Below, in pieces: positions 1 through 64,000 of a stretch of 64,000 nucleotides of DNA. Every line of letters starts with the position of its first letter. The first letter of the stretch is position 1. The position numbers were made by a program, and so were the translations under genes. The DNA comes from an uncultured Roseicyclus sp. (GTDB lineage: Bacteria > Pseudomonadota > Alphaproteobacteria > Rhodobacterales > Rhodobacteraceae), in assembly GCA_947489665.1 (NCBI GenBank), contig CANLEH010000002.1, positions 248,001 to 312,000 on the forward strand. Reading direction: 5' to 3'. The notes below the pieces were generated by a model. The model was not told the DNA's origin. It was given only the letters and a program-made list of their open reading frames with translations, and searched no databases.

Positions 1-796
1 CCGCCTGCACCAGCTCGGGTCCGAGGAACGGCTTGCCATCAGGGCCCTTGCGGCGGGCCAGACCTGCGAGCGGCGATTCAGAGAGGTTCACGCGCAGATG
101 CACGGGCTTTCCGTCTTCGCCCGAGACCTTCCGTTTGCCCCAGTTCGCATGTTGGCCCTGAAACGCCGTAGGGCCTTCGGCGAACCCGGCATTGCCGACG
201 CGGCGCTTGCGGTCTTCTTCGATCAGGCGCTTGAGGGCGGATTTTCCGCCATTGGTGATTCCGTAGCGCGCAATACGCCCGCCCTTCTTGACGCATTCGA
301 TCCAATCCTTGACGGCGAAGGCCTGTGCGACACGGCGATCCACGACGGCGGTGCGGGTCTGGTCCCCATCGACGCCCTGGCGCAGCACCACGGCCTTGTC
401 CATATCCTGAGCCACGGCCAGAACGGCCCCCGTTTCGCACAACCGGCGCAAAATCCGGCGCGCTTCGCGTGTAATCAGCGTCTCGTCTTCAATCGGCGTC
501 CGTATCGGGGCAGTCATTCGCCGCGTCTCCTTGTTTTGAGTGGTGGAATCGGTCCGTTCGCAGGGTCGTGGGCTGGACAAGGTGTCCAGCGCTTCGTTCA
601 GCAATGGGTCGTCCCGCCGGTCTTCGAGGTCGCGCACTTGCCGACAGATCGTCGACGGCGATTTCCCAAACGTGCCAGCGATATTGCGGAAGCTTTGCCC
701 CGAAGCCGTGTGGGCAAGGTATTGCTGCGCCTGTTGCGGAACCCACGCTGGTAAGTCCGATGCAGCGGTCGTGTTTGCAGAGTCAGAATGGTTCAT
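1..796 (-). CDS. DUF6456 domain-containing helix-turn-helix protein (partial)
   Basis: The frame read from ATG at 796 is open to the window edge, so at least 265 residues are present and the C-terminus is missing. Residues about 10-45 look like a helix-turn-helix that ends in SPSTICRQVRDLEDRR. The second half, with IECVKKGGRIARYGITNGG followed by KSALKRLIEEDRKRR, resembles the DUF6456 domain of alphaproteobacterial regulators. A purine-rich GCGAGG lies about 10 bases upstream of the ATG. The gene is divergent from the DUF6477 gene. DNA binding is inferred from the helix-turn-helix, and the target is unknown. Opposite-strand frames here are shadows. Confidence 0.8.
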   Translation of the reverse strand, partial: MNHSDSANTTAASDLPAWVPQQAQQYLAHTASGQSFRNIAGTFGKSPSTICRQVRDLEDRRDDPLLNEALDTLSSPRPCERTDSTTQNKETRRMTAPIRTPIEDETLITREARRILRRLCETGAVLAVAQDMDKAVVLRQGVDGDQTRTAVVDRRVAQAFAVKDWIECVKKGGRIARYGITNGGKSALKRLIEEDRKRRVGNAGFAEGPTAFQGQHANWGKRKVSGEDGKPVHLRVNLSESPLAGLARRKGPDGKPFLGPELVQA

Positions 797-1004
797 GGCC
801 AGAGGCCTCGCGATCAAAAGGTTAATGTCCGCAAAATTCCGCCGTATTGATTACTGAATGGTTAAATTCTGTGGATAACTGGAAAATTGTTTCCGAAACG
901 TAAACTTTTTCAGGGGGTCCGCGCGCACGTTCCCGGATTCATGCAACGCCCCTTTTTCCGGTGGCAGCCTTAGGCCGTGATTGTTCATGCTTGGGGATAC
1001 CAAA
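797..1004. promoter_or_regulatory. divergent promoter region DUF6456/DUF6477
   Basis: This 208-bp spacer is AT-richer than its flanks. It holds two GGTTAA half-sites (about 818-823 and 869-874) and a short dyad GTTTCCGAAAC at 889-899. GGTTAA is the complement of the TTAACC half-site of CtrA-type boxes, but the full CtrA spacing is not seen, so a regulator cannot be named. Confidence 0.35.
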
Positions 1005-1247
1005 ATGACCGAATTGACCACACATCTGCGCGCCTTACGCCGCCCGGGGCTATTGGTGCGGGCCGCCACACTGGCCTGTGAAACAGGGGACGCGCACCGT
1101 CGGGCCAAGCGCCGCCCGGTGACAAAGCTGATTGCTGAGGAAGAGATGTTGAACGCCGCGCGCATGGGCGGTGGCATGGGCTATTCGCCCACGCGCCACG
1201 TGCAGGTGATGAGCGCGCTTCTGGCCGCGGCCCGCGCGGTCAACTGA
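1005..1247 (+). CDS. DUF6477 family protein
   Basis: This 80-residue protein has the pattern RALRRPGLLVRAA near the N-terminus and a C-terminal YSPTRHVQVMSALLAAAR, as in the DUF6477 family of Rhodobacteraceae. I place the start at ATG 1005 because GGGGAT sits 7-8 bases upstream. An in-frame TTG at 981 has no such support. It is small, basic and apparently soluble. No function is established. Its divergence from the DUF6456 gene may mean shared control. Confidence 0.75.
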   Translation: MTELTTHLRALRRPGLLVRAATLACETGDAHRRAKRRPVTKLIAEEEMLNAARMGGGMGYSPTRHVQVMSALLAAARAVN

Positions 1248-1288
1248 GCCGCGCGTTTACTTTTTGATGTGGATAACCTGCTGCCGGT

Positions 1289-2845
1289 TCAGATGAACGC
1301 GTCGGGCATCGAGGCCTTCTTCTGGCTGATATAGGCGCGCAATTCCTCGTTGATGGCGGGGTCCAGCGCGGGCTGTTGGTAGTCCGACAGCATCTTTTCG
1401 ACCTTAAGCGCCGCAAGCTCGTAGCTGGAGCGGCTGCCATCCTCGGCCCAGGTCTCATAGGGTTTGTAGTCGAGCACATTGGTGCGCCAGAACGCGGTCT
1501 GATAGTTCGCCTGCGTGTGCTCGCAGCCCAGAAAGTGCCCGCTTGGGCCAACTTCGCGCAGCGCGCCCATGGCTTGCGCATTCTCATCCACGCTGACGCC
1601 TTCGGCCATCTTGTGCAGAATGCCAAGCTGGTCGGCGTCCAACACGAATTTCTCTGGACTGGAGGACAGGCCGCCTTCCAGCCAGCCGCACGAATGCAGC
1701 ATGAAATTCACACCTGACAAGAGGCCCATGTTTAGCGAATTCGCGGTCTCGTACCCGGCCTGCGCATCGGGGATCTTGGAGCCGGTGAACGAGCCGGAGG
1801 AGCGATACGGCAGCCCCAGTCGCCGGGTCAGCTGGCCCATGCCATAGGTGATCTGCGAGGTCTCAGGCGTGCCAAAGGTCGGCGCGCCGGAGTTCATGTC
1901 GATCGACGTCACCATCGCTCCCATGATCGCCGGTGAGCCTGCCTTGACCAGCTGGCTATAGGCCACGCCCGCCAGCCCTTCGGCCAGGCATTGCGTAAGG
2001 GTTCCGGCCACGGAGACCGGCGCCATCGCGCCGCCCACGATGAACGGTGAAATGATGGAGGCCTGCCCGGCCTCGGCATAAACCTCGAGCGCGCCCATCA
2101 TCACGCTGTCGAAGGTCAGCGGCGAGTTGATGTTGATGAGCGAGGTCATCACGGTGTTCTGGTCGACCACGTCCGCGCCGAAGAGAATCTTCGACATCTC
2201 GACCGAATCGACCGCACGCGACGGGTCCGTAACCGAGCCCATATAGGGCTTATCGGACAGCGTCATGTGGGCGTAGAGCATATCCAGATGGCGCTTGTTG
2301 ACGGGCACATCGGTGGGCTCGCACACGGTGCCGCCGGAATGGTGCAGCCATTTCGACATGTAGCCGAGTTTCACGAACATCTCGAAATCGGCCATGGTTG
2401 CGTAGCGCCGCCCGTCCTTGAGGTCGGTGACAAAGGGCGGGCCATAAACGGGCGCCAGAACCATCGTGTTGCCGCCGATCTCAACATCGCGGGCGCGATT
2501 GCGGGCGATCTGGGTGAATTTCGAGGGCGCGGTCTTGATCAATTCGCGCGCGAGACCTTTCGGAATATGAACACGTTCGCCCTGCACATCGGCCCCGGCA
2601 TCGCGCCAGCGATCCAGTGCTGCGGGGTTTTCGACGAACATGACGCCGATCTCTTCCAGCACCGTTTCGGCATTGGCCTCGATGATCTCAAGCGCTTCGT
2701 CATGGAGGATGTCGAGGTTGGGGATCTTGCGTTCAATGAACTTCGCCGTCTCAAAGCTGACGGCCGACCGACTGGCCCGCCGCGCAGCACCCCCGCCCCC
2801 ACGCGCCCTGCGCCGTGGTTGATCCGCCTGTTCCGCTTCGCCCAT
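1289..2845 (-). CDS. trimethylamine methyltransferase family protein (MttB-like, non-pyrrolysine)
   Basis: This 518-residue protein belongs to the MttB/COG5598 family, corrinoid-dependent methyltransferases for quaternary or tertiary amines. Recognisable stretches include LDILHDEALEIIEANAETVL near the N-terminus and SGGTVCEPTDVPVNKRH in the middle. The frame has no internal UAG, so it is the non-pyrrolysine type. Members of that type studied elsewhere demethylate glycine betaine or related compounds, but the substrate here is unknown. The ATG at 2845 follows GGAGGGTG with good spacing. An upstream in-frame extension to 2995 would overlap guaA and has no ribosome site. The N-terminus is Arg/Gly-rich (about residues 9-25). 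No corrinoid protein gene is adjacent. Confidence 0.88.
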   Translation of the reverse strand: MGEAEQADQPRRRARGGGGAARRASRSAVSFETAKFIERKIPNLDILHDEALEIIEANAETVLEEIGVMFVENPAALDRWRDAGADVQGERVHIPKGLARELIKTAPSKFTQIARNRARDVEIGGNTMVLAPVYGPPFVTDLKDGRRYATMADFEMFVKLGYMSKWLHHSGGTVCEPTDVPVNKRHLDMLYAHMTLSDKPYMGSVTDPSRAVDSVEMSKILFGADVVDQNTVMTSLININSPLTFDSVMMGALEVYAEAGQASIISPFIVGGAMAPVSVAGTLTQCLAEGLAGVAYSQLVKAGSPAIMGAMVTSIDMNSGAPTFGTPETSQITYGMGQLTRRLGLPYRSSGSFTGSKIPDAQAGYETANSLNMGLLSGVNFMLHSCGWLEGGLSSSPEKFVLDADQLGILHKMAEGVSVDENAQAMGALREVGPSGHFLGCEHTQANYQTAFWRTNVLDYKPYETWAEDGSRSSYELAALKVEKMLSDYQQPALDPAINEELRAYISQKKASMPDAFI

Positions 2846-2985
2846 GACACCCTCCAAAGGCAAGTGACCCGTTGGGGCGTGTCTACATTGTGGGGCAATT
2901 GGCAAGCGGGCGAATTGCGTCATCTGCGACGCGGATGCGACATGGTGGGCTTGCACGCCCCTGCCCTGCAGCTTAATCCGCAACC
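2846..2985. promoter_or_regulatory. divergent promoter region mttB-like/guaA
   Basis: This 140-bp spacer between two divergent genes must carry both promoters. It contains CAATT...AATTG arms around 2897-2918 and repeated TGCGTC/TGCGAC words around 2917-2942. No clear -35/-10 pair was identified. Confidence 0.3.
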
Positions 2986-4578
2986 ATGAACACAAGCGCT
3001 GTCCCCGACCCCGCCGACCATGAACGCCTGTTGATCATCGACTTCGGGTCGCAGGTGACGCAATTGATCGCCCGCCGCCTGCGCGAGTTGAGCGTCTATT
3101 GCGAGATCCATCCTTATCAGAACGTCGATGATGCGTTCATCGCGGCGTTCGCGCCCAAGGCGATCATCTTCTCGGGTGGGCCGGATTCGGTGGTGCGTGA
3201 GGGTTCGCCACGACCGCCGCAGGCGGCCTACGCCGCGGGCGTGCCGATTCTGGGCATCTGCTACGGTCAGCAGGTCATGATGCAGGACCTTGGCGGCGAG
3301 GTGCACGGCGGAAAGATTTCGGGCGGCGGCGGTACGGCTGAATTCGGGCGTGCGTTTGTGGAGCCGGAAGGCGCGCTTGGTTTGCTGGATGGCTGGTTTG
3401 CGGATGGTCGTGAGCAAGTCTGGATGAGCCATGGCGATCACGTCGCTAAACTTGCGCCGGGGTTCGAGGTGTACGGCACCTCGCCCAATGCACCCTATGC
3501 GATTACTGCCGATCTGGAGCGCCGGTTCTTTGCCGTGCAGTTCCATCCGGAGGTGCACCACACGCCGCGCGGCGCGAAGCTGTATGAGAATTTCGTGCGT
3601 CTGGCCGGGTTCTCGGGCGATTGGACGATGGAGGCTTACCGCGAACAGGCAGTGGAGGCGATCCGGGCGCAAGTGGGCGATGCCAAGGTCATCTGCGCGC
3701 TGTCGGGTGGCGTGGATTCGTCGGTGACGGCGGCGCTGTTGCACGAGGCGATTGGCGACCAGCTAACCTGCGTGTTCGTGGACCATGGCCTGCTGCGTCA
3801 CAAGGAAGGTGAAGAGGTCGTGGCGATGTTCCGCGATCACATGAACCTGTCGGTCATCCATGCCGAGGAGCAGGAGCTGTTTCTGGGTGAGTTGGAGGGG
3901 GTTTCGGACCCCGAGACCAAGCGCAAGATCATCGGCAAGCTCTTCATCGACGTGTTCCAGAAATACGCCAATGAAATCGAAGGGGCCGCCTATCTGGCGC
4001 AAGGCACGCTCTATCCGGATGTGATTGAATCGGTGTCCTTTTCGGGGGGGCCGAGCGTGACGATCAAAAGCCACCACAATGTGGGCGGATTGCCCGAGAA
4101 GATGGGCCTGAAACTGGTGGAACCGCTGCGCGAGTTGTTCAAGGACGAGGTGCGCGCACTGGGCCATGAACTTGGCCTGCCCGCCCATTTCATCGCCCGC
4201 CACCCCTTTCCCGGCCCCGGCCTTGCGATCCGCTGCCCCGGTGAGATGACGCGGGAGAAGCTGGATATCCTGCGGCTGGCCGATGCGGTCTATATCGACC
4301 AGATCCGCAAGCACGGCCTCTATGATGAGATCTGGCAGGCCTTTGTCGCGATCCTTCCCGTGCGCACGGTTGGCGTGATGGGGGATGGTCGGACCTATGA
4401 CTACGCCTGCGCGCTGCGGGCTGTGACGAGCGTTGATGGCATGACGGCGGATTACTATCCGTTCAGCCACGAATTCCTTGGCGAAACGGCGACTCGGATC
4501 ATCAACGAGGTGCCGGGGATCAACCGGGTGACGTATGACATCACCTCAAAACCGCCGGGCACGATCGAGTGGGAATGA
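2986..4578 (+). CDS. guaA: GMP synthase (glutamine-hydrolysing)
   Basis: The 530-residue enzyme converts XMP, glutamine and ATP to GMP, the last step of guanine nucleotide synthesis in the cytoplasm. The N-terminal class I glutamine amidotransferase domain shows the nucleophile elbow GICYGQQ (Cys about residue 91) and the His-Glu pair in FHPEVHH. The ATP-pyrophosphatase domain has the P-loop-like LSGGVDSS near residue 240. The C-terminal dimerisation domain ends in the typical KPPGTIEWE. The length matches the family. The ATG at 2986 is chosen because the conserved LLIIDFGSQ begins 16 residues in. No strong Shine-Dalgarno is visible. Confidence 0.98.
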
Positions 4579-4719
4579 GCCGTAAGACCCGGTGGTCCCA
4601 ACCCTGCAAAAAGTTCATGCTTTGAAGACCTTTGGCGGCTAAGACCGGGGCATGTTGGCCCTGTTCACGAAATATGTTGCCGCCTGGATAAGCCCTTGGC
4701 CCTGATCCGGCGAACCAAA

Positions 4720-5319
4720 ATGCGGCGCGTGCGGCGTGTTCTGCGGCTGATGGTGATCTTCTATGCTGCGACGCTTGCCATGGTCTTGCTGAGCAATTGG
4801 TATTGGCCGCGCGACACGCTTCCCGCGCCCGCCGCACAAGTGATCTGCCTTGGCGGCGGGTCGCTTCAGGGCGTGCTGACAGAAGACAGTGAGTTGAGGG
4901 CACAGCGGTGCGGCGAGTTGCTGCTGGCCGGTCTGGCAGATGATATTTTGGTCACGGGATCTGGGGCCGGAACGTTGATGGTGGATTACATCGTGGCCAT
5001 GGGCATCCCGCCTGAGGCCGTCACGTTGGAGTCGATGTCACGCTCGACCCTCCAGAACGCGCTCTTCTCGACCCGGGTAAGCGACGTGTCACAGCCTGTT
5101 ATCGTTGTAACGGACGCCTATCACCTGCCCCGATCCTGGGTGTCGTTCCGGGCGATGGGGTTTGAGGATGTGCGCCTCGCGTCCTCCACGGCCATGGTGG
5201 ATCGGCCAGCACCTTTGCTACGCGAGGTCTCGGCGATCTGGTTCAACGCATTGCGGTTGATGATCTACGGCGCGCTGTTCTGGATTGATCCAGACGTGCG
5301 AGGCGCGCTGATGGCCTAG
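4720..5319 (+). CDS. YdcF family (DUF218) membrane-anchored protein
   Basis: This protein of about 199 residues has a basic N-terminus, one membrane segment (VIFYAATLAMVLLSNWYW) and a DUF218-like domain. Within the domain are VICLGGGSLQG, ILVTGSGAG, the SRSTLQNA segment and VVTDAYHLPRS. Relatives include ElyC/SanA/YdcF, linked to envelope biology, with the domain usually outside the inner membrane. The start is uncertain: ATG 4720 is used, and an in-frame TTG at 4696 is possible. Neither has a strong ribosome site. It ends 12 bases before the convergent bamB-like gene. Confidence 0.8.
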   Translation: MRRVRRVLRLMVIFYAATLAMVLLSNWYWPRDTLPAPAAQVICLGGGSLQGVLTEDSELRAQRCGELLLAGLADDILVTGSGAGTLMVDYIVAMGIPPEAVTLESMSRSTLQNALFSTRVSDVSQPVIVVTDAYHLPRSWVSFRAMGFEDVRLASSTAMVDRPAPLLREVSAIWFNALRLMIYGALFWIDPDVRGALMA

Positions 5320-5331
5320 CGCTGCGGCGCT

Positions 5332-6675
5332 TCAGCGGAAGGCTTGCAGACGACCGTCTTCGGTGACGACAAGCAGCGTATCATTGACCACAATGGGATG
5401 GGCGGCCGCGCCATCACGCATCTCAACAGCGCCGACAAGTTGGCCGCTTTCCGGGCTGAAGAAGCGGATATTGCCGTCGCCCGAGGCCACGACAAGGCGA
5501 CCGCCTGCGAGAATGGGACCGTAATGGGTAAAGACGGCGCGACGGCGACGCTCCCGATCATTGACGTAGAGCGGGAGTTCCGTGCCCCAGACGCGCGCGC
5601 CCGAACCGGCATCAAGGCGGATGAGTTCGTTCCGGTCGGACACGAAGAAAAGATCGCCGCCTGTGGCCAGAACGGGCGAATAGGCCCCTTCTTCAGCCGT
5701 CCAAAGACGGGTGCCGGTGCCGGGGTTCAGTGCCACAACGCGCCCCGATTGGTTGCCGACATAGATGCGGCCGTTGGCGATGACCGGGTCCGAGGTGACA
5801 TCGTTGATATTGGCATAGGCCACGCCACTGCGCCCACCTGCCACGGATGTGACCCACAAAGGCGCGCCTGAGCGGCGCAGCGTGCCCGACAGCTCGCCCG
5901 AGCCGAAGGGGAACAGAACGATGCGGTCCGTCACGGCGGGCGCGGCCCCGCCGCTGAGCAGTGGGTCGGTTGTGGTTGCGGGGACTTGCCAGACCAGACG
6001 GCCATTGGCGGCTTCAAGCGCCCAAGCCTGATTGTTGCGGCTGACGATATAGACGGTTCCGCCCGAGATGGTCGGTGCCCCGATGCCCGCATCAAGCCGT
6101 TGCCGCCAATTCACCGCGCCGGTGGCCTCGTTCAGCGCAATCAGCTCTCCAAATCCGGTGGTCACAAAAAGTGTTCCACCCGACAGGGCAAGCCCACCAC
6201 CCGAAACCGAGCCGCCACGGTCAAAGCCGGGCTGAAGATCAGCGGACCAGACCGTCCCGCCGGTTGACAGGTCGGTCGCCACGACCCCAGCAGTCGCGTC
6301 CATCGTAAAGACGCGCGCACCGTCCGAGACCGGATCAGCGGTGATGCGATTGCGCCGCGAATTGCCACGTCCGATATCGGCCGTCCACACAGGCGTCAGG
6401 CTGGAGCCCAGATTGGCGTGCGGAGTACGGTTCGAGGAATTGTAGCCCCGCTGTTCCCATGTGGCGATCCGAACGGTGCCGGGCAGGCTGATGGCGCGTG
6501 GCGCGTCGGCGGCGCCCGCATCGGCAAGAGACCGGGTTGCGTCGCCGCTGAGGACATCAGCGAGGGGCGTATCGATCGAAAACCGTTCGCCGGGCAGGAC
6601 CACTTCCCGCTCACAGGCAGCAAGGCCAAGCACGGCGATACAGGCAAAAGCGCTGGCTTTAAAAATTGTGCTCAT
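5332..6675 (-). CDS. bamB: BamB-like PQQ beta-propeller outer-membrane lipoprotein
   Basis: This 447-residue exported lipoprotein carries the lipobox LAAC at Cys21 after a hydrophobic signal. The body has repeated PQQ-type beta-propeller blades such as GTVWSADLQPG, GAVNWRQRL and GRLVWQVPA, with recurring G-x-(V/I)-Y-V-(G/S). BamB supports the BAM complex that folds outer-membrane proteins. The ATG at 6675 places the signal peptide correctly. The YfgM-like gene lies directly upstream on the same strand, 78 bases away, the arrangement seen in many Proteobacteria. BamB rather than another PQQ-repeat lipoprotein is inferred from that neighbour. Confidence 0.85.
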   Translation of the reverse strand: MSTIFKASAFACIAVLGLAACEREVVLPGERFSIDTPLADVLSGDATRSLADAGAADAPRAISLPGTVRIATWEQRGYNSSNRTPHANLGSSLTPVWTADIGRGNSRRNRITADPVSDGARVFTMDATAGVVATDLSTGGTVWSADLQPGFDRGGSVSGGGLALSGGTLFVTTGFGELIALNEATGAVNWRQRLDAGIGAPTISGGTVYIVSRNNQAWALEAANGRLVWQVPATTTDPLLSGGAAPAVTDRIVLFPFGSGELSGTLRRSGAPLWVTSVAGGRSGVAYANINDVTSDPVIANGRIYVGNQSGRVVALNPGTGTRLWTAEEGAYSPVLATGGDLFFVSDRNELIRLDAGSGARVWGTELPLYVNDRERRRRAVFTHYGPILAGGRLVVASGDGNIRFFSPESGQLVGAVEMRDGAAAHPIVVNDTLLVVTEDGRLQAFR

Positions 6676-6753
6676 CTCGTGCCCACCACTCATTGTCTTG
6701 GGGTCGACTTGCGACCCTAAAATGTCTTGCGCCGGGCCAGTCGGGCCACAGGC

Positions 6754-7629
6754 TTATTCCGTTTCTGCCTCGGCCTCGTCTGCCGGTGCAGGTTCTTCCT
6801 CCGCACCCTCTTCTTCGGCGCTCGCTTCGCCGGCAGGTACGTCTGCAGGCGCATCGTCGGCCTCAGCGGCTGCGTCTTCGGCGGGCTCTTCTTCCGAGCC
6901 TAGCTCAGCCGCGCCATCGCCCTCAACAGGTGCGTCCTCGGCTGGTGCCTCTTCCGGTGCCTCTTCCTCAACGGGCGCGTCCACCAAAACGGCCCCGCTT
7001 TCCAGCGACACAATCAACTGCGCGGCACGTTGTTGCAAGCCTGCAGTGGCGGCGGCGCTGTTCTCGATGCTGCGCAACCGGTCGAGACCGGCATCAAGAT
7101 CACCCGCGCGGATATCCACAAGCGCCAATTGCTCTTCGGCAAGGGCCGAATAGGGTGCGCCGGGTTCGGCCAGACGTTCCAGCACCAGCCGCGCTTCATC
7201 TTCCGGCGCTGGGTCCATCATCTGCGCTTTCAGCAAAGCCAGATCGACGTAGCGGCGCGGCAGGCCCGGGGCCTCTGCCGCTGCGCGCAGACGAGCTGCG
7301 GCGGCTGCGGTGTCCTCGGAATTCGCCTCTTCACCGGCTGCCAGAAGGGCAAGGATCATGGCGACTTCGGGTGAGGGTGTCTCAATTTCGGACAGGGCCG
7401 CGATACGTGCTTCGGGATCTTCGTTTTCGAGACCGGCCAGCAATGCATCGCCAAAGGCTTCGGACGCGGCGCGCTGTTGCGCGGATTGCCACTCGAACCA
7501 GGCGGCGGCCCCCACGATTCCGACCACGATTAGGATCGCCAGCCACCCCCAGCGACGAAACAGCGAAAACAGCCGGTCACGGCGCACTTCCTCGCTGACT
7601 TCATCAATAAAACTGTCGGTATTGGACAT
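6754..7629 (-). CDS. YfgM-like tetratricopeptide membrane protein
   Basis: This 291-residue protein begins with a short cytoplasmic basic region, then one membrane helix (GWLAILIVVGIVGAAAWFEW, about residues 27-47) and a TPR-like helical periplasmic region up to about 205. The N-terminal signature FIDEVSEEVRRDR resembles the YfgM/TPR_21 family, ancillary factors of the Sec translocon and envelope folding. The last 80 residues or so are an Ala/Glu/Pro/Asp-rich low-complexity tail. Pairing with bamB supports the assignment. Confidence 0.82.
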   Translation of the reverse strand: MSNTDSFIDEVSEEVRRDRLFSLFRRWGWLAILIVVGIVGAAAWFEWQSAQQRAASEAFGDALLAGLENEDPEARIAALSEIETPSPEVAMILALLAAGEEANSEDTAAAAARLRAAAEAPGLPRRYVDLALLKAQMMDPAPEDEARLVLERLAEPGAPYSALAEEQLALVDIRAGDLDAGLDRLRSIENSAAATAGLQQRAAQLIVSLESGAVLVDAPVEEEAPEEAPAEDAPVEGDGAAELGSEEEPAEDAAAEADDAPADVPAGEASAEEEGAEEEPAPADEAEAETE

Positions 7630-7750
7630 GCCTGCCGCTCCACCCCGGAATTCTTTGTTGCGCAGGGATTACCCCGGCAGTGGGTCAAGGCGCAAGGGCT
7701 GGAAGACCAGTGCATCTGGCAAGGTGCGATCTACCGAGAGGCGAGTATTC

Positions 7751-7766
7751 TGAACCGTTCAGTTCA
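7751..7766. promoter_or_regulatory. RND operator site 1
   Basis: The 16-mer TGAACCGTTCAGTTCA contains the dyad TGAAC-C-GTTCA. It matches the reverse complement of site 2 at 15 of 16 positions. Its size and symmetry suit a TetR-family dimer, which is inferred from the efflux pump context. Confidence 0.6.
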
Positions 7767-7769
7767 CTC

Positions 7770-7798
7770 TTGTAGCCCCGCCGGAAAAAAAGTAATCT
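7770..7798 (+). promoter_or_regulatory. candidate promoter of the RND efflux operon
   Basis: TTGTAG at 7770-7775 and TAATCT at 7793-7798 are separated by 17 bases, the preferred sigma-70 spacing. Both are weak matches to consensus. The promoter sits exactly between the two operator copies, and the -10 touches site 2, which would suit repression. Confidence 0.45.
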
Positions 7799-7813
7799 GA
7801 ACTGGACGGTTCA
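7798..7813. promoter_or_regulatory. RND operator site 2
   Basis: TGAACTGGACGGTTCA has TGAAC and GTTCA arms six bases apart. Its reverse complement differs from site 1 at one base. The two site centres are 47 bases apart. No repressor gene is adjacent in this window. Confidence 0.6.
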
Positions 7814-7904
7814 GCGTAAACTGTCAACACGGGATGATGTCAGCCCAAAGGGATGGTCTGACATTCCAACGCCGGGGGGCGTTTGGACAAGAAAGGTCGA
7901 AGGC

Positions 7905-9248
7905 ATGAAGCTGTTTCCAATTCTGACCGCGGCGCTGGTCTGCGTTGCGCTCTACTTTGTCGTACTGGATCGAGAGAGCCTGACCAATTTCGCGGCGGGC
8001 TTTGTGCCTGAGCCGCAGAATGCCCCCGAAGAGATGGCCGAAGAAGAGACGGCAGAAGCGCTTGAAGGCGAGGCGGACACCGACGCCGATGATGGCCGCA
8101 TGCATGTGGTTGTGCGCCGGTCTGAGGCCCAAGTCACTGAAAATGCTGTTTTGATGCGCGGCAGAACCGAAGCTATCCGGTTGGTCGATGTGGCCTCCGA
8201 GACCTCGGGTCGCATCATTTCAACGCCGATCCGGGCCGGTGCCTTTGTCGAAGAAGGCCAGGTGATGTGCGAGATTGATCCCGGCACATCGCAGACAGCC
8301 CTGGAAGAAGCGCAGGCGCGGCTTGCAGAAGCTCAGGCCCGTGTGCCGGAGGCAGAAGCCCGCCTGCCCGAAGCGCAGGCGCGGTTGCCCGAAGCGCGCG
8401 CCATGCTGGCCCAAGCCGAGGCGCAGCTGGCCTCCGCCCAAATCGACGGCAACGCCGCCACCCGCCTGAGCGAGTCGGGTTTTGGGTCTGAAACGCGCGC
8501 CCTGTCTGCTGCAGCCGGTGTTGCCGCCGCAGAGGCTGGCGTGCAAAGCGCCCAGGCCGGTGTGGAAGCTGCCGAGGCTGGTGTGCAATCGGCGCAGGCC
8601 GGTATTCAATCGGCGCTGGCCGGTGTGCGCGCGGCGGAAGCCGCCGTCACCCGCGCCGAAGACGCCATTGGCGACCTGACAATCTATGCGCCGTTTTCAG
8701 GTTTGCTGGAATCGGACACGGCGGAATTGGGCACGTTGATGCAGCCCGGCGCGATCTGCGCGACCATCATCCAGCTGAACCCGATCAAGCTGGTCGGCTT
8801 CGTTCCCGAAGCACAGGTGGACCGTGTCGTCGTTGGCGCGCGCGCAGGGGCCGAACTCTCCTCCGGTCAGCGCGTTGAGGGGGAAGTCACCTTTGTCAGC
8901 CGCTCTGCGGATGAGAACACACGCACGTTCCGCGTGGAGATTACAGTTGATAACCCCGAACTGCTGATCCGTGACGGTCAAACGGCGGACATTCTGGTGC
9001 AGACCGAGGGCATTGCCGCGCATCTTCTGCCGTCGTCCGCGCTGACCCTGGATGATGATGGTCGCCTTGGTGTGCGCACGGTCGTGGATGGCGTGGTGGA
9101 ATTCGTTGAGGTTCAGATGATCCGCGACACCCCGCGCGGTGTTCTGCTGACCGGGCTGCCCGACATGGCGGATGTCATCACAGTGGGTCAGGAATTTGTC
9201 ACCGCTGGCGTTGAGGTTCGCACTACGTTCGAGGAGTTGACGCAATGA
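7905..9248 (+). CDS. RND efflux periplasmic adaptor (membrane fusion protein)
   Basis: This 447-residue adaptor has an N-terminal membrane anchor (residues 4-20), an acidic linker (about 35-62), then a barrel-sandwich hybrid half ending SGRIISTPIRAGAFVEEGQV. A long alpha-helical hairpin follows (about 125-255), then the second lipoyl half (DLTIYAPFSGLLES) and beta-barrel domains. The hairpin consists of near-perfect seven-residue repeats (EARLPEAQARLPEA type, then AGVQSAQ type), as expected of a coiled coil reaching an outer-membrane channel but unusually regular. The stop overlaps the pump start as ATGA, so the two are translationally coupled. Neither the substrate nor the outer-membrane partner can be told from here. 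Confidence 0.92.
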   Translation: MKLFPILTAALVCVALYFVVLDRESLTNFAAGFVPEPQNAPEEMAEEETAEALEGEADTDADDGRMHVVVRRSEAQVTENAVLMRGRTEAIRLVDVASETSGRIISTPIRAGAFVEEGQVMCEIDPGTSQTALEEAQARLAEAQARVPEAEARLPEAQARLPEARAMLAQAEAQLASAQIDGNAATRLSESGFGSETRALSAAAGVAAAEAGVQSAQAGVEAAEAGVQSAQAGIQSALAGVRAAEAAVTRAEDAIGDLTIYAPFSGLLESDTAELGTLMQPGAICATIIQLNPIKLVGFVPEAQVDRVVVGARAGAELSSGQRVEGEVTFVSRSADENTRTFRVEITVDNPELLIRDGQTADILVQTEGIAAHLLPSSALTLDDDGRLGVRTVVDGVVEFVEVQMIRDTPRGVLLTGLPDMADVITVGQEFVTAGVEVRTTFEELTQ

Positions 9249-12200
9249 CCGGCATCATCGACTGGGCCGCCAGCCGCGCCCGCATGGTCATCGCCTTTGT
9301 CCTGCTGTCGCTGACAGCGGGCACGGCGGCTTATATTGGCCTGCCGAAAGAGGGTGAGCCGGATATTGATATTCCAGGCCTTTTCGTCTCGGTCCCCTTC
9401 CCCGGCATCTCGGCCACGGATAGCGAACGGTTGTTGATCCGCCCGATGGAGGCGGAATTCCAGGACCTTGATGGTTTGCTGAGCATCAACTCCACTGCCG
9501 GCGAAAGCTATGCAGGTGTCTTCCTTGAGTTCGAATTCGGGTGGGACAAGGGCGAGACCATCGCAGATGTCCGCGACGCCATGGGCCGGGCCGAGGTGCA
9601 ATTCCCCGAAGGCGCGGAAAGCTATTCAATCAACGAGATCAACTTCTCGGAATTCCCGATCATAATCGTGGCGCTGTCAGGTGATGCGCCCGAGCGCACG
9701 CTGATCCGGCTGGCCAATGAGATGCAGGCCGAGCTTGAGACGCTCTCCCCCGTACTGGAAGCGGGGCTTGCCGGAACCCGGGATGAGATGCTGGAGGTAA
9801 TCCTCGATCCGCTTGCATTGGAGGCCTACAACGTCACCGCCGCCGATCTGATCAACGCGGTCGTCAACAACAACCAGTTGATTGCAGCCGGTGAGGTTGA
9901 GACGGCGGGTGGTGCGATTTCGATCACCATCCCGTCGAGCTTCGACAATGCGCAGGACGTCTACAATCTGGCCGTCACGGTAAACGGTGACCGGGTCGTG
10001 ACCCTTGGCGAGTTGGCCGAGATCCGCCTGACCTATCAGGATGAGACCGGAACCGCGCGCTTCAATGGTGAGACAACAGTGGCGCTGCAGGTCGTCAAAC
10101 GGCAGGGTTTCAACATCATCGACACGGTGGAGTTGATCCGGGCCGAGGTTGAGCGGGTGCAGGAAAGCTGGCCGGAGGAATTGCGCGCGTCGGTCACGGT
10201 TGAGACAACGCTGGACCAGTCGGTGCAAGTGGACAGCATGGTGCGGCAGCTGGAAGGCTCCGTCCTGACGGCCATTGCGCTGGTGATGATCGTGGTTTTG
10301 GCGGCGCTTGGCACGCGCTCCGCCCTGCTGGTGGGCTTTGCGATCCCGACCTCCTTCCTTCTCTGTTTTATCCTGCTTGGCGTGATGGGGATCACAATCT
10401 CGAACATCGTGATGTTCGGTCTGATCCTTGCGGTGGGGATGCTGGTGGATGGCGCGATTGTGGTCGTCGAATATGCCGACCGCCGCCTGAAAGAAGGCGC
10501 GCGGCCTATGCAGGCCTATGCGGATGCCGCCAAGCGGATGTTCTGGCCCATCGTGTCGTCCACGGCGACAACGCTTTGTGCCTTCTTGCCGATGCTGTTC
10601 TGGCCCGGCGTGCCGGGCGAATTCATGGGCATGTTGCCCGTGACGCTGATCTTCGTTCTGTCAGCCTCTCTGATCGTGGCGCTGATCTACCTGCCGGTTC
10701 TGGGTGGTGTGGCCGCACGGTTCAGCCGGGTGATCGACAATGCGGCAGCCGTCGTGAAGGGCTTGATCCCCTGGTATCTCGTGCGCCTCGCGCTGACGAT
10801 TGGCGCGGGCTATCTGATGTTCATGGCGGCACTGAATGTGGTGCAGCCAGGCATCTTGCTGCCGATGCCGCCAGACATGTCCCCTGTTATGCAGATGATC
10901 CTGGGCGGCCTGACCTTCGTGGCGACTTGCGTGATCATGTCGGTCCTGATTGCCACGGTGCAATTCCAGCGCCGTGAGAAGGCTGTACAGTCCGGCTATC
11001 GCCGCTCGCCCTTTGGTTGGTTCGTGCACTTCCTGACCGGCAATCCGGTCATGCCTGTTGTATCGGTTGTCGCGGTGCTCGGCTTTGTCGGCTTCACGTT
11101 CAACTACTTCGGTGAGAACAGCAACGGCGTTGAATTCTTCGTTGCGACCGAGCCTGAGAACGCCATCGTTTATGTGCGGGCCCGCGGCAATCTGAGCGTG
11201 CAGGAACAGGACGCGCTGGTCAGCCAGGTCGAAGATATCGTGCTGGAGACCGACGGCATCCGCGATGTCTTCGCCTTCTCCGGCTCAGGCGGGCTCAACA
11301 ACAATACCGGTGGTGCGGCGGCACCGTCGGACACAATCGGGCAAGTCCAGATCGATCTGGAACCGTGGGGAGAGCGCGCCGATGGCGACATGATCCTTGA
11401 CGCGCTGCAAGCCCGGTTGAACCAGATCCCCGGTATCCAGACCGAAATCTTCTCGGCCTCCACCGGCCCTGCGGAAGGCAAGCCGATCAGCCTGCGTCTG
11501 GCCGGTGACAATTGGGAAGAGCTTCAGGAAGCGACCCGGATTGTGCGGGAATATTACGCAAGCCTTGATGGTCTGACGCTGATCGAAGACACGCTCCCCC
11601 TGCCCGGCATCGACTGGCAGATCAACGTGGACGTGGAAGCGGCGGGCCGGTTTGGCGCCGATGTGGCGACGGTGGGCGCGATGGTGCAATTGGTTACGCG
11701 GGGCATACTGCTGGACACGATGCGCGTTCCGACTTCGGACGAAGAGATCGACATCCGCGTCCGCTTCCCGGAAGAGGCGCGTGTTCTCAGCACACTCGAC
11801 AGCCTTCGGGTGCGGACCCGAGATGGCCTTGTGCCACTGTCCAACTTCGTGTCGTGGGAGCCGACACCGCAGCTTGCCACTATCGAACGCTACAATCAGC
11901 AGCGCTTCTTCATGGTGAAAGCCGATGTCCTGTCCGGGCTGGAGCGTGTGGATGATGCCGACGGCAATATCATCGCCCTGATCCGCGATGTGGCTGAGAT
12001 TGCAACCGGCGACACAACTGCGGACTTTGAACATCAGGAGGTTGGCTATCAGCTTTTCGCCAACTACTCCGATCTTGATGTGTCCGAGATTGGCGATGGC
12101 GTGATCGCGGGCGATCTTCCGACCACGCCGGTCACCGCGAATGAGCGGATCGAGCAGCTGACAGAATGGCTTGAGACGCAAGATGTCCTGCCTGCCTCCG

Positions 12201-13075
12201 TCAGTTGGGAATGGGCCGGCGATCAGGAAGATCAGGAAGAAAGCCAGGCCTTCCTCAGCTCGGCCTTTGCGGCCGCACTCGGGCTGATGTTCATCATCCT
12301 GCTGGCGCAGTTCAACTCGGTCTACAACGCCATTCTGGTTCTGTTGGCCGTGGTTCTGTCCACTACAGGCGTGCTGTGGGGGATGATCGTCATGGATCAG
12401 ACCTTCTCGATCATCATGACGGGGACAGGCATCGTGGCTTTGGCGGGGATCGTGGTGAACAACAACATTGTTCTGATCGACACCTACCAGGAATACAGCC
12501 GCTACATGCCTCGGCTTGAGGCCATCGTGCGAACGGTTGAGGCGCGGATCCGCCCTGTTCTGCTGACCACCATCACCACGATGGCGGGTCTGGCGCCGAT
12601 GATGTACGGCATCAGCCTCGATTTCGGGTCAGGTGGGTACACCATCGACAGCCCCACGGCTCTGTGGTGGAAGCAGTTGGCAACGGCTGTGGTGTTCGGG
12701 CTCGGTATCGCGACCTTCCTGACGCTTTTGTTCACGCCCTCGCTGTTGGCGCTGCGGGTGTGGTTCTGGACGATCCTGTCCTGGGGCTTCCGCGGTTTGG
12801 CCCGGCTTGGCGCCCGCAATATGAGCCAGCGCGCGCAGGACTGGGCGTTGCAACGTCAGGCCCGGCGCGCACGCAACCCGGTGATCTACTGGGACGAGGA
12901 CCCGCGCCCGGATGAACCGGAGCTGCCTCACGACTATCGCACGCCTGAGGAAATCGCGGCCGAAGACCCCGTACCTCCCGCGCCCGAAGACATCCCGGCC
13001 GCGTCTGATCCGTTCGAGGATACCGAACTCGAAAACGATATCCCGCCGCAACCGCCGCTACGTGCAGCGGAATGA
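9245..13075 (+). CDS. RND efflux pump permease subunit (AcrB/HAE1-like)
   Basis: This 1276-residue inner-membrane pump is of the proton-driven RND superfamily. TM1 is near residues 12-32. The pore domain includes FSEFPIIIVALSG, and TM4 carries the proton-relay-type GMLVDGAIVVVEYADRR (about residues 398-414). The second repeat has GIVALAGIVVNNNIVLIDTYQ near residue 1065. Typical members have about 1050 residues, and two features explain the excess here. First, an insertion at about 500-590, between TM6 and TM7, carries two extra hydrophobic segments. Second, an acidic proline-rich cytoplasmic tail runs from about residue 1210. Expression is probably governed by the paired operators upstream of the adaptor. 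Confidence 0.93.
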   Translation: MTGIIDWAASRARMVIAFVLLSLTAGTAAYIGLPKEGEPDIDIPGLFVSVPFPGISATDSERLLIRPMEAEFQDLDGLLSINSTAGESYAGVFLEFEFGWDKGETIADVRDAMGRAEVQFPEGAESYSINEINFSEFPIIIVALSGDAPERTLIRLANEMQAELETLSPVLEAGLAGTRDEMLEVILDPLALEAYNVTAADLINAVVNNNQLIAAGEVETAGGAISITIPSSFDNAQDVYNLAVTVNGDRVVTLGELAEIRLTYQDETGTARFNGETTVALQVVKRQGFNIIDTVELIRAEVERVQESWPEELRASVTVETTLDQSVQVDSMVRQLEGSVLTAIALVMIVVLAALGTRSALLVGFAIPTSFLLCFILLGVMGITISNIVMFGLILAVGMLVDGAIVVVEYADRRLKEGARPMQAYADAAKRMFWPIVSSTATTLCAFLPMLFWPGVPGEFMGMLPVTLIFVLSASLIVALIYLPVLGGVAARFSRVIDNAAAVVKGLIPWYLVRLALTIGAGYLMFMAALNVVQPGILLPMPPDMSPVMQMILGGLTFVATCVIMSVLIATVQFQRREKAVQSGYRRSPFGWFVHFLTGNPVMPVVSVVAVLGFVGFTFNYFGENSNGVEFFVATEPENAIVYVRARGNLSVQEQDALVSQVEDIVLETDGIRDVFAFSGSGGLNNNTGGAAAPSDTIGQVQIDLEPWGERADGDMILDALQARLNQIPGIQTEIFSASTGPAEGKPISLRLAGDNWEELQEATRIVREYYASLDGLTLIEDTLPLPGIDWQINVDVEAAGRFGADVATVGAMVQLVTRGILLDTMRVPTSDEEIDIRVRFPEEARVLSTLDSLRVRTRDGLVPLSNFVSWEPTPQLATIERYNQQRFFMVKADVLSGLERVDDADGNIIALIRDVAEIATGDTTADFEHQEVGYQLFANYSDLDVSEIGDGVIAGDLPTTPVTANERIEQLTEWLETQDVLPASVSWEWAGDQEDQEESQAFLSSAFAAALGLMFIILLAQFNSVYNAILVLLAVVLSTTGVLWGMIVMDQTFSIIMTGTGIVALAGIVVNNNIVLIDTYQEYSRYMPRLEAIVRTVEARIRPVLLTTITTMAGLAPMMYGISLDFGSGGYTIDSPTALWWKQLATAVVFGLGIATFLTLLFTPSLLALRVWFWTILSWGFRGLARLGARNMSQRAQDWALQRQARRARNPVIYWDEDPRPDEPELPHDYRTPEEIAAEDPVPPAPEDIPAASDPFEDTELENDIPPQPPLRAAE

Positions 13076-13086
13076 AATGAACGAAG

Positions 13087-13118
13087 AAGGGCCGGCCGTC
13101 GCGCCGGCCTTTTCTTTT
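13087..13118 (+). terminator. terminator of the RND operon
   Basis: A GC-rich stem (GGCCGGC...GCCGGCC) is followed by TTTTCTTTT 12-43 bases after the pump stop codon. This is a classic intrinsic terminator in plus orientation. Confidence 0.85.
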
Positions 13119-13177
13119 AAGCGTTACGTAGCACTTGCCCGAACCTGAACAGCGCGCGTTTCATGACATTGCAAAAC

Positions 13178-13251
13178 GGCGGGCGTAGCCCGCCACCGCG
13201 GCCGAGGCAAAGCCGAGGCCGCCCCGCTCAGGCGCGCGCGCAGCGCGCGCC
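13178..13251. repeat. three consecutive GC-rich hairpins with 3-nt loops
   Basis: Three perfect or near-perfect dyads lie head to tail. GGCGGGC-GTA-GCCCGCC is at 13178-13194. GCGGCC-GA-GGC-AAA-GCC-GA-GGCCGC at 13198-13222 has tandem G-A mismatches. GGCGCGCGC-GCA-GCGCGCGCC is at 13231-13251. They fill the gap between the convergent RND and ABC genes, beyond the RND terminator. A REP/BIME-like dispersed element is likely but cannot be shown from one copy. Confidence 0.6.
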
Positions 13252-13286
13252 CCCGGGCGATGGGCCGAAGGCACAGCGCAATCCCT

Positions 13287-15155
13287 TTAGGCCGCCTCAT
13301 CCTCATTCGCCTGCCGATGCCAAAGCTGTGCGTAGCGCCCGTCGCGCTCCAGCAAGGCCTCATGGCTGCCTTCTTCGACCACTTCGCCCTTCTCAAGCAC
13401 GACGATCCGGTCCGCATCCACGATGGTCGACAAGCGGTGCGCAATGGTCAGAACCGTGCGCCCCTCCCCCATGGCCTTCAGTTCGGCCTGGATCTCCATC
13501 TCCGTATCCGTGTCGAGCGCGGACGTGGCTTCATCCAAAACCAGAATGGGGGGATCTTTCAGCAAGGTCCGCGCAATCCCGACACGCTGCTTTTCACCGC
13601 CCGAGAGCTTCAGGCCCCGTTCTCCCACGGCCGTGTCGTAGCCTTCGGGCAGGGACATGATGAAGTCATGCACCTGCGCGGCCTTTGCCGCCGCCTCAAC
13701 CTCAGCACGGGTTGCGCCATCGCGGCCATAGGCAATGTTGTAGAAGATCGTGTCGTTGAACAGCACCGTGTCCTGGGGCACGACGCCAATCTGGGCATGC
13801 AGGCTTTCCTGGGTCACATCGCGCAGGTCTTGCCCGTCGATTGTGATGCGCCCGTCGCCCACATCGTAGAAGCGGAACATCAGCCGGCCGATGGTAGATT
13901 TGCCAGACCCGGACGAACCCACGACGGCCACGGTCTGCCCGGCCGGAATGTCGATGTCGACGCCCTTGAGGATCGGGCGCGCGGCCTCGTACCCGAAGAC
14001 GACGTTTTCCAGCCGCACATTGCCGCCATCGACCTCGATTGGTTTGGCGTTAGGGGCATCGCGCACCTCTTGCGGCTGTTCGAGCAGGTCGAACATCTCC
14101 CCCATATCCACCAGCGCTTGCCGGATCTCGCGGTAAACAGTGCCGAGGAAGTTCAGCGGCATGGTGATCTGGATCATATAGGCGTTGACCATGACGAAAT
14201 CACCGACCGTCAGATCGCCCGATTGCACGCCCATGGCGGCCATGACCATCACCGCGACCAACCCGGCCGTGATGATCAACGACTGGCCAAAGTTCAAGGC
14301 CGCCAGGGAATAGGAGGTCTTGAGCGCTGCAGCCTCATAGCCCTCCATCGACACATCATAACGCCGCGCTTCGCGGGCCTCGGCGCCAAAGTATTTCACT
14401 GTCTCAAAATTCAGCAGGCTGTCGACGGCCTTCTGGTTCGCGTCGGTGTCCTGATCATTCATCTCTTTGCGAATGCGCACACGCCATTCGGTCACCTTGA
14501 AGGTAAACCAGACATAAGCGGCAATCGTTACGGCCAGCACGAAGAGGTAGTTGATGTCGAAGACCACGGCCAGAATGATGCCGGTGAGCGCAAGTTCAAG
14601 GATCAACGGCCCAATGGAGAACAGCAGGAACCGCAACAGGAACTCGACGCCCTTCACCCCACGCTCGATGATGCGGCTGAGGCCCCCGGTTTTCCGGGTG
14701 ATGTGATACCGCAGCGAAAGCGCGTGGATGTGCTGGAACGTCTCCAGCGCAAGCTGCCGCAAAGCCCGTTGCGCCACCCGCGCAAACACAGCATCGCGCA
14801 GCTGCTGGAAACCCACATTCATCACGCGGGTCAGGCCGTAGACAACCGTGATCGCCACGGCCCCTGCCCCCAGCATCCATGCGGGCGACGCGCCTTCGCC
14901 GGACAGCAGGTTCACGGCTTCACGGTAGAAAAACGGTGTCGTTACAGCGATGACCTTGGCCATTGCCAACATCACCAGCGCGATCACAACGCGCTGCTTC
15001 ACCCATGGCTTGTCGTCAGGCCAGAGATAGGGCGCGACCTTGCGGATCGTGCGCCAGCCTGAGCGGCGCTCGGCCACGTCCTGCGCTTCAATCGGGTCGG
15101 GTGAATTTGTGGGCGCCGGGCCGCTTTGCCCCTGCGCAGTGGTGTCGGCTGGCAT
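13287..15155 (-). CDS. ABC exporter, Atm1/HMT1 type (fused permease-ATPase)
   Basis: This 622-residue half-transporter has an N-terminal six-helix permease (about residues 50-345). The C-terminal nucleotide-binding domain has Walker A VGSSGSGKST near residue 411, signature LSGGEKQRVGIARTLL near 513 and Walker B ILVLDEATSALD near 535. The N-terminal region (APYLWPDDKPWVKQRV) and the permease match the Atm1/ABCB7 branch, which in bacteria exports glutathione conjugates or polysulfides and helps metal tolerance. Homodimerisation is expected. It stands alone, convergent with the RND operon. Confidence 0.88.
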   Translation of the reverse strand: MPADTTAQGQSGPAPTNSPDPIEAQDVAERRSGWRTIRKVAPYLWPDDKPWVKQRVVIALVMLAMAKVIAVTTPFFYREAVNLLSGEGASPAWMLGAGAVAITVVYGLTRVMNVGFQQLRDAVFARVAQRALRQLALETFQHIHALSLRYHITRKTGGLSRIIERGVKGVEFLLRFLLFSIGPLILELALTGIILAVVFDINYLFVLAVTIAAYVWFTFKVTEWRVRIRKEMNDQDTDANQKAVDSLLNFETVKYFGAEAREARRYDVSMEGYEAAALKTSYSLAALNFGQSLIITAGLVAVMVMAAMGVQSGDLTVGDFVMVNAYMIQITMPLNFLGTVYREIRQALVDMGEMFDLLEQPQEVRDAPNAKPIEVDGGNVRLENVVFGYEAARPILKGVDIDIPAGQTVAVVGSSGSGKSTIGRLMFRFYDVGDGRITIDGQDLRDVTQESLHAQIGVVPQDTVLFNDTIFYNIAYGRDGATRAEVEAAAKAAQVHDFIMSLPEGYDTAVGERGLKLSGGEKQRVGIARTLLKDPPILVLDEATSALDTDTEMEIQAELKAMGEGRTVLTIAHRLSTIVDADRIVVLEKGEVVEEGSHEALLERDGRYAQLWHRQANEDEAA

Positions 15156-15225
15156 ATAAGCTCGCCCCCTTGTCCGTCAGGGGCTTAACCTAAGCCTTCG
15201 CCCCCCGGACTACCAGTGGCACCGC

Positions 15226-16623
15226 TCAGTTCTGTGCACCGTCTGCGTCCATTTCCGGCATGCGGAATATCTGGCCCGGGAAGATCCAATTCGGGTCGCG
15301 GATCTGGTCTCGGTTTTCCTCAAAAATCTGCACGTAGAGGATGCCGTCGCCAAAGCTGTTTTCGGCAATACCCCAGAGCGTGAACCCAGGCTGCACCGTG
15401 ATGACGTCGATCCCTTGGGCAGCCGCCTGCGCGGGGGCCTCGGCCACACGCTCGGGGTCTTCGCGCAGGAACGGAGTTGCAACCTGGCTTTCGACGGAGC
15501 CATCTTCGGCCAATTCGGCCACAACCAGATCGTATGTGCCCGGATCAACGTCGGGCAATTGCAACGACCAGGCGCCATTTGCGCCGACCTCGCCCAACTG
15601 AATGGGCTGGTTGTTGAGGTAGACCTGAATATCCGCCGTTGCCGGGCCGCGGCCGGCCAGAATGACCGCGCCGCTTGCGTCATAGGATATGGCATCAAGC
15701 TGCACGGCGGTTTGCACGGCGGGAGTGCCAGGGCCTTGCGCGATGCGGAGCCCCTCGGGTCCTGCAATCAGCACTGCCGGTGTTTGACTGGGCGCAGGTG
15801 CCACCAAGGACGGCGCTGCGGCAATTGGGCTGGGTGCATCCGATGCCGCAACAAGTGGCGCTGGCGCACCCAATGAGGGCGCAGAGGCTACAGTTTCAGG
15901 TTGTGGTGCGAGGGGTTGCGCGGCGGTTTCAACCGGTGCCTCAGGTGTTGGGGCATCAGCCGCGGGCACTTCGGCGATCGCCTCGAATTCGGGCGCGGGC
16001 ACTGTGTCAGGCGCAGGGGCTTCAACCTCTGCCACGGGTTCACTTTCCGATGGCTCCGGCGTCGCTTCCTCTGCCTCAACCGTTTCTGCCACTGGAACGT
16101 TTGGCGGGCTTTCCGGCACGGGCTCTGCGGCCGCCAGAGCAAATGGGGCCACAAGAACCGACTCCGGGCCCGGCAAGGCCGGTGCGCCCTCAGGTCGGGC
16201 CTCGGCAGATATCATGCGGGGCGCATCAGAGGGCACCAACGTCAGAAAGGCCACGAAATCGCCCGCGCCATCGGCTTCGACCAAAGCGACTTCTGTGCCA
16301 TCGAGAAGGATCGCAACGGGCAGACCCGGTTCGGTCTGGCCTGCGATCAGGGTGTTTCCGTCAGGCTCCACCCGGACCACATCAAGCATCGGCGCGCCCA
16401 AAGCTGGCGCCTCTGCAATCACTGGCTCGCTTGGCGCTTCCGGTGCGGTGGGGTCAACTTCAACCACCTCGGCAATGTTGGGTATGGGTGTGCCCGGCGC
16501 TTCAGGGTCGGTATCCGATGTCAAAACAGAATAGCCGACCGCACTGGCCACCAGCAGAACAGCGCCACCGGCGGCCGCGCCAATGGCAGTGGAACTTGAG
16601 CCAAACATCGCCGCGATTTTCAT
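15226..16623 (-). CDS. LysM domain-containing envelope protein
   Basis: This 465-residue protein has an N-terminal hydrophobic segment (AAGGAVLLVASAVGYSVL), a very long Ala/Pro/Glu-rich low-complexity middle (about 180-320) and a C-terminal LysM motif. The LysM motif runs from ITVQPGFTLWGIAENSFGD through NWIFPGQIFRMPE. LysM binds the N-acetylglucosamine backbone of peptidoglycan, so the protein probably spans the periplasm from an inner-membrane anchor to the wall. Two Ig-like stretches (GQTEPGLPVAILLDG and GRGPATADIQVYLNNQPIQL) flank the low-complexity part. No enzyme domain is visible. Confidence 0.82.
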   Translation of the reverse strand: MKIAAMFGSSSTAIGAAAGGAVLLVASAVGYSVLTSDTDPEAPGTPIPNIAEVVEVDPTAPEAPSEPVIAEAPALGAPMLDVVRVEPDGNTLIAGQTEPGLPVAILLDGTEVALVEADGAGDFVAFLTLVPSDAPRMISAEARPEGAPALPGPESVLVAPFALAAAEPVPESPPNVPVAETVEAEEATPEPSESEPVAEVEAPAPDTVPAPEFEAIAEVPAADAPTPEAPVETAAQPLAPQPETVASAPSLGAPAPLVAASDAPSPIAAAPSLVAPAPSQTPAVLIAGPEGLRIAQGPGTPAVQTAVQLDAISYDASGAVILAGRGPATADIQVYLNNQPIQLGEVGANGAWSLQLPDVDPGTYDLVVAELAEDGSVESQVATPFLREDPERVAEAPAQAAAQGIDVITVQPGFTLWGIAENSFGDGILYVQIFEENRDQIRDPNWIFPGQIFRMPEMDADGAQN

Positions 16624-16747
16624 GGACGACCCCGCCGCATGACATCTCCCCCCGGACCATTGCCAGGCCGTTAACCTATGACGGCTTGAGCGGCCAGCAC
16701 ATCCTCCCTATCAGGGAACAAAGGAATCCAAAACACAAGGTATAGTG

Positions 16748-17287
16748 ATGTCCACGTTCTCATTGTGTGTCTATTGTGGCGCGCGGCCCGGATCGAACCC
16801 CGCCTATATGGCAGCTGCAACGGAATTGGGCGCGGCCTTGGCCAATGCAAAGATGAGACTTGTCTACGGCGCGGGCGATGTCGGCATCATGGGGGCCGTG
16901 GCCCGCGCGGCGCAGTCCGGTGGGGCCGAGACGTTCGGCGTGATCCCGACCCATCTTGTCGATATGGAAGTGGGCAAAACGGACCTCTCGACCTTCGTGA
17001 TTACCGAGACGATGCATGAGCGGAAGAAGGTCATGTTCATGAATGCAGACGCGGTTGTTGTGCTACCCGGCGGCGCCGGATCGCTGGACGAATTCTTCGA
17101 GGCCCTGACCTGGCGGCAATTGGGGCTGCATGAGAAGCCAATCTTTCTGTTGAACGTCGACGGCTATTGGGATCCGCTGCGCGCGCTTATGGACCATGTG
17201 GTGGCAGAAGGGTTTGCCGACGAAACGCTTTTGTCGTTCGTCGAGACTGTACCCGATGTGCCGTCGCTGATGGCGGCTTTGGCGTAA
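16748..17287 (+). CDS. LOG family protein (TIGR00730, Rossmann fold)
   Basis: This 179-residue protein contains the family hallmark PGGAGSLDEFFE (about residues 105-116) and an upstream ERKKVMFMNADA segment. The LOG family hydrolyses nucleoside 5'-monophosphates such as cytokinin ribotides to base and ribose 5-phosphate. Many bacterial members are annotated only as putative. The start is ATG 16748; a GTG directly before it is also possible. It is a single gene, convergent with the GNAT gene that follows. Confidence 0.88.
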   Translation: MSTFSLCVYCGARPGSNPAYMAAATELGAALANAKMRLVYGAGDVGIMGAVARAAQSGGAETFGVIPTHLVDMEVGKTDLSTFVITETMHERKKVMFMNADAVVVLPGGAGSLDEFFEALTWRQLGLHEKPIFLLNVDGYWDPLRALMDHVVAEGFADETLLSFVETVPDVPSLMAALA

Positions 17288-17326
17288 GCCTCCGCTCCTG
17301 CGCTCGGTCAGGCATCCGCTCCGCGG

Positions 17327-17779
17327 TCAATTGGCGGGCCTGTCGGGAATGCAGCGCTTTTGAAAACCTGACTTCGTCGCGGCATACCCGGCCGCTGTAT
17401 AGGCGGCATGGGCGCCCGTGTTGTGATTGCCGCTGACGATCATGATCCGGTAACAACCTGCGGCCCAGGCGCGTGATTCAGCCTCGGCCAGAAGGGCCTT
17501 GGCATGGCCCCTGCACCGATGGTCTGCATGGGTGATGACGTTCTCGATATAAGCATAAGGCGCGCCGAGGCGGGTCATGTTCGGCACAATGATCAACGTG
17601 ACCGTGGCGACGGGTTGGTTGCCCTCAAACGCGATCAAGATACAGGATCCGGTAAACGCGTGCAGTGCCTCCAGCCGGTCGGCCGCGACGGTTTCAGATG
17701 CGCTTTCCTCATCTGGAATGAGGTGCCGATAGAGGTCTTGCAGATCGGCGATATCGTCGCGGGTGGCCATTCGGATCAT
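17327..17779 (-). CDS. GNAT family N-acetyltransferase
   Basis: This 150-residue protein has the GNAT layout. The N-terminal strand-helix is IRMATRDDIADLQDLY. The acetyl-CoA region is YIENVITHADHRCRGHAKALL, containing a variant of the R/Q-x-x-G-x-G/A loop. Near the end is GCYRIMIVSGNHNTGAHAAY. The substrate is unknown. The ATG at 17779 is favoured because the family fold begins immediately after it. An intrinsic terminator separates it from sodB upstream, so it probably has its own promoter or receives only readthrough. Confidence 0.8.
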   Translation of the reverse strand: MIRMATRDDIADLQDLYRHLIPDEESASETVAADRLEALHAFTGSCILIAFEGNQPVATVTLIIVPNMTRLGAPYAYIENVITHADHRCRGHAKALLAEAESRAWAAGCYRIMIVSGNHNTGAHAAYTAAGYAATKSGFQKRCIPDRPAN

Positions 17780-17810
17780 GTGCGTATCAGGCCCGAGATC
17801 ACTACAAATG

Positions 17811-17840
17811 AAAAGACCCGCCAAGATCGGCGGGTCTTTC
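17811..17840 (-). terminator. terminator downstream of sodB
   Basis: A perfect stem of about ten pairs (AAGACCCGCC/GGCGGGTCTT) with a short loop is followed on the minus strand by TTTTC. It lies 19 bases past the sodB stop codon. Confidence 0.85.
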
Positions 17841-17858
17841 TAGTCGATCAATTGGCGA

Positions 17859-18458
17859 TTACATCCGGCTGGCGACGTTTTCCCAGTTCACCAGGTTGTC
17901 GAGGAAGTTCGACAGGTAGGCCGGGCGCTTGTTGCGGAAGTCGATGTAGTAGGAATGCTCCCACACGTCGCAGCCCAGAAGCGCGGTCTGGCCGAAACAC
18001 AGTGGGTTCACGCCGTTCTCGGTCTTGGTGACCTTCAGGCCGCCATCGCTGTCTTTCACCAGCCAGCACCAGCCCGAGCCGAACTGGCCAGCACCTGCGG
18101 CGGAGAATTCTTCCTTGAATTTGTCGACGGAGCCGAAGGATTCGGTCAGCGCGGCTTCAAGCTCACCCGGCATGCCGGCATCGCCCGGGCCCATCATTTC
18201 CCAGAACTGGTTGTGGTTCCACAGCTGGGAGATGTTGTTGAAGATGCCGGACTGCGCGACGGCGTTCGCGTCATAGGTGCCGGTGATGATCTCTTCCATC
18301 GATTTGCCGTCCCATTCGGTTCCGGCGATCAGCTTGTTGCCGTTGTCGACATAGGCCTTGTGGTGCAGGTCGTGGTGATATTCCAGCGTCTCGGCGGACA
18401 TGCCTTTGCCGGCAAGCGCGTCATGGGCATAGGGAAGATCGGGTAGGTCGAATGCCAT
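17859..18458 (-). CDS. sodB: superoxide dismutase (Fe/Mn family)
   Basis: The 199-residue cytoplasmic enzyme dismutates superoxide to oxygen and peroxide. Metal ligands are visible: His in LEYHHDLHHKAYVDN, a second His in LWNHNQFWEMM, and Asp/His in GCDVWEHSYYIDF. GAGQFGSGWCWL and the start MAFDLPDLPYAHDALAG fit the iron type typical of alphaproteobacteria, although metal choice cannot be settled from sequence alone. The ATG at 18458 has GGGGG about 7 bases upstream. An in-frame upstream extension to 18518 is not supported. A TTGACG on the minus strand at 18519-18524 is a possible -35. Confidence 0.97.
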   Translation of the reverse strand: MAFDLPDLPYAHDALAGKGMSAETLEYHHDLHHKAYVDNGNKLIAGTEWDGKSMEEIITGTYDANAVAQSGIFNNISQLWNHNQFWEMMGPGDAGMPGELEAALTESFGSVDKFKEEFSAAGAGQFGSGWCWLVKDSDGGLKVTKTENGVNPLCFGQTALLGCDVWEHSYYIDFRNKRPAYLSNFLDNLVNWENVASRM

Positions 18459-18559
18459 TTTGGCCCCCTGTTCTGATGTGGTGCGTTCTGCGGCACAGAT
18501 GGAGGCCGCAGGGGGCAAACGTCAAGGGGCTAGCGCCGGTTCCCGGACGCATCGTCGTT

Positions 18560-19123
18560 TCAGTGGTAGCCGACTTCCCCGCCCTCTTTGGACGCCATGC
18601 ACAGCAAATCGTAGACATATTGCGCGACCGAACGGAAGCAGATCACCGTCGCATGGTTGTTGCCGTTCATCCAGAAGGCGGCAGGGACCTGCGCCAATCG
18701 GGAACGACGCATTTCTCGCAAGGGCAGGTTCGAAAGGTCCGCTGGCGTGAGCTTACTCAAAACCTCCCGCACATCACGGGCTTCGATGGTGAAAACCGCG
18801 CGCGCGTCGGAGACATTGACGGCGAGGTGGTGAGAGCTGCCCATCTCCTTTGTCAGGGTCGCAACAACCTCATCGGCCCTCGCATGGTCGCAGAACAATA
18901 GCAGCTCGTCCGGGGCCATCCAGGCGACGCCGTCCTCCTTCTTTCCGCTGCTCATGCCGCGTGGTTCGGGGAGATCGGCACCCACAGCCGCTTTCACAGC
19001 TTTCTTAGTGGCCGCCGCCCCCAGATCAGCTTTGAGCGTGACCATACCTGCCAGGCCCATTTCCTTGATATGGGCGAAGCCAGTCTCTGACACACCCTGC
19101 AACGCGCTGACAGCATTAGACAT
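18560..19123 (-). CDS. soxG: sarcosine oxidase subunit gamma
   Basis: This 187-residue protein is the last gene of the sarcosine oxidase operon. Its ATG overlaps the end of soxA by eight bases. Motifs typical of the gamma subunit are DGVAWMAPDELLLFC, DARAVFTIEARDVREVLSK and PAAFWMNGNNHATVICFRS. Gamma is structurally related to the folate-binding domain of the alpha subunit and completes the alpha-beta-gamma-delta enzyme. The long in-frame extension upstream overlaps soxA and is not used. Confidence 0.92.
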   Translation of the reverse strand: MSNAVSALQGVSETGFAHIKEMGLAGMVTLKADLGAAATKKAVKAAVGADLPEPRGMSSGKKEDGVAWMAPDELLLFCDHARADEVVATLTKEMGSSHHLAVNVSDARAVFTIEARDVREVLSKLTPADLSNLPLREMRRSRLAQVPAAFWMNGNNHATVICFRSVAQYVYDLLCMASKEGGEVGYH

Positions 19124-22112
19124 TCTGCTTCTCCCCTTCCGGGTCATAGAATACGGGGCTGACGATCTTGGCCTGGATCGTACTGCCATCGACTTTATTG
19201 AACGCCACCACTTCGCCCATGCGGTCCGGTCCCTTGTGGACCAGCCCCATGGCGATGCCGCGGGCCAGCGTGGGCGAATAGTAAGTCGAGGTGACACGAC
19301 CCTGCACATTGCCCTGCCCGTTCGCGTTGGTGCCTTCGGCCACGCAATAGGAGCCGTCGGGTAATACGGAGCCGTCGAGCGTTTCAAGGCCCACGAGCTG
19401 CCAACGATCCTCGGATGCCAGGAACGTTCGTTCCTGCCCGCGTTTGCCGAGGAAGTCCTCTTTCTTCTTGGAAATCGCCCAGTTCAGACCAAGGTCCTGC
19501 GGGATTACGGTGCCGTCAGTCTCATCCCCGATCATGATAAAGCCTTTCTCGGCGCGCATGACGTGCAGCGCCTCGGTGCCGTAGGGCGTGGCGTTCCACT
19601 CTGCCCCGGCCTCATGGAGCGCATCCCAAAAGGCGCGGCCCTGGCTGGCGGGGACGGCAATTTCGTAACTGAGCTCGCCAGAGAACGAGATGCGGAACAC
19701 TCGGGCGTCGAAACCGCCAAGCGTCCCTTCCGCCATCTGCATGAACGGCAGTGCGTCCTTGGACACATCCATACCGCCAAGCTTCTCTAACAGCTTGCGG
19801 GCATTGGGGCCGACAACCGCGATCTGCGCCCATTGCTCCGTCACATTGGCGGTGTAGACCTGCCAATCCCACCATTCGCACTGAAGCCAATCCTCCATAT
19901 GCGCGTGAACATGGTCCGCCCCGCCTGAGGTCGTGTGGCAAAGGAACGTGTCCTCATCGAGCCGGACGACCACGCCGTCATCCATGAGGAAGCCGTTTTC
20001 GTTGCACATCAGGCCATACCGGCATTTGCCGGGTTTAAGTGTGGACATCATGTTGGTGTAGAGCATGTCCATGAACTTCGGCGCATCGGGGCCTTTGACG
20101 ATGATCTTACCCAGGGTCGACGCGTCCAACAGGCCGAGCGACCGGCGGGTCGCGTCAATCTCACGGTTCACAGCGTCTTCATGGCTTTCGCCGTCACGCG
20201 GGAAGCAATAGGGCCGCCGCCAATGGCCGACCGGTTCCATATAGGCGCCTTGTTCTTCGTGCCAGTCATGGATGGGCGTACGACGCAGCGGTTGGAACAG
20301 GTCCCCCTTCGCCTCACCGGCGATCGCGCCCATGGAAATCGGCGTGTAGGGCGGGCGGAATGTGGTGGTCCCGACCTGCGGGATACCCTTGTCGAGCGCT
20401 TCCGCCAGAACTGCGAGGCCGTTGATATTACTGAGTTTTCCCTGATCTGTCGCCATGCCTAGGGTGGTGTAGCGCTTGGTATGTTCGACGCTCTCATAGC
20501 CTTCCTGCGCGGCGAGCATGACGTCGGACACTTTCACGTCATTCTGGAAATCGAGCCACATCTTAGCGCGCTTCTTGGCACCGGCATAAGCCGGCATGAC
20601 CCAGACCGGCGCCAGTGGTGTTTCGCTGGCGTTCTCAACCGCGATATCGTCTGCCGCGATGTCCAGCCCGCGCATCCGGTCTGCGACGGTTTTCGCGGCC
20701 TCAGCGCCCGTCAGCCCACCTGCTGCGGTGCCGATGCAAGTCACGAAGCCCTCTCCGTTCTGGTTCGTCGGCGGACGCTCCGGGTCGGGTGAGAAGCACG
20801 CCTGCGCCTCATCCCAGTTCAGCTTGCCGCCACAATGGGACCAGAGGTGCACAACCGGCGACCAGCCGCCGGACATGGCAACCGCGTCACACGCAATCTC
20901 TTCATAGCTGCCATCATCCTCGGCAAAAGGCTGCACACGGACCGACACGACGCGCTTGAGGCCCTTCACTTTGCTGATGGCCGATCCGGTCTTGACCGGT
21001 ACACCAAGCGCGCGGACCTGTTGCGGAAGCTCGCCGTCGACCTCTGTGCGCGGGTCGACCACGCAGGCGACCTCGACCCCGGCTGCGCGCGCGGTCAGAG
21101 CCGTGCGATAGCCATCGTCGTTGTTGGTGACGACCACAATGCGATCACCGGGCGTAACCCCGTAGTTCACGATGTAGTCGCGCACCGCAGAGGCCAGCAT
21201 GACCCCGGGCTTATCGTTACCGGGGAAGCTGAGCGGGCGTTCAATGCCGCCAGTCGCCGCCACAATTTGACCGGCCCGGATACGCCAAAGGCGGTGGCGC
21301 GGGGCGTCCGCGTCGTCCAGATGGTCGCTGACACGCTCATAGGCCAATGCATAGCCGTGGTCGTAAACGCCAGACAGCTGTGTGCGCAGGCGGAGCGTTA
21401 CATTCTCCATCTTTTCAAGCGCTTCGACGGTGTTCTTCACCCAGTCTTCCGCAGGCAGGCCGTCGATCACATCGCCATCCACGGGCGCGCGACCGCCCCA
21501 ATGGGCGCTTTGTTCCACCAGAAGCACGCGCTTGCCCGCCTTGCCCGCCGCCAACGCAGCCATCAGGCCGGCCATTCCGCCCCCTGCGATGACCAGATCA
21601 ACATGGGCATAGAAATGCTCGTACCTGTCGGGGTCGCGGGTTTCGGGATGCGGGGCCGCGCCCAGGCCCGCCGATTGGCGGATCACCGGCTCGAACACGT
21701 GCTTCCAGAAGGCGCGCGGGAACATGAAGGTCTTGTAGTAGAACCCGGCGGGCAGGAACCGCGAGACCATGGAGTTCACGGCGCCCACATCGAATTCCAG
21801 CGATGGCCAGTGGTTCTGGCTGGTCGCATGCATCTGTTCGACCAATTCCGTCGTCGTCACACGTTGGTTCGGCTCATGCCGGTTGCCGCGGCCCAGGTTT
21901 ACCAGGGCGTTGGGTTCCTCCCCACCGCTGGCAACGATCCCGCGGGGGCGGTGGTATTTGAACGAACGGCCCACCAGCATCTGATCGTTGGCCAGAAGCG
22001 CCGAGGCCAGCGTATCCCCCGCATGACCAGGCATCCATTTCCCGTTGAAGGTGAACTTCACGCTGGTGGAGCGGTCGATCAGGCGGCCGTGGGTCTCAAG
22101 ACGGGTGCTCAT
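19116..22112 (-). CDS. soxA: sarcosine oxidase subunit alpha
   Basis: This 998-residue subunit belongs to the heterotetrameric enzyme that oxidises sarcosine to glycine and can transfer the methyl group to tetrahydrofolate. Residues about 15-100 form the 2Fe-2S-ferredoxin-like N-terminal domain (FNGKWMPGHAGDTLASALLA). A dinucleotide-binding domain follows, with DLVIAGGGMAGLMAALAAGK near residue 172. The C-terminal half is a GcvT-like folate-binding domain (MDMLYTNMMSTLKPGKCRYG, and EALHVMRAEKGFIMIGDETD). The start ATG directly follows the soxD stop (TAAATG). The symbol is the sarcosine oxidase one, not the sulfur-oxidation SoxA. Confidence 0.97.
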   Translation of the reverse strand: MSTRLETHGRLIDRSTSVKFTFNGKWMPGHAGDTLASALLANDQMLVGRSFKYHRPRGIVASGGEEPNALVNLGRGNRHEPNQRVTTTELVEQMHATSQNHWPSLEFDVGAVNSMVSRFLPAGFYYKTFMFPRAFWKHVFEPVIRQSAGLGAAPHPETRDPDRYEHFYAHVDLVIAGGGMAGLMAALAAGKAGKRVLLVEQSAHWGGRAPVDGDVIDGLPAEDWVKNTVEALEKMENVTLRLRTQLSGVYDHGYALAYERVSDHLDDADAPRHRLWRIRAGQIVAATGGIERPLSFPGNDKPGVMLASAVRDYIVNYGVTPGDRIVVVTNNDDGYRTALTARAAGVEVACVVDPRTEVDGELPQQVRALGVPVKTGSAISKVKGLKRVVSVRVQPFAEDDGSYEEIACDAVAMSGGWSPVVHLWSHCGGKLNWDEAQACFSPDPERPPTNQNGEGFVTCIGTAAGGLTGAEAAKTVADRMRGLDIAADDIAVENASETPLAPVWVMPAYAGAKKRAKMWLDFQNDVKVSDVMLAAQEGYESVEHTKRYTTLGMATDQGKLSNINGLAVLAEALDKGIPQVGTTTFRPPYTPISMGAIAGEAKGDLFQPLRRTPIHDWHEEQGAYMEPVGHWRRPYCFPRDGESHEDAVNREIDATRRSLGLLDASTLGKIIVKGPDAPKFMDMLYTNMMSTLKPGKCRYGLMCNENGFLMDDGVVVRLDEDTFLCHTTSGGADHVHAHMEDWLQCEWWDWQVYTANVTEQWAQIAVVGPNARKLLEKLGGMDVSKDALPFMQMAEGTLGGFDARVFRISFSGELSYEIAVPASQGRAFWDALHEAGAEWNATPYGTEALHVMRAEKGFIMIGDETDGTVIPQDLGLNWAISKKKEDFLGKRGQERTFLASEDRWQLVGLETLDGSVLPDGSYCVAEGTNANGQGNVQGRVTSTYYSPTLARGIAMGLVHKGPDRMGEVVAFNKVDGSTIQAKIVSPVFYDPEGEKQNV

Positions 22113-22433
22113 TTACGTCAGGCTCCAATCGGGACGTTTCGCCTTGATGGCATTGATGATCTCGGCAGGCGGTTCGGTTGTCTGGGCGGCATAGGTGCCA
22201 AAGACCTCAAGCGTGGCGGTGTCGCGTGCAGCAAGGAACCATTTCCCGCAGCCCATTGCGTGCCGCCAGCGTTCGAAATGCACACCCTTCACGTTCGGGC
22301 GCATGAACAGGTAGTCTTCGAACTGTTCATCGGTAGAGCCGGGGCCATAGCGCTTGAGATGCGCTTCGCCGCCGGCGGCAAGCTCAGTCTCGCAGGCGTC
22401 CACACCGCAGACGGGGCAGGTCAACGTCAACAT
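22113..22433 (-). CDS. soxD: sarcosine oxidase subunit delta
   Basis: This 106-residue zinc subunit starts LTCPVCGVDACETE (Cys6, Cys9, Cys14). It continues with FEDYLFMRPNVKGVHFERW and the HAMGCGKWFLAARDT segment that supplies the remaining ligands. Length and motifs fit the family. Its ATG overlaps the stop of the upstream glycosyltransferase-like gene by seven bases, so translation of the foreign-looking cargo gene and soxD is coupled. Confidence 0.95.
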   Translation of the reverse strand: MLTLTCPVCGVDACETELAAGGEAHLKRYGPGSTDEQFEDYLFMRPNVKGVHFERWRHAMGCGKWFLAARDTATLEVFGTYAAQTTEPPAEIINAIKAKRPDWSLT

Positions 22434-23179
22434 GGGTCAGTCTCCGTAGGGAATTCGTCAGTCAGGGCCATGGGCTCGGTCGCATCGAGCTTGGCGAGAA
22501 TGTCAGCATGGAGCGCGCGGGCCTCTGCCTCTTGCGGTTCTTCGTACTTGTCCAACGTGCTGCCCCAATGATGCTCAGCATAGACGCGACCGGGGCCGTC
22601 ATAGCGGGGACCGGTCTTGTGTTGCGGCACAAAGAAATAGGCAGGCCAAATGCGCAAATCGGTGATCTCGTCGCGGTACTTTTGCAGGAATTCACGCAAG
22701 AAAAGATTGCCCACCGAAATCCACGGCTGACGCGCGGTTTCGGGCGCATGTGCAAAACTTTGGTGAATTTCGTCAATCGTCAGCGCCAGCGTGTGGGTGC
22801 CGGGCGCCGAGGCGAGGTAGGGCGTCAGCTTGGATCGGCGCTTTGGATAGGTCTCGTAGCAAGTGTAGGTGCACGGCTCCGAGAAAAGCTCATCACAACA
22901 CTTCAACGCCTCGAAATCTGCGCCGGGTAGAAAACCACCCTGCTCGAACAGGATCTCGTAGCGCATGAGGTCCGCAACGCCCTCGTAATGCTTCTTGCGG
23001 AAATAGTGCGCGATCAGGCGCTGGTTCCGCCAACGACGTCCCGTGAGATAGGCATTGTCGAACAGGCGATAGGCCCAGTTGGGATGCAGCTGTTTCCAGC
23101 TGTCGAGCCACCGCGTGGGCGCAGGGCGCGGGCCGATCCAGATATGGCCCAGGTGCATGGGGATGGCGACCGCGTTCAT
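22427..23179 (-). CDS. glycosyltransferase-like protein (DXD sugar-binding region family)
   Basis: This 250-residue protein begins HLGHIWIGPRPAPTRWLDSW. It has the Och1/TcdA-type core: GVADLMRYEILFEQGGFLPG followed by ADFEAL, which may replace the usual D-x-D. HHWGSTL near the end also fits family 32-type enzymes. A nucleotide-sugar transferase is inferred, with unknown donor and acceptor. The ATG at 23179 has GGGGGG 8-13 bases upstream; a GTG at 23188 is an alternative. It sits inside the sarcosine oxidase operon, overlapping soxD, which is unexpected for that function. Confidence 0.72.
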   Translation of the reverse strand: MNAVAIPMHLGHIWIGPRPAPTRWLDSWKQLHPNWAYRLFDNAYLTGRRWRNQRLIAHYFRKKHYEGVADLMRYEILFEQGGFLPGADFEALKCCDELFSEPCTYTCYETYPKRRSKLTPYLASAPGTHTLALTIDEIHQSFAHAPETARQPWISVGNLFLREFLQKYRDEITDLRIWPAYFFVPQHKTGPRYDGPGRVYAEHHWGSTLDKYEEPQEAEARALHADILAKLDATEPMALTDEFPTETDPC

Positions 23180-23206
23180 GGCCGCCACCCCCCATGGGAG
23201 AGGTTG

Positions 23207-23446
23207 TTATTCGGTTGGCACCGGGGCCGCCGGCGCAGTTGTGTCGGCAGCAGGTGCCGTGCCTTGGATGGCCGGCGCTTCTGCACCGTCCTCGGGCAAT
23301 GTGCTGGTGCCGCTGCCCATGAAGATGATGGCCAGCACGAACAGCGCGATGATCCCGCCGATGAACATAAGCGCACCGGTGCCGGACCCACCACGGGTCG
23401 GCGGGGCATAGTCGAAGGCTTGGTTTCTGTGGTCGTAGTCAGACAT
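23207..23446 (-). CDS. small single-pass membrane protein
   Basis: This 79-residue protein has a charged N-terminus (SDYDHRNQAFDYAPP), one clear membrane helix (ALMFIGGIIALFVLAIIFMG, about residues 25-44) and an Ala/Pro/Thr-rich tail. GGATGCCTC just upstream gives a plausible ribosome site. I do not recognise a family. It lies 27 bases before the glycosyltransferase-like gene and is presumably cotranscribed in the sox operon. Confidence 0.65.
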   Translation of the reverse strand: MSDYDHRNQAFDYAPPTRGGSGTGALMFIGGIIALFVLAIIFMGSGTSTLPEDGAEAPAIQGTAPAADTTAPAAPVPTE

Positions 23447-23642
23447 GAGGCATCCTCCATTTGGATACCCTCAGCCTTGCGCCCTGCCCCTTGCGGCTCA
23501 ACGCGGGCTACGTAAATCGTCAGATGTCGGCCAGAACGGGCCGCTTCGTCCATGTGCCATGCGCCAAACCCTGCCGCGTCCCGATCACGTTTTGTGACCG
23601 GCGGGACGTCGCCGAAAGATTCATTGGCTCTGAAGTAAACTT
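23447..23642. other. 196-bp gap inside the sox operon
   Basis: No convincing gene or terminator is seen. The spacer separates the AT-richer cargo gene (23643-24491) from the rest of the operon and could hold an internal promoter for the downstream sox genes. Confidence 0.3.
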
Positions 23643-24491
23643 TCACTGCGCCACCTCAGAGTAGAACCGGTACTCGATCCGACAATTCTCTCCTGAAAAT
23701 AGGCTCAGCGGCAAAACACTGACGACCTCATCGTCGGAAATATATGAACTTGCCAAACTGCCATCGGAGCGGTCGACATTTCTGCGACTGTTGGACAGAA
23801 ATCCCGTTACAGCGCCGAAATCGTTACCCGAACTAGGAAACGGCCCTGTTGCACCGAAAACCAATTGATAGCCACAATTTGGCGAAAAGAGCTGAAGATA
23901 ACCTGGGCCTGTAAGCGCGAAATTACTATTTCCAAAGCGAGCAATTTCTTGCTCCTCCCAAAAAACAAAAAGTGACTCCGCGGAGAACTGCCAGAGCGCG
24001 CCAGAGCGTCCTTCCAAGAACTCTTGGTACTCACGATTTGCTAGACCCTGATTGCTTGCCCTAAATCGTTCCATTTCTTCGCGAGAAGCTTCGGCAAGCT
24101 GGCGCGCCAAATCGTTTCGCTGTGATACAGCTTCCTCTCGCTCCGCAACTGCTTCGGCTAGGCGTCTTTCAATATCCGCTAATCCTTCTTCAGCCGCTTG
24201 TAGCTGATCCCCGATCAATTGGCGCTGCTCTCTTGCGTCTTCCAGACTCGATAAGAGGTTTTGTCGTAGTTCGTTCTCCGTGGCTACATTTCGCGCGTTC
24301 AATACTATGGTCACCGTGAGAACGCATAGACTAAGTCCTAAAGCAACTGTTGGGAGCCCCCTCAATTTCTCGCGCAAGGACAGGCTTCCATCTCCCACCG
24401 AGGCAGCACCTGACAAAACACCGACTACTGCCACCAAAAAGGCAATTGTAGGGGGCAACCAAACGGGCCAGGTCTCGATGACCATTGCCAT
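23643..24491 (-). CDS. membrane-anchored coiled-coil protein, AT-rich cargo
   Basis: This 282-residue protein has two N-terminal membrane segments (TIAFLVAVVGVLSGAA and VALGLSLCVLTVTIVLNA). A coiled coil rich in Glu/Gln/Arg follows (about residues 72-145), then a globular C-terminal domain with two cysteines (SPNCGYQLVFGATG and SGENCRIEYRF) that could form a disulfide. I do not recognise a family. Its ATG shares one base with the soxB stop (TGATG), so it is coupled to soxB. Base use is visibly AT-richer than both neighbours, with many TTT/TCT/AAT-type codons. That suggests a recent acquisition into the operon. Confidence 0.75.
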   Translation of the reverse strand: MAMVIETWPVWLPPTIAFLVAVVGVLSGAASVGDGSLSLREKLRGLPTVALGLSLCVLTVTIVLNARNVATENELRQNLLSSLEDAREQRQLIGDQLQAAEEGLADIERRLAEAVAEREEAVSQRNDLARQLAEASREEMERFRASNQGLANREYQEFLEGRSGALWQFSAESLFVFWEEQEIARFGNSNFALTGPGYLQLFSPNCGYQLVFGATGPFPSSGNDFGAVTGFLSNSRRNVDRSDGSLASSYISDDEVVSVLPLSLFSGENCRIEYRFYSEVAQ

Positions 24492-25735
24492 CAATGCGCC
24501 ACCCCCGCTGCCACGCTTTCATCAATGAAGCGCCCCTCTTTGAAGCGTTCCATCCCGAATTCGGCTGTCAGCGGCGAGTGCCCTTTGGCCATCAACTCGG
24601 CAAAGCCCCAGCCCGAGCCGGGGATCGCCTTGAACCCACCCGTGCCCCAGCCGCAGTTGATGAAAACGCCCTCCACGGGCGTTTTCGACAGGATCGGAGA
24701 ACGGTCGCCCGTCACATCCACGATCCCGCCCCACTGACGCAGCATCTTGAGGCGCGAGAGCATCGGGAACGTCTCGACCAATGCCCGCACGGTTTCCTCA
24801 ACGTGATGGAAGGAACCGCGCTGCGTATAGTTGTTGTGGCTGTCCGTGCCGCCGCCAATGACCATTTCGCCTTTATCGGATTGGCTGAGATAGCCGTGCA
24901 CGGTGTTGGCCATGACGACCACATCCATGCAGGGTTTGATCGGTTCGCTGACCAGCGCCTGGAGCGGCACGGATTCGAGCGGCAAACGGAACCCCGCCAT
25001 TTCGGCCACCACGCCGGAATGGCCCGCGACCACGATGCCGAGCTTCTTGCACCCGATGAAGCCGCGTGTCGTCTCCACACCTGCAACCGCGCCACATTCG
25101 CGGCGCACACCCGTCACCTCGGTCTGCTGGATGATGTCCATTCCCATGTCCGAGCAGGCCCGCGCATAACCCCAGGCCACCGCATCATGGCGCGCAGTGC
25201 CGCCGCGTGGCTGCCACAGGCCGCCGAGGACCGGATAGCGCGGCCCTTCGATGTTCATGATCGGGACGAGCTTCTTGACTTCATGCTTGTCGATGAAGCG
25301 CGTATCCACGCCTTGCAGGGCGTTGGCGTGCGCCGTGCGGATATAGCCGCGCACCTCATGGTGGGTCTGGGCCAGCATGATCACACCGCGCGGGCTGAAC
25401 ATGATGTTGTAGTTCAGGTCCTGGCTCAGCGTTTCATAGAGGCTGCGGGCTTTTTCGTAGATCGCGGCGGAGGGGTCCTGCAGGTAGTTCGACCGGATGA
25501 TCGTCGTGTTCCGCCCGGTATTACCGCCACCAAGCCAACCTTTCTCGATCACGGCCACATTGGTGATGCCGAAATTCTTGCCAAGGTAGTAGGCGGAGGC
25601 AAGCCCGTGCCCACCAGCCCCTACAATGATCGCGTCGTAGGACGCCTTGGGTTCCGGCGAGGTCCACGCGCGCTCCCACCCTTTATGGTGGCGAAACGCT
25701 TCGCGAGCGACGGCAAAGGCAGAATATTTGCGCAT
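24491..25735 (-). CDS. soxB: sarcosine oxidase subunit beta
   Basis: This 414-residue catalytic flavoprotein subunit has the FAD-binding motif YDAIIVGAGGHGLASAYYLG near residue 35. The family segment GGNTGRNTTIIRSNYL follows, then MVIGGGTDSHNNYTQRGSFH and the C-terminal INCGWGTGGFKAIPGSGWGF. The covalent flavin-type catalysis is family knowledge. ATG 25735 is chosen because MRKYSAFAVAREAF is the usual family N-terminus and GGAG lies about 9 bases upstream. The extension to 25807 is unsupported. It is the first gene of the operon. Confidence 0.96.
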   Translation of the reverse strand: MRKYSAFAVAREAFRHHKGWERAWTSPEPKASYDAIIVGAGGHGLASAYYLGKNFGITNVAVIEKGWLGGGNTGRNTTIIRSNYLQDPSAAIYEKARSLYETLSQDLNYNIMFSPRGVIMLAQTHHEVRGYIRTAHANALQGVDTRFIDKHEVKKLVPIMNIEGPRYPVLGGLWQPRGGTARHDAVAWGYARACSDMGMDIIQQTEVTGVRRECGAVAGVETTRGFIGCKKLGIVVAGHSGVVAEMAGFRLPLESVPLQALVSEPIKPCMDVVVMANTVHGYLSQSDKGEMVIGGGTDSHNNYTQRGSFHHVEETVRALVETFPMLSRLKMLRQWGGIVDVTGDRSPILSKTPVEGVFINCGWGTGGFKAIPGSGWGFAELMAKGHSPLTAEFGMERFKEGRFIDESVAAGVAH

Positions 25736-25940
25736 GGATGACCACTCCGGAACCTGATGCATCGCTTTTCGCGCGAGGCCGAAAAAAGAGGATACTCCGG
25801 GCGACATTTGAATGCCAATTTACGACCCCATGCCATGTTGTCGCGCCTGTGCCAAAATTGTCATGCGCCAACGCTTTCGCTTGGACGCGGTGCGGCTTAT
25901 GTCATGGGCGAGGTGATGGACCACGGAAGGGTTGCGAAGC
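25736..25940. promoter_or_regulatory. divergent promoter region soxB/ccmI
   Basis: This 205-bp spacer must carry both promoters. TTGTCGCGCC and AAAATTGTCATG words occur around 25846-25866. No operator symmetry stands out. Confidence 0.3.
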
Positions 25941-27164
25941 ATGGCATTTTGGATCGCCGCCACGTTGATCTGCCTCGTTGTGGCGGCCCTAGTGATCATG
26001 GCATCGCGCAGGTCCGGCCCGGCGGAGGCGCCCAAGGCCGCCTACGATCTCCAAGTGTACCGGGATCAACTGCACGAGGTCGAACGCGACGTCGCCCGCG
26101 GCACCCTGACCGAGGAGGAGGCGACGCGCGCCAGGACAGAGGTCAGCCGACGCATCCTGGACGCAGATCGTGCGTTGCAAGCCGAGCAGGCGCGGACCAC
26201 CGATGGCAAGGGATCCCTCCTCATTATTGTTGGGCTTCTGGTAGCATTCGCGATCTCTGGGTGGACCTATTGGCAGATCGGCGCGCCGGGATACCCGGAC
26301 CTGCCATTGCAAGGCCGTATCGCCCTGATCGAAGACGCGCGCGAGAACCGGCCCGATCAAGCCACCGCAGAAGAGCAGGCCCCTGACCGCCCGGAACGCG
26401 CGGTCGACCCCGAGCGTGTGGCACAGGTGGAACAGCTTCGCACCATTCTTGAACAGCGCCCCGATGACACGCGCGGGCTGGAGCTGCTGGCCGCGAACGA
26501 GGCGATGCTTGGCAATTTCCGTGCGGCGCGCAACGCACAGGGCCGGTTGTTGAGCCTGCTTGAGGATGATGCCACAGGCCGCCACTGGATCGACTATGCC
26601 GAAATGCTGATCTTTGCGGCAGGCGGCTATGTTTCGCCCGAGGCCGAAGATGCGCTGGTGCGCGGGCTGGCGTTAGAGCCGCGTGACGGTACGGGCCGCT
26701 ATTTCGCGGGCCAGATGTACGCTCAACAGGGCCGCCCCGATCTGGCGCTGCCCATCTGGGTGAACCTGTTGCGCGAAAGCCGCCCCGAAGCCCCTTGGGT
26801 CAACGCCATCGAGGCGCAGATCGGAGAGGTCGCGTTTGCGGCAGGCGTCGAGTTGGACCCCGCAATGCTGCAAAACGCGGCCCCGGTTGATGTAGCGGCG
26901 ATGGAAGGCCTTAGCGCCGATGAACAGGCGGAAATGATCGAAACCATGGTGGCAGGCCTTGCCGACCGCCTAGCGACCGAAGGCGGCACGCCGCAGGATT
27001 GGGCTCAGCTGATCACGGCCTATGGTGTGCTTGGCCGCTCTAACGCCGCGCAGATCGTCCATGACGATGCGCAAGCCACGTTTGCGGAATTCCCCGAAGC
27101 GCTTGAGATCATTGATGAAGCCTTCCGCGCCGCCATGGCCCGCGCCGGGGGAGCAGCGGAGTGA
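25941..27164 (+). CDS. ccmI: cytochrome c biogenesis protein CcmI
   Basis: This 407-residue membrane protein has two N-terminal helices (AFWIAATLICLVVAALVIMA, then LLIIVGLLVAFAISGWTYW near residue 95). Between them is the conserved YDLQVYRDQLHEVERDVARG segment and beyond them a periplasmic TPR domain. CcmI binds apocytochrome c and hands it to the CcmF/CcmH heme lyase. Those genes lie 26 kb away at 53.1-55.5 kb, so the system is split. The start is ATG 25941, not the in-frame codon nine bases upstream. The stop overlaps the GTG of ruvX. Confidence 0.92.
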   Translation: MAFWIAATLICLVVAALVIMASRRSGPAEAPKAAYDLQVYRDQLHEVERDVARGTLTEEEATRARTEVSRRILDADRALQAEQARTTDGKGSLLIIVGLLVAFAISGWTYWQIGAPGYPDLPLQGRIALIEDARENRPDQATAEEQAPDRPERAVDPERVAQVEQLRTILEQRPDDTRGLELLAANEAMLGNFRAARNAQGRLLSLLEDDATGRHWIDYAEMLIFAAGGYVSPEAEDALVRGLALEPRDGTGRYFAGQMYAQQGRPDLALPIWVNLLRESRPEAPWVNAIEAQIGEVAFAAGVELDPAMLQNAAPVDVAAMEGLSADEQAEMIETMVAGLADRLATEGGTPQDWAQLITAYGVLGRSNAAQIVHDDAQATFAEFPEALEIIDEAFRAAMARAGGAAE

Positions 27165-27646
27165 TCCACGACACGCTTGAAGCCTTCGCTGGCGCCACGC
27201 GCCCGATGTCTGGCCTTATCGGATTGGACCTCGGTACCAAGACCATTGGTGTCGCGCTATCGGACCGTCTGCTGAATTCGGCGACCGCTTTGGAGACGAT
27301 CAAACGAAAGAAGTTCACGTTGGATGCGGATCGTTTGGCGGATCTGGTCAAACAGCATGAGGTTGGCGGGATCATCCTCGGCCTGCCCCGGAACATGGAT
27401 GGCTCCGAAGGCCCGCGCGCGCAAGCCACGCGCGCCTTTGCCCTGAACCTGTCGCGTCGCCCGGATTTTGCGGACATGGCCCTGGCGTTCTGGGATGAAC
27501 GCCTCAGCACCGTTGCGGCAGAAAAGGCACTGCTTGAGGCGGATACGACCCGCAAACGTCGCGCAGAGGTGATTGATGCCGTCGCGGCGGGTTATATCTT
27601 GCAAGGCGCGCTGGATCGTTTGCGCCACATCAGGAGCGGGTCATGA
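27161..27646 (+). CDS. ruvX: Holliday junction resolvase-like RuvX (YqgF)
   Basis: This 161-residue RNase H-fold protein has the first catalytic Asp in LIGLDLGTKTIGVALSD, a Glu in FWDERLSTVAAEKALLEAD and a final Asp in VIDAVAAGYILQGAL. Family roles are pre-16S rRNA end processing and junction resolution. It starts with GTG overlapping the ccmI stop (GTGA) and ends overlapping the next ATG (ATGA), so three genes are coupled. Confidence 0.95.
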   Translation: MIHDTLEAFAGATRPMSGLIGLDLGTKTIGVALSDRLLNSATALETIKRKKFTLDADRLADLVKQHEVGGIILGLPRNMDGSEGPRAQATRAFALNLSRRPDFADMALAFWDERLSTVAAEKALLEADTTRKRRAEVIDAVAAGYILQGALDRLRHIRSGS

Positions 27647-27879
27647 GCGACGATGTCTGGAAACGGGATGAGATCGAAAGCCCCTGCGTGAAGATCTGCG
27701 TGGTCCATCCAGAGGCGCGGATTTGCACCGGTTGCTTGCGTTCCATCGACGAAATCACCCAATGGTCTCGCATGGCGCCGGACGCCCGGCGTGCTGTCAT
27801 GGACGCCCTGCCCGACCGTCGCGCCCTGATCCAAAAGCGTCGCGGTGGGCGCGCTGCGCGGATTGCGCGCAAAGGCTAA
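27643..27879 (+). CDS. DUF1289 domain-containing protein
   Basis: This 78-residue protein carries the DUF1289 cysteine pattern at C15, C19, C28 and C31 (SPCVKICVVHPEARICTGC) and then RSIDEITQWSRM. A bound metal or Fe-S cluster is likely from the four cysteines, but no function is established. The C-terminus is very basic. It ends the ccmI-ruvX operon, and its stop overlaps the convergent PhyH-like gene's stop by three bases. Confidence 0.9.
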   Translation: MSDDVWKRDEIESPCVKICVVHPEARICTGCLRSIDEITQWSRMAPDARRAVMDALPDRRALIQKRRGGRAARIARKG

Positions 27880-28655
27880 GGTCGCCCAAGCCAGTCTTCC
27901 GGGTCTTCGAAACACGGTCTGAAATAGGCAATGGCGCGCCCCTCGGGTGCGGCCTTCGCACCTTCAGACCATGGCGCGACGCCGTGGATCACATGGCGGT
28001 GCAAAAGCACGCTTTCGCCAACGGACAAAGGCACCTCGACACGCTTGCAGGTCTCAAAAACTTCCGTGCGCGCAGCCTTGTAGATGTCGGTCACGTCCTC
28101 ATCGCCCCATGCTTCAGGCGCGATGCCGGCAAATGCTTTCGCGAATGCGCCTGCGATGATCCGGTGGCTGCGCTCCCAAATCACCAACGGCGCAGCCCCC
28201 GCTTCCGCCTCAGTCAAGGCGACACCCAGAATCCAGGCATGAGCTTCGCGCAGATGCCGGCGCTTCTGTGGACCCTCAGGCAACAGCCCGTCCAAATGCG
28301 CGGCGTCCCGCATAGTTCGAAATCGGTGGGCCGCGTCGCTGTCCGTTTCGTCTTGCCGGGGATAGCCCGGATAGGTGACCGACACCTGCGCGCGGTGAAG
28401 CAGGGATATGCCAGTTGCGGCAACCGCCGCGCCGTAACCCGCCGCGCCAAAGGCAGGGCCATTGCCGACACAACCTTCGGCGTCGTTGTCGAGCGCATCG
28501 ACACCCACGAACCATGTGCCACCATGGCGCAACCAAAGTTGCCTCAAATCAGGGTCCGTAGCCGCGTTCAGCGCGGCGTCACGTGCTGCCTCGCACCATG
28601 CGTCGACCGCGGCTTCGCGCCCAAACACCTGAAAGCCAGCCTCCAACCAGCTCAA
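27876..28655 (-). CDS. phytanoyl-CoA dioxygenase-like protein
   Basis: This 259-residue protein has features of the PhyH double-stranded beta-helix. GISLLHRAQVSVTYPGYPRQ is one. A mid-protein REAHAWILGVALTEAEAGAA is followed by PLVIWERSHRII. A distal His and Arg appear in LLHRHVIHGVAPW and GRAIAYFRP. These would be Fe(II)/2-oxoglutarate ligands, but the His-x-Asp pair is not plain, so activity is uncertain. Its start overlaps the stop of the TauE-like gene (ATGA), so the two form an operon. Confidence 0.62.
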   Translation of the reverse strand: MSWLEAGFQVFGREAAVDAWCEAARDAALNAATDPDLRQLWLRHGGTWFVGVDALDNDAEGCVGNGPAFGAAGYGAAVAATGISLLHRAQVSVTYPGYPRQDETDSDAAHRFRTMRDAAHLDGLLPEGPQKRRHLREAHAWILGVALTEAEAGAAPLVIWERSHRIIAGAFAKAFAGIAPEAWGDEDVTDIYKAARTEVFETCKRVEVPLSVGESVLLHRHVIHGVAPWSEGAKAAPEGRAIAYFRPCFEDPEDWLGRP

Positions 28656-29476
28656 AGGCCGACCGCCTTGCGCAGCATGTTCAGCGCCATGAGGATGATG
28701 AAGAACGCAAATACGCGCTTCAGCAGTTTCGGGTCCAGCGCATGGGCCAGCCGAACTCCGAGTGGCGTCGTGATAAGCGTCATCGCAACCACCAATCCAA
28801 ACGCGACCAGATTGACCTGTCCAACGGTGAACGGAGGCCGGTTCGCGCCATCGCCGCTGACCAGCAGGAACCCGATCACGGAGGGCACCGCAATCAACAG
28901 GCCAAAGCCCGCTGCGGTGGCGACGGCCCGGTGAATGGGCTGATTGTAGAGCGTCATCATCGGCACCCCGAATGACCCGCCGCCGATGCCCATCAAGACC
29001 GAAAGGAACCCAAGAACCGGCGAAGACAGGGCCGTGCCAAAGGTGCCCGGCATCGCATCACCCAAGCGCCACTCCGCCCGGCCAAACGCCATGTAGAGCC
29101 CGACCAACATTCCCAAAACGCCAAAGATGATCATCAGCGCCTCATTGCGCAGCCCGCTGGCCGCCACAACGCCAAGTGCTGCCCCTATGGCAATTCCCGG
29201 CCCCCAAGCTTTCAGAATATCCCAGTCCACCGCGCCCTTCTTGTGATGCCCATGGACCGAGCGCAGAGAGGTTACCACGATGGTTGCCAATGACGTAGCA
29301 AGGCAGATCTGCATCAGCCCGTCCGGCCCATATCCCAAGCCATCAAAGGCGAAGTAGAAGGCGGGCACCAGAACGATGCCCCCACCGACCCCCAGAAGGC
29401 CCGCGATCACACCGCCCAAGGCCCCAATGGCAAGGATAAGCGCCACCATCGGCAGCAGTTCGGATAGCTCTGGCAC
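28652..29476 (-). CDS. sulfite exporter TauE/SafE family permease
   Basis: This protein of about 274 residues has roughly eight membrane segments. It starts with the TauE/SafE signature IAGLLGVGGGIVLVPAFYF and later repeats it in VLMGIGGGSFGVPMMTLYN, as expected of the internal duplication. Family members export sulfite, sulfoacetate or other organic anions. I choose the GTG at 29476 because a perfect GAGGAGG lies six bases upstream; the in-frame TTG at 29491 would put that site inside the gene. Cotranscribed with the PhyH-like gene. Confidence 0.9.
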   Translation of the reverse strand: MPELSELLPMVALILAIGALGGVIAGLLGVGGGIVLVPAFYFAFDGLGYGPDGLMQICLATSLATIVVTSLRSVHGHHKKGAVDWDILKAWGPGIAIGAALGVVAASGLRNEALMIIFGVLGMLVGLYMAFGRAEWRLGDAMPGTFGTALSSPVLGFLSVLMGIGGGSFGVPMMTLYNQPIHRAVATAAGFGLLIAVPSVIGFLLVSGDGANRPPFTVGQVNLVAFGLVVAMTLITTPLGVRLAHALDPKLLKRVFAFFIILMALNMLRKAVGL

Positions 29477-29563
29477 GGACGTCCTCCTCAAGCCCGGCGC
29501 AGAGCTAGCGCAAGGGGGCGGGACGCAAAAGACCCGGGCGGGAAAAACATCTTTGGCGGGCGA

Positions 29564-32500
29564 TTATTCCGCCGCTTGGGCGGCCGGCGCGCCGCCCGAT
29601 TGCAGGCTTGCCAGGATCTCGGCCCGACGCTGTGCGGCCCGTTCTGCGTTGGCCTCTTTCACCGGACCGAAGCCTCGGATTTGCAGCGGTAAATCTGCAA
29701 GCGCGACCAGTGCGTCCATCCGCTCAGGCGTGGCATCCGGCAACCAGAGCGTCATGTCGCGTTCATAGTCGCGGATCAGGGCACGCTCCATCTTGCGCTC
29801 CGCCGTGTGTCCAAACAGATCAAACCATGTGCCGCGCAGCACACGCATCTTGGCCAGCAGTTTGAAAGCCTGTCCCATCCACGGCCCAAACGCGCGCTTC
29901 TTCGGGCGTCCGTTCGGCTCTTTGCCGGGCAGCAAAGGCGGTGCGAGGAGGTAGGACATTTTGAAATCGCCACCAAAGGTTTCGCGGGCCTTGGCCTCGG
30001 TTTCCAAGTGCAAGCGCGCGACTTCGTATTCGTCTTTGTAGGACAGGAGCTTGTGATAGCCCTTCGCCACCGCCTCTTTCAGACGCGGATCTTCGATTTT
30101 ATCGACCAGAGCGCGATACCGCTTTGCGAGGCGCTTGCCCCCATAGGCCAGCAAATGACCCTCGCGGTAAGCGATTTTCTCGTCCAGCGTCTTGGGCAAG
30201 GCGATGACGTTGGGTGTCGTCAGGCGCTCGGCCTCCACCGGGTTTTCCACTGCCCAACGCCCCATCTCGAACGCCTGCCGGTTGGCATCCACCGCAGCAC
30301 CGTTCATTCCGATGGCCGCCGTGATCGCATCATGGCTGAGCGGGACCAGCCCCATTTGCCAGGCCGCACCGAATACCATCATGTTGGAATAGATGGAATC
30401 GCCCAACAGAACGCGCGCCAATTCGGTTGCATCAAACAGCACCAAGCGGTCTCGCAAACGCGCTTGAAGAGCGACCTCCAAGTCCTTGCCCGGAATGGTA
30501 AATTCTGTATCTAGGGTGAAATCGCCGGTGGTAATCTCATGGCTATTTACAGCGGCGCCCGTGCGCCCCGTGGCCATCTGGCCGAGCGTCTTTGCACCGC
30601 CCGTAACCACCAGGTCACCGCCGATCACCGTATCGGCCTCCCCCGCGCCCACACGGATCGCGGCAATCTCGTCGGGGCTGTTGGCCAAACGCAGATGGAT
30701 TGCGACGGCGCCACCCTTTTGGGCCAGCCCCGCCATCTCGATCATGCCGACGCCCATGCCATCTAGTTGCGCCGCCTGCGCCATCACGGCCCCAATCGTC
30801 ACAACGCCCGTGCCGCCAACGCCGGTCACCAGCACGTTGTGCGTGCCGTCAATGGCAGGCAATGCGGGTTCGGGCAGGCCGGACAGATCGACTGAAGCCG
30901 AGGCCTCTTTCTTGATGACCGCTCCTTCCAACGTGACGAAGGACGGGCAGAACCCCTTCACGCAGGAGAAATCCTTGTTGCAGGTCGATTGATCAATCGC
31001 CCGCTTTCGGCCCAACTCCGTTTCGACCGGCACGATGGACACGCAGTTCGACTGCACCCCACAATCGCCGCAGCCTTCACAGACATCGGTGTTGATGAAG
31101 ACCCGCTTGTCGATGTCTGGGAATGTCCCGCGCTTGCGACGGCGGCGTTTTTCGGCGGCGCAGGTTTGCACGTAGATGATGGCGCTGACGCCCTTTACCT
31201 TGGCCATCCGCTCTTGCACATTCATCAACTCGGCCCGTTCGAAGCGCTCCACTTCACGCGGGATGCTTGCGAAATCGACAACCTCTTTCTCATCGTAGAC
31301 AAGCGCCACATCTTCGACGCCCATGGCCCGCAGTTCATGGGCAATCCGGCCCGGCGACAGCTCGCCTTCGTTGGTCTGTCCGCCGGTCATCGCAACCGCA
31401 TCATTGAACAGGATCTTGTAGGTGATGTTCGTACCCGCCGCCAAAGCCGCGCGGATCGCCAGAATGCCGGAATGGTTGTAGGTGCCTTCACCGAGGTTCT
31501 GGAACATGTGGTCGCGCGTGGAAAACGGGGCCTCACCCACCCAGTTCACGCCCTCGCCGCCCATATGGGTGTACGCCTCGGTCTCGCGATCCATCCATTT
31601 CGCCATGAAGTGACAGCCGATGCCCGCCCCAGCGCGGGAGCCTTCGGGCACTTTCGTCGAAGAATTGTGCGGACAGCCAGAACAGAACCACGGTGTGCGC
31701 TTGGCCAGATCGGGCGCGTTGGTGGCGCGCTGTGCCTCTTCCACGCGGGCCAGGCCTGCGCGCATCCGGTCGGTCATGCAGCCTTCTTCGTCCAGAATGC
31801 GCCCCAGCTTCTGCGCGATATCTGCCGGGTCCAACGCGAAATGCTGCGGGAACAAGGTATTGCCGTGACCGTCCTTGTAACCAAAGACGCGGCGACCGCG
31901 CCGGTCGTCGAAGATCGCTTCCTTGACCTGCACCTCAATCAGCTTGCGCTTTTCTTCCACTACAACGATCAGGTCGAGCCCATCGGCCCAAGTGTTGAAC
32001 CCTTTCATATCCAGCGGCCAAACCTGCCCGATCTTGTACGTGGTGATCCCCAGGCGCTCGGCCTCAGCCTCATCAATGCCAAGGGCGGCCAGCGCCGAAA
32101 GCAGGTCGAGCCAGTTTTTACCCGCCGCCACGAAGCCGACTTTAGCACCGGGTTTGCCATGGACGCGCTTGTCGATCCCATTGGCGTGCGAGAATGCCTC
32201 TGCCGCCCATCTCTTATGTTCCAGCAAGCGCTCTTCCTGCTGGATCCAATGATCGCCCAGACGGATGTTCAACCCACCTTCTGGCATGTCGAAATCTGGC
32301 GCCACAAAGCTCAACCGGTCCGGCCGCCCGTCGACCACAGCCGTCGCCTCGACAGTGTCTTTGAGGCATTTCAACCCAACCCAGACCCCCGCAAACCGGC
32401 TCAAGGCATAGCCGTACATGCCGTAGTCAAGGATCTCCTGCACGCCGGCTGGGCTCAGCACCGGCATATGGGCATCAACCATGGCCCAATCGCTCTGGTG

Positions 32501-32968
32501 GCATACGGTTGAGGACTCGCCCGTGTGATCATCGCCCATCGCCATGATCACGCCGCCATGTTTCGATGTGCCGGCCATGTTCACGTGGCGCATCACGTCG
32601 CCGGTGCGGTCCACGCCGGGGCCTTTGCCGTACCAAAGGCCAAAGACACCGTCATACTTCCCCTCGCCCCGCAGCTCCGCCTGTTGATGGCCCCAATGGG
32701 ACGTGGCGGCGAGATCCTCGTTCAGGCCCGGGCGAAACAGGACGTCATTCTCGGCCAACCGCTTTTCATTGCGGGCCATCTGCAAATCGACCGCCCCGAG
32801 CGGTGATCCGCGATAGCCCGACACAAACCCCGCCGTGTTCAAACCAGCCAGCCGATCACGTTCTTTCTGCATCAGCATCAGACGCACCAACGCCTGCGTG
32901 CCGTTCAGCAAGACCGGGGATTTCGAAAGGTCGAACTTGTCGTCGAGCGAGACCTGCTGCACTCCCAT
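29564..32968 (-). CDS. indolepyruvate ferredoxin oxidoreductase, fused alpha-beta
   Basis: This 1134-residue fused enzyme oxidatively decarboxylates aryl- or branched-chain 2-oxo acids with thiamine diphosphate, giving acyl-CoA. The N-terminal half carries the thiamine diphosphate and pyrimidine domains (GEGTYNHSGILAIRAALAAG and YKILFNDAVAMTGGQTNEGE). A ferredoxin-like cysteine cluster follows (DVCEGCGDCGVQSNC, CNKDFSCVKGFCPSF). The gamma-type domain starts VLVTGVGGTGVVTIGAVMA. The ATG at 32968 has GGGAGG six bases upstream, so the 14-residue in-frame extension is not used. The promoter region holds a 25-bp dyad. Confidence 0.95.
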   Translation of the reverse strand: MGVQQVSLDDKFDLSKSPVLLNGTQALVRLMLMQKERDRLAGLNTAGFVSGYRGSPLGAVDLQMARNEKRLAENDVLFRPGLNEDLAATSHWGHQQAELRGEGKYDGVFGLWYGKGPGVDRTGDVMRHVNMAGTSKHGGVIMAMGDDHTGESSTVCHQSDWAMVDAHMPVLSPAGVQEILDYGMYGYALSRFAGVWVGLKCLKDTVEATAVVDGRPDRLSFVAPDFDMPEGGLNIRLGDHWIQQEERLLEHKRWAAEAFSHANGIDKRVHGKPGAKVGFVAAGKNWLDLLSALAALGIDEAEAERLGITTYKIGQVWPLDMKGFNTWADGLDLIVVVEEKRKLIEVQVKEAIFDDRRGRRVFGYKDGHGNTLFPQHFALDPADIAQKLGRILDEEGCMTDRMRAGLARVEEAQRATNAPDLAKRTPWFCSGCPHNSSTKVPEGSRAGAGIGCHFMAKWMDRETEAYTHMGGEGVNWVGEAPFSTRDHMFQNLGEGTYNHSGILAIRAALAAGTNITYKILFNDAVAMTGGQTNEGELSPGRIAHELRAMGVEDVALVYDEKEVVDFASIPREVERFERAELMNVQERMAKVKGVSAIIYVQTCAAEKRRRRKRGTFPDIDKRVFINTDVCEGCGDCGVQSNCVSIVPVETELGRKRAIDQSTCNKDFSCVKGFCPSFVTLEGAVIKKEASASVDLSGLPEPALPAIDGTHNVLVTGVGGTGVVTIGAVMAQAAQLDGMGVGMIEMAGLAQKGGAVAIHLRLANSPDEIAAIRVGAGEADTVIGGDLVVTGGAKTLGQMATGRTGAAVNSHEITTGDFTLDTEFTIPGKDLEVALQARLRDRLVLFDATELARVLLGDSIYSNMMVFGAAWQMGLVPLSHDAITAAIGMNGAAVDANRQAFEMGRWAVENPVEAERLTTPNVIALPKTLDEKIAYREGHLLAYGGKRLAKRYRALVDKIEDPRLKEAVAKGYHKLLSYKDEYEVARLHLETEAKARETFGGDFKMSYLLAPPLLPGKEPNGRPKKRAFGPWMGQAFKLLAKMRVLRGTWFDLFGHTAERKMERALIRDYERDMTLWLPDATPERMDALVALADLPLQIRGFGPVKEANAERAAQRRAEILASLQSGGAPAAQAAE

Positions 32969-33010
32969 ATGGGCCTCCCGTGCTGCGTGGTGTTCATCCG
33001 TTACACGCAA

Positions 33011-33035
33011 GATAGGTCACAAAAGCTGACCTGTC
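33011..33035. promoter_or_regulatory. 25-bp operator-like dyad upstream of indolepyruvate oxidoreductase
   Basis: GATAGGTCA and TGACCTGTC flank a seven-base spacer, with eight of nine arm positions symmetrical. It lies 43 bases from the oxidoreductase start on one side and 75 bases from the EamA gene on the other. Lrp/AsnC-type control is a guess from the pathway only. Confidence 0.5.
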
Positions 33036-33109
33036 TATAAAAACAATCGTGAGGGATTGCATGCGCCCCACGATCTGCACACAGTCCGCCGGGTAAGCAC
33101 AGGCTTTCC

Positions 33110-33961
33110 ATGACACTTCTTGGCTTCTTCCTCGTCCTTGCGGCTGCGTTTGCGCATGCCACCTGGAATTTCCTCGTCAAACGCTTGAACGGCGGGCCAG
33201 AGTTGATTTGGCTGTTCGGGACCGTCTCCCTCCCGATTTTCGGCCCTTTCGCCATCTACCTGGCCCTCACGTTCGACGGTTGGAATTGGCTTGTTGTTGC
33301 AGCGCTTGTCGGCAGCGCCGCTTTGCACCTTGTCTACTTCCTTTTGCTGCAAGCAGGATATCGCGCGGGCGATCTTTCGGTGATCTACCCGACTGCGCGC
33401 GCAACCGGGCCCGTCTTGTCCTCGATCCTTGCGCTTTTCCTTCTCGGTCAGGCGCTTCCGACCCAGGCCGCCATTGGGGGGGCCATCATCGTCTTCGGCG
33501 TCGCCATGCTGACCTTTGGTCCCAAAGGAAGCACGCGCCCACTGAAATCGCTGGCCTATGGTCTGGGCGTCGGACTTCTGATCGGCAGCTACACGGTGTG
33601 GGATGCTTGGGGCGTCTCGGTCCTGCTGATCCCGCCGGTTGTGATGGATTACGCAACAGCACTCTCTCGCTCCATCGTGCTGCTGCCCTACGCAGTGAAA
33701 CGATGGGACAATGTCTGTGCGCTCTGGCGCGATCACCGGATCGAGGTTCTGGCAATTGCAGTGTTCAGCGGCCTTGCCTACATCCTTGTGCTCTACGCCC
33801 TGACCTTCACCCCCGTGATCTATGTCGCCCCGTTGCGCGAGGTCTCGGTCCTGATCGCAGTGCTGCTCGGCTCTATCGTGCTGGGTGAAGGGCAACTTGC
33901 CCGAAGATTGATCTGGGCGAGCGTTATTCTGGCAGGGGTCAGCATTCTGGCGACCAGCTGA
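33110..33961 (+). CDS. EamA/DMT superfamily transporter
   Basis: This 283-residue integral membrane protein has about ten hydrophobic segments and the two-repeat EamA layout. It begins LGFFLVLAAAFAHATWNFLVKR. The ends of both halves show the family pattern (YPTARATGPVLSSILALFLLG and YVAPLREVSVLIAVLLGSIV). These carriers export amino acids or metabolites, and the substrate is unknown. It is divergent from the indolepyruvate oxidoreductase gene across a 141-bp spacer. Confidence 0.88.
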   Translation: MTLLGFFLVLAAAFAHATWNFLVKRLNGGPELIWLFGTVSLPIFGPFAIYLALTFDGWNWLVVAALVGSAALHLVYFLLLQAGYRAGDLSVIYPTARATGPVLSSILALFLLGQALPTQAAIGGAIIVFGVAMLTFGPKGSTRPLKSLAYGLGVGLLIGSYTVWDAWGVSVLLIPPVVMDYATALSRSIVLLPYAVKRWDNVCALWRDHRIEVLAIAVFSGLAYILVLYALTFTPVIYVAPLREVSVLIAVLLGSIVLGEGQLARRLIWASVILAGVSILATS

Positions 33962-34031
33962 CAGAAAACTTTTGCATACAGCCGCATGCGTTCTTAGGTT
34001 GGCCGCTCAAAACGCGCGAATGGGTGACGGA

Positions 34032-34946
34032 ATGGATTGGGACAAACTGCGCATTTTCCATGCGGTCGCCTCTGCGGGGTCGTTGACCCATGCCGGTGAC
34101 ACGCTGCACCTCAGCCAATCCGCCGTCTCCCGCCAGATCCGCGCGCTTGAGGAAGGGCTCAACACCACCCTCTTCCACCGCCATGCTCGCGGTCTGATCC
34201 TGACGGAACAGGGGGAGCTTTTGTTTGACGCCACCCGCGCCATGACAAAGCGGCTTGATGCCGCCTCGGCGCGTATCCGCGACAGCGAAGAGGAAGTGTT
34301 CGGCGAGCTGCGTGTCACAACGACAATTGGCTTCGGCTCGCTATGGCTGGCGCCACGCCTGCCCGCCCTCTACGAGAAATACCCGGACCTCAAGATCGAC
34401 CTCATGCTGGAGGAGCGTCTGCTGGACCTGCCCATGCGAGAGGCCGATGTTGCCATTCGCATGAAGGAACCATCACAGGCCGACCTGATCCGTCGTCGCC
34501 TGATGACCATCAACATGCGCCTGTTCGCGACACCGTCTTACATCGAAGCGAACGGAATGCCTGAAACGGTTGAAGATCTGGGCAATCACCGGCTGATTTC
34601 GCAAAACGCCTCCGCTGCTCAAGTCAGCGCCGGTGCGCTTCTGGTGCGTGAGCTCTTGAGCTATGATGTTGGCTCAACGCTTAGCGTGAATAACTACTTC
34701 GGTGTGCTACAGGCCGTGATCCACGACCTTGGCATCGGGGTACTGCCCGACTATCTGACGCAGGATTTTCCAGACATTGTGCGTGTCTTGCCCGAGGTCG
34801 AATCTGCGGAAGTCCCCGTATTTCTGGCCTATCCTGAGGAATTGCGGCAATCGAGGCGGATAGAAGTATTCCGAGACTTTGTCATGGAAGAGGTGATCGC
34901 CTACCGCCGCCGCCAGCGCGAAGCAGAGGCCCATCCAACCGCCTGA
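34032..34946 (+). CDS. LysR-type transcriptional regulator
   Basis: This 304-residue regulator has the N-terminal winged helix-turn-helix WDKLRIFHAVASAGSLTHAG with recognition segment LSQSAVSRQIRALEEGL. An effector-binding domain follows, with LRVTTTIGFGSLWLAPRLPAL and DLIRRRLMTINMRLFATPSYI. The start is ATG 34032 with GGGTGACGGA just before; an ATG at 34020 is an alternative. No divergent target gene is adjacent, so targets are unknown. It is followed by a long dyad and an sRNA candidate. Confidence 0.92.
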   Translation: MDWDKLRIFHAVASAGSLTHAGDTLHLSQSAVSRQIRALEEGLNTTLFHRHARGLILTEQGELLFDATRAMTKRLDAASARIRDSEEEVFGELRVTTTIGFGSLWLAPRLPALYEKYPDLKIDLMLEERLLDLPMREADVAIRMKEPSQADLIRRRLMTINMRLFATPSYIEANGMPETVEDLGNHRLISQNASAAQVSAGALLVRELLSYDVGSTLSVNNYFGVLQAVIHDLGIGVLPDYLTQDFPDIVRVLPEVESAEVPVFLAYPEELRQSRRIEVFRDFVMEEVIAYRRRQREAEAHPTA

Positions 34947-34966
34947 TTTCCAGGCAAACTGCCCAC

Positions 34967-34996
34967 TATGTCTGTGTGCTATGCGCCACAGACATA
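34967..34996. repeat. 10-bp-arm inverted repeat after the LysR gene
   Basis: TATGTCTGTG and CACAGACATA form perfect arms around a ten-base spacer, starting 21 bases after the LysR stop. There is no T-run, so it could be an attenuator-type hairpin or an operator for the downstream sRNA candidate. Confidence 0.5.
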
Positions 34997-35061
34997 CCGG
35001 CTTTGCGCCGTCAATCCCCATTTTGCCTTGATTGAAAGCAGTCTGCCACTTACTTCATCAA

Positions 35062-35130
35062 GTGTCAGAGCAAATTGCTTTGACACCTCCCTGTTGGACT
35101 TCGGCCGAGATTCGTCTCGGCCTTTTTTTT
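35062..35130 (+). ncRNA. candidate small RNA with CUCCC linker
   Basis: Hairpin one (35062-35086) has ten continuous pairs, GUGUCAGAGC with GCUUUGACAC including one G-U, and loop AAAUU. A single-stranded linker CUCCCUGUUGGACUUC follows. A perfect terminator hairpin GGCCGAGA-UUCG-UCUCGGCC then ends in eight U. A weak promoter (TTGATT at 35028, 17 bases, TACTTC at 35051) would start transcription right at hairpin one. The LysR stop is 155 bases before the terminator stem, so this is unlikely to be only its terminator. The core UUGAC-A-CCUCCCUGU resembles the cuckoo-type sRNA at 57.4 kb. Confidence 0.6.
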
Positions 35131-35149
35131 GCGATTTCAGAGGGATATG

Positions 35150-35647
35150 ATGGTTTCCAAAATAGAAACAAACCCGGAAAGTGTGGATTGGCCCGCCCTT
35201 TTCGACCTTTTGAAATCATCTTTTGCCTATATGGATGATCGGATTGACCCGCCATCTTCGTTGGAGCGAATGACGATTGACGATGTCGTTGAAAAGGCGC
35301 GGGCGGAGGATTTGTTCCTGATCCGCGATGCCAATGCGCCCCTTGCCTGCCTGTTTGGCACATCACGCAAAGACATTTACTACATCGGAAAATTGGCCGT
35401 ATCGCACCGCGAACGCGGCAAGGGATTGGCCCGGTCCCTGGTCGAGGCCGCGGCAGCCCGCGCGCAAACCCTCGGGCACTCCTCGCTCGAACTTGAAAGC
35501 CGCGTTGAACTCGTCGAAAACCACGCCGCTTTTGTGCGCATGGGGTTCCTTCGCGTCGGAGAAACGGCACATCTTGGCTACAACCGACCAACAGCCTTCA
35601 CCTTTCGCCGTCCCCTCTCTTCCCCCCAAGGCGCGGGCGGCTTATAG
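35150..35647 (+). CDS. GNAT family N-acetyltransferase
   Basis: This 165-residue acetyltransferase shows the acetyl-CoA binding motif [16 protein letters not shown] (Q/R-x-x-G-x-G/A type). The preceding strand is YIGKLAVS, and the terminal [15 protein letters not shown] is as in GNAT folds. The substrate is unknown. AGAGGG lies upstream, and ATG 35150 has better spacing than ATG 35147. The gene begins 20 bases after the strong terminator, so it needs its own signal or readthrough. Confidence 0.85.
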
Positions 35648-35670
35648 ACCGCCGCAACTGGGGGACAGAC

Positions 35671-37830
35671 ATGCAAGAGCCAACCATCACGCCCGAAATC
35701 ATCGCCGCCCATGGCTTCACGGATAGCGAATGGGCCGAGGTGAATTCCATCCTCGGACGCGCGCCCAATTTCACCGAGATGGGCATCTTCTCAGCCATGT
35801 GGAACGAGCATTGCTCCTACAAAAGCTCCAAGAAATGGCTCCGCACCTTGCCAACCGAGGGCCCGCAAGTGATCTGCGGCCCCGGTGAGAATGCGGGCAT
35901 CGTGGATATCGGCGACGGGCAATGCGTTGTTTTCAAAATGGAAAGCCACAACCACCCCTCCTACATCGAACCCTATCAGGGTGCGGCAACGGGCGTGGGC
36001 GGCATCCTGCGCGATGTTTTCACCATGGGCGCGCGCCCCATTGCCGCGATGAACGCGCTTAGCTTCGGCGCGCCCGACCATCCCAAGACGCGGCAACTCG
36101 TCAATGGTGTGGTCGAGGGCATCGGCGGTTACGGCAATTGCTTTGGCGTGCCGACCGTGGGCGGCGAGATCCGGTTCCATCCCGCCTATAACGGGAACTG
36201 CCTGGTCAACGCCTTTGCAGCCGGTTTGGCTGACACGGATAAGATCTTTTACTCCGCCGCCTCGGGCGTCGGCATGCCCGTTGTTTACCTCGGCGCGAAG
36301 ACCGGGCGCGATGGCGTCGGCGGGGCCACAATGGCATCCGCGGAATTCGACGACACGATCGAGGAAAAGCGCCCCACTGTTCAGGTCGGCGATCCCTTCA
36401 CCGAAAAGCGTTTGCTGGAAGCCTGCCTTGAGCTGATGGAAACCGGCGCGGTCATCTCGATCCAAGATATGGGGGCCGCTGGCCTGACCTGCTCGGCCGT
36501 CGAGATGGGCGACAAAGGCGGCCTCGGCATCAAGCTGACCCTCGATCACGTCCCGCAGCGCGAAGAGAACATGACCGCTTACGAGATGATGCTGTCTGAG
36601 TCGCAAGAGCGGATGCTGATGGTCCTGAACCCGGAGCTTGAGGATCAGGCGCGCGCGATCTTCGAGAAATGGGACCTCGACTTCGCCATCGTGGGCGAAA
36701 CCATCGCCGAAGATCGCTTTCTGATTATCCACGGAAACGAAACAGTCGCGGACCTGCCTTTGTCAAAACTGGCCTCGACGGCGCCGGAATATGATCGCCC
36801 CTGGGTTCCGACCGAACCGGCAATGGAAATGGAGCCGGTTCCCGAAGTTGACCCGATCGACGCTTTGCGAGCCCTCATCTCGTCGCCCAATTACTGCTCC
36901 CGCGCCTGGGCCTATCAGCAATACGATGCCCAAGTGATGGCCGACACGATCCGCGCGCCCGGCCTTGGTGCAGGCGTTGTGCGCGTGCACGGCACCAACA
37001 AGGCGTTGGCGTTCACGTCGGACGTCACTCCGCGCTACGTGAAGGCCAACCCCGTCGAAGGCGGCAAGCAAGCAGTGGCGGAGGCCTTCCGCAACCTGTG
37101 TGCCGTGGGGGCCACGCCGCTCGCCACCACCGACAACATGAACTTCGGCAATCCCGAAAAGCCTGAGATCATGGGCCAGTTTGTCGGCGCCATCAAAGGC
37201 ATTGGCGAGGCGTGCCTTGCATTGGATACGCCCATCGTGTCGGGCAATGTGTCGCTTTATAATGAGACCGATGGCAAAGGCATTTTGCCAACCCCCACGA
37301 TTGGGGCAGTGGGCCTTCTGGATCATACCGACGACCTTATCGCCGGCACGGCCCGCGACGGTCACATGCTTCTGCTGGTCGGCGAAACGCAGGGGCATCT
37401 TGGTCAATCGGCGCTGCTGGCCGAGGTCTTCAACCGCGAAGATGGCGATGCGCCGCAGGTTGACCTGGAGGCTGAGCGCCGCAATGGCGAGTTCATCCGC
37501 GCGCAGCGCGAGTGGATCGGTGCGTGCACCGACCTCAGCGATGGGGGCCTCGCTCTGGCGGTGTTTGAGCTCGCGGAGGCGTCAGGCTGTGGCGTGACCC
37601 TTGACGTGGCCGACACTCCCACCCTCTTCGGCGAAGATCAGGGTCGCTACCTGATCTCCACCAGCTTCGACAAAGCAGAGGCGCTGATGATTGCCGCAGG
37701 CCGTGCGGGCGTGCCGATCGTGACGGTTGGCAAAGTCGGGGGTGACGTGATCCGCATTGGCACCTCAGAGGCGCCGCTTGCAGACCTGACAGAGGCATGG
37801 TCCGGTACGTTCACACAAGCCTTCGCCTGA
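35671..37830 (+). CDS. purL: phosphoribosylformylglycinamidine synthase subunit PurL
   Basis: The 719-residue small-type PurL carries out the ATP-dependent amidation of FGAR to FGAM in purine synthesis, working with separate PurQ and PurS (not in the window). Motifs include [20 protein letters not shown], the [20 protein letters not shown] segment, [18 protein letters not shown] and [18 protein letters not shown]. The length is typical. It lies 23 bases after the GNAT gene and 61 before bolA. Confidence 0.97.
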
Positions 37831-37891
37831 CTTGCGGCCAGTGCGCGGCGCGCCTACATTTGATCCAGAGACAGCCAAGGACATCCGCCCC

Positions 37892-38128
37892 ATGCCCATG
37901 CAAGCCAATGAGATCGAGGCCCTTCTGCGCGAAACCTTCCCCGACGCGCAGATCGAGGTCGCGGGAGATGATGGCGTGCACATGTCCGCCATGGTGGTGG
38001 ACGAAAGCTTCCGCGGCAAAAACCGCGTCCAGCAGCAACGTGCGGTCTACGCGGCGCTGAAAGGCAAGATGGACGGCCCTTCGGGCGAGCTGCACGCGCT
38101 GGCACTGACAACGAAAGCGCCGGAGTAG
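37892..38128 (+). CDS. BolA/IbaG family protein
   Basis: This 78-residue protein has the BolA fold pattern: ANEIEALLRETFPDAQIEVA, then HMSAMVVDESFRGKNRVQQQ with the conserved F-x-G-K, then VYAALKGKM and a final LHALALTT. It partners monothiol glutaredoxins in Fe-S handling, and grxD is two small genes downstream, which supports that role. ATG 37892 is used; ATG 37898 is also possible. The stop TAG shares its G with the GTG of the next gene. Confidence 0.92.
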   Translation: MPMQANEIEALLRETFPDAQIEVAGDDGVHMSAMVVDESFRGKNRVQQQRAVYAALKGKMDGPSGELHALALTTKAPE

Positions 38129-38331
38129 TGGGTAAGATCGCCGCTATGGTTGGTGTTGTGGTTCTAGGAAGAAGCCTGATGAATTTTCTCCTTCGAGGGA
38201 CATATCGCGGTGCAGAACCCTTTTTCGATCGCATGACGAAAGATGCGCGACGGCGCGCGTTGGGTTCTCCATCAGAAACGCAAGCAAACAAACTGAACAG
38301 TCCATCAGGCAGCGAAAAGGAAACCTCTTAA
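38128..38331 (+). CDS. small hypothetical protein between bolA and grxD
   Basis: This 67-residue frame starts GTG within the bolA stop (TAGTG) and ends within the next ATG (TAATG). The N-terminal IAAMVGVVVLGRSLMNFLL may be a membrane helix, and the remainder is basic then polar (DRMTKDARRRALGS). No family is recognised. Tight coupling on both sides favours a real gene. Confidence 0.5.
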   Translation: MGKIAAMVGVVVLGRSLMNFLLRGTYRGAEPFFDRMTKDARRRALGSPSETQANKLNSPSGSEKETS

Positions 38332-38477
38332 TGAAAGCCTTCCTCCACGGCGCCTTCATCGCGCTTCTCGGACCCTTCGCCCTCCTTTTCCGCCCCACGC
38401 GGCAACAGCTCAACCCGATCCCCGTACGGACCAATGTGCGGATCGACGACCAAAGGACACGACGCCATGAGCGCTGA
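38331..38477 (+). CDS. small hypothetical protein overlapping grxD
   Basis: This 48-residue frame begins at ATG 38331 nine bases after AAAAGGA. It has a hydrophobic N-terminus ([17 protein letters not shown]) and a basic C-terminus, and its last 11 bases overlap grxD. It could be a small membrane protein or only a coupling leader. No family is recognised. Confidence 0.4.
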
Positions 38478-38826
38478 AGAGCAGATCAAGCAAACCATCA
38501 CTGACAACACCGTCGTGCTTTTCATGAAAGGCACCAAGGAGATGCCCCAATGTGGCTTCTCGTCCCGCGTGGCGGGCGTGCTCAACTATATGGGCGTCGA
38601 GTACCAGGATGTGAACGTTCTGGCCGATGAAGGGATCCGCCAGGGGATCAAGGATTTCTCTGACTGGCCGACCATTCCCCAGCTCTACGTGAAGGGCGAG
38701 TTTGTGGGCGGCTGTGACATCATCACCGAAATGACGCTGTCGGGTGAGCTGGACACGATGTTTGCCGAAAACGGCGTTGGTTTCGACAAGGACGCCGCCG
38801 ACAAAATTCGGGAAGCCAACGCCTGA
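38467..38826 (+). CDS. grxD: Grx4-type monothiol glutaredoxin
   Basis: This 119-residue glutaredoxin has the monothiol active site CGFS at Cys29 and the glutathione-binding stretches [19 protein letters not shown]. It coordinates a bridging 2Fe-2S cluster with BolA partners and supplies it to Fe-S proteins. ATG 38467 follows AAAGGACA with proper spacing. The adjacent bolA gene fits the known pairing. Confidence 0.96.
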
Positions 38827-38950
38827 CGCACGCCGGGATTTCGGCGACTGCGTCGTCGACCAACCGGGGGATTTCATCCCCCGGACCCCCTGAAGGTATT
38901 TTCGAAACAAGGAAGCGCAAGCGCGTCTGGCGCAGCAATGTGCGTTGCGT

Positions 38951-40387
38951 TCAGCCCTTTTTCGTCTCACCCTTGCGCACGTGCTTGTTGAGGCGTGAGG
39001 GCGTGGACTTCTTGCGGTTCTTGTAGGGGTTATCGTCCGCCTGGCTGCGCATCCACAACCGGATCGGCGTGCCGGGCATATCGAAATCCTCACGCAGACC
39101 GTTTACCAGATACCGTGAATAGGCCTCAGGCAGTTTGTCGGGATGCGAACACATCACAACAAAGCCAGGCGGTCGCGTCTTGGCCTGGGTCATGTAGCGC
39201 AGCTTGATGCGACGCCCGCCCGGCGCGGGGGGCGGATGCGCCTCGATCATCCCACCGAGCCATTGGTTCAGTTTGGCCGTCGAGACGCGCGTGTTCCACG
39301 TTTCCTGCGCCTTCATGATGGCCGCATGCAGGCGGTCAAGGCCCTTGCCCGTCTTGGCAGAAACCGTCACCAAGGGCGCGCCACGCAATTGGGGCAGCAG
39401 CTTTTCAAAACCTGCGCGCAGGTCCTTAAGCTTCTGCTGCTTTTCCGGCTCGATGTCCCATTTGTTGACGGCGACCACCACGGCGCGGCCTTCGCGCTCG
39501 GCCAGATCGGCGATACGCAGATCCTGGGTCTCGAACGGGATCGCGGCATCCAGCAGGACCACCACAACTTCCGCGAACTTCACTGCACGCAGGCCATCTG
39601 CAACCGAAAGCTTTTCCAGCTTTTCCTGCACCTTGGCGCGTTTGCGCATGCCAGCGGTATCGAAGATCTTCATCGGCACGCCGTCCCATTCGAACGGCAG
39701 CGCAATCGCGTCGCGGGTGATCCCGGCCTCAGGGCCGGTCAGCAAACGATCTTCGCCAATGATCTGATTGATGAGCGTGGATTTGCCCGCGTTGGGGCGA
39801 CCAACGACAGCAATTTGCAAGGGTTTTGAGCGGCTTATGACGCGATCTTCACCTTCGATATCGACATCGGTTTCTGCCTCTTCCACAGGCTTCGCCTCAA
39901 TCAAGGGCGCCAAACCGATTGCCAGGTCACTCATGCCTTCGCCGTGCTCGGCACTCAGACCAATCGGCTCCCCCAATCCAAGGCCGTAAGCCTCCAACAT
40001 GCCGGACTGGCCCGCATTGCCTTCTGCCTTGTTGCACCCGAGAAGCACCGGTTTGCCGGATTTGCGCAGGATGTCGGCGAAATATTCATCCGCCGCTGTC
40101 ACCCCGGCGCGCGCGTCGATGACAAACAGCGCGGCATCGGCCATCTCAACGGCATGTTCCGTCAGCCGCCGCATCCGGCCTTGCAGGCTATCATCGGTCG
40201 CATCCTCAAGCCCCGCCGTATCCACCACCGTGAACCGCAAGGGCCCCAACCGCGCATCGCCCTCACGCAAATCGCGTGTGACACCGGGCTGGTCATCGAC
40301 CAGCGCCAGCTTCCGGCCCACAAGCCGGTTGAACAGCGTCGACTTGCCAACATTGGGACGCCCGACAATGGCGAGGGTGAAGGACAT
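38951..40387 (-). CDS. der: ribosome-assembly GTPase Der (EngA)
   Basis: This 478-residue tandem GTPase acts in 50S subunit maturation. G-domain one has [18 protein letters not shown] and a variant G4 NKAEG. G-domain two has [24 protein letters not shown] and NKWDIE. The C-terminal KH-like domain ends in a Lys-rich tail ([20 protein letters not shown]). The ATG at 40387 is preceded by GAGGT. In many Proteobacteria der sits next to bamB/yfgM, but here that pair is 31 kb away. Confidence 0.97.
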
Positions 40388-40432
40388 AGGACTACCTCTA
40401 ACAGAAGGCGCGGCTCTACGCCCTTCTTGGCG

Positions 40433-40888
40433 CTATTTCAAGCGCCGCAGTGCAGTCTCGATCGCGTTGGAAAAGGCCGCCCGGTCGGCCTTGCTGAACG
40501 GCTTTGCCCCGCCGATCCCCTGCCCATCCAATCCGGCCCGGATGTCGGCCATGATCGCCCGGGTCGCGACCTGAGACCCGATGGAGTTTTTGGTGAAGGC
40601 TCTGCCTTTGGGATCCAGCACAGCCGCCCCCTTTTCCAGGCACCGCTCCGCCAGAAGAATATCCGCCGTCACGACAAGGGTCTGGGGACCCGCCGCTTCG
40701 GCAATCAGATCGTCGGCGGCGTCAAACGCATCGCCGGCCATTTGCATAGAGATCAAGGGATGCTCCGGATGGCGCAAATAGGAGCCGGCCACAAGCCGCA
40801 CCGCGATCCCATGACGCCAGGCGGCTTTGTAAATCTCCTCCTTCACCGGACAGGCATCGGCGTCGACCAGGATCAAGGGATCAGTCAA
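40433..40888 (-). CDS. YaiI/YqxD family (UPF0178, DUF188) protein
   Basis: This 151-residue protein matches the family by ILVDADACPVKEEIYKAAWR, GDAFDAADDLIAEAAG and TADILLAERCLEKGA. It is PIN-domain-like, with no firm function. The start is a TTG at 40888 with GGAGGG five bases upstream, overlapping the preceding gene by eight bases. It is the last gene of a three-gene operon. Confidence 0.9.
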   Translation of the reverse strand: MTDPLILVDADACPVKEEIYKAAWRHGIAVRLVAGSYLRHPEHPLISMQMAGDAFDAADDLIAEAAGPQTLVVTADILLAERCLEKGAAVLDPKGRAFTKNSIGSQVATRAIMADIRAGLDGQGIGGAKPFSKADRAAFSNAIETALRRLK

Positions 40889-41924
40889 AATGACCCTCCG
40901 GAAATGGCACCGACATCTCGACGCCAGACGCCTCTCGTAACGTCAAAACGCCTTTCTTGAGCGTCACGGCCTGAATTTCCGTCCAACCCGGCGGGCGAGG
41001 CAACGACACCATCGCATGGCGTATTGTGTGCAAGTCCCCCAAAGGCAGCGTTGTGGGCACATCCATCGACGTCAGCACGTTGTCGGCGCAGGCCGCAGCC
41101 AATCCTTGCCCGCCCATAGCGCGCCCATCTTCGATACCCAGAACGCCCGTATGTCGACTGTTCCAAGGCGGAAAATCCCGTGCACCATTGGATATCCAAA
41201 GCATCGTGACAGGCATCATGACCGGGTCCTTCAGGACCAAAAGCATATCGTCCTCGGCATTGCGCATCACGCAGGTCCAGCCGAGCGTGTTCTTGCGGGA
41301 CTCCACCAACGTGCAGAAATCCTCAACCAGATGACCGGCCGGATAGGTTCGCCCATCCCACTGACCACCGGCTTCCACCTCAAGGTGAAGATCGCCGCGC
41401 AGCTGGCCCAGTTGCCAATAATTGAACCCGTCATGTTGAGGCGCAGGATCGGTCAGCGCCGCGCGTTTCTTGCTGAAGGAGATGCGCCCGCCCTCTTCCA
41501 TCCGGACCATCGGATGGTGGGCGAACGTTACATCGCCGCGCCCTTTGTCGATCACGTGCCGCTGCAACAGGCTTTCGCCCACGACCTGAATTTCTTTGGC
41601 CACAACGGCGTCATGCATCTTTGGCAGGCCGTTGGCAAAGACGCCTCTATTGCCCTCGGCACTCAAGACCGACCAAGGATCATTGGCGGTTGGCCCATGG
41701 ATGGGATGGCCATGCACATCGTCTTTCCCGAAGGGCATGCAAAAGAAGTCCCCGGCCAGCCGTTTGTCGACATCAGCGACGCTCGGATCGGATTGAACAG
41801 CGTCCTCGTCCCGCCATGGCGCGACATGCAACGGCGTCCGCCCTTTTACGGTCCAGACAGGGATATTGCCCGCGTCGGTGTCGAAAACCGCATGGGCGTC
41901 ACCGTGCTTGAGGTCGATCATCAT
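40881..41924 (-). CDS. aldose 1-epimerase (mutarotase)-like protein
   Basis: This 347-residue protein has mutarotase-like signatures: DKRLAGDFFCMPFGKDDV, HGHPIHGPTANDPW and YPAGHLVEDFCTLVESR. These resemble carbohydrate-binding beta-sandwich enzymes. The substrate is not evident, and a catalytic His/Glu pair cannot be assigned by eye. It begins ATGATG with ATGA overlap on the aldolase stop, so the two are coupled and may act on the same sugar-derived substrate. Confidence 0.6.
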   Translation of the reverse strand: MMIDLKHGDAHAVFDTDAGNIPVWTVKGRTPLHVAPWRDEDAVQSDPSVADVDKRLAGDFFCMPFGKDDVHGHPIHGPTANDPWSVLSAEGNRGVFANGLPKMHDAVVAKEIQVVGESLLQRHVIDKGRGDVTFAHHPMVRMEEGGRISFSKKRAALTDPAPQHDGFNYWQLGQLRGDLHLEVEAGGQWDGRTYPAGHLVEDFCTLVESRKNTLGWTCVMRNAEDDMLLVLKDPVMMPVTMLWISNGARDFPPWNSRHTGVLGIEDGRAMGGQGLAAACADNVLTSMDVPTTLPLGDLHTIRHAMVSLPRPPGWTEIQAVTLKKGVLTLREASGVEMSVPFPEGHFD

Positions 41925-42670
41925 TTCGCGGCCAGCTCTGACAAGGCAGTCTGCAACAAGGCCGCGTCCGAGCCGCACCCCAGAAACGTCACGCCAAGGT
42001 CAATCATGCGCGCCTCTGCGTTGGCCCCGCCCACGATGATGCCGGCGGCTTTTCCGCCTTGGCAAATCGTCGCAATCCCATCGGCAACCGCATCCCAAAG
42101 GGCGGGGTTTGCGAGATCATCACGGCAGCCCATATCCGCCCCCAAATCGGCGGGCCCAATGAAAACGCCGTCCACGCCGTCGACGGAGGTGATCGCCGCC
42201 AAATCCTCCATCGCCGCACGGCTTTCCGCCTGCACCAGGATGCAGATGTCATCATTCGCGCGGGCCGCGTAGCCCTCAATTCCGCCGTAGCGCCCGGCAC
42301 GCGCAACCATCGCGCCCATGCCACGCACGCCGTCTGGGGGGTAGCGGCACGCGCGCACGACCGCCGCGGCCTCGTCGGCTGAATTCACCATGGGCACCAG
42401 AAGGGTCTTCACACCAAGATCCAAGGCCTGCTTGATGATCCAATCCTCGGCCACAGGTACGCGCACGACGGCCTCGGTGCCTGTCCCCTCAAGTGCGATC
42501 AACTGCGTGCGGATGGCGGACGGATCCCACGGACCATGTTCGCCATCAATCAGGCACCAATCAAACCCGGCCTGCCCGGCCATCTCTGCCGTGACCGCGC
42601 CCGGAAGGTTCAGCCACAGACCCCGCTGCAAACGTCCCTCAGACAGTGCCGCCTTCAACCGATTTCCCAC
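41921..42670 (-). CDS. HpcH/HpaI family aldolase
   Basis: This 249-residue class II aldolase is of the HpcH/HpaI family, which cleaves or forms 4-hydroxy-2-oxo acids using a divalent metal. Visible motifs are FDWCLIDGEHGPWD, the metal Glu in ILVQAESRAAMEDLAAI, GVFIGPADLGADMG and VPMVNSADEAAAVV. The start is GTG 42670 with GGGGG six bases upstream; the in-frame extension to 42727 lacks a ribosome site. First gene of an operon with the mutarotase-like and YaiI genes. Confidence 0.92.
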   Translation of the reverse strand: MGNRLKAALSEGRLQRGLWLNLPGAVTAEMAGQAGFDWCLIDGEHGPWDPSAIRTQLIALEGTGTEAVVRVPVAEDWIIKQALDLGVKTLLVPMVNSADEAAAVVRACRYPPDGVRGMGAMVARAGRYGGIEGYAARANDDICILVQAESRAAMEDLAAITSVDGVDGVFIGPADLGADMGCRDDLANPALWDAVADGIATICQGGKAAGIIVGGANAEARMIDLGVTFLGCGSDAALLQTALSELAAK

Positions 42671-42848
42671 TGGAAGCCCCCTATCGATGCCTGCGCAAAA
42701 ATTGCTGCAGCGCGGCCGCTTGTCCACCCATTAAGCGCCAGACGCCTCGCGCGTCACGCCGCAACACAACCCCTTTTACTTTGCGAAGGTCAAAGCTAAT
42801 CTCCCCGCCATCAAGGGCGATGAACGCCCGTCCACAGGGAGAAAATTG

Positions 42849-44045
42849 ATGAAGAAGTTTTTGCTGGCATCCGCCGCAACCATGGCGCTGACCGGTGCCG
42901 CTGCCGCTGATGGCCATCAGGGTGATGTGACCCTTGGTGTGATCCTCGGCTTCACCGGCCCGATCGAATCGATCACACCTGCCATGGGCGACGGGGCCGA
43001 GCTTGCGATGGCCGAAGTCACCGAATCCGGCGCACTTTTCGGTGGCGCTGCTGTCACCTCGGTTCGCGCAGACTCGACCTGCGTTGATAGCTCGGCAGCT
43101 CAAGCCGCGGCTGAGCGTCTGATCACGTCCGATGGCGTGCATGGCATCGTGGGTGCTGACTGCTCCGGCGTGACTGGCTCGATCCTTGCCAACGTCGCCG
43201 TGCCAAACGGCATGGTCATGATTTCGCCGTCCGCCACGTCCCCCGGTCTTTCGACCGCTGAAGACAATGGCCTGTTCTTCCGCACCGCCCCCTCCGACGC
43301 GCGTCAGGGTGTTGTGATGGCCGAGATCATCATGGAGCGTGGCATCGACACTGTCGCCGTCACCTACACCAACAACGACTATGGCCAGGGCCTTGCTGAC
43401 GCCTTCACCGCTGCATTTGAAGAGGCCGGTGGCACTGTGACGCTCTCCGCCGCCCACGAAGACGGCCGCGCGGACTACTCCGCTGAAGTCGGCGCGCTGG
43501 CATCCGCCGGTGGCGATGCACTTGTTGTGGCAGGCTACGTGGACCAGGGCGGCTCTGGTGTGATCCAAGCAGCCCTCGACACTGGCGCATTTGAAACCTT
43601 CGTCTTCCCCGACGGCATGGTTTCCCAGGCGCTGGTTGACAACTTCGGCTCCGACATCGACGGCTCGTTCGGCCAGAATCCGGGCACCGACAGCGAAGGC
43701 GCAGGCCTCTTCCAGGCGATGGCCGAGGAAGCTGGCTTCGACGGCACCTCGCCGTTCTCGGCTGAGTCCTACGACGCCGCAGCCCTGATCATGCTCGCCA
43801 TGGCAGCATCCGGTTCGCGCAATGCCGCCGACTACATGGGCTCCGTCATGGATGTTGCCAACGCACCGGGCACCGAGATCCTGCCGGGTCAGCTTGGCAT
43901 GGCGCTTGAGATGATCGCCAACGGCGAAGACATCGACTATGTCGGCGCCTCCGCGGTTGAACTCATCGGTGCAGGCGAAAGCGCCGGCAACTACCGTGAG
44001 ATCGAGATCGTCGATGGTGAGCTTTCGGTCGCTGGCTACCGCTGA
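42849..44045 (+). CDS. livK: branched-chain amino acid-type ABC transporter substrate-binding protein
   Basis: This 398-residue periplasmic protein has a clear signal peptide (KKFLLASAATMALTGAAAAD, cleaved before D). It has the LivK/Leu-Ile-Val type I binding fold, with GVILGFTGPIESITPAMGDG, VPNGMVMISPSATSPGLST and VAVTYTNNDYGQGLADAF. The ligand may be an amino acid, amide or related compound. The ATG at 42849 follows AGGGAG; a TTG just before is not needed. A terminator after it probably lets the binding protein be made in excess over the rest of the operon. Confidence 0.93.
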   Translation: MKKFLLASAATMALTGAAAADGHQGDVTLGVILGFTGPIESITPAMGDGAELAMAEVTESGALFGGAAVTSVRADSTCVDSSAAQAAAERLITSDGVHGIVGADCSGVTGSILANVAVPNGMVMISPSATSPGLSTAEDNGLFFRTAPSDARQGVVMAEIIMERGIDTVAVTYTNNDYGQGLADAFTAAFEEAGGTVTLSAAHEDGRADYSAEVGALASAGGDALVVAGYVDQGGSGVIQAALDTGAFETFVFPDGMVSQALVDNFGSDIDGSFGQNPGTDSEGAGLFQAMAEEAGFDGTSPFSAESYDAAALIMLAMAASGSRNAADYMGSVMDVANAPGTEILPGQLGMALEMIANGEDIDYVGASAVELIGAGESAGNYREIEIVDGELSVAGYR

Positions 44046-44069
44046 TCGTTTGACCTTTGAACACCCAAG

Positions 44070-44099
44070 CAGCCCGGTGATCTCGCCGGGCTGTTTTTC
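44070..44099 (+). terminator. intra-operon terminator after livK
   Basis: AGCCCGG and CCGGGCT arms with an eight-base loop are followed by GTTTTT, 25 bases past the livK stop. It is likely partial, giving more livK mRNA than downstream genes. Confidence 0.8.
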
Positions 44100-44120
44100 T
44101 AACGCAGGGATGCACCCCGA

Positions 44121-44912
44121 ATGATCGAAGTTCAAAACCTCCACAAACATTTCGGCGGCTTCCACGCCGTGGATGGTGCGTCTCTCAAGATCGAGACAGG
44201 CTCGATCACCGGGCTTATTGGCCCGAACGGCGCCGGAAAAACCACGCTTTTCAACGTGATCGCGGGCGTTCTTGAACCAACATCAGGGCGTGTGCACATG
44301 GACGGCGAGGACATCACCGGCCTGCCGCCGCACAAACTCTTCGGCAAGGGGCTGCTGCGCACCTTCCAGATCGCGCATGAATTCAGCTCCATGACGTGCC
44401 GCGAGAACCTGATGATGGTGCCCGAAGGCCAGACCGGCGAAAGCCTGTGGAACACATGGTTTGGCCGCAAACGCATCGCCGACGAAGAACGCGCATTGCG
44501 CGCCAAGGCCGACGAGGTCCTCGAATTCCTGACCATCACCCACCTTGCCGACCATCCGGCAGGTGCCGTCTCAGGCGGGCAGAAAAAGTTGCTGGAGCTT
44601 GGCCGCACCATGATGGTCGACGCCAAGATCGTGTTTCTGGACGAGGTCGGCGCAGGTGTGAACCGCACGCTACTGAATACAATCGGCGACACGATCCTGC
44701 GCCTGAACAAGGAACGGAACTATACCTTCTGCGTCATCGAACATGACATGGATTTCATCGGCAAAATCTGCGGTCCGGTGATCTGTATGGCCGAAGGAAA
44801 GGTCCTGGCGGAAGGCACCCTTGAGGAGATCAAGGCGAACGAGCAGGTAATCGAGGCCTATCTGGGCACCGGCCTGAAGAACAAGGATCAGCTTGAAAGC
44901 ACGCCTGCATGA
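44121..44912 (+). CDS. livG: liv ABC transporter ATPase LivG
   Basis: This 263-residue ATPase has Walker A GLIGPNGAGKTTLFN near residues 33-47. The signature region is VSGGQKKLLELGRTMM, and Walker B is AKIVFLDEVGAGVN. The LivG-type insertion precedes FCVIEHDMDFIGKICGPV. It couples ATP hydrolysis to LivHM permeation. The stop overlaps the next ATG (ATGA). Confidence 0.94.
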   Translation: MIEVQNLHKHFGGFHAVDGASLKIETGSITGLIGPNGAGKTTLFNVIAGVLEPTSGRVHMDGEDITGLPPHKLFGKGLLRTFQIAHEFSSMTCRENLMMVPEGQTGESLWNTWFGRKRIADEERALRAKADEVLEFLTITHLADHPAGAVSGGQKKLLELGRTMMVDAKIVFLDEVGAGVNRTLLNTIGDTILRLNKERNYTFCVIEHDMDFIGKICGPVICMAEGKVLAEGTLEEIKANEQVIEAYLGTGLKNKDQLESTPA

Positions 44913-45469
44913 TCAAGGCGTGGACGATGCTGGTGGTCGCGGCTCTCGGCGCACCGGCGTTCGCACAAATCAGCCCCAAGGACGGCGATCTGCCCATGCC
45001 GGGTTCCGCCCCATGCCCCCTGATTGCCGAACCCGTCCGGTTCTGCGGGACGTCCCCGCAATTCGTGCTGACACCCCAGTCCGACAACAGCGAAATCACC
45101 AGCTACTACGCGACCCCGCAGGGCATACAGGCCATCGCCGTGGTGGAGCCCATTGGCCGGGCAGACGGGCTAACCATCGAACGCCTGCAAGAAGTGGCCC
45201 TGGAAAACCTTGCCGCAGCCGCGAATGTGAGCGTCGAATCTCTTCCCGTGATCCAGAGCGGGCAGTTGATCATTGCAGGCGGTCCGCATCCGAATTTCGT
45301 CTACCGCGGAACAGTTGATGGGGAAATGTACGTCTACTCGAACTCCCTTCTGTTGATGGAAAACAGCGTCGCCCAGTTCGTCACGATCGAGGGCGGCGTG
45401 ACCACCTATTCACCACGCCACCGCTCCCTCCACCTGCAATTTCTTGAACAAATGCAGATTAACCAATGA
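44909..45469 (+). CDS. exported hypothetical protein inside the liv operon (1)
   Basis: This 186-residue protein has a signal peptide (IKAWTMLVVAALGAPAFA, cleavage before Q) and a cysteine pair (SAPCPLIAEPVRFCGTSP). The remainder is a beta-rich domain with VYRGTVDGEMYVYSNSLLLM and FVTIEGGVTTYSP. It is coupled by ATGA to livG and to the next gene. I do not recognise a family. A periplasmic role linked to the transporter is inferred only from position. Confidence 0.8.
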   Translation: MIKAWTMLVVAALGAPAFAQISPKDGDLPMPGSAPCPLIAEPVRFCGTSPQFVLTPQSDNSEITSYYATPQGIQAIAVVEPIGRADGLTIERLQEVALENLAAAANVSVESLPVIQSGQLIIAGGPHPNFVYRGTVDGEMYVYSNSLLLMENSVAQFVTIEGGVTTYSPRHRSLHLQFLEQMQINQ

Positions 45470-45996
45470 CCTTGGCCCGCGCGATCGCCACGGCATGTGC
45501 GACCTGTCTGACGAGCGCGGCACTTGCCGATTGCACAGACTGGGGCCCTGATCTTGCGGTGTGCAGCACGCCCGACATCACAGTGGCTTATGGTGAGGCC
45601 GGCTTCCCATCAGCCGAAATTCGGACCGATACACGCGTAGTCCAGCTGTTCTGGACCGTCGCTGGCGAACGCTTGGAAAACGCAAACGATCTCGAACCCT
45701 TTTTTTGGGGTCTTTGGGGTTTGCTCGCCGACCGTCTCGCTGCACGCGGTTCGATCAATTACGGCACCGATTACGCCCACACAATCGATGGAAGACCTGT
45801 GCGCGGAAATGTCTTCACTCTTCGCCCCGCGACTGGACATGAGATGTTCTTCATCCGGCTTGAAGTGACTGAGGCGCACGGGTTTCCGGTCGCCGTCGAG
45901 GTGATTGAACCGGCTTTGGGCTCGGACACCGACGTCACCAATGCCTTGCTCGCCCGGGCCATCTCCATGATACAACCGCAAGAAACCGGCCAGTGA
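45466..45996 (+). CDS. exported hypothetical protein inside the liv operon (2)
   Basis: This 176-residue protein has a signal peptide ending SAALA before DCTDWGPDLAVCSTPD, so two cysteines (C-x9-C) lie at the mature N-terminus. The rest is mixed alpha/beta, including FFWGLWGLLADRLAARGSIN and VRGNVFTLRPATGHEMFFIR. No family is recognised. Its ATG overlaps the preceding stop, and livF begins 34 bases after it. Confidence 0.8.
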   Translation: MTLARAIATACATCLTSAALADCTDWGPDLAVCSTPDITVAYGEAGFPSAEIRTDTRVVQLFWTVAGERLENANDLEPFFWGLWGLLADRLAARGSINYGTDYAHTIDGRPVRGNVFTLRPATGHEMFFIRLEVTEAHGFPVAVEVIEPALGSDTDVTNALLARAISMIQPQETGQ

Positions 45997-46030
45997 AGCG
46001 CCACATCATTTATTCCAAGTCAGGCCAACC

Positions 46031-46771
46031 ATGACCCAGACCGCAGCCGCCACCGAAACCACAACGCCCTTCCTGATTGGCGATGCCATGACGGGCGGCT
46101 ACGGCTCGGGCGCCGACATCCTGCACGCATGCACCATTGCCGTGAACCCTGGCGAGATTGCCGTGATCGTCGGGCCCAACGGCGCGGGCAAATCCACATC
46201 GATGAAGGCCGTCTTCGGGATGCTGAACCTGCGCGAAGGGCATGTGATGCTGGACGGCGCCGACATCTCGCACCTCACGCCTCAGGCCCGTGTCGCGGCG
46301 GGAATGGGCTTCGTGCCGCAAACCTCGAATATCTTCACGTCCATGACGGTCGAGGAAAATCTCGAAATGGGCGCCTTCATCCGCAAGGATGATTTCCGCA
46401 CCACGATGGAACAGGTCTACGACCTTTTCCCGATCCTGCGCGAAAAACGCAAACAGGCGGCGGGCGAGCTTTCCGGTGGCCAGCGCCAGCAAGTCGCCGT
46501 GGGCCGCGCGCTGATGACCCAGCCCAAGGTCCTGATGCTGGACGAGCCCACCGCAGGCGTCAGCCCCATCGTGATGGATGAGCTCTTTGACCGCATCATC
46601 GAAGTCTCGCGGACCGGTATCCCGATCCTCATGGTAGAACAGAATGCCCGCCAAGCGCTGGAGATCGCGGATCGCGGTTATGTCCTTGTGCAAGGGCGCA
46701 ATGCCTATACCGGCACCGGCAAGGAACTTCTGGCCGACCCCGAAGTGCGCAAAAGCTTCCTCGGGGGATAA
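46031..46771 (+). CDS. livF: liv ABC transporter ATPase LivF
   Basis: This 246-residue ATPase has Walker A VGPNGAGKSTSMKAVFG near residue 46. The LivF-type MGFVPQTSNIFTSMTVEENL, signature LSGGQRQQVAVGRALM, Walker B VLMLDEPTAGVSP and H-loop-like ILMVEQNARQALEIADRGYV follow. It forms the ATPase heterodimer with LivG. It is the gene directly before the tandem exported family. Confidence 0.95.
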   Translation: MTQTAAATETTTPFLIGDAMTGGYGSGADILHACTIAVNPGEIAVIVGPNGAGKSTSMKAVFGMLNLREGHVMLDGADISHLTPQARVAAGMGFVPQTSNIFTSMTVEENLEMGAFIRKDDFRTTMEQVYDLFPILREKRKQAAGELSGGQRQQVAVGRALMTQPKVLMLDEPTAGVSPIVMDELFDRIIEVSRTGIPILMVEQNARQALEIADRGYVLVQGRNAYTGTGKELLADPEVRKSFLGG

Positions 46772-46777
46772 GGGGAT

Positions 46778-47167
46778 ATGGAAGCCGTCGTCGTCCTTCT
46801 CACCTGCCTCTTCGCCACATTCTGTGCGCCCGATGGCAGTTGCACGGACACGGCCCCTCTGCCCGTGACGCTGGATTTCGGGGCCGATGACCAGTCGATC
46901 CGCTTGTGGACCTCGGCGGATGCGACAGGCCGTCCGGTCGAAGTGGAAATCGTTCCCCCCTTACCAAGCGCGCAAGGGCAGCCCCTGCACCTACTGTCAC
47001 GGTCTCGCGATCATGGCGCATTGCTGCTTTCGCTCCGTGCCATCCCGTCCGACGACACGACGACGCGCGCCAGCCTACGCCTTCATCCAGACCGCGGCGG
47101 CAATCCGACAGGCCCGGACGCGCTTTTGTCGGAAGCCATCTGCACACAGCGGTTTGCGGCCCCATGA
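46778..47167 (+). CDS. four-cysteine exported family, member 1 (divergent)
   Basis: This 129-residue protein has a hydrophobic N-terminus (EAVVVLLTCLFATF) and the tandem-family spacing C-x5-C-x5-C in TCLFATFCAPDGSCTD. A fourth Cys lies near the end (SEAICTQRF). Here the first Cys falls within the signal-like segment, and the TxH motif of other members is absent, so it is a divergent member. A ribosome site AAGGGGAT abuts the ATG. Its stop overlaps the next ATG (ATGA). Function unknown. Confidence 0.72.
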   Translation: MEAVVVLLTCLFATFCAPDGSCTDTAPLPVTLDFGADDQSIRLWTSADATGRPVEVEIVPPLPSAQGQPLHLLSRSRDHGALLLSLRAIPSDDTTTRASLRLHPDRGGNPTGPDALLSEAICTQRFAAP

Positions 47168-47586
47168 TAGTCTGGTGGAGAAGAGGCGCACCAAGCATTT
47201 TCATGGCTCTGCTGGCCGCGACGACCGCGCATGCGACCCTTGATGATGATCCTGCAACGCCACTTTCCTACGCCGCTTCCTGCGAAACCGTCGAGATTTG
47301 CCGCGAAAACAGCGGCTGCGCCGCCTTTCCGACCTTCGGCAGCCTGTCCCTTCAGATCACGGGCGACACCGGCCAGCTTGGCCCTGAACCCGACGATCCG
47401 CGCCCTTTGCAGGTCTATCACGCCCTTGACACCACGCCGCCCGATCCCGAAGACCTCGGCCTCCGCTTCATCGTGGAACAAGAGCCGACAGACCCGCTCA
47501 CCCGGCGCTTCGCCTATGTCGACCAAACCCGCGCCGGCCCCGCCGGGCGATATTTCATCCTTGAATGCACGGAGCAGGCGGAATGA
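47164..47586 (+). CDS. four-cysteine exported family, member 2
   Basis: This 140-residue protein has a signal peptide (after WWRR, SIFMALLAATTAHA, cleaved before T) and C-x5-C-x5-C in ASCETVEICRENSGC. The following FPTFGSLSLQITG looks like beta strands, and a final Cys sits in YFILECTEQAE. It has no TxH motif. It is coupled by ATGA on both sides. Function unknown; an all-beta disulfide-bonded periplasmic domain is inferred. Confidence 0.75.
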   Translation: MIVWWRRGAPSIFMALLAATTAHATLDDDPATPLSYAASCETVEICRENSGCAAFPTFGSLSLQITGDTGQLGPEPDDPRPLQVYHALDTTPPDPEDLGLRFIVEQEPTDPLTRRFAYVDQTRAGPAGRYFILECTEQAE

Positions 47587-47951
47587 TCCGCCTGCTTCCA
47601 CTCCTTCTGACCTTTGCCGCCTCCCCCGCCGCCGCCACTGGCCTCGCTTGCACCTTTACGCAGCTCTGCTCGCCCCTGACCGAATGCCAGTCCCATCCTG
47701 GATTGCCTTTCACCTTCGACGTCATTAGCGGCGCTCTGGCCCTGACCACGCCAGACGGCATCGCGTTCGGCACACCCCTTTCGCATGTGGAGGCCCCAGC
47801 CCTGTCGCTGCTCTTTGACACGCAGCCAGATCAGTCCCTGCTGCTGAGCGTATCGTCCACCGGCGAAGCAGTGATGACGCAGCATGACTTTGAGGCAGCA
47901 GGCAGGATGGTCTCGGTCAGCTATTTCGGCACCTGTGAGCCCGCCTCATGA
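47583..47951 (+). CDS. four-cysteine exported family, member 3
   Basis: This 122-residue protein has a signal peptide (IRLLPLLLTFAASPAAA) and C-x5-C-x5-C in LACTFTQLCSPLTECQ. It then carries predicted strands, a T-x-H motif (EAVMTQHDF) and the terminal VSYFGTCEPAS. These last features are shared with members 4-6. ATGA overlaps at both ends show tight coupling. Function unknown. Confidence 0.8.
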   Translation: MIRLLPLLLTFAASPAAATGLACTFTQLCSPLTECQSHPGLPFTFDVISGALALTTPDGIAFGTPLSHVEAPALSLLFDTQPDQSLLLSVSSTGEAVMTQHDFEAAGRMVSVSYFGTCEPAS

Positions 47952-48304
47952 TCCGTATCGCCGCCCTCCTGCTGGTGGCGACGCCCGCACATGCTGACGT
48001 CCTGATCTGCGGCTTCGTCCCCATGGACTGCGCCCCGGGCGTGCTGTGCGACCCTTATGAAGTCACGATCAACACCCATCACGGCGCTGAAGCTCCAATG
48101 TTCGACTATGGCGGCCACATTTCGCCCATTCGCGCGGTGCCCGACGAAACGGTTGAGGCCCCAAGCTACGTGACCCTCGGCCATGGCGACCGCGAGATCA
48201 TTACGCTGTTCAATGGCTTCGACGCCGTTCACACCCGCCACTTCACCCTGAACGGTCAGCCCGCAGCTCAAACGACCATTGGTCGCTGCACCAGTTTTTA
48301 CTGA
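47948..48304 (+). CDS. four-cysteine exported family, member 4
   Basis: This 118-residue protein has a short signal peptide (IRIAALLLVATPAHA, cleaved before D) and a C-x6-C-x5-C variant in LICGFVPMDCAPGVLCDPY. The T-x-H motif is in DAVHTRHFTL, and the fourth Cys in TIGRCTSFY. It overlaps member 3 by ATGA and precedes member 5 by 8 bases. Function unknown. Confidence 0.8.
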   Translation: MIRIAALLLVATPAHADVLICGFVPMDCAPGVLCDPYEVTINTHHGAEAPMFDYGGHISPIRAVPDETVEAPSYVTLGHGDREIITLFNGFDAVHTRHFTLNGQPAAQTTIGRCTSFY

Positions 48305-48312
48305 GAGGTTCC

Positions 48313-48729
48313 ATGCGCCCCGTCTCCATTAAAGTCTCCATCGCCGCCCTCCTTTGCGCATTGCCATTCGCCGCCCCTGCGCAAGAGGCGCCTGTGGATT
48401 GGACATGCCTTCTGAACGTGATGTGCCCCCATACCGGCGCCTGTCGCGACCTGGATCAAACACTGCGCATCATTGAGGGTGATGAGACTTGGACGGTGGA
48501 CTGGATCAATACCGACCTGCCGTCTGACTATGCTCTGGTCGCTGATCTCCCACCGGTAGAGGGCGCGGTCCACCAGACCCGCGTGCGCAGCCTCATGCAC
48601 CGCGATGAGGCGACGCAAACAGTGCAGACCCTGACCTTCGACAGCACCGGACATGTGATCGTCACCACCCACCAACCGCACGCTGGCATGCAGGTTGTCA
48701 CCGGTCTTGGCACCTGCGAGCCGTCCTGA
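48313..48729 (+). CDS. four-cysteine exported family, member 5
   Basis: This 138-residue protein has a signal peptide (SIKVSIAALLCALPFAAPA, cleaved before Q) and C-x5-C-x5-C in WTCLLNVMCPHTGACRD. The T-x-H motif appears in HVIVTTHQPH and the C-terminus is GLGTCEPS, nearly identical to the end of member 3. Its stop overlaps a 31-codon frame (TGATG). Function unknown. Confidence 0.8.
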   Translation: MRPVSIKVSIAALLCALPFAAPAQEAPVDWTCLLNVMCPHTGACRDLDQTLRIIEGDETWTVDWINTDLPSDYALVADLPPVEGAVHQTRVRSLMHRDEATQTVQTLTFDSTGHVIVTTHQPHAGMQVVTGLGTCEPS

Positions 48730-48824
48730 TGGCCAACACACTTGCAGAGGCGCTGCGTATCGGGGGCCTCGCGCCCCGCACCATGCGAGACCATTGCACA
48801 TCGGTATCAGAGGTCACATCATGA
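48729..48824 (+). CDS. 31-codon micro-ORF bridging members 5 and 6
   Basis: The frame starts within the stop of member 5 (TGATG) and ends overlapping the ATG of member 6 (ATGA). It encodes 31 mostly polar residues with no signal peptide or cysteine pattern. It may serve only to carry ribosomes across the 91-base gap, so protein function is doubtful. Confidence 0.3.
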   Translation: MANTLAEALRIGGLAPRTMRDHCTSVSEVTS

Positions 48825-49156
48825 TCCGCGTCTTGCTCGCCTCGCTCTTGCTCAGCACCCCGGCCGTGGCCGAGCCCTGGGACTGCACGTTCAACACCAC
48901 CTGCATGGCCAGCCTCGACTGTTTTGATCAGGACAATTCCGCGCGACTGATCGCCGCCGATCACGCGGGTGAGTTGTTTCTGGAATGGCAGGGCGAACAG
49001 TTCCGCGCGACGGCTCTGGACGATGGCACTACCTATGCGGCCATTGGCCCTGACGGCTCAGCCCTTTTGTCTATCATCGGACCATTGGCGTACCTCACAA
49101 CCCACCAGGCTGCCGTCACAAGCTTTTTCGGCAGTTGCGAGACCATCGGAAATTGA
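48821..49156 (+). CDS. four-cysteine exported family, member 6
   Basis: This 111-residue protein has a signal peptide (IRVLLASLLLSTPAVA, cleaved before E) and C-x5-C-x5-C in WDCTFNTTCMASLDCFD. The core includes AGELFLEWQGEQFRA, a T-x-H motif (AYLTTHQAA) and terminal SFFGSCETIGN. It is the last of the tandem paralogues, 49 bases before livH. Function unknown. Confidence 0.8.
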   Translation: MIRVLLASLLLSTPAVAEPWDCTFNTTCMASLDCFDQDNSARLIAADHAGELFLEWQGEQFRATALDDGTTYAAIGPDGSALLSIIGPLAYLTTHQAAVTSFFGSCETIGN

Positions 49157-49205
49157 TAAAACCGACCAAACGCCACAGAGCGTGACCTAAACGGGGACAA
49201 TCCAC

Positions 49206-50216
49206 TTGGACTTTCTAAACGCGCTCGTCACTTTGGCGAACTTCGTGATCATCCCCGCCACCGCCTATGGCGCACAGCTTGCGCTTGGCGCGCTCGGCGT
49301 GACGTTGATCTACGGGATCCTGCGGTTCTCGAACTTTGCCCATGGCGACACGATGGCCTTCGGGACCATGATAACCATTTTCGGAACCTGGGGCCTGCAA
49401 GCCGCAGGCGTCAGCTTTGGCCCGCTGCCCACGGCACTCCTTGCCCTGCCCCTTGGTATCGCCGTCACGGCCCTGCTGATGATCGGCACCGACCGCGTCG
49501 TTTACCGCTTCTACCGCGAAAACAAGGCCAAGCCTGTGATCTTCGTCATCGCGTCCCTCGGCGTCATGTTCATCATGAACGGCATCGTGCGCTTCCTGAT
49601 CGGCGTCGATGACCAGCGGTTTGCGGACGGAGAGCGCTTCATCATCCGCGCCCGCGACTTCCGCGAGATGACGGGTCTCGACGAAGGCCTGGCCTTCCGC
49701 ACGACCCAAGGCATCACCATCGTGGTGGCCCTCATTGCTGTGATCGCGCTCTTCTGGTTCCTCAACCGCACCCGCACGGGCAAATCCATGCGCGCGTTTT
49801 CCGACAACGAAGACCTCGCGCTTCTCTCGGGCATCAACCCGGACCGCGTCGTTCTCGTCACCTGGATCATCGTGGCGGCACTCGCCACCACCGCAGGCGT
49901 CCTCTACGGCCTCGACAAAAGCTTCAAACCCTTCACCTATTTCCAGCTTCTCCTGCCAATCTTCGCCGCCGCCATCGTGGGTGGCCTCGGCAACCCGCTG
50001 GGTGCGATCCTCGGCGGTTTCCTCATCGCCTTCTCCGAGGTCGGCGTGACGTACGCCTTCCGCAAGGTCGTGGGCTATCTGGGGCCGGAGGATTGGCAGC
50101 CAGAAGGCCTGCTGCAACTGCTCAGCACCGACTATAAATTCGCCGTTTCCTTCGGCATCTTGCTGATTGTGCTGCTCTTCAAACCCACCGGCATCATGAA
50201 GGGGAAATCGGTATGA
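49206..50216 (+). CDS. livH: liv ABC transporter permease LivH
   Basis: This 336-residue inner-membrane permease has about eight helices. It starts DFLNALVTLANFVIIPATAY, followed by LALGALGVTLIYGILRFSNFAHG. The LivH/EAA-like segment MRAFSDNEDLALLSGINPDR and the C-terminal FAAAIVGGLGNPLGAILGG are present. The start is TTG 49206 with GGGGA about nine bases upstream, which gives the usual family N-terminus. The stop overlaps the livM ATG. Confidence 0.94.
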   Translation: MDFLNALVTLANFVIIPATAYGAQLALGALGVTLIYGILRFSNFAHGDTMAFGTMITIFGTWGLQAAGVSFGPLPTALLALPLGIAVTALLMIGTDRVVYRFYRENKAKPVIFVIASLGVMFIMNGIVRFLIGVDDQRFADGERFIIRARDFREMTGLDEGLAFRTTQGITIVVALIAVIALFWFLNRTRTGKSMRAFSDNEDLALLSGINPDRVVLVTWIIVAALATTAGVLYGLDKSFKPFTYFQLLLPIFAAAIVGGLGNPLGAILGGFLIAFSEVGVTYAFRKVVGYLGPEDWQPEGLLQLLSTDYKFAVSFGILLIVLLFKPTGIMKGKSV

Positions 50217-51529
50217 GCGACGCCACCACCACCCCTCAGACGGGCAATTCCAAAACCCTTCTGCTTTTCGCCCTCGTCGCCGTGCTCTTCATCGGCACGG
50301 GCTTCGTGCAGTCGTGGAACACCGCGCTGACGATCTTCAACATGGGGCTGATCTCGGCCATCATGGCCCTCGGCGTGAACATGCAATGGGGCTATGCGGG
50401 CCTCTTTAACGTGGGCGTCATGGGCTTTGTGGCGCTCGGCGGCCTCGCAGCCGTACTTGTCTCCAGCGATCCAGTGCCAGAGGCCTGGGCCGCCGGTGGC
50501 CCCAGCGTCCTGTTGGGCCTGGTCCTTGGTGCCATGACGATTGTGGCCGCCATCCTGACCTACACCAAACTTCCCGCCGGTCGCCTGCGGGCACTGGCCG
50601 TCTTGGTCGTCCTGATTGGCGGCTTTGCGATCTTCCGCACGGTATTCGACCCTGCTGTTGAGGCCGTGGAGGCCGTTGACCCCGCCTCCACCGGGTTCCT
50701 GGGCGGCCTCGGCCTTCCCGTGATCCTCGCCTGGCCCATGGGCGGCGTCCTCGCCGCGGGTGCCGCGTGGATCATTGGCAAGACGGCCCTTGGCCTGCGC
50801 TCCGACTATCTCGCCATCGCGACACTCGGCATTGCCGAAATCATCATCGCCGTCCTCAAGAATGAGGATTGGCTGGCGCGCGGCGTCAAGAACGTCACCG
50901 GCATCCCCCGCCCGGTCCCTTACGAGGTCGACCTGCAGGCGAACGAGGCATTCGTGAACGCCTTCTCTGACCCCGTCACGGCCTCCACCATCACCGTCAA
51001 ACTCGCCTATGCGGGCCTGTTCATCCTGTTCCTCATCGCCCTCATCTGGCTCAGCGAGAAAGCGTGGAACTCCCCTTGGGGCCGCATGATGCGCGCGATC
51101 CGCGATAATGAGGTCTCGGCGTCGGCCATGGGCAAAGACGTCAAGGCGCGCCACCTGCAAATCTTCATCCTCGGCTCCGCCGTCTGCGGCCTTGCGGGCG
51201 CGATGATGACCACGCTCGACAGCCAGCTTGTGCCGGGCACCTACCAACCCCTGCGCTTCACCTTCCTGATCTGGGTCATGGTGATCGTCGGCGGCTCCGG
51301 CAACAACTGGGGCGCGGTGCTCGGCGGCTTCCTGATCTGGTGGCTTTGGGTCCAGGTGGAGCCTATGGGCCTCATGCTGATGCAGGGCCTGACCTACTTC
51401 ATGGAGCCGGGCTCACCGCTCTCCGAGCACCTCCTCGACAGCGCCGCGCATATGCGCCTGCTGACCATGGGCCTGATCCTGCTTCTGGTGCTCAGGTTCA
51501 GCCCACGGGGGCTGATCCCGGAACGGTAG
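50213..51529 (+). CDS. livM: liv ABC transporter permease LivM
   Basis: This 438-residue permease pairs with LivH. It shows GLISAIMALGVNMQWGYAGL, then SDYLAIATLGIAEIIIAVLK. The EAA-like AIRDNEVSASAMGKDVKARH and VMVIVGGSGNNWGAVLGGFL follow. It is slightly long because of a loop rich in Ala/Val (about residues 75-170). The 3' end lies antisense to the tail of the degraded HNH gene. It is the last gene of the liv operon. No clear terminator is seen directly after it. Confidence 0.94.
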   Translation: MSDATTTPQTGNSKTLLLFALVAVLFIGTGFVQSWNTALTIFNMGLISAIMALGVNMQWGYAGLFNVGVMGFVALGGLAAVLVSSDPVPEAWAAGGPSVLLGLVLGAMTIVAAILTYTKLPAGRLRALAVLVVLIGGFAIFRTVFDPAVEAVEAVDPASTGFLGGLGLPVILAWPMGGVLAAGAAWIIGKTALGLRSDYLAIATLGIAEIIIAVLKNEDWLARGVKNVTGIPRPVPYEVDLQANEAFVNAFSDPVTASTITVKLAYAGLFILFLIALIWLSEKAWNSPWGRMMRAIRDNEVSASAMGKDVKARHLQIFILGSAVCGLAGAMMTTLDSQLVPGTYQPLRFTFLIWVMVIVGGSGNNWGAVLGGFLIWWLWVQVEPMGLMLMQGLTYFMEPGSPLSEHLLDSAAHMRLLTMGLILLLVLRFSPRGLIPER

Positions 51530-51860
51530 GACGAGCAAATGCCAACGCCCTTGCCGCAATCGACGCCTGACCTTGCGCCGATAGTCCAAAGCGGCGAGCG
51601 GCCGTTTCGCACGGTGTCGCGTCGAATTACAGAAACGACAGACCGCCACGATGTTTGACGTATCCGTGCCGCCGCCCTCAGATCGGGGCAACACGTGCTC
51701 CGCCGTGCATTGAGACATCTGCGCCTTTCGAAGCGACACGCCATGTTGCCGTGCAAAGGCCTTGTCACAGCGGAGCCACATCGGTTGCCGGCAATAGAAA
51801 CACTTTCCGGCTTGAAGATGGAATTTTTTGTTCTCTGATCGTTTTGAGCTTGTGGCACAT
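51413..51860 (-). pseudogene. HNH endonuclease gene with an apparent frameshift
   Basis: The frame 51413-51781 encodes an HNH core: CTAEHVLPRSEGGGTD followed by NIVAVCRFCNSTRHRAK. Upstream in the same frame lies KCFYCRQPMW with the first Cys pair, but no start codon. The natural start, ATG 51860 (MCHKLKTIREQ), is in another frame. The two join if the six-A run at 51824-51829 is one base shorter. Either a one-base insertion broke the gene, or it is a sequencing error. The 3' end runs 117 bases into livM antisense, beyond where the HNH-like sequence ends. This also suggests a lost stop and decay. Confidence 0.7.
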
Positions 51861-52223
51861 GGCGCACCCCTTGTTTCGATTTCTGAAATCGAGAACAGGG
51901 TACGACGGCGTGGCGCTCGTCATGCCGGCAGCCTAAGGGTCCGCCAGATTGTTCTTCCCCACGGAACGTGTCGAATGACTACGGCACCGCAAAGATGAGA
52001 ATAAAGACCACGCGACGTTTATCAAGCCAGCCTACCTAGACACTGCGTTTCCGCTCTAAAACGCACCCAATACATTCGCCTCAACTCCGTGGGCAAAACA
52101 CGCCGAGGGAACGCGCAGCTTTGGAATAGCGCCTGCATCCGGCGCGAATCTGGCAAGCGCAGTCATAATAAGTCTTTTATTAATAGTGGCTTAAGCCCTG
52201 GTAGCACGCGTGCTACCACCACC
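51861..52223. other. AT-richer gene-free region after the HNH remnant
   Basis: No gene was found in this 363-bp stretch. It is AT-richer than the flanks, contains AATAA...TTATT arms around 52167-52181 and ends with a 20-bp perfect palindrome. It may be the edge of an acquired segment that brought in the HNH gene. Confidence 0.4.
52199..52218. repeat. 20-bp perfect palindrome
   Basis: TGGTAGCACGCGTGCTACCA is identical to its reverse complement. It lies six bases beyond the enoyl-CoA hydratase stop on the minus strand, without a T-run, so a factor-binding site or non-canonical terminator is possible. Confidence 0.65.
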
Positions 52224-53000
52224 TCACCGCCCCTCGTAGACCGGCGCACGCTTCTCCAGAAAGGCCAGCACGCCCTCCTTGAAATCCCGCGTCTTTCCGC
52301 ATTGGCCCTGCAACTGACCTTCCAGTTTCAGCTGCTCTTCCAATCCATTCCCAAAGCTCGCCCGCATCACCTGCTTGACCCGCTTGAACGCCTCCGTCGG
52401 CCCACTCGCCAGATGCTGCGCCCGGCCCATCCAGACGGCCTCAAATTCATCGTCAGAGGCCATCTCCCAGATCATTCCCCAATCGGATGCCTGCTGCGCG
52501 CTGATCTTGTCGGCAAACAACGCCGCCCCCATCGCGCGCTGCAAACCAATCGTACGCGGCAAGGCCCAGGTGCCGCCCGCATCCGGGATCAACCCGATCC
52601 GCGTGAAGGCCTGAATGAACGAGGCCGACTCCGTCGCGATCACCACATCACAGACCAGCGCAAGGTTCGCCCCCGCCCCAGCCGCCGTCCCGTTCACGGC
52701 CGCAATCACCGGCACCGGGCAATCCACAATCGCCATGAGCATTGGGATGTATTCGTCCCGCAACGTGCGCTCCAGGTTCAGGTTCGCCGCATTCGCGCGA
52801 TCCCCCAGATCCTGCCCCGAACAAAACGCGCGCCCTGTCCCAGTCAGCACCACAACCCGCGCCTCGTTGCCCGCCGCGGTCACGGCATGGGTAATCTCAG
52901 CCCGCATTTGTGTGTTGAGCGCGTTCATCACATCAGGCCGGTTCATCGTGATGACGGCCATGCCGTCACGGTCTTCGCGGGTAATCGTTTCATAGTCCAT
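52224..53000 (-). CDS. enoyl-CoA hydratase/isomerase family protein (PaaG-like)
   Basis: This 258-residue crotonase-fold enzyme has the oxyanion-hole segments GRAFCSGQDLGDRAN and NGTAAGAGANLALVCDVVIA. ASFIQAFTRIGLIPDAGGTW follows, with an acidic residue in the position seen in PaaG/PaaB isomerases. It may act on ring-epoxidised phenylacetyl-CoA or be a general beta-oxidation hydratase; no paa genes are nearby. The ATG at 53000 follows GGAGG; five residues further upstream are possible but less well placed. Confidence 0.87.
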   Translation of the reverse strand: MDYETITREDRDGMAVITMNRPDVMNALNTQMRAEITHAVTAAGNEARVVVLTGTGRAFCSGQDLGDRANAANLNLERTLRDEYIPMLMAIVDCPVPVIAAVNGTAAGAGANLALVCDVVIATESASFIQAFTRIGLIPDAGGTWALPRTIGLQRAMGAALFADKISAQQASDWGMIWEMASDDEFEAVWMGRAQHLASGPTEAFKRVKQVMRASFGNGLEEQLKLEGQLQGQCGKTRDFKEGVLAFLEKRAPVYEGR

Positions 53001-53070
53001 GGAGGTGCCTCCCATTGCGTTGGGCGGACCCTAAGCGAACCGATCAGTTCAGAAAAGCGGAAACGCAGCG

Positions 53071-53553
53071 TCAGTCTGCGCGGTCGTTGTCGAGGATCGC
53101 ATCCAAACGCGCCTGCTCATCCGCGCTCAGCCCGGCCTCGGCCGGTGCGGGGGCGCTGGCCCGTCCACGTATATAGACAACCGATAGACCAATCCCGGCC
53201 CCGAGAAGCACCAGTGGCAAAATCCACAATACACGGTTGGCGCCATCAAAATTGGGGCTGAGAAGAACATACTCGCCGTAGCGGGCAACGATATAGTCAA
53301 CGACCTCCGTATCGCTGTCGCCTTCAACCAATCGCTCCCGAACAAGCAGCCGCAGGTCGCGCGCAATGTCCGCGCTCGACTCGTCAATGCTCTCGTTCTG
53401 ACAAACCGGGCACCGCAACCCGGCGGAGATATCGCGCGCCCGCTCTTCCAGCGTGGCATCTTCCAGAACCTCGTCGGGCTGCACCGCCCAACCCGGAAAC
53501 GCCGCGAGAAAGATTGCTGATCCGAGCAGCGCTGCGCGCACCAGACGCCTCAT
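53071..53553 (-). CDS. ccmH: cytochrome c biogenesis protein CcmH
   Basis: This 160-residue protein has a signal/anchor (VRAALLGSAIFLAAFPGWA) and the heme-lyase thioredoxin-like motif LRCPVCQN (Cys48, Cys51). A C-terminal membrane helix follows (WILPLVLLGAGIGLSVVYI) with a short tail. It reduces apocytochrome c thiols for heme attachment. Its ATG overlaps the ccmF stop (ATGA), so the two are coupled. Confidence 0.95.
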   Translation of the reverse strand: MRRLVRAALLGSAIFLAAFPGWAVQPDEVLEDATLEERARDISAGLRCPVCQNESIDESSADIARDLRLLVRERLVEGDSDTEVVDYIVARYGEYVLLSPNFDGANRVLWILPLVLLGAGIGLSVVYIRGRASAPAPAEAGLSADEQARLDAILDNDRAD

Positions 53554-55532
53554 TCCGCAGGTACTCCCGCAACAGGCGCTTTCGCAGCGCCCGCCGCGAC
53601 ACGATAGCGGCGGTCCGACAGGCTCAGGAACCCGCCCAAAGCCATAATGATCGTGCCGCCCCAAATCCAATTCGCAAACGGCTTGATCCAGACGCGCAGC
53701 GCCCAACCTCCGCCAACCTGCGGATCTCCAAGCGTCACATAGACATCGCGCGTCACACCGTTGTTGATACCCGCCTCAGTGGTCGGCATGCCCGCCACAG
53801 GATAGATCCGACGCTCGGGGTTCAGCAGCGAGATCTCGGCCCCTGTCTCAGGATCGCGCACGGCAACAGAGGCCATGGTGGACAGGTAATTCGGCCCCTG
53901 CACGTTCTCGTCCACGCCCAAAAGCTCAATCTCGTAGGCGCCGACTTGATAGGCCTCGCCCTCACGCGCGACGCGAATATCCTCGATCTGATAGCCGGTT
54001 AGCGTGACGACCCCGAACATTGTAATGCCGACGCCCGCATGGGCGATGGACTTGCCCCAATCCGCGCGCGGCAGGCGCGTGAGGCGCCCGAGGCGTCCGC
54101 CAATGGGACCACGCCCCGTCCGCGACCAAAGGTCGGTTGCGGCACCGGCCACAAGCCAGACCGACAGGCTAACCCCAATAGGTCCAATAGCAGACTGACC
54201 CGTCCACATGGCCCAGGTCAGCAAGCCGACCGCAAGCGCCAGGACTGCGGCGGGGATCAGCGCGCGCATCGGCTTTGCAATCGTCGCCCGCTTCCATGGC
54301 ATCATCGCAGCGATCGGAAGGGCGACCGACAAGGCAAAGACAAACGGCGTAAACGCGGCATCAAAGAAGGGTGGTCCGACAGAAAGCGTGCGGTCAAAGA
54401 AAAGGTCCGCAATCAGGGGCCAGATCGTGCCAATGAAGACAACAAAGGTCGAAACGGCAAGGATGAGGTTGTTGAACACCAACCCACTCTCGCGACTGAC
54501 GATGCCAAACACCCCCTTCGCCTCCATCGTGCCGGCGCGCAAGGCGAACAGCAGCAGCGCACCGCCCATGAACACGGCAAGGATCATCAGGATGAAAACG
54601 CCGCGCTCAGGGTCATTTGCGAAGGCGTGAACCGAGGTCAGCACACCCGAACGCACGATGAACGTTCCAATCAGGGAGAACCCGAAGGCAAGGATTGCCA
54701 GCAGGATTGTCCAACTTTTCAGGCTCTCGCGCTTTTCGACCACAATGGCCGAATGCAGCAGTGCCGCAGAAATCAGCCAGGGCATGAAGCTTGCATTCTC
54801 GACCGGGTCCCAGAACCAGAAACCACCCCAGCCAAGCTCATAATACGCCCACCAGGATCCAAGGCCGATGCCAATGGTCAGGAACACCCAAGCGGCCAAG
54901 GTCCAGGGACGCACCCACCGGCCCCAGGCCGCATCAACGCGGCCCTCAATGAGCGCGGCAACGGCAAAGGAGAATGCCATGCTGAGGCCGACATAACCGA
55001 GGTAAAGGAACGGCGGGTGGAACGCCAAGCCGGGGTCCTGCAACAGAGGATTAAGGTCCTGCCCATCAAAAGGCGGGCTGGCCAGCCGCAGGAATGGGTT
55101 GGAGGTGAACAGGATGAAGGCAAAAAACGCGACGGCAACGGCACTCTGCACCGCCAACACGCGGGCCCGAAGTGTGGGTGGAAGGTTCTTCCCGAACCAA
55201 CTGGCGCATGCGCCGAAGAGGGTCAGGATCAACACCCACAGCAGGAGCGAGCCTTCATGGTTCCCCCAGACGCCGGTGATCTTGTAGAGCAGCGGCTTGT
55301 CTGTATGCGAGTTGGCGACCACGAGGCTCAGCGAGAAATCCGAGGTTACAAATGCATAGGTCAGTGCAGCAAAGCTGAACGCCGTCAGCACGAACTGCGC
55401 TGACGCCGCTGGATCAGCCGTCGCCATCCATCCTCGATTGCCTGCCCAGGCGCCCGCCATAGGCACCACCATCTGAAAGATCGCCACGGCGAAGGCGAGG
55501 ATCAGTGCGAAATGTCCGAGTTCTACGATCAT
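53550..55532 (-). CDS. ccmF: heme lyase CcmF
   Basis: This 660-residue polytopic membrane protein carries the WWD heme-handling domain WAYYELGWGGFWFWDPVENA and the early VWGNHEGSLLLWVLILTLFG motif. The C-terminal periplasmic domain includes DVYVTLGDPQVGGGWALRVW. With CcmH and CcmI it ligates heme to apocytochrome c. The start is ATG 55532 (MIVELGHFALILA), the typical N-terminus; the in-frame extension to 55655 would run over the upstream operator pair. CcmI is encoded at 25.9 kb. Confidence 0.96.
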   Translation of the reverse strand: MIVELGHFALILAFAVAIFQMVVPMAGAWAGNRGWMATADPAASAQFVLTAFSFAALTYAFVTSDFSLSLVVANSHTDKPLLYKITGVWGNHEGSLLLWVLILTLFGACASWFGKNLPPTLRARVLAVQSAVAVAFFAFILFTSNPFLRLASPPFDGQDLNPLLQDPGLAFHPPFLYLGYVGLSMAFSFAVAALIEGRVDAAWGRWVRPWTLAAWVFLTIGIGLGSWWAYYELGWGGFWFWDPVENASFMPWLISAALLHSAIVVEKRESLKSWTILLAILAFGFSLIGTFIVRSGVLTSVHAFANDPERGVFILMILAVFMGGALLLFALRAGTMEAKGVFGIVSRESGLVFNNLILAVSTFVVFIGTIWPLIADLFFDRTLSVGPPFFDAAFTPFVFALSVALPIAAMMPWKRATIAKPMRALIPAAVLALAVGLLTWAMWTGQSAIGPIGVSLSVWLVAGAATDLWSRTGRGPIGGRLGRLTRLPRADWGKSIAHAGVGITMFGVVTLTGYQIEDIRVAREGEAYQVGAYEIELLGVDENVQGPNYLSTMASVAVRDPETGAEISLLNPERRIYPVAGMPTTEAGINNGVTRDVYVTLGDPQVGGGWALRVWIKPFANWIWGGTIIMALGGFLSLSDRRYRVAAGAAKAPVAGVPAE

Positions 55533-55652
55533 GACCCACAGTCTAGGTCGTGCGCGCGGGAGTGACCATAGGATGTGACGACATGGCCAATCGGATTTCG
55601 CCGCGTTGACGCAGATGTCATGTCCCAGTGTGCGGGCCTTGTGCGCGTTGCC

Positions 55653-55710
55653 CATTCAGGAATGAATAGCGTGGCCACCAAAACATGCCCTAGCTATTCA
55701 CCCGTGAATG
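55653..55710. promoter_or_regulatory. paired dyad operators upstream of ccmF
   Basis: Two copies of ATTCA-N4-TGAAT occur at 55654-55667 (spacer GGAA) and 55696-55709 (spacer CCCG). Centres are 42 bases apart, about four helical turns. The flanks CATTCA...AGC and GCT...TGAATG make the whole 58 bp dyad-symmetrical. The 5-4-5 format resembles Crp/Fnr-family sites, but the half-site is not the Fnr TTGAT. It lies about 120-180 bases upstream of ccmF and 57 bases past the herA-like stop. Confidence 0.6.
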
Positions 55711-55766
55711 ATCAACGTGATACCCCTTGCCCTTCGGGGGCGGAAAACACGCGTGTCCCGGGTCGC

Positions 55767-57338
55767 TCAACGGCCCCGGAACAGCCCACCCAGAACACCC
55801 CGCACGACCGCCCGGCCTGTGCGCGTGCCAAGCTGTCGGGCGAAGCTTTTGGCGAAGGTTGTCCCGATGCTGTCTGAACGGGACGATGACCGGCGTTGTC
55901 GCACGGGGCGCGAAGACGACCGGCTGACACCACCGCCGGAATAGCGCCGACCGGCCCGATATTCGCGTTCTGCTGCCTCGGCCTTCTCCTCGGCCTCTTC
56001 TGCCTGCTCCGCCTCCTTCGCGGCCTCTGCTGCGCGTTTCTGGAGGATTTCAAAGGCACTTTCGCGATCTTGCAGCGTGTCATACTTGCCGGCCACGGGC
56101 GACGCCCCCATCAAGGCGGCCCGCGTCGCAGGTTCAATCGGGCCAAGCTGCGAAGATGGCGGACGGATCAGCGTGCGTTGCGCGATACCCGGAATGCCCT
56201 TGCGTTCGAGGAGGGAGGTCACGGCCTCACCGACGCCCACCTCGCGGATCGCATCTTCGATATCCAGATCAGGATTTTCGCGATAATTCTCAGCCGCCTG
56301 TTTGAGCGCCCTGCGATCCTTCGCGGTAAAGGCCCGCAACGCGTGCTGCACACGATTGCCGAGCTGGCCCAGAATGTCTTCGGGCACATCGGCAGGGTTT
56401 TGCGTGATGAAGTAGACCCCAACCCCTTTTGACCGGATCAGACGCGCGACCTGTTCGACCTTGTCGACCAGCGCCTTGGGCGCGTCTTCAAACAGCAGAT
56501 GGGCTTCATCGAAGAAGAAAACGAGCTTGGGTTTGTCCGGATCTCCGACTTCAGGCAGCGTTTCAAACAGTTCGGACAGAAGCCACAACAGGAACGTTGC
56601 GTAGAGACGTGGCGACTGCATCAGCTTGTCAGCGGCGATGATGTTGATGCGCCCTGCGCCGCTTTCGTCTTTCAGGAACAAATCATCAAGTTCCAAGGCC
56701 GGTTCACCGAAGAACTGTGTGGCCCCCTGCCCCTCCAACACCAAAAGGCGTCGTTGGATCGCACCGATGGACGCCGTTGAGACATTGCCATACCGCAGGG
56801 ACAGCGTTTTGCGATTTTGGCCCACCCAGACAAGGAGCGCCTGCAGGTCTTTCAGATCCAGCAGGGCCATCCCCTCCTCATCGGCGACGCGGAAGGCGAT
56901 GTTCATGACCCCTTCCTGCGCTTCGCTGAGTTCCAAAAGACGCGACAATAGAAGCGGACCCATCTCGGCCACTGTTGTGCGCACCGGATGGCCTTGCTCT
57001 CCGAAAAGATCCCAGAATGTTACCGGGAAAGCGCGATACGCATAGTCGGTGAAATTGATGGTCGCCGCGCGGTCCATAAAGGGTTGGTGCAGCTTGAAGT
57101 CGGGTGAGCCCGATTGTGCCAGCCCGGAGAGATCCCCTTTGACGTCCGATAGAACCACAGGGACGCCCAAGGCAGAAAAGCTTTCGGCCAGAATCTGCAG
57201 GGTCACGGTCTTGCCCGTTCCCGTGGCGCCAGCGATCAATCCGTGCCGGTTTGCATAGTCCGGCCGCAGAACTTGAGCTTCGCCGTAATCACGGCCACCG
57301 CCCCCAACAAATATCCCGTTTTCGACCTGGTCTGGCAT
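55767..57338 (-). CDS. HerA-like (DUF853) ATPase/helicase
   Basis: This 523-residue P-loop ATPase has Walker A GLIAGATGTGKTVTLQ near residue 38. Walker B is LVFFFDEAHLLFEDAP, the sensor region is GVYFITQNPADVPEDILGQL, and RVQHALRAFTAKDRRALK follows. The DUF853 branch is related to HerA/FtsK motors, and its role is poorly known. The C-terminus has an Ala/Glu coiled segment, an Arg/Ser-rich basic linker, and a GTRTGRAVVRGVLGGLFRGR tail. ATG 57338 (MPDQVENGIFVGGG) is the family-like start; the 25-residue extension is unsupported. Confidence 0.9.
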   Translation of the reverse strand: MPDQVENGIFVGGGGRDYGEAQVLRPDYANRHGLIAGATGTGKTVTLQILAESFSALGVPVVLSDVKGDLSGLAQSGSPDFKLHQPFMDRAATINFTDYAYRAFPVTFWDLFGEQGHPVRTTVAEMGPLLLSRLLELSEAQEGVMNIAFRVADEEGMALLDLKDLQALLVWVGQNRKTLSLRYGNVSTASIGAIQRRLLVLEGQGATQFFGEPALELDDLFLKDESGAGRINIIAADKLMQSPRLYATFLLWLLSELFETLPEVGDPDKPKLVFFFDEAHLLFEDAPKALVDKVEQVARLIRSKGVGVYFITQNPADVPEDILGQLGNRVQHALRAFTAKDRRALKQAAENYRENPDLDIEDAIREVGVGEAVTSLLERKGIPGIAQRTLIRPPSSQLGPIEPATRAALMGASPVAGKYDTLQDRESAFEILQKRAAEAAKEAEQAEEAEEKAEAAEREYRAGRRYSGGGVSRSSSRPVRQRRSSSRSDSIGTTFAKSFARQLGTRTGRAVVRGVLGGLFRGR

Positions 57339-57414
57339 CGATTTTGTCCCTGCAGTCCGTTTTTCTGCCGATACCAATACATTTTTAACCTTTGGATGCC
57401 AGTCTATCCCCACG

Positions 57415-57484
57415 CCGCGCTTTTGCGCGGTGTTGACTTCCTCCCTGTCAACTGGCCGCGCCCCGCTTGGGCGCGGTTTTTTTT
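57415..57484 (+). ncRNA. cuckoo/CcsR-type small RNA
   Basis: Three hairpins follow one another. CCGCGC-UUUU-GCGCGG is at 57415-57430. GUUGAC-UUCCUCCCU-GUCAAC at 57432-57452 exposes the exact CUUCCUCCC motif in its loop. An intrinsic terminator CCGCGCCC-CGCUU-GGGCGCGG with eight U ends at 57484. The CUUCCUCCC stem-loop followed by a terminator is the hallmark of the Rhodobacter CcsR/cuckoo sRNAs, which are linked to sigma RpoH stress control and often lie downstream of a DUF1127 gene. No DUF1127 gene is adjacent here. The exact 5' end is unknown. Confidence 0.82.
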
Positions 57485-57582
57485 GGCCATTTGGTCAGGA
57501 AAAACAGGCGCTCGTTCACATATGCAAATTTCCCCAAAAGCCCTGTTGACGGCTGCGACACCTTCGCATAGCGTCCGTCGCA

Positions 57583-57639
57583 TAAGTCGGCCAGTCCGAC
57601 AGGGAGAGAAAACGCAAAGGGTCCGTGCGCGGGCCCTTT
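57583..57639 (+). promoter_or_regulatory. two-hairpin leader or terminator before ialB
   Basis: GTCGG-CCAGT-CCGAC (about 57583-57597) is followed by a nine-pair stem AAAGGGTCC/GGGCCCTTT (57616-57639, one G-U). After the stem comes GCTATTTT. It could terminate an upstream transcript or fold in the ialB 5' leader. Evidence is only structural. Confidence 0.4.
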
Positions 57640-57774
57640 CGCTATTTTAGGCACGAATTTTTTGACGCTGACAGGCGCACCCCTGGCATGTTAGCCAACG
57701 CTGGATTGGCAGGCGCACCTTCGATTTCGGTGCCCGAGCAGAGCCAACCGAAAAAGCAAAAGGACGCACACCTG

Positions 57775-58461
57775 ATGACCCTGTTTAACAAATTTGCCAC
57801 CCTGAGCTTTGCTGCTGCAATGGTCGTATCGAACGCAGCGTTGGCGCAGGACGATCCCCTTGTTCTTCCGGATCGCAGCGAAGTCGAAGCGGGCGAAACT
57901 TTTGTGGCCGAGATCTATCGCGATTGGCAGATCCGTTGCATCCGGGCGGAAACCGACGAAGCGCCGGATCGCTGCGAGATGTTCCAGTTGCTGGAAGAGG
58001 AAAACGGTAACCCGGTCGCAGAATTCCGTGTGGGGGCCGAGCTGTTTTCCCCCGACGAAGCCGTGGCATCGGCCACCATCCTGACGCCGTTGGACACCTT
58101 GCTGAGCCCCGGGCTTCAGATGCAAATCGACGACGCAGAAGCCGTCGTTCTGCCTTACGCCTTCTGCCGCCCCATCGGCTGCTTCGTGCAGATCTCATTG
58201 ACCGAGGAAAACGTGGCGCTGTTCCAGAACGGAGCTGACGCTCTGGTGGTTCTGTTTGCATTGACCCGCGACGAATTCGGCCAGATCGGCGGCATTCCCG
58301 TTCCCACCCAAGCCTCGCTGCGTGGGTTCACCGCCGCCTACGAAGATCTTCTTGAGCGCCGGACCGAGATCGTCGCATTCATTGAGGCACAAGAAGCCGC
58401 TGCCGCCGCTGCTGAGGGCGAAGAAGGTGGTGAAGAAGGCGCCGAAGAAGCAACCGAGTAG
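57775..58461 (+). CDS. invasion associated locus B (IalB) family protein
   Basis: This 228-residue periplasmic protein has a signal peptide (FAAAMVVSNAALA, cleaved before Q) and the IalB domain. The domain has a Trp/Cys-containing YRDWQIRCIRAETDEAPDRC, then LPYAFCRPIGCFVQISL, so four cysteines could form two disulfides. A long acidic Ala/Glu tail ends the protein. IalB-type proteins are widespread in non-pathogenic Rhodobacteraceae, so invasion is not implied. The start is ATG 57775 with AAAGGA about 12 bases upstream. A terminator follows. Confidence 0.88.
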   Translation: MTLFNKFATLSFAAAMVVSNAALAQDDPLVLPDRSEVEAGETFVAEIYRDWQIRCIRAETDEAPDRCEMFQLLEEENGNPVAEFRVGAELFSPDEAVASATILTPLDTLLSPGLQMQIDDAEAVVLPYAFCRPIGCFVQISLTEENVALFQNGADALVVLFALTRDEFGQIGGIPVPTQASLRGFTAAYEDLLERRTEIVAFIEAQEAAAAAAEGEEGGEEGAEEATE

Positions 58462-58486
58462 GTTGAAGTCACATCAATGTAAGGAG

Positions 58487-58519
58487 GCCCGCCGATGCAT
58501 TCGCGCGGGCTTTTCTTTT
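58487..58519 (+). terminator. terminator after ialB
   Basis: GCCCGC and GCGGGC arms around a twelve-base loop precede TTTTCTTTT, 25-58 bases past the ialB stop and just before the convergent ketosynthase end. Confidence 0.78.
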
Positions 58520-58534
58520 GGCATGAGCAGATAA

Positions 58535-59746
58535 CTAGGGCGCGGACCGCAAGGCCAGAACGGCGTTCAATCCACCAAATGCAAAGGCGTTGGAAAGGCA
58601 GGCGTCGACCTTCGCCTCGCGCGCCACATTCGGGACGACGTCCAACGCGCATTCAGGGTCAGGCTCTTCATAACCGATGGTGGGGGCCACGATCCCGTCC
58701 TTTAGCGCCATGATGCAGGCCAACAACTCCACCGCGCCGGTGCCACCAATGAGGTGCCCGTGCATCGATTTGGTGGAGGAGATCATCAGATCATCGGCAT
58801 GATGCCCGAATGCATGGGCAACCGCCGCGCATTCGACTTTGTCGTTGGCCGCCGTGCCTGTCCCGTGCGCATTGATATAGCACACGTCTTCCGGGTTCAG
58901 GTTGCCATCGGTCAACGCGCCGGTAATTGCACGTGCGGCCCCCTGCTGTGACGGCATCACAATATCCGCCGCATCGGACGTCATCGCAAATCCCACCACC
59001 TCAGCGAGGATCTCTGCCCCCCGGGCGCGCGCGTGGTCGTATTCCTCGAACAGGAACACGGCGGCCCCCTCGCCTTGGACCATGCCGTTGCGATTGGCGC
59101 TGAATGGACGGCAGGCGTCTTTTGACATGACGCGCAAGCCCTCCCATGCCTTTACGCCACCAAAGGACAGCATCGCCTCGGACCCGCCTGTTACCATCAC
59201 ATCGGCCATGCCGCAGCGGATCAGGTTGAAGGCCTGTCCCATCGCATGGTTGGACGACGCGCAAGCTGTTGCTACGGAAAAGGATGGGCCTTTGAGGTTG
59301 TATTCCATGCTGACATGGCTGGCGGCGGCGTTGTTCATCAGCTTCGGCACGACGAAGGGATGAACGCGGTTCTTCCCCTCTTCATAGACCGAGCGGTAAT
59401 TCTCATCCCATGTGTTCACGCCACCACCGGCGGTTCCGAACACCACGCCCGTTCGCGTCGCCAATGCACCGGAGAAATCGAGCCCGCAGCCGTCCAGCGC
59501 CTGTTTTGTGGCGATCAGCGTGAACTGAGTGAACCGGTCGTAAAGCGCAATCTGTTGGCGGTTGAACAGGGCTTCGGGGTCATAACCTTTGACCTGCCCC
59601 CCGATCTTGACCGAAAGCCGGTCGACATCGCGCAATTCCAGATCACCGATACCGCAGCGCCCTTCGCGAAACGCTTCAAGCGTTGTCGCTATGTCATGGC
59701 CAAGCGCATTGATTGTACCTTGACCGGTGATGACAACGCGGCGCAC
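58535..59746 (-). CDS. beta-ketoacyl-ACP synthase (FabF-like)
   Basis: This 403-residue condensing enzyme has the active-site Cys in FSVATACASSNHAMGQAF (about residue 158). The catalytic histidines lie in INAHGTGTAANDKVE and KSMHGHLIGGTGAVELL. It elongates acyl-ACP with malonyl-ACP. Its neighbours, an ACP three bases upstream and lpxD beyond, point to a dedicated acyl chain route for lipid A or another envelope lipid rather than housekeeping FabF. That is inferred from context. Confidence 0.9.
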   Translation of the reverse strand: MRRVVITGQGTINALGHDIATTLEAFREGRCGIGDLELRDVDRLSVKIGGQVKGYDPEALFNRQQIALYDRFTQFTLIATKQALDGCGLDFSGALATRTGVVFGTAGGGVNTWDENYRSVYEEGKNRVHPFVVPKLMNNAAASHVSMEYNLKGPSFSVATACASSNHAMGQAFNLIRCGMADVMVTGGSEAMLSFGGVKAWEGLRVMSKDACRPFSANRNGMVQGEGAAVFLFEEYDHARARGAEILAEVVGFAMTSDAADIVMPSQQGAARAITGALTDGNLNPEDVCYINAHGTGTAANDKVECAAVAHAFGHHADDLMISSTKSMHGHLIGGTGAVELLACIMALKDGIVAPTIGYEEPDPECALDVVPNVAREAKVDACLSNAFAFGGLNAVLALRSAP

Positions 59747-59749
59747 CGG

Positions 59750-60016
59750 TCAGCCCTTTTGCTCGGCCACCAGGCCTTCAACAGCCTTCACGATGGCGGC
59801 GACCGAAGAAATATCGAAATCGCTGGCCTGAGGCTCGTTCGCGTTAAAAGGCACTTGGATATCAAAGGCTTCTTCAATGGCGAAGATCGACTCGACCAGC
59901 CCAAGGCTGTCGATGCCCAAATCGTCCAACGTTTGGTCCATCGACACGTCCGATGGCTCCAAAACCGCCTGCTCTGCGATGATCGCGATAATCCTGTCCT
60001 GAACGCTTTCGCCCAT
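59750..60016 (-). CDS. acyl carrier protein (accessory)
   Basis: This 88-residue carrier has the phosphopantetheine site LDDLGIDSLGLVESIFAIEE (Ser37). It is more divergent and longer than housekeeping AcpP. ATG 60016 has AGGAAGGG nine bases upstream, whereas the ATG at 60046 directly after the lpxD stop has none. It sits between lpxD and the ketosynthase on one strand, the layout of a specialised fatty acid module such as the rhizobial AcpXL system, although sequence identity to AcpXL is not evident. Confidence 0.92.
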   Translation of the reverse strand: MGESVQDRIIAIIAEQAVLEPSDVSMDQTLDDLGIDSLGLVESIFAIEEAFDIQVPFNANEPQASDFDISSVAAIVKAVEGLVAEQKG

Positions 60017-60046
60017 GGAATGGTACCCTTCCTCTTGAGAAGGCAT

Positions 60047-61144
60047 TTAGGGTGTATCATCCGGCTTTGACAGGGCTTTTTGCAGTTCCGTCACGGCGCG
60101 TGTGGTGCGCGGAAGGCGGCGGAGCGCTTTGTACATCTCGACATGAGTGTCCATTTTGACGGCCGGATGCCCCATGACCATCCGACCTGAGGGGACATTG
60201 GTGAACAGCTTGGATGATCCGGCTGCGACAACATCACTGCCAATGACGATATTGTCGTTCACACCGCACTTGCCGCCCAGAACCACGCGGTCGCCCATCT
60301 GAACGGACCCGGCAAAACCCGTTTGGCCGCAGATCAGGCAATCCTTTCCGATCACACAGTTATGGCCGATATGAACAAGGTTATCGATCTTGGTGCCGTC
60401 CCCGATCACAGTGTTTGCAATCGTGCCGCGATCAATGGCGGCATTTGAGCCCACCTCAACGTCATGGCCGATCACAAGTGAGCCGAGCGAGTGAATGCGG
60501 GTCCAGCTTTGGTCGGTCGCCGCGTTCTTGGCCTTGCCAAGGGTCGCGCGGGCCTGTTCGACCATGGATGTCTCAGGCGTCACGAAACTGAAACCGTCTC
60601 CCCCCAGAACGGCTCCGGGCTGCGCGATAAACCAATCCCCGATGTGCACGTGGTGGCAAATGCGAACGCCTTCATGGATCAGTGCATCATCCCCGATCAC
60701 AGCGCCTGCGCCGATGCTGACATGGGAGGCGATCCGTGCATTCTCACCTATCCGCACGTCCGGGCCGATCACAACAAACGGTCCGATTGCAGCACCCGGC
60801 CCTATTTGCGCTGTCTCATCAACAACGGCGCTTGGGTGTATGCCTGGCGCAATCAAAGGCCCTGCGTCCATCGCGGAGGTCACCCCAGCCATGGCGTACC
60901 GTGGGCGGGGTGCGATAATTGCAGCCTCCAAGCCAAGCGCCTGCCAATCCATACCCGCGCCGATGACTGCGGCCCGTGCGGCACCTTTTGCAAGCCCGTC
61001 AGCGAATTCCGGCTTCATCGCCAATGCCAGATCGTCGGGACCGGCCCGCGCAGGCTCGGCTACGCCGCGCACCAAAAGATCGGCGGCGCCCAGGGCCTCT
61101 GCCCCAAGCGCCGCCGCAATGTCTCTGATCGTGTAAGCAGCCAT
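60047..61144 (-). CDS. lpxD: UDP-3-O-acylglucosamine N-acyltransferase LpxD
   Basis: This 365-residue enzyme has an N-terminal substrate domain, then left-handed beta-helix hexapeptide repeats such as IGPGAAIGPFVVIGPDVRIG and the catalytic-type region HIGHNCVIGKDCLICGQTGF. It adds a 3-hydroxyacyl chain to UDP-acyl-glucosamine in lipid A synthesis. It is not accompanied by lpxA, fabZ or bamA, the usual companions, so this may be a second copy or a rearranged locus. Confidence 0.93.
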   Translation of the reverse strand: MAAYTIRDIAAALGAEALGAADLLVRGVAEPARAGPDDLALAMKPEFADGLAKGAARAAVIGAGMDWQALGLEAAIIAPRPRYAMAGVTSAMDAGPLIAPGIHPSAVVDETAQIGPGAAIGPFVVIGPDVRIGENARIASHVSIGAGAVIGDDALIHEGVRICHHVHIGDWFIAQPGAVLGGDGFSFVTPETSMVEQARATLGKAKNAATDQSWTRIHSLGSLVIGHDVEVGSNAAIDRGTIANTVIGDGTKIDNLVHIGHNCVIGKDCLICGQTGFAGSVQMGDRVVLGGKCGVNDNIVIGSDVVAAGSSKLFTNVPSGRMVMGHPAVKMDTHVEMYKALRRLPRTTRAVTELQKALSKPDDTP

Positions 61145-61174
61145 GCCGCCCCCGCTTGTGTGTTGCGGGAGGAT

Positions 61175-62770
61175 TTAGCTGTTCACCCCACGAATCTCCA
61201 CCCCGAGGTTCGCAATCGCATCGCGAAGGATCGCGTTGCGCCCGTAGATGTCGTTGCGGAAGTTCAGGCGACCTTCGGTGTCGACCCAAGCGGTCCAGTA
61301 TACCAGGTGGACCGGGATCGGTTCGACCAAGTTCACCTGCGTTTCACGCCCGGAGTCGAGGATCGTGTGGAAGAAATCCACCGGGTTCTCTTCTTGCGCT
61401 GCCAAAAGGTGGTAGGCGAAGTCGAACGGATCATCCAGACGCACACAGCCAGCGGAATAGGCCCGCACCTCATGGGTCATCAGGTGCTGATCAGGGCTAT
61501 CGTGCAGATAGATGTTCCACTGGTTGGGGAACATGAACTTCACAAGGCCAAGGGCATTGCGCGGGCCCGGAGGCTGGCGCAGATCGAACGGGAAGTTCGA
61601 CGCGGAATAGCGCGACCAATCCACCGCACCTCGGCTGACCGGGCGCCCATTGGCCATCAGCTGCAAGTGGTTTGCGCCGCCTGCCAGGATCGACGGGATA
61701 TAACCACGCGCAATAGAGCGCGGCACATACCAGCTCGGGTTGATAACCATATGCTCCATGGTGTCGGAGAATTCCGGCGTGCGGCGGTCGCTGTCGCGGC
61801 TGCCGATAACGGAGCGGGTGATGAAGGTGACTTCACCGTCGTCAATCACACGGGTGTGGAAATCGGGCAGGTTGACGAAAACGTGCCGTTCACCACGGTC
61901 AAAGTTCAACCAACGCTGACGCTCCATCGCGAGGATAACTTCAGACAGGTGCTCTACGGCCGAGCGGTTGACCGCGCGGATCGTATCGCCACCGGCAATC
62001 CCATCTGCTTCGATCCCATTGTCGATCTGGAATTCCACAACGGCTTGCTGGATCCGTGCATCATATTCCGCAGTCATGGATCGTTCGAGGTAGCCCATCG
62101 TGATCAAACGGTTGCGCAGCTGCACGACAGGCGCCCCGGTGGCGCCCGGCGCGAGGGAGCCGGCCTGAACGGTCGGACCATAGCCACCGTTGTCGATCAG
62201 ATTTTCCAGGTGCAGCTTGGCACGCATCAGCCGTGTATATTCAGGGTGCTGCGGTGCCAGAGTCGCGATGTATTCGTAAGGGTTGGAGTCCACGAACTCC
62301 GTGAACAGCTCCAAAGGATCGCGGCGCGGCAAGGTGTGGACAATGTCACCTACGATATCGCCTGGCTCAAGGAAGCCGGAATGGATGTCCTGTGCATATT
62401 GCAAGAACAGCAAGGAGGCCTGCACGTCGGCGCGACCCATCTCATACGGGTTGGTGGCGCTTTCAAAGGCCGCGACAAGATCGGTCGTGTCATAGCGCTG
62501 CGTCGGCAGGCCGTGGTTGTGCGCCTCCGCCAGCGCACTGAAAAGCGCGTTCCGGCGATCGGCTGCATCGGCCGTGGTCCAGATCGGCTGGAAATCACGT
62601 TCCCGGTAAAAGGCCGCCAGCTGCTCCTCGGTCGAGGATGCTTCGGCAATGGCCTGTCGCAAGCTGGAAAATGCCTGTGCCTCTGCCTGCGCAGGCGCGA
62701 GAACCAAAGTTACTGCAGGCGTTGCGGCCAAGGCGAGCGAGAGAAGCGAAAGCCTCGCTAGTTTCAACAT
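61175..62770 (-). CDS. L,D-transpeptidase (YcbB/LdtD-type)
   Basis: This 531-residue envelope enzyme has a signal peptide (LSLLSLALAATPAVTLVLAP). An N-terminal scaffold domain is followed by a peptidoglycan-binding helix bundle (GAPVVQLRNRLITMGYLE... VVEFQIDNGIEADGIAG). The catalytic domain has MTHEVRAYSAGCVRLDDPFD (Cys near residue 443). It forms 3-3 crosslinks or attaches proteins to peptidoglycan. It is divergent from a DUF882 M15-like gene, another cell wall protein. Confidence 0.93.
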   Translation of the reverse strand: MLKLARLSLLSLALAATPAVTLVLAPAQAEAQAFSSLRQAIAEASSTEEQLAAFYRERDFQPIWTTADAADRRNALFSALAEAHNHGLPTQRYDTTDLVAAFESATNPYEMGRADVQASLLFLQYAQDIHSGFLEPGDIVGDIVHTLPRRDPLELFTEFVDSNPYEYIATLAPQHPEYTRLMRAKLHLENLIDNGGYGPTVQAGSLAPGATGAPVVQLRNRLITMGYLERSMTAEYDARIQQAVVEFQIDNGIEADGIAGGDTIRAVNRSAVEHLSEVILAMERQRWLNFDRGERHVFVNLPDFHTRVIDDGEVTFITRSVIGSRDSDRRTPEFSDTMEHMVINPSWYVPRSIARGYIPSILAGGANHLQLMANGRPVSRGAVDWSRYSASNFPFDLRQPPGPRNALGLVKFMFPNQWNIYLHDSPDQHLMTHEVRAYSAGCVRLDDPFDFAYHLLAAQEENPVDFFHTILDSGRETQVNLVEPIPVHLVYWTAWVDTEGRLNFRNDIYGRNAILRDAIANLGVEIRGVNS

Positions 62771-63168
62771 GTTAATGTATCCCCAGTTGGATGGAAATCT
62801 GTGGTGCAGCCGTCAATGCCTCACCCTTACGTGAGCCTGCGCGCGAGTCCATTCACGTTTTTGCAAGTTTTTCAGGGTAGTTTCATGGATGCAACGGAGG
62901 GTTTCCGGACCTTCCACATCGCCAGAAGAGGTTTCGTGAACACGTCCCTGCCGTCTATCCATCGGCAATTTTCCGCTAAACCGGCAGAAAATCGCCGAAA
63001 TTCGGGGACATATCCACAAGCTGAGGGCATCGGGGCTTTCAGAAAAGTTTCGATTGTGTCATTCAAGCCGCACTGAGCCTGTGGGGATGGCACACGAGTT
63101 TGTGATGATCGCATGGACAAGCGGTCGAGGTGCTGAATGGAACGGGCAGAACAAGGGGCAACGAACCC
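62771..63168. other. 398-bp divergent intergenic region
   Basis: No gene is supported here. The region should hold the promoters of the L,D-transpeptidase (minus) and DUF882 (plus) genes. It contains one notable imperfect dyad at 62963-62997 and the AAGGGG ribosome site of the DUF882 gene near 63152. Confidence 0.5.
62963..62997. repeat. 11-bp-arm dyad between two cell wall genes
   Basis: CGGCAATTTTC and GAAAATCGCCG, separated by 13 bases, are symmetrical at ten of eleven positions. The position between the divergent wall-enzyme genes suggests a shared operator. A hairpin in the leader is also possible. Confidence 0.45.
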
Positions 63169-63726
63169 ATGAACACGAATTTTTCGCGGCGCGCGCTCAT
63201 GCGCGCTTTCGCCGCCACGACGGTTGCGGCCGCGCCAGTGATGGCCAACGCCACCGGACTTCTTCGCGGTGCTGGCGATATCCGCCGCTTGAACATGTAC
63301 AATGGCCGCGCAGGCGAAAGCCTGAACATGATCTACTGGATCGAAGGCGAGTACATCCAGCCGGCTTTGGACGAAGTGAACTACTTCATGCGCGATTGGC
63401 GCAACGATCAGGTGATCGACATCAATCTGCGCACGATCGACATCATGACGGCCGCGCACAATCTGATGGAAACGTCCGAGCCCTACACGCTCTTGTCCGG
63501 CTACCGGTCGCCTGAAACGAACGCCATGTTGCGGCGCCGGTCTTCTGGCGTTGCGCGCAATTCGCGCCACATCCGCGGCGAAGCAGCCGACTTGCAGTTG
63601 CAGTCGCGCTCGGTCACGCAGATGTTCAATGCCGCGCGCTCCTGCAACGCAGGTGGTGTCGGTCGTTACTCGCGCTCGAATTTCGTCCATATGGATTGCG
63701 GACCTGTCCGCACTTGGGGTGGCTAA
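63169..63726 (+). CDS. DUF882 (YcbK-like, M15 peptidase-type) exported protein
   Basis: This 185-residue protein begins NTNFSRRALMRAFAATTVAAA, a twin-arginine-type signal. It then shows YTLLSGYRSPETNAMLRR, SRHIRGEAADLQL and NFVHMDCG. The His/Asp/His set matches the zinc site of M15 D,D-/L,D-peptidases. It probably trims peptidoglycan in the periplasm. ATG 63169 has AAGGGG about ten bases upstream; the 13-residue extension is unsupported. Confidence 0.9.
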   Translation: MNTNFSRRALMRAFAATTVAAAPVMANATGLLRGAGDIRRLNMYNGRAGESLNMIYWIEGEYIQPALDEVNYFMRDWRNDQVIDINLRTIDIMTAAHNLMETSEPYTLLSGYRSPETNAMLRRRSSGVARNSRHIRGEAADLQLQSRSVTQMFNAARSCNAGGVGRYSRSNFVHMDCGPVRTWGG

Positions 63727-63759
63727 GGGCAAACGCCTAACTGCCTCGAAGGTTTCATC

Positions 63760-63787
63760 ACGCCCCGCCCTGCCCGCGGGGCGTTTT
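63760..63787 (+). terminator. terminator after the DUF882 gene
   Basis: CGCCCCG and CGGGGCG arms with a short loop precede TTTTC, 34-61 bases after the stop codon. Confidence 0.78.
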
Positions 63788-63856
63788 CATGTCCGCCGAT
63801 TGGACAAGTGACCATCGGCTCCCCATATTCCTGAAGGAAACCATGAGGGGAGCATA

Positions 63857-64000
63857 ATGTCCGAATTCACCAAGAACCCCGACGTGATCGCCACGCTGAC
63901 GCCTGAGCAATACCGCGTCACACAGCAAAGCGGCACGGAACGCCCCGGTACGGGCGAATATCTCGACAACAAAGAACCCGGAATCTACGTCGACATCGTG
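63857..64000 (+). CDS. msrB: peptide-methionine (R)-S-oxide reductase MsrB (partial)
   Basis: The first 48 residues are present and the rest lies beyond the window. [20 protein letters not shown] followed by [15 protein letters not shown] is the conserved MsrB N-terminus. The enzyme repairs methionine-R-sulfoxide. ATG 63857 follows GAGGGGAG. The zinc and catalytic cysteines are not in view. Confidence 0.9.

Follow-up and report, generated by a model that had tools for sequence, protein, structure and literature searches.

The gap between livF and livH in the liv operons of Rhodobacterales appears to be a variable site that holds zero to six genes for small, probably Sec-exported proteins, and most of the proteins encoded there make up one family, recognizable by an arrangement of four cysteines. 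We tentatively favor the view, drawn by analogy, that these gap proteins are periplasmic binding or inhibitor proteins that would act like MliC/PliC and derive from exchangeable livF-livH cassettes, a reading we regard as possible rather than probable.

Within the window (the whole 64,000-nucleotide stretch analyzed, from an uncultured Roseicyclus sp.), six small open reading frames (ORFs) lie between livF (46031..46771; ABC_tran match), which flanks the gap on its 5' side, and livH (49206..50216; BPD_transp_2 match), which flanks it on the 3' side, as the first-pass annotation had reported. These are g1 (46778..47167, 129 aa), g2 (47164..47586, 140 aa), g3 (47583..47951, 122 aa), g4 (47948..48304, 118 aa), g5 (48313..48729, 138 aa) and g6 (48821..49156, 111 aa), all, like their flanks, on the + strand. 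The ATGA overlaps claimed for most junctions are present at g1/g2, g2/g3 and g3/g4, while 8 bp separate g4 from g5 and 91 bp separate g5 from g6. Between the last two sits a 31-aa ORF (48729..48824, + strand), the C-terminal leftover of a deleted seventh, family-like gene, h, that is intact in two relatives. This ORF aligns to the final 18 residues both of h in G378, where none of 2000 shuffles did as well, and of L009_FH4, where 1 of 2000 did. Two more exported proteins, a and b, are encoded in the livG-livF gap (44909..45996, + strand); they were considered as kin of the four-cysteine family and rejected as unrelated (hhalign 0.9% and 0.2%).

All six proteins carry the cysteine pattern described for them, C-x5/6-C-x5-C followed by a last cysteine with at most 7 residues after it, and the T-x-H and G-x-C motifs were found, as claimed, in g3-g6. 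Among the 79 four-cysteine proteins collected, T/S-x-H occurs in 46 and G-x-C in 64. The cysteine pattern is not a product of chance: of the ORFs 100-170 aa long, 43 of the 89 that lie within livF-livH gaps have it, as against 4 of the 1913 found outside them at these loci, and one of those 4 is a genuine family member from a livG-livF gap. Six tiled ORFs judged spurious (L034_FH2, L015_FH5, L075_FH1, L075_FH2, L080_FH2 and L037_FH1) had been excluded before these counts and before those of copy number and closest matches given below. A crude cleavage rule assigned four mature cysteines to 68 of the 89 gap proteins and two to 16; it miscounted g1 and L015_FH2 (truly four each) as well as L050_FH1, a family member with three mature cysteines rather than two.

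Membership was assessed with cross-validated HMMs in three replicates, each trained on 21 loci and tested on some 6200 unseen ORFs. The replicates gave 38, 36 and 37 matches, all within liv gaps, counting as a gap that of L013, where the contig lacks livF and the ORF lies immediately 5' of livH. Without being in the training sets, g1 and g3-g6 were matched at E values of 1.8e-5 to 2.4e-21 in replicate 0 and at 1.3e-4 or better in replicates 1 and 2. Profile searching of the genome's own sequence returned six matches, all at this locus, together with three partial ones (E 0.3-0.85).

Export and kinship, which the first-pass annotation had ascribed to all six proteins, are not shown for every one of them. 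A hydrophobic N-terminus is present in 88 of the 89 gap proteins by a hydropathy rule that also passes g1, and g2-g6 are probably exported; g1, however, has no recognizable signal peptide, because the livF stop (TAA, 46769-46771), which shares its reading frame and lies 9 bp before its ATG, leaves no room for one, its first family cysteine being residue 10. That g1 belongs to the family is indicated by hhalign (90% over 39 columns) and by BLASTP against g3 (E 5e-5 in an 8-sequence search). We considered whether g1 is a decaying gene and rejected this; the copy in G378, of the same genus, has identical cysteine positions and the identical in-frame stop at 58-60% identity with saturated dS, so that g1 has been retained, whatever its role, although it may have lost a periplasmic binding or inhibitor function.

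For g2, by contrast, paralogy with the others was not borne out by profile (hhalign 14.6%), and its kinship is one of cysteine spacing (5-5-82) and position only. The cross-validated HMMs detected it only when its L009 orthologue was in the training set (replicate 0), and structure prediction from g2 and three orthologues was uninformative (pLDDT 49). Its orthologues in L009 and G378 are 67% and 54-62% identical. Among 393 further genomes a match at E <= 0.001 came from 2, of which G250 matched through an unrelated frame. Copies related to g5 occur in L009, G378, L015 and G084; g4 was not found in the two nearest relatives, L009 and L138, its best match being the L015 copy at 30%.

The suggestion that the family is undescribed also stood, no well-described family being matched in Pfam, NCBIfam or, at E <= 0.001, by Foldseek against the PDB. 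Neither Pfam nor NCBIfam matched g1-g6, and with 50 members of A1 scanned none of Pfam, NCBIfam, PADLOC and PHROGs has a name for the family. A single A1 member of the 50 matched the NCBIfam BRANT His-rich protein (NF047414, E 5e-4), which we attribute to a chance signal-peptide match, since in a genome search only N-terminal positions recur, 0 of 120 genomes exceed the cut-off and the sites are scattered (a further scan of 10 proteins did not identify the matching member); the best hit of a PDB sequence search with A1, ribosomal protein S12 (E 0.078), was likewise judged chance. In "phages" and in "plasmids", each searched by tblastn with a single member, there was no match, and carriage by either was rejected. 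Across Alphaproteobacteria more broadly, matches to A1 came from 3 of 289 genomes (that of the window, one of the same family, and G678, of another family, where no liv gene lies inside the surrounding 2 kb) and matches to A8 from 2 of 385. The literature searched gave no account of variable exported disulfide-bonded proteins recurring at one transporter-operon site.

The disulfide-bonded beta domain that had been proposed is borne out by prediction. An AlphaFold2 model of g6 (pLDDT 90, pTM 0.78) contains eight antiparallel strands, of which strand 1 holds C22 and C28, while C34 lies at strand 2 and C106 falls in strand 8, and we read the strand order of this model as a closed barrel. A pair of proteins from L080 and L137, 45% identical, differ by the loss of exactly the middle two cysteines, and these are present in 1 of 4 members of subfamily A4; that the middle pair is gained and lost together points to C1-C4 and C2-C3 disulfides. 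In the model we infer that the first of these bonds would hold strands 1 and 8 together and the second would fasten the turn that leads from strand 1 into strand 2.

Foldseek against the PDB gave no match at E <= 0.001, the top row being a DUF3598 protein (E 0.012), and a viral fold library gave none at that threshold either (best 2.5e-3). The best-ranked short bacterial match was the small barrel of Brucella PhiA (7dsg, 7dpy), similar in length (E 0.014, TM 0.43/0.52), though at 16-20% identity in the aligned part and an rmsd of about 6 the match is not significant. PhiA has a lysozyme inhibitor role, and the presence of this and of PliC (E 0.083) among the weak matches counts toward the inhibitor reading. 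Fatty-acid-binding protein, lipocalin, nitrophorin and Cap15 barrels, however, score as well as PhiA and better than PliC, so that a small barrel is all that the comparison shows. The lipocalins and fatty-acid-binding proteins are, similarly, up-and-down beta barrels, but they are longer (127-185 aa among the matches listed), have no sequence signal and match at E 0.02 or worse.

MliC/PliC (COG3895) is described as a small periplasmic protein with an eight-stranded antiparallel barrel and a disulfide (PMC2267010, PMC6033465), and the gap family, similarly small, may resemble it in its predicted periplasmic site, in the eight strands modeled for g6 and in its expected disulfides. The two differ in that the gap family usually has two expected disulfides rather than one, and forms cassette arrays in liv operons with a restricted range. 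The MliC/PliC motifs SxSGAxY and YxxxTKG (PMC6033465) were each found in 0 of 100 proteins; relaxed versions of them occurred in 9 and 6, where shuffled sequences averaged 11.4 and 4.3. Given this, and that Pfam MliC matched none of g1-g6, the 50 A1 members or 10 further gap proteins, membership of the gap family in MliC/PliC was rejected. The absent motifs, with the weak and mixed Foldseek matches, argue against the inhibitor reading.

The distribution of the genes bears on a second explanation, which we consider rather unlikely, namely that these are Liv accessory proteins, periplasmic barrels that would bind a ligand, pass it on, or tune LivK-LivHM, and would vary with the diet of the species. 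In the search of Rhodobacterales genomes that the first-pass annotation had proposed, the family clustered with liv, at the livF-livH site in 28 of 29 genomes checked (a 30th, G050, yielded no locus). So tight a bond is equally expected of a transporter accessory, which counts against the inhibitor reading, and the stop-start overlaps, which suggest joint translation, and the lipocalin and fatty-acid-binding barrels among the Foldseek rows fit it as well. Copy number varies from 0 to 6 across 79 named Rhodobacterales loci, differing between genera and inside Ruegeria; gap genes are present in 52 loci, but 27 have none, with an operon that looks complete, and in 25 the gap is 100 bp or less. 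A barrel closed over some 90 residues would, moreover, probably leave little room for a ligand. That relatives have anything from zero to six copies at one spot suggests an interchangeable repertoire of proteins for protection or binding.

Two exceptions lie away from liv. In G084, g5-like and g6-like genes sit behind DctPQM (TRAP) at a syntenic spot, still behind a transporter as an accessory might be, but the liv operon is elsewhere, with livF and livH adjacent and the gap empty; four-cysteine genes can thus persist independently of Liv. In G145 two such genes have no transporter gene within 3.3 kb. These members also count against the idea that the proteins are shields that stop foreign toxins or phage DNA from entering via the Liv permease, which would fit the permease-operon site, secretion and cassette change, and which the requirement of GltJK, ABC permease parts, for CDI toxin entry in Burkholderia multivorans (PMC9291907) would also fit. 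PADLOC-DB models matched no anti-phage defence family among the 50 A1 members, and we consider this idea very unlikely.

The tandem expansion proposed for the window was not supported. Similarity among its genes is weak, and 66 of 68 copies match another genome's gene better or have no better match at home; gap copies are not recent tandem duplicates. Between some close relatives the cassette appears to have been swapped, as judged from L069 and L070, whose livH genes are 92.8% identical while the first ~430 bp of the gap is unalignable and the remainder is 81% identical. On the other hand, the gaps of two close pairs are unchanged (L020/L081, alignable 1.00; L027/L085, 0.90), and the best matches of gap genes mostly track descent, the partner genome, ranked by livH identity, having a median rank of 4 and falling in the top 5 in 33 of 54 cases and beyond 15 in 15; both observations count against our preferred explanation.

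Diversifying selection fared no better. Where computable, dN/dS was 0.08-0.63 and never above 1, with dS often saturated, and the gap coding sequences are under purifying selection, yet most comparisons show them evolving faster than the genes of the transporter; g5 does not (0.08 versus 0.14 for livM), and together these values weigh against our preferred explanation. They could be taken, with the patchy presence and the deletion remnant in the window, to mean that the genes are low-consequence passengers of an operon with strong expression, which change quickly under weak constraint and stay at their site only through livF/livH recombination. We think this unlikely, given that g3 and g5 have been conserved across three same-genus-level genomes (66-81% identity, low dN/dS), that the cysteines are retained through great divergence and that G084 kept two intact genes after liv left that site.

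Of the functions first suggested, which also included ligand scavenging and surface interaction, periplasmic inhibition remains our best guess. As inhibitors or decoys, the gap proteins would sit in the periplasm and bind varied partners, most likely hydrolases or toxins from competitors, predators or phages, and the conserved livF and livH would supply the array with a strong promoter and with homologous-recombination arms by which whole cassettes could be exchanged. A bolder version, which we consider improbable, is that the gap is a dedicated diversity locus of co-expressed, exchangeable periplasmic barrels, each lineage fitted to another attacker (a hydrolase, a CDI/bacteriocin domain or a phage entry factor) and held at the site by transporter-gene recombination, the housekeeping operon doubling as a periplasmic defence island.

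Should the proteins be inhibitors or decoys, the gap would offer a ready-made collection of natural binders and would show what marine bacteria must block in the periplasm; should they serve transport, a well-studied ABC system would prove to have a component that has been overlooked. In either case, natural comparisons are at hand in relatives whose copy number runs from zero to six. Variable, exported, probably disulfide-bonded proteins recur here at one site in a housekeeping transporter operon of a major marine bacterial group.

Between livF and livH of the window lie six small open reading frames, g1 to g6 (46778-49156, + strand), within an operon whose flanks are, as the first-pass annotation had stated, a periplasmic binding protein, two ABC ATPases and two permeases. 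Of the five junctions between neighbours, three are ATGA overlaps and the other two show no overlap. The annotation had given all six a four-cysteine pattern and a signal peptide or hydrophobic N-terminus; the pattern (C-x5/6-C-x5-C and a late cysteine) is present in 6/6, but g1 has no recognisable signal peptide. Its first family cysteine is residue 10, and an earlier start is impossible because an in-frame livF stop lies 9 bp upstream of its ATG; start, stop and cysteine are arranged identically in the same-genus genome G378. By profile, g1 nevertheless belongs to the family (E 1.8e-5, 1.3e-4 and 1.2e-4 in three cross-validations). g2 shares the cysteine spacing, but its homology to the family is not demonstrable: hhalign against the family gave 14.6%, cross-validation recovered it solely where the training loci held its orthologue, and among 394 genomes the search matched, apart from g2 itself, G378 and a single weak frame that is unrelated. 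Its structure model, with a pLDDT of 49, was too poor to be informative. Between livG and livF (44909-45469 and 45466-45996) the window encodes two more exported proteins, a and b, and neither these nor g1-g6 matched Pfam or NCBIfam. Relatives of a occupy the same gap in loci L029, L050 and L064 and in G378; b had no counterpart in the 80 LivH loci or L138.

The sample comprised LivH loci from named Rhodobacterales, the best 80 of the 558 found, and is therefore biased to close relatives. The livF-livH gap ranged from 2 to 2415 bp in the 79 measurable loci, in contrast to a nearly constant livK-livG spacer, and, six ORFs judged spurious being excluded, held no gene in 27 loci, one in 30, two in 17, three in 2, and four, five and six in one each. 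HMMs built from one half of the loci and tested on ~6200 unseen ORFs gave 38, 36 and 37 matches, all in liv gaps if L013 is counted as one, and in the window's own genome g1-g6 were the only full family matches in the profile search. Within the window's taxonomic family, 31 of 100 genomes, its own included, matched at E <= 1e-4. The first-pass annotation had asked whether such matches cluster with liv genes and vary in copy number, and both are the case: 28 of the 29 genomes with a checkable locus carry the family between livF and livH, with 0-6 copies across the 79 loci. Two-cysteine relatives found with alignment A9 lay beside liv genes in 9/10 genomes; an eleventh locus inspected with them, from the wider class search, is in a livG-livF gap. 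Outside the taxonomic family the range appears thin (one other-family genome in 289, the same one in 385 class genomes), although distant members may have been missed because the genome searches score limited candidates per genome. The strictness of the livF-livH site is our reason for retaining a rather unlikely alternative, that these are accessory proteins of the Liv transporter. In a Roseibium strain livK, livF and livH were raised in coculture (PMC11921356), and the accessible part of that report does not mention the gap genes alongside them.

The AlphaFold2 model of g6, built on a 50-row alignment, had a pLDDT of 90 and eight successive strands; it places C22 and C28 in strand 1, C34 where strand 2 begins and C106 in strand 8. 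Among 89 gap proteins 68 were counted as having four cysteines and 16 as having two, as a rule one N-terminal and one C-terminal; a recount over 100 proteins showed one with three mature cysteines (L050_FH1), and five or six in a small number of others. The two-cysteine groups A4, A5 and A6 gave 95, 89 and 97% against the four-cysteine profile A3, which are pairwise values and not those of a database search, and the first cysteine of A5 aligns opposite C2. L053, of subfamily A4, has an additional cysteine pair absent in its A4 relatives, and L137 lacks exactly the pair present in L080, its 45% relative. We infer two disulfides, C1-C4 joining strand 1 to strand 8 and C2-C3 spanning the first turn.

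The first-pass annotation had also read the array as a tandem expansion. In loci with more than one gene, the closest match lay within the same locus for only 2 of 68 genes, so the array consists of old lineages rather than of a fresh amplification. Among genus-level relatives genes have been gained and lost: the order is g1-g2-g3-g4-g5-(h remnant)-g6 in the window, g1-g2-g3-g5-h-g6 in G378 and g2-g3-g5-h-g6 in L009. The remnant, a 31-aa ORF (48729-48824, + strand), is the C-terminus of a seventh gene, h, intact in both relatives, and overlaps the stop codon of g5 and the start codon of g6. In the Ruegeria loci L069 and L070, whose livH is 92.8% identical, the first cassette is unalignable, as it is between L069 and L076, and two-cysteine gap genes are inverted relative to their L051 relatives in L075 (8512-8862) and L080 (8641-8994), both on the minus strand. 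Of 13 pairs with livH at least 87% identical, both gaps were occupied in 6, presence differed in 3 and both were empty in 4; the alignable fractions of the occupied pairs, four of which belong to one Ruegeria group, were 1.00, 0.67, 0.56, 0.67, 0.53 and 0.90. The genome holding the best match was among the five nearest by livH in 33/54 cases and beyond rank 15 in 15/54. Best matches therefore follow descent in most cases, and the close pairs argue against general shuffling.

Some of these predicted barrels stand apart from liv. G084 carries one g5-like and one g6-like gene behind DctPQM, flanked by an HpcH-type aldolase and, on the opposite side, an enoyl-CoA hydratase; these two also flank the window's liv operon. 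The liv operon of G084 itself (LivH 87%) is on another contig with livF adjoining livH. The barrels are therefore at the old site with liv elsewhere, and outlived the transporter there. In the corresponding locus L127 (3768-9934) a TRAP transporter and a protein with OHCU decarboxylase and polysaccharide deacetylase domains occupy the window's liv position, and the two barrel genes remain behind them. The order DctP-DctM-liv-ECH in L012 is likely the older arrangement. G145 also has two such genes away from liv; these small Cys-rich genes lie at L143 (1486-2432, minus strand), and the first seems, as read from the sequence, to have an N-terminal membrane stretch.

Diversifying selection, suggested in the first-pass annotation, found no support, since every computable dN/dS was below 1; dS is above 1 in many comparisons, and those estimates are unreliable. 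Against L009 the values were 0.29 (g2), 0.28 (g3), 0.08 (g5) and 0.54 (g6), with transporter genes at 0.05-0.14; against G378 they were 0.31, 0.17, 0.11 and 0.34, with the transporter at 0.02-0.09 and dS saturated for g1. Other pairs gave 0.16-0.63 for gap genes and 0.00-0.28 for the transporter, the first cassette of L069/L070 not being computable, and in Aliiroseovarius L027/L032 livK (0.28) exceeded the gap gene (0.20). The gap genes are under constraint, and in most comparisons they evolve more quickly than the transporter. Between L027 and L032 LivK is only 66% identical where LivG, LivF and LivH are 92-96%, which would fit a replacement of the binding protein.

A small exported barrel whose loops vary, which lacks a conserved catalytic set and is exchanged in cassettes, has the build of a binding or inhibiting protein. 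MliC/PliC illustrates the principle (PMC2267010, PMC6033465), and we tentatively suggest, as the leading reading though short of even odds, that the gap proteins work like these. We say "works like" and not "is" because Foldseek gave no PDB match at E <= 0.001, PhiA, Cap15, lipocalins and FABP scored roughly as well as PliC or better, and the MliC motifs are absent. Pfam, NCBIfam, PADLOC and PHROGs gave no named family, apart from isolated weak matches of single members, and we found no description among the open-access papers searched. Small disulfide-bonded periplasmic barrels are a known type, predicted here in an unusual setting.
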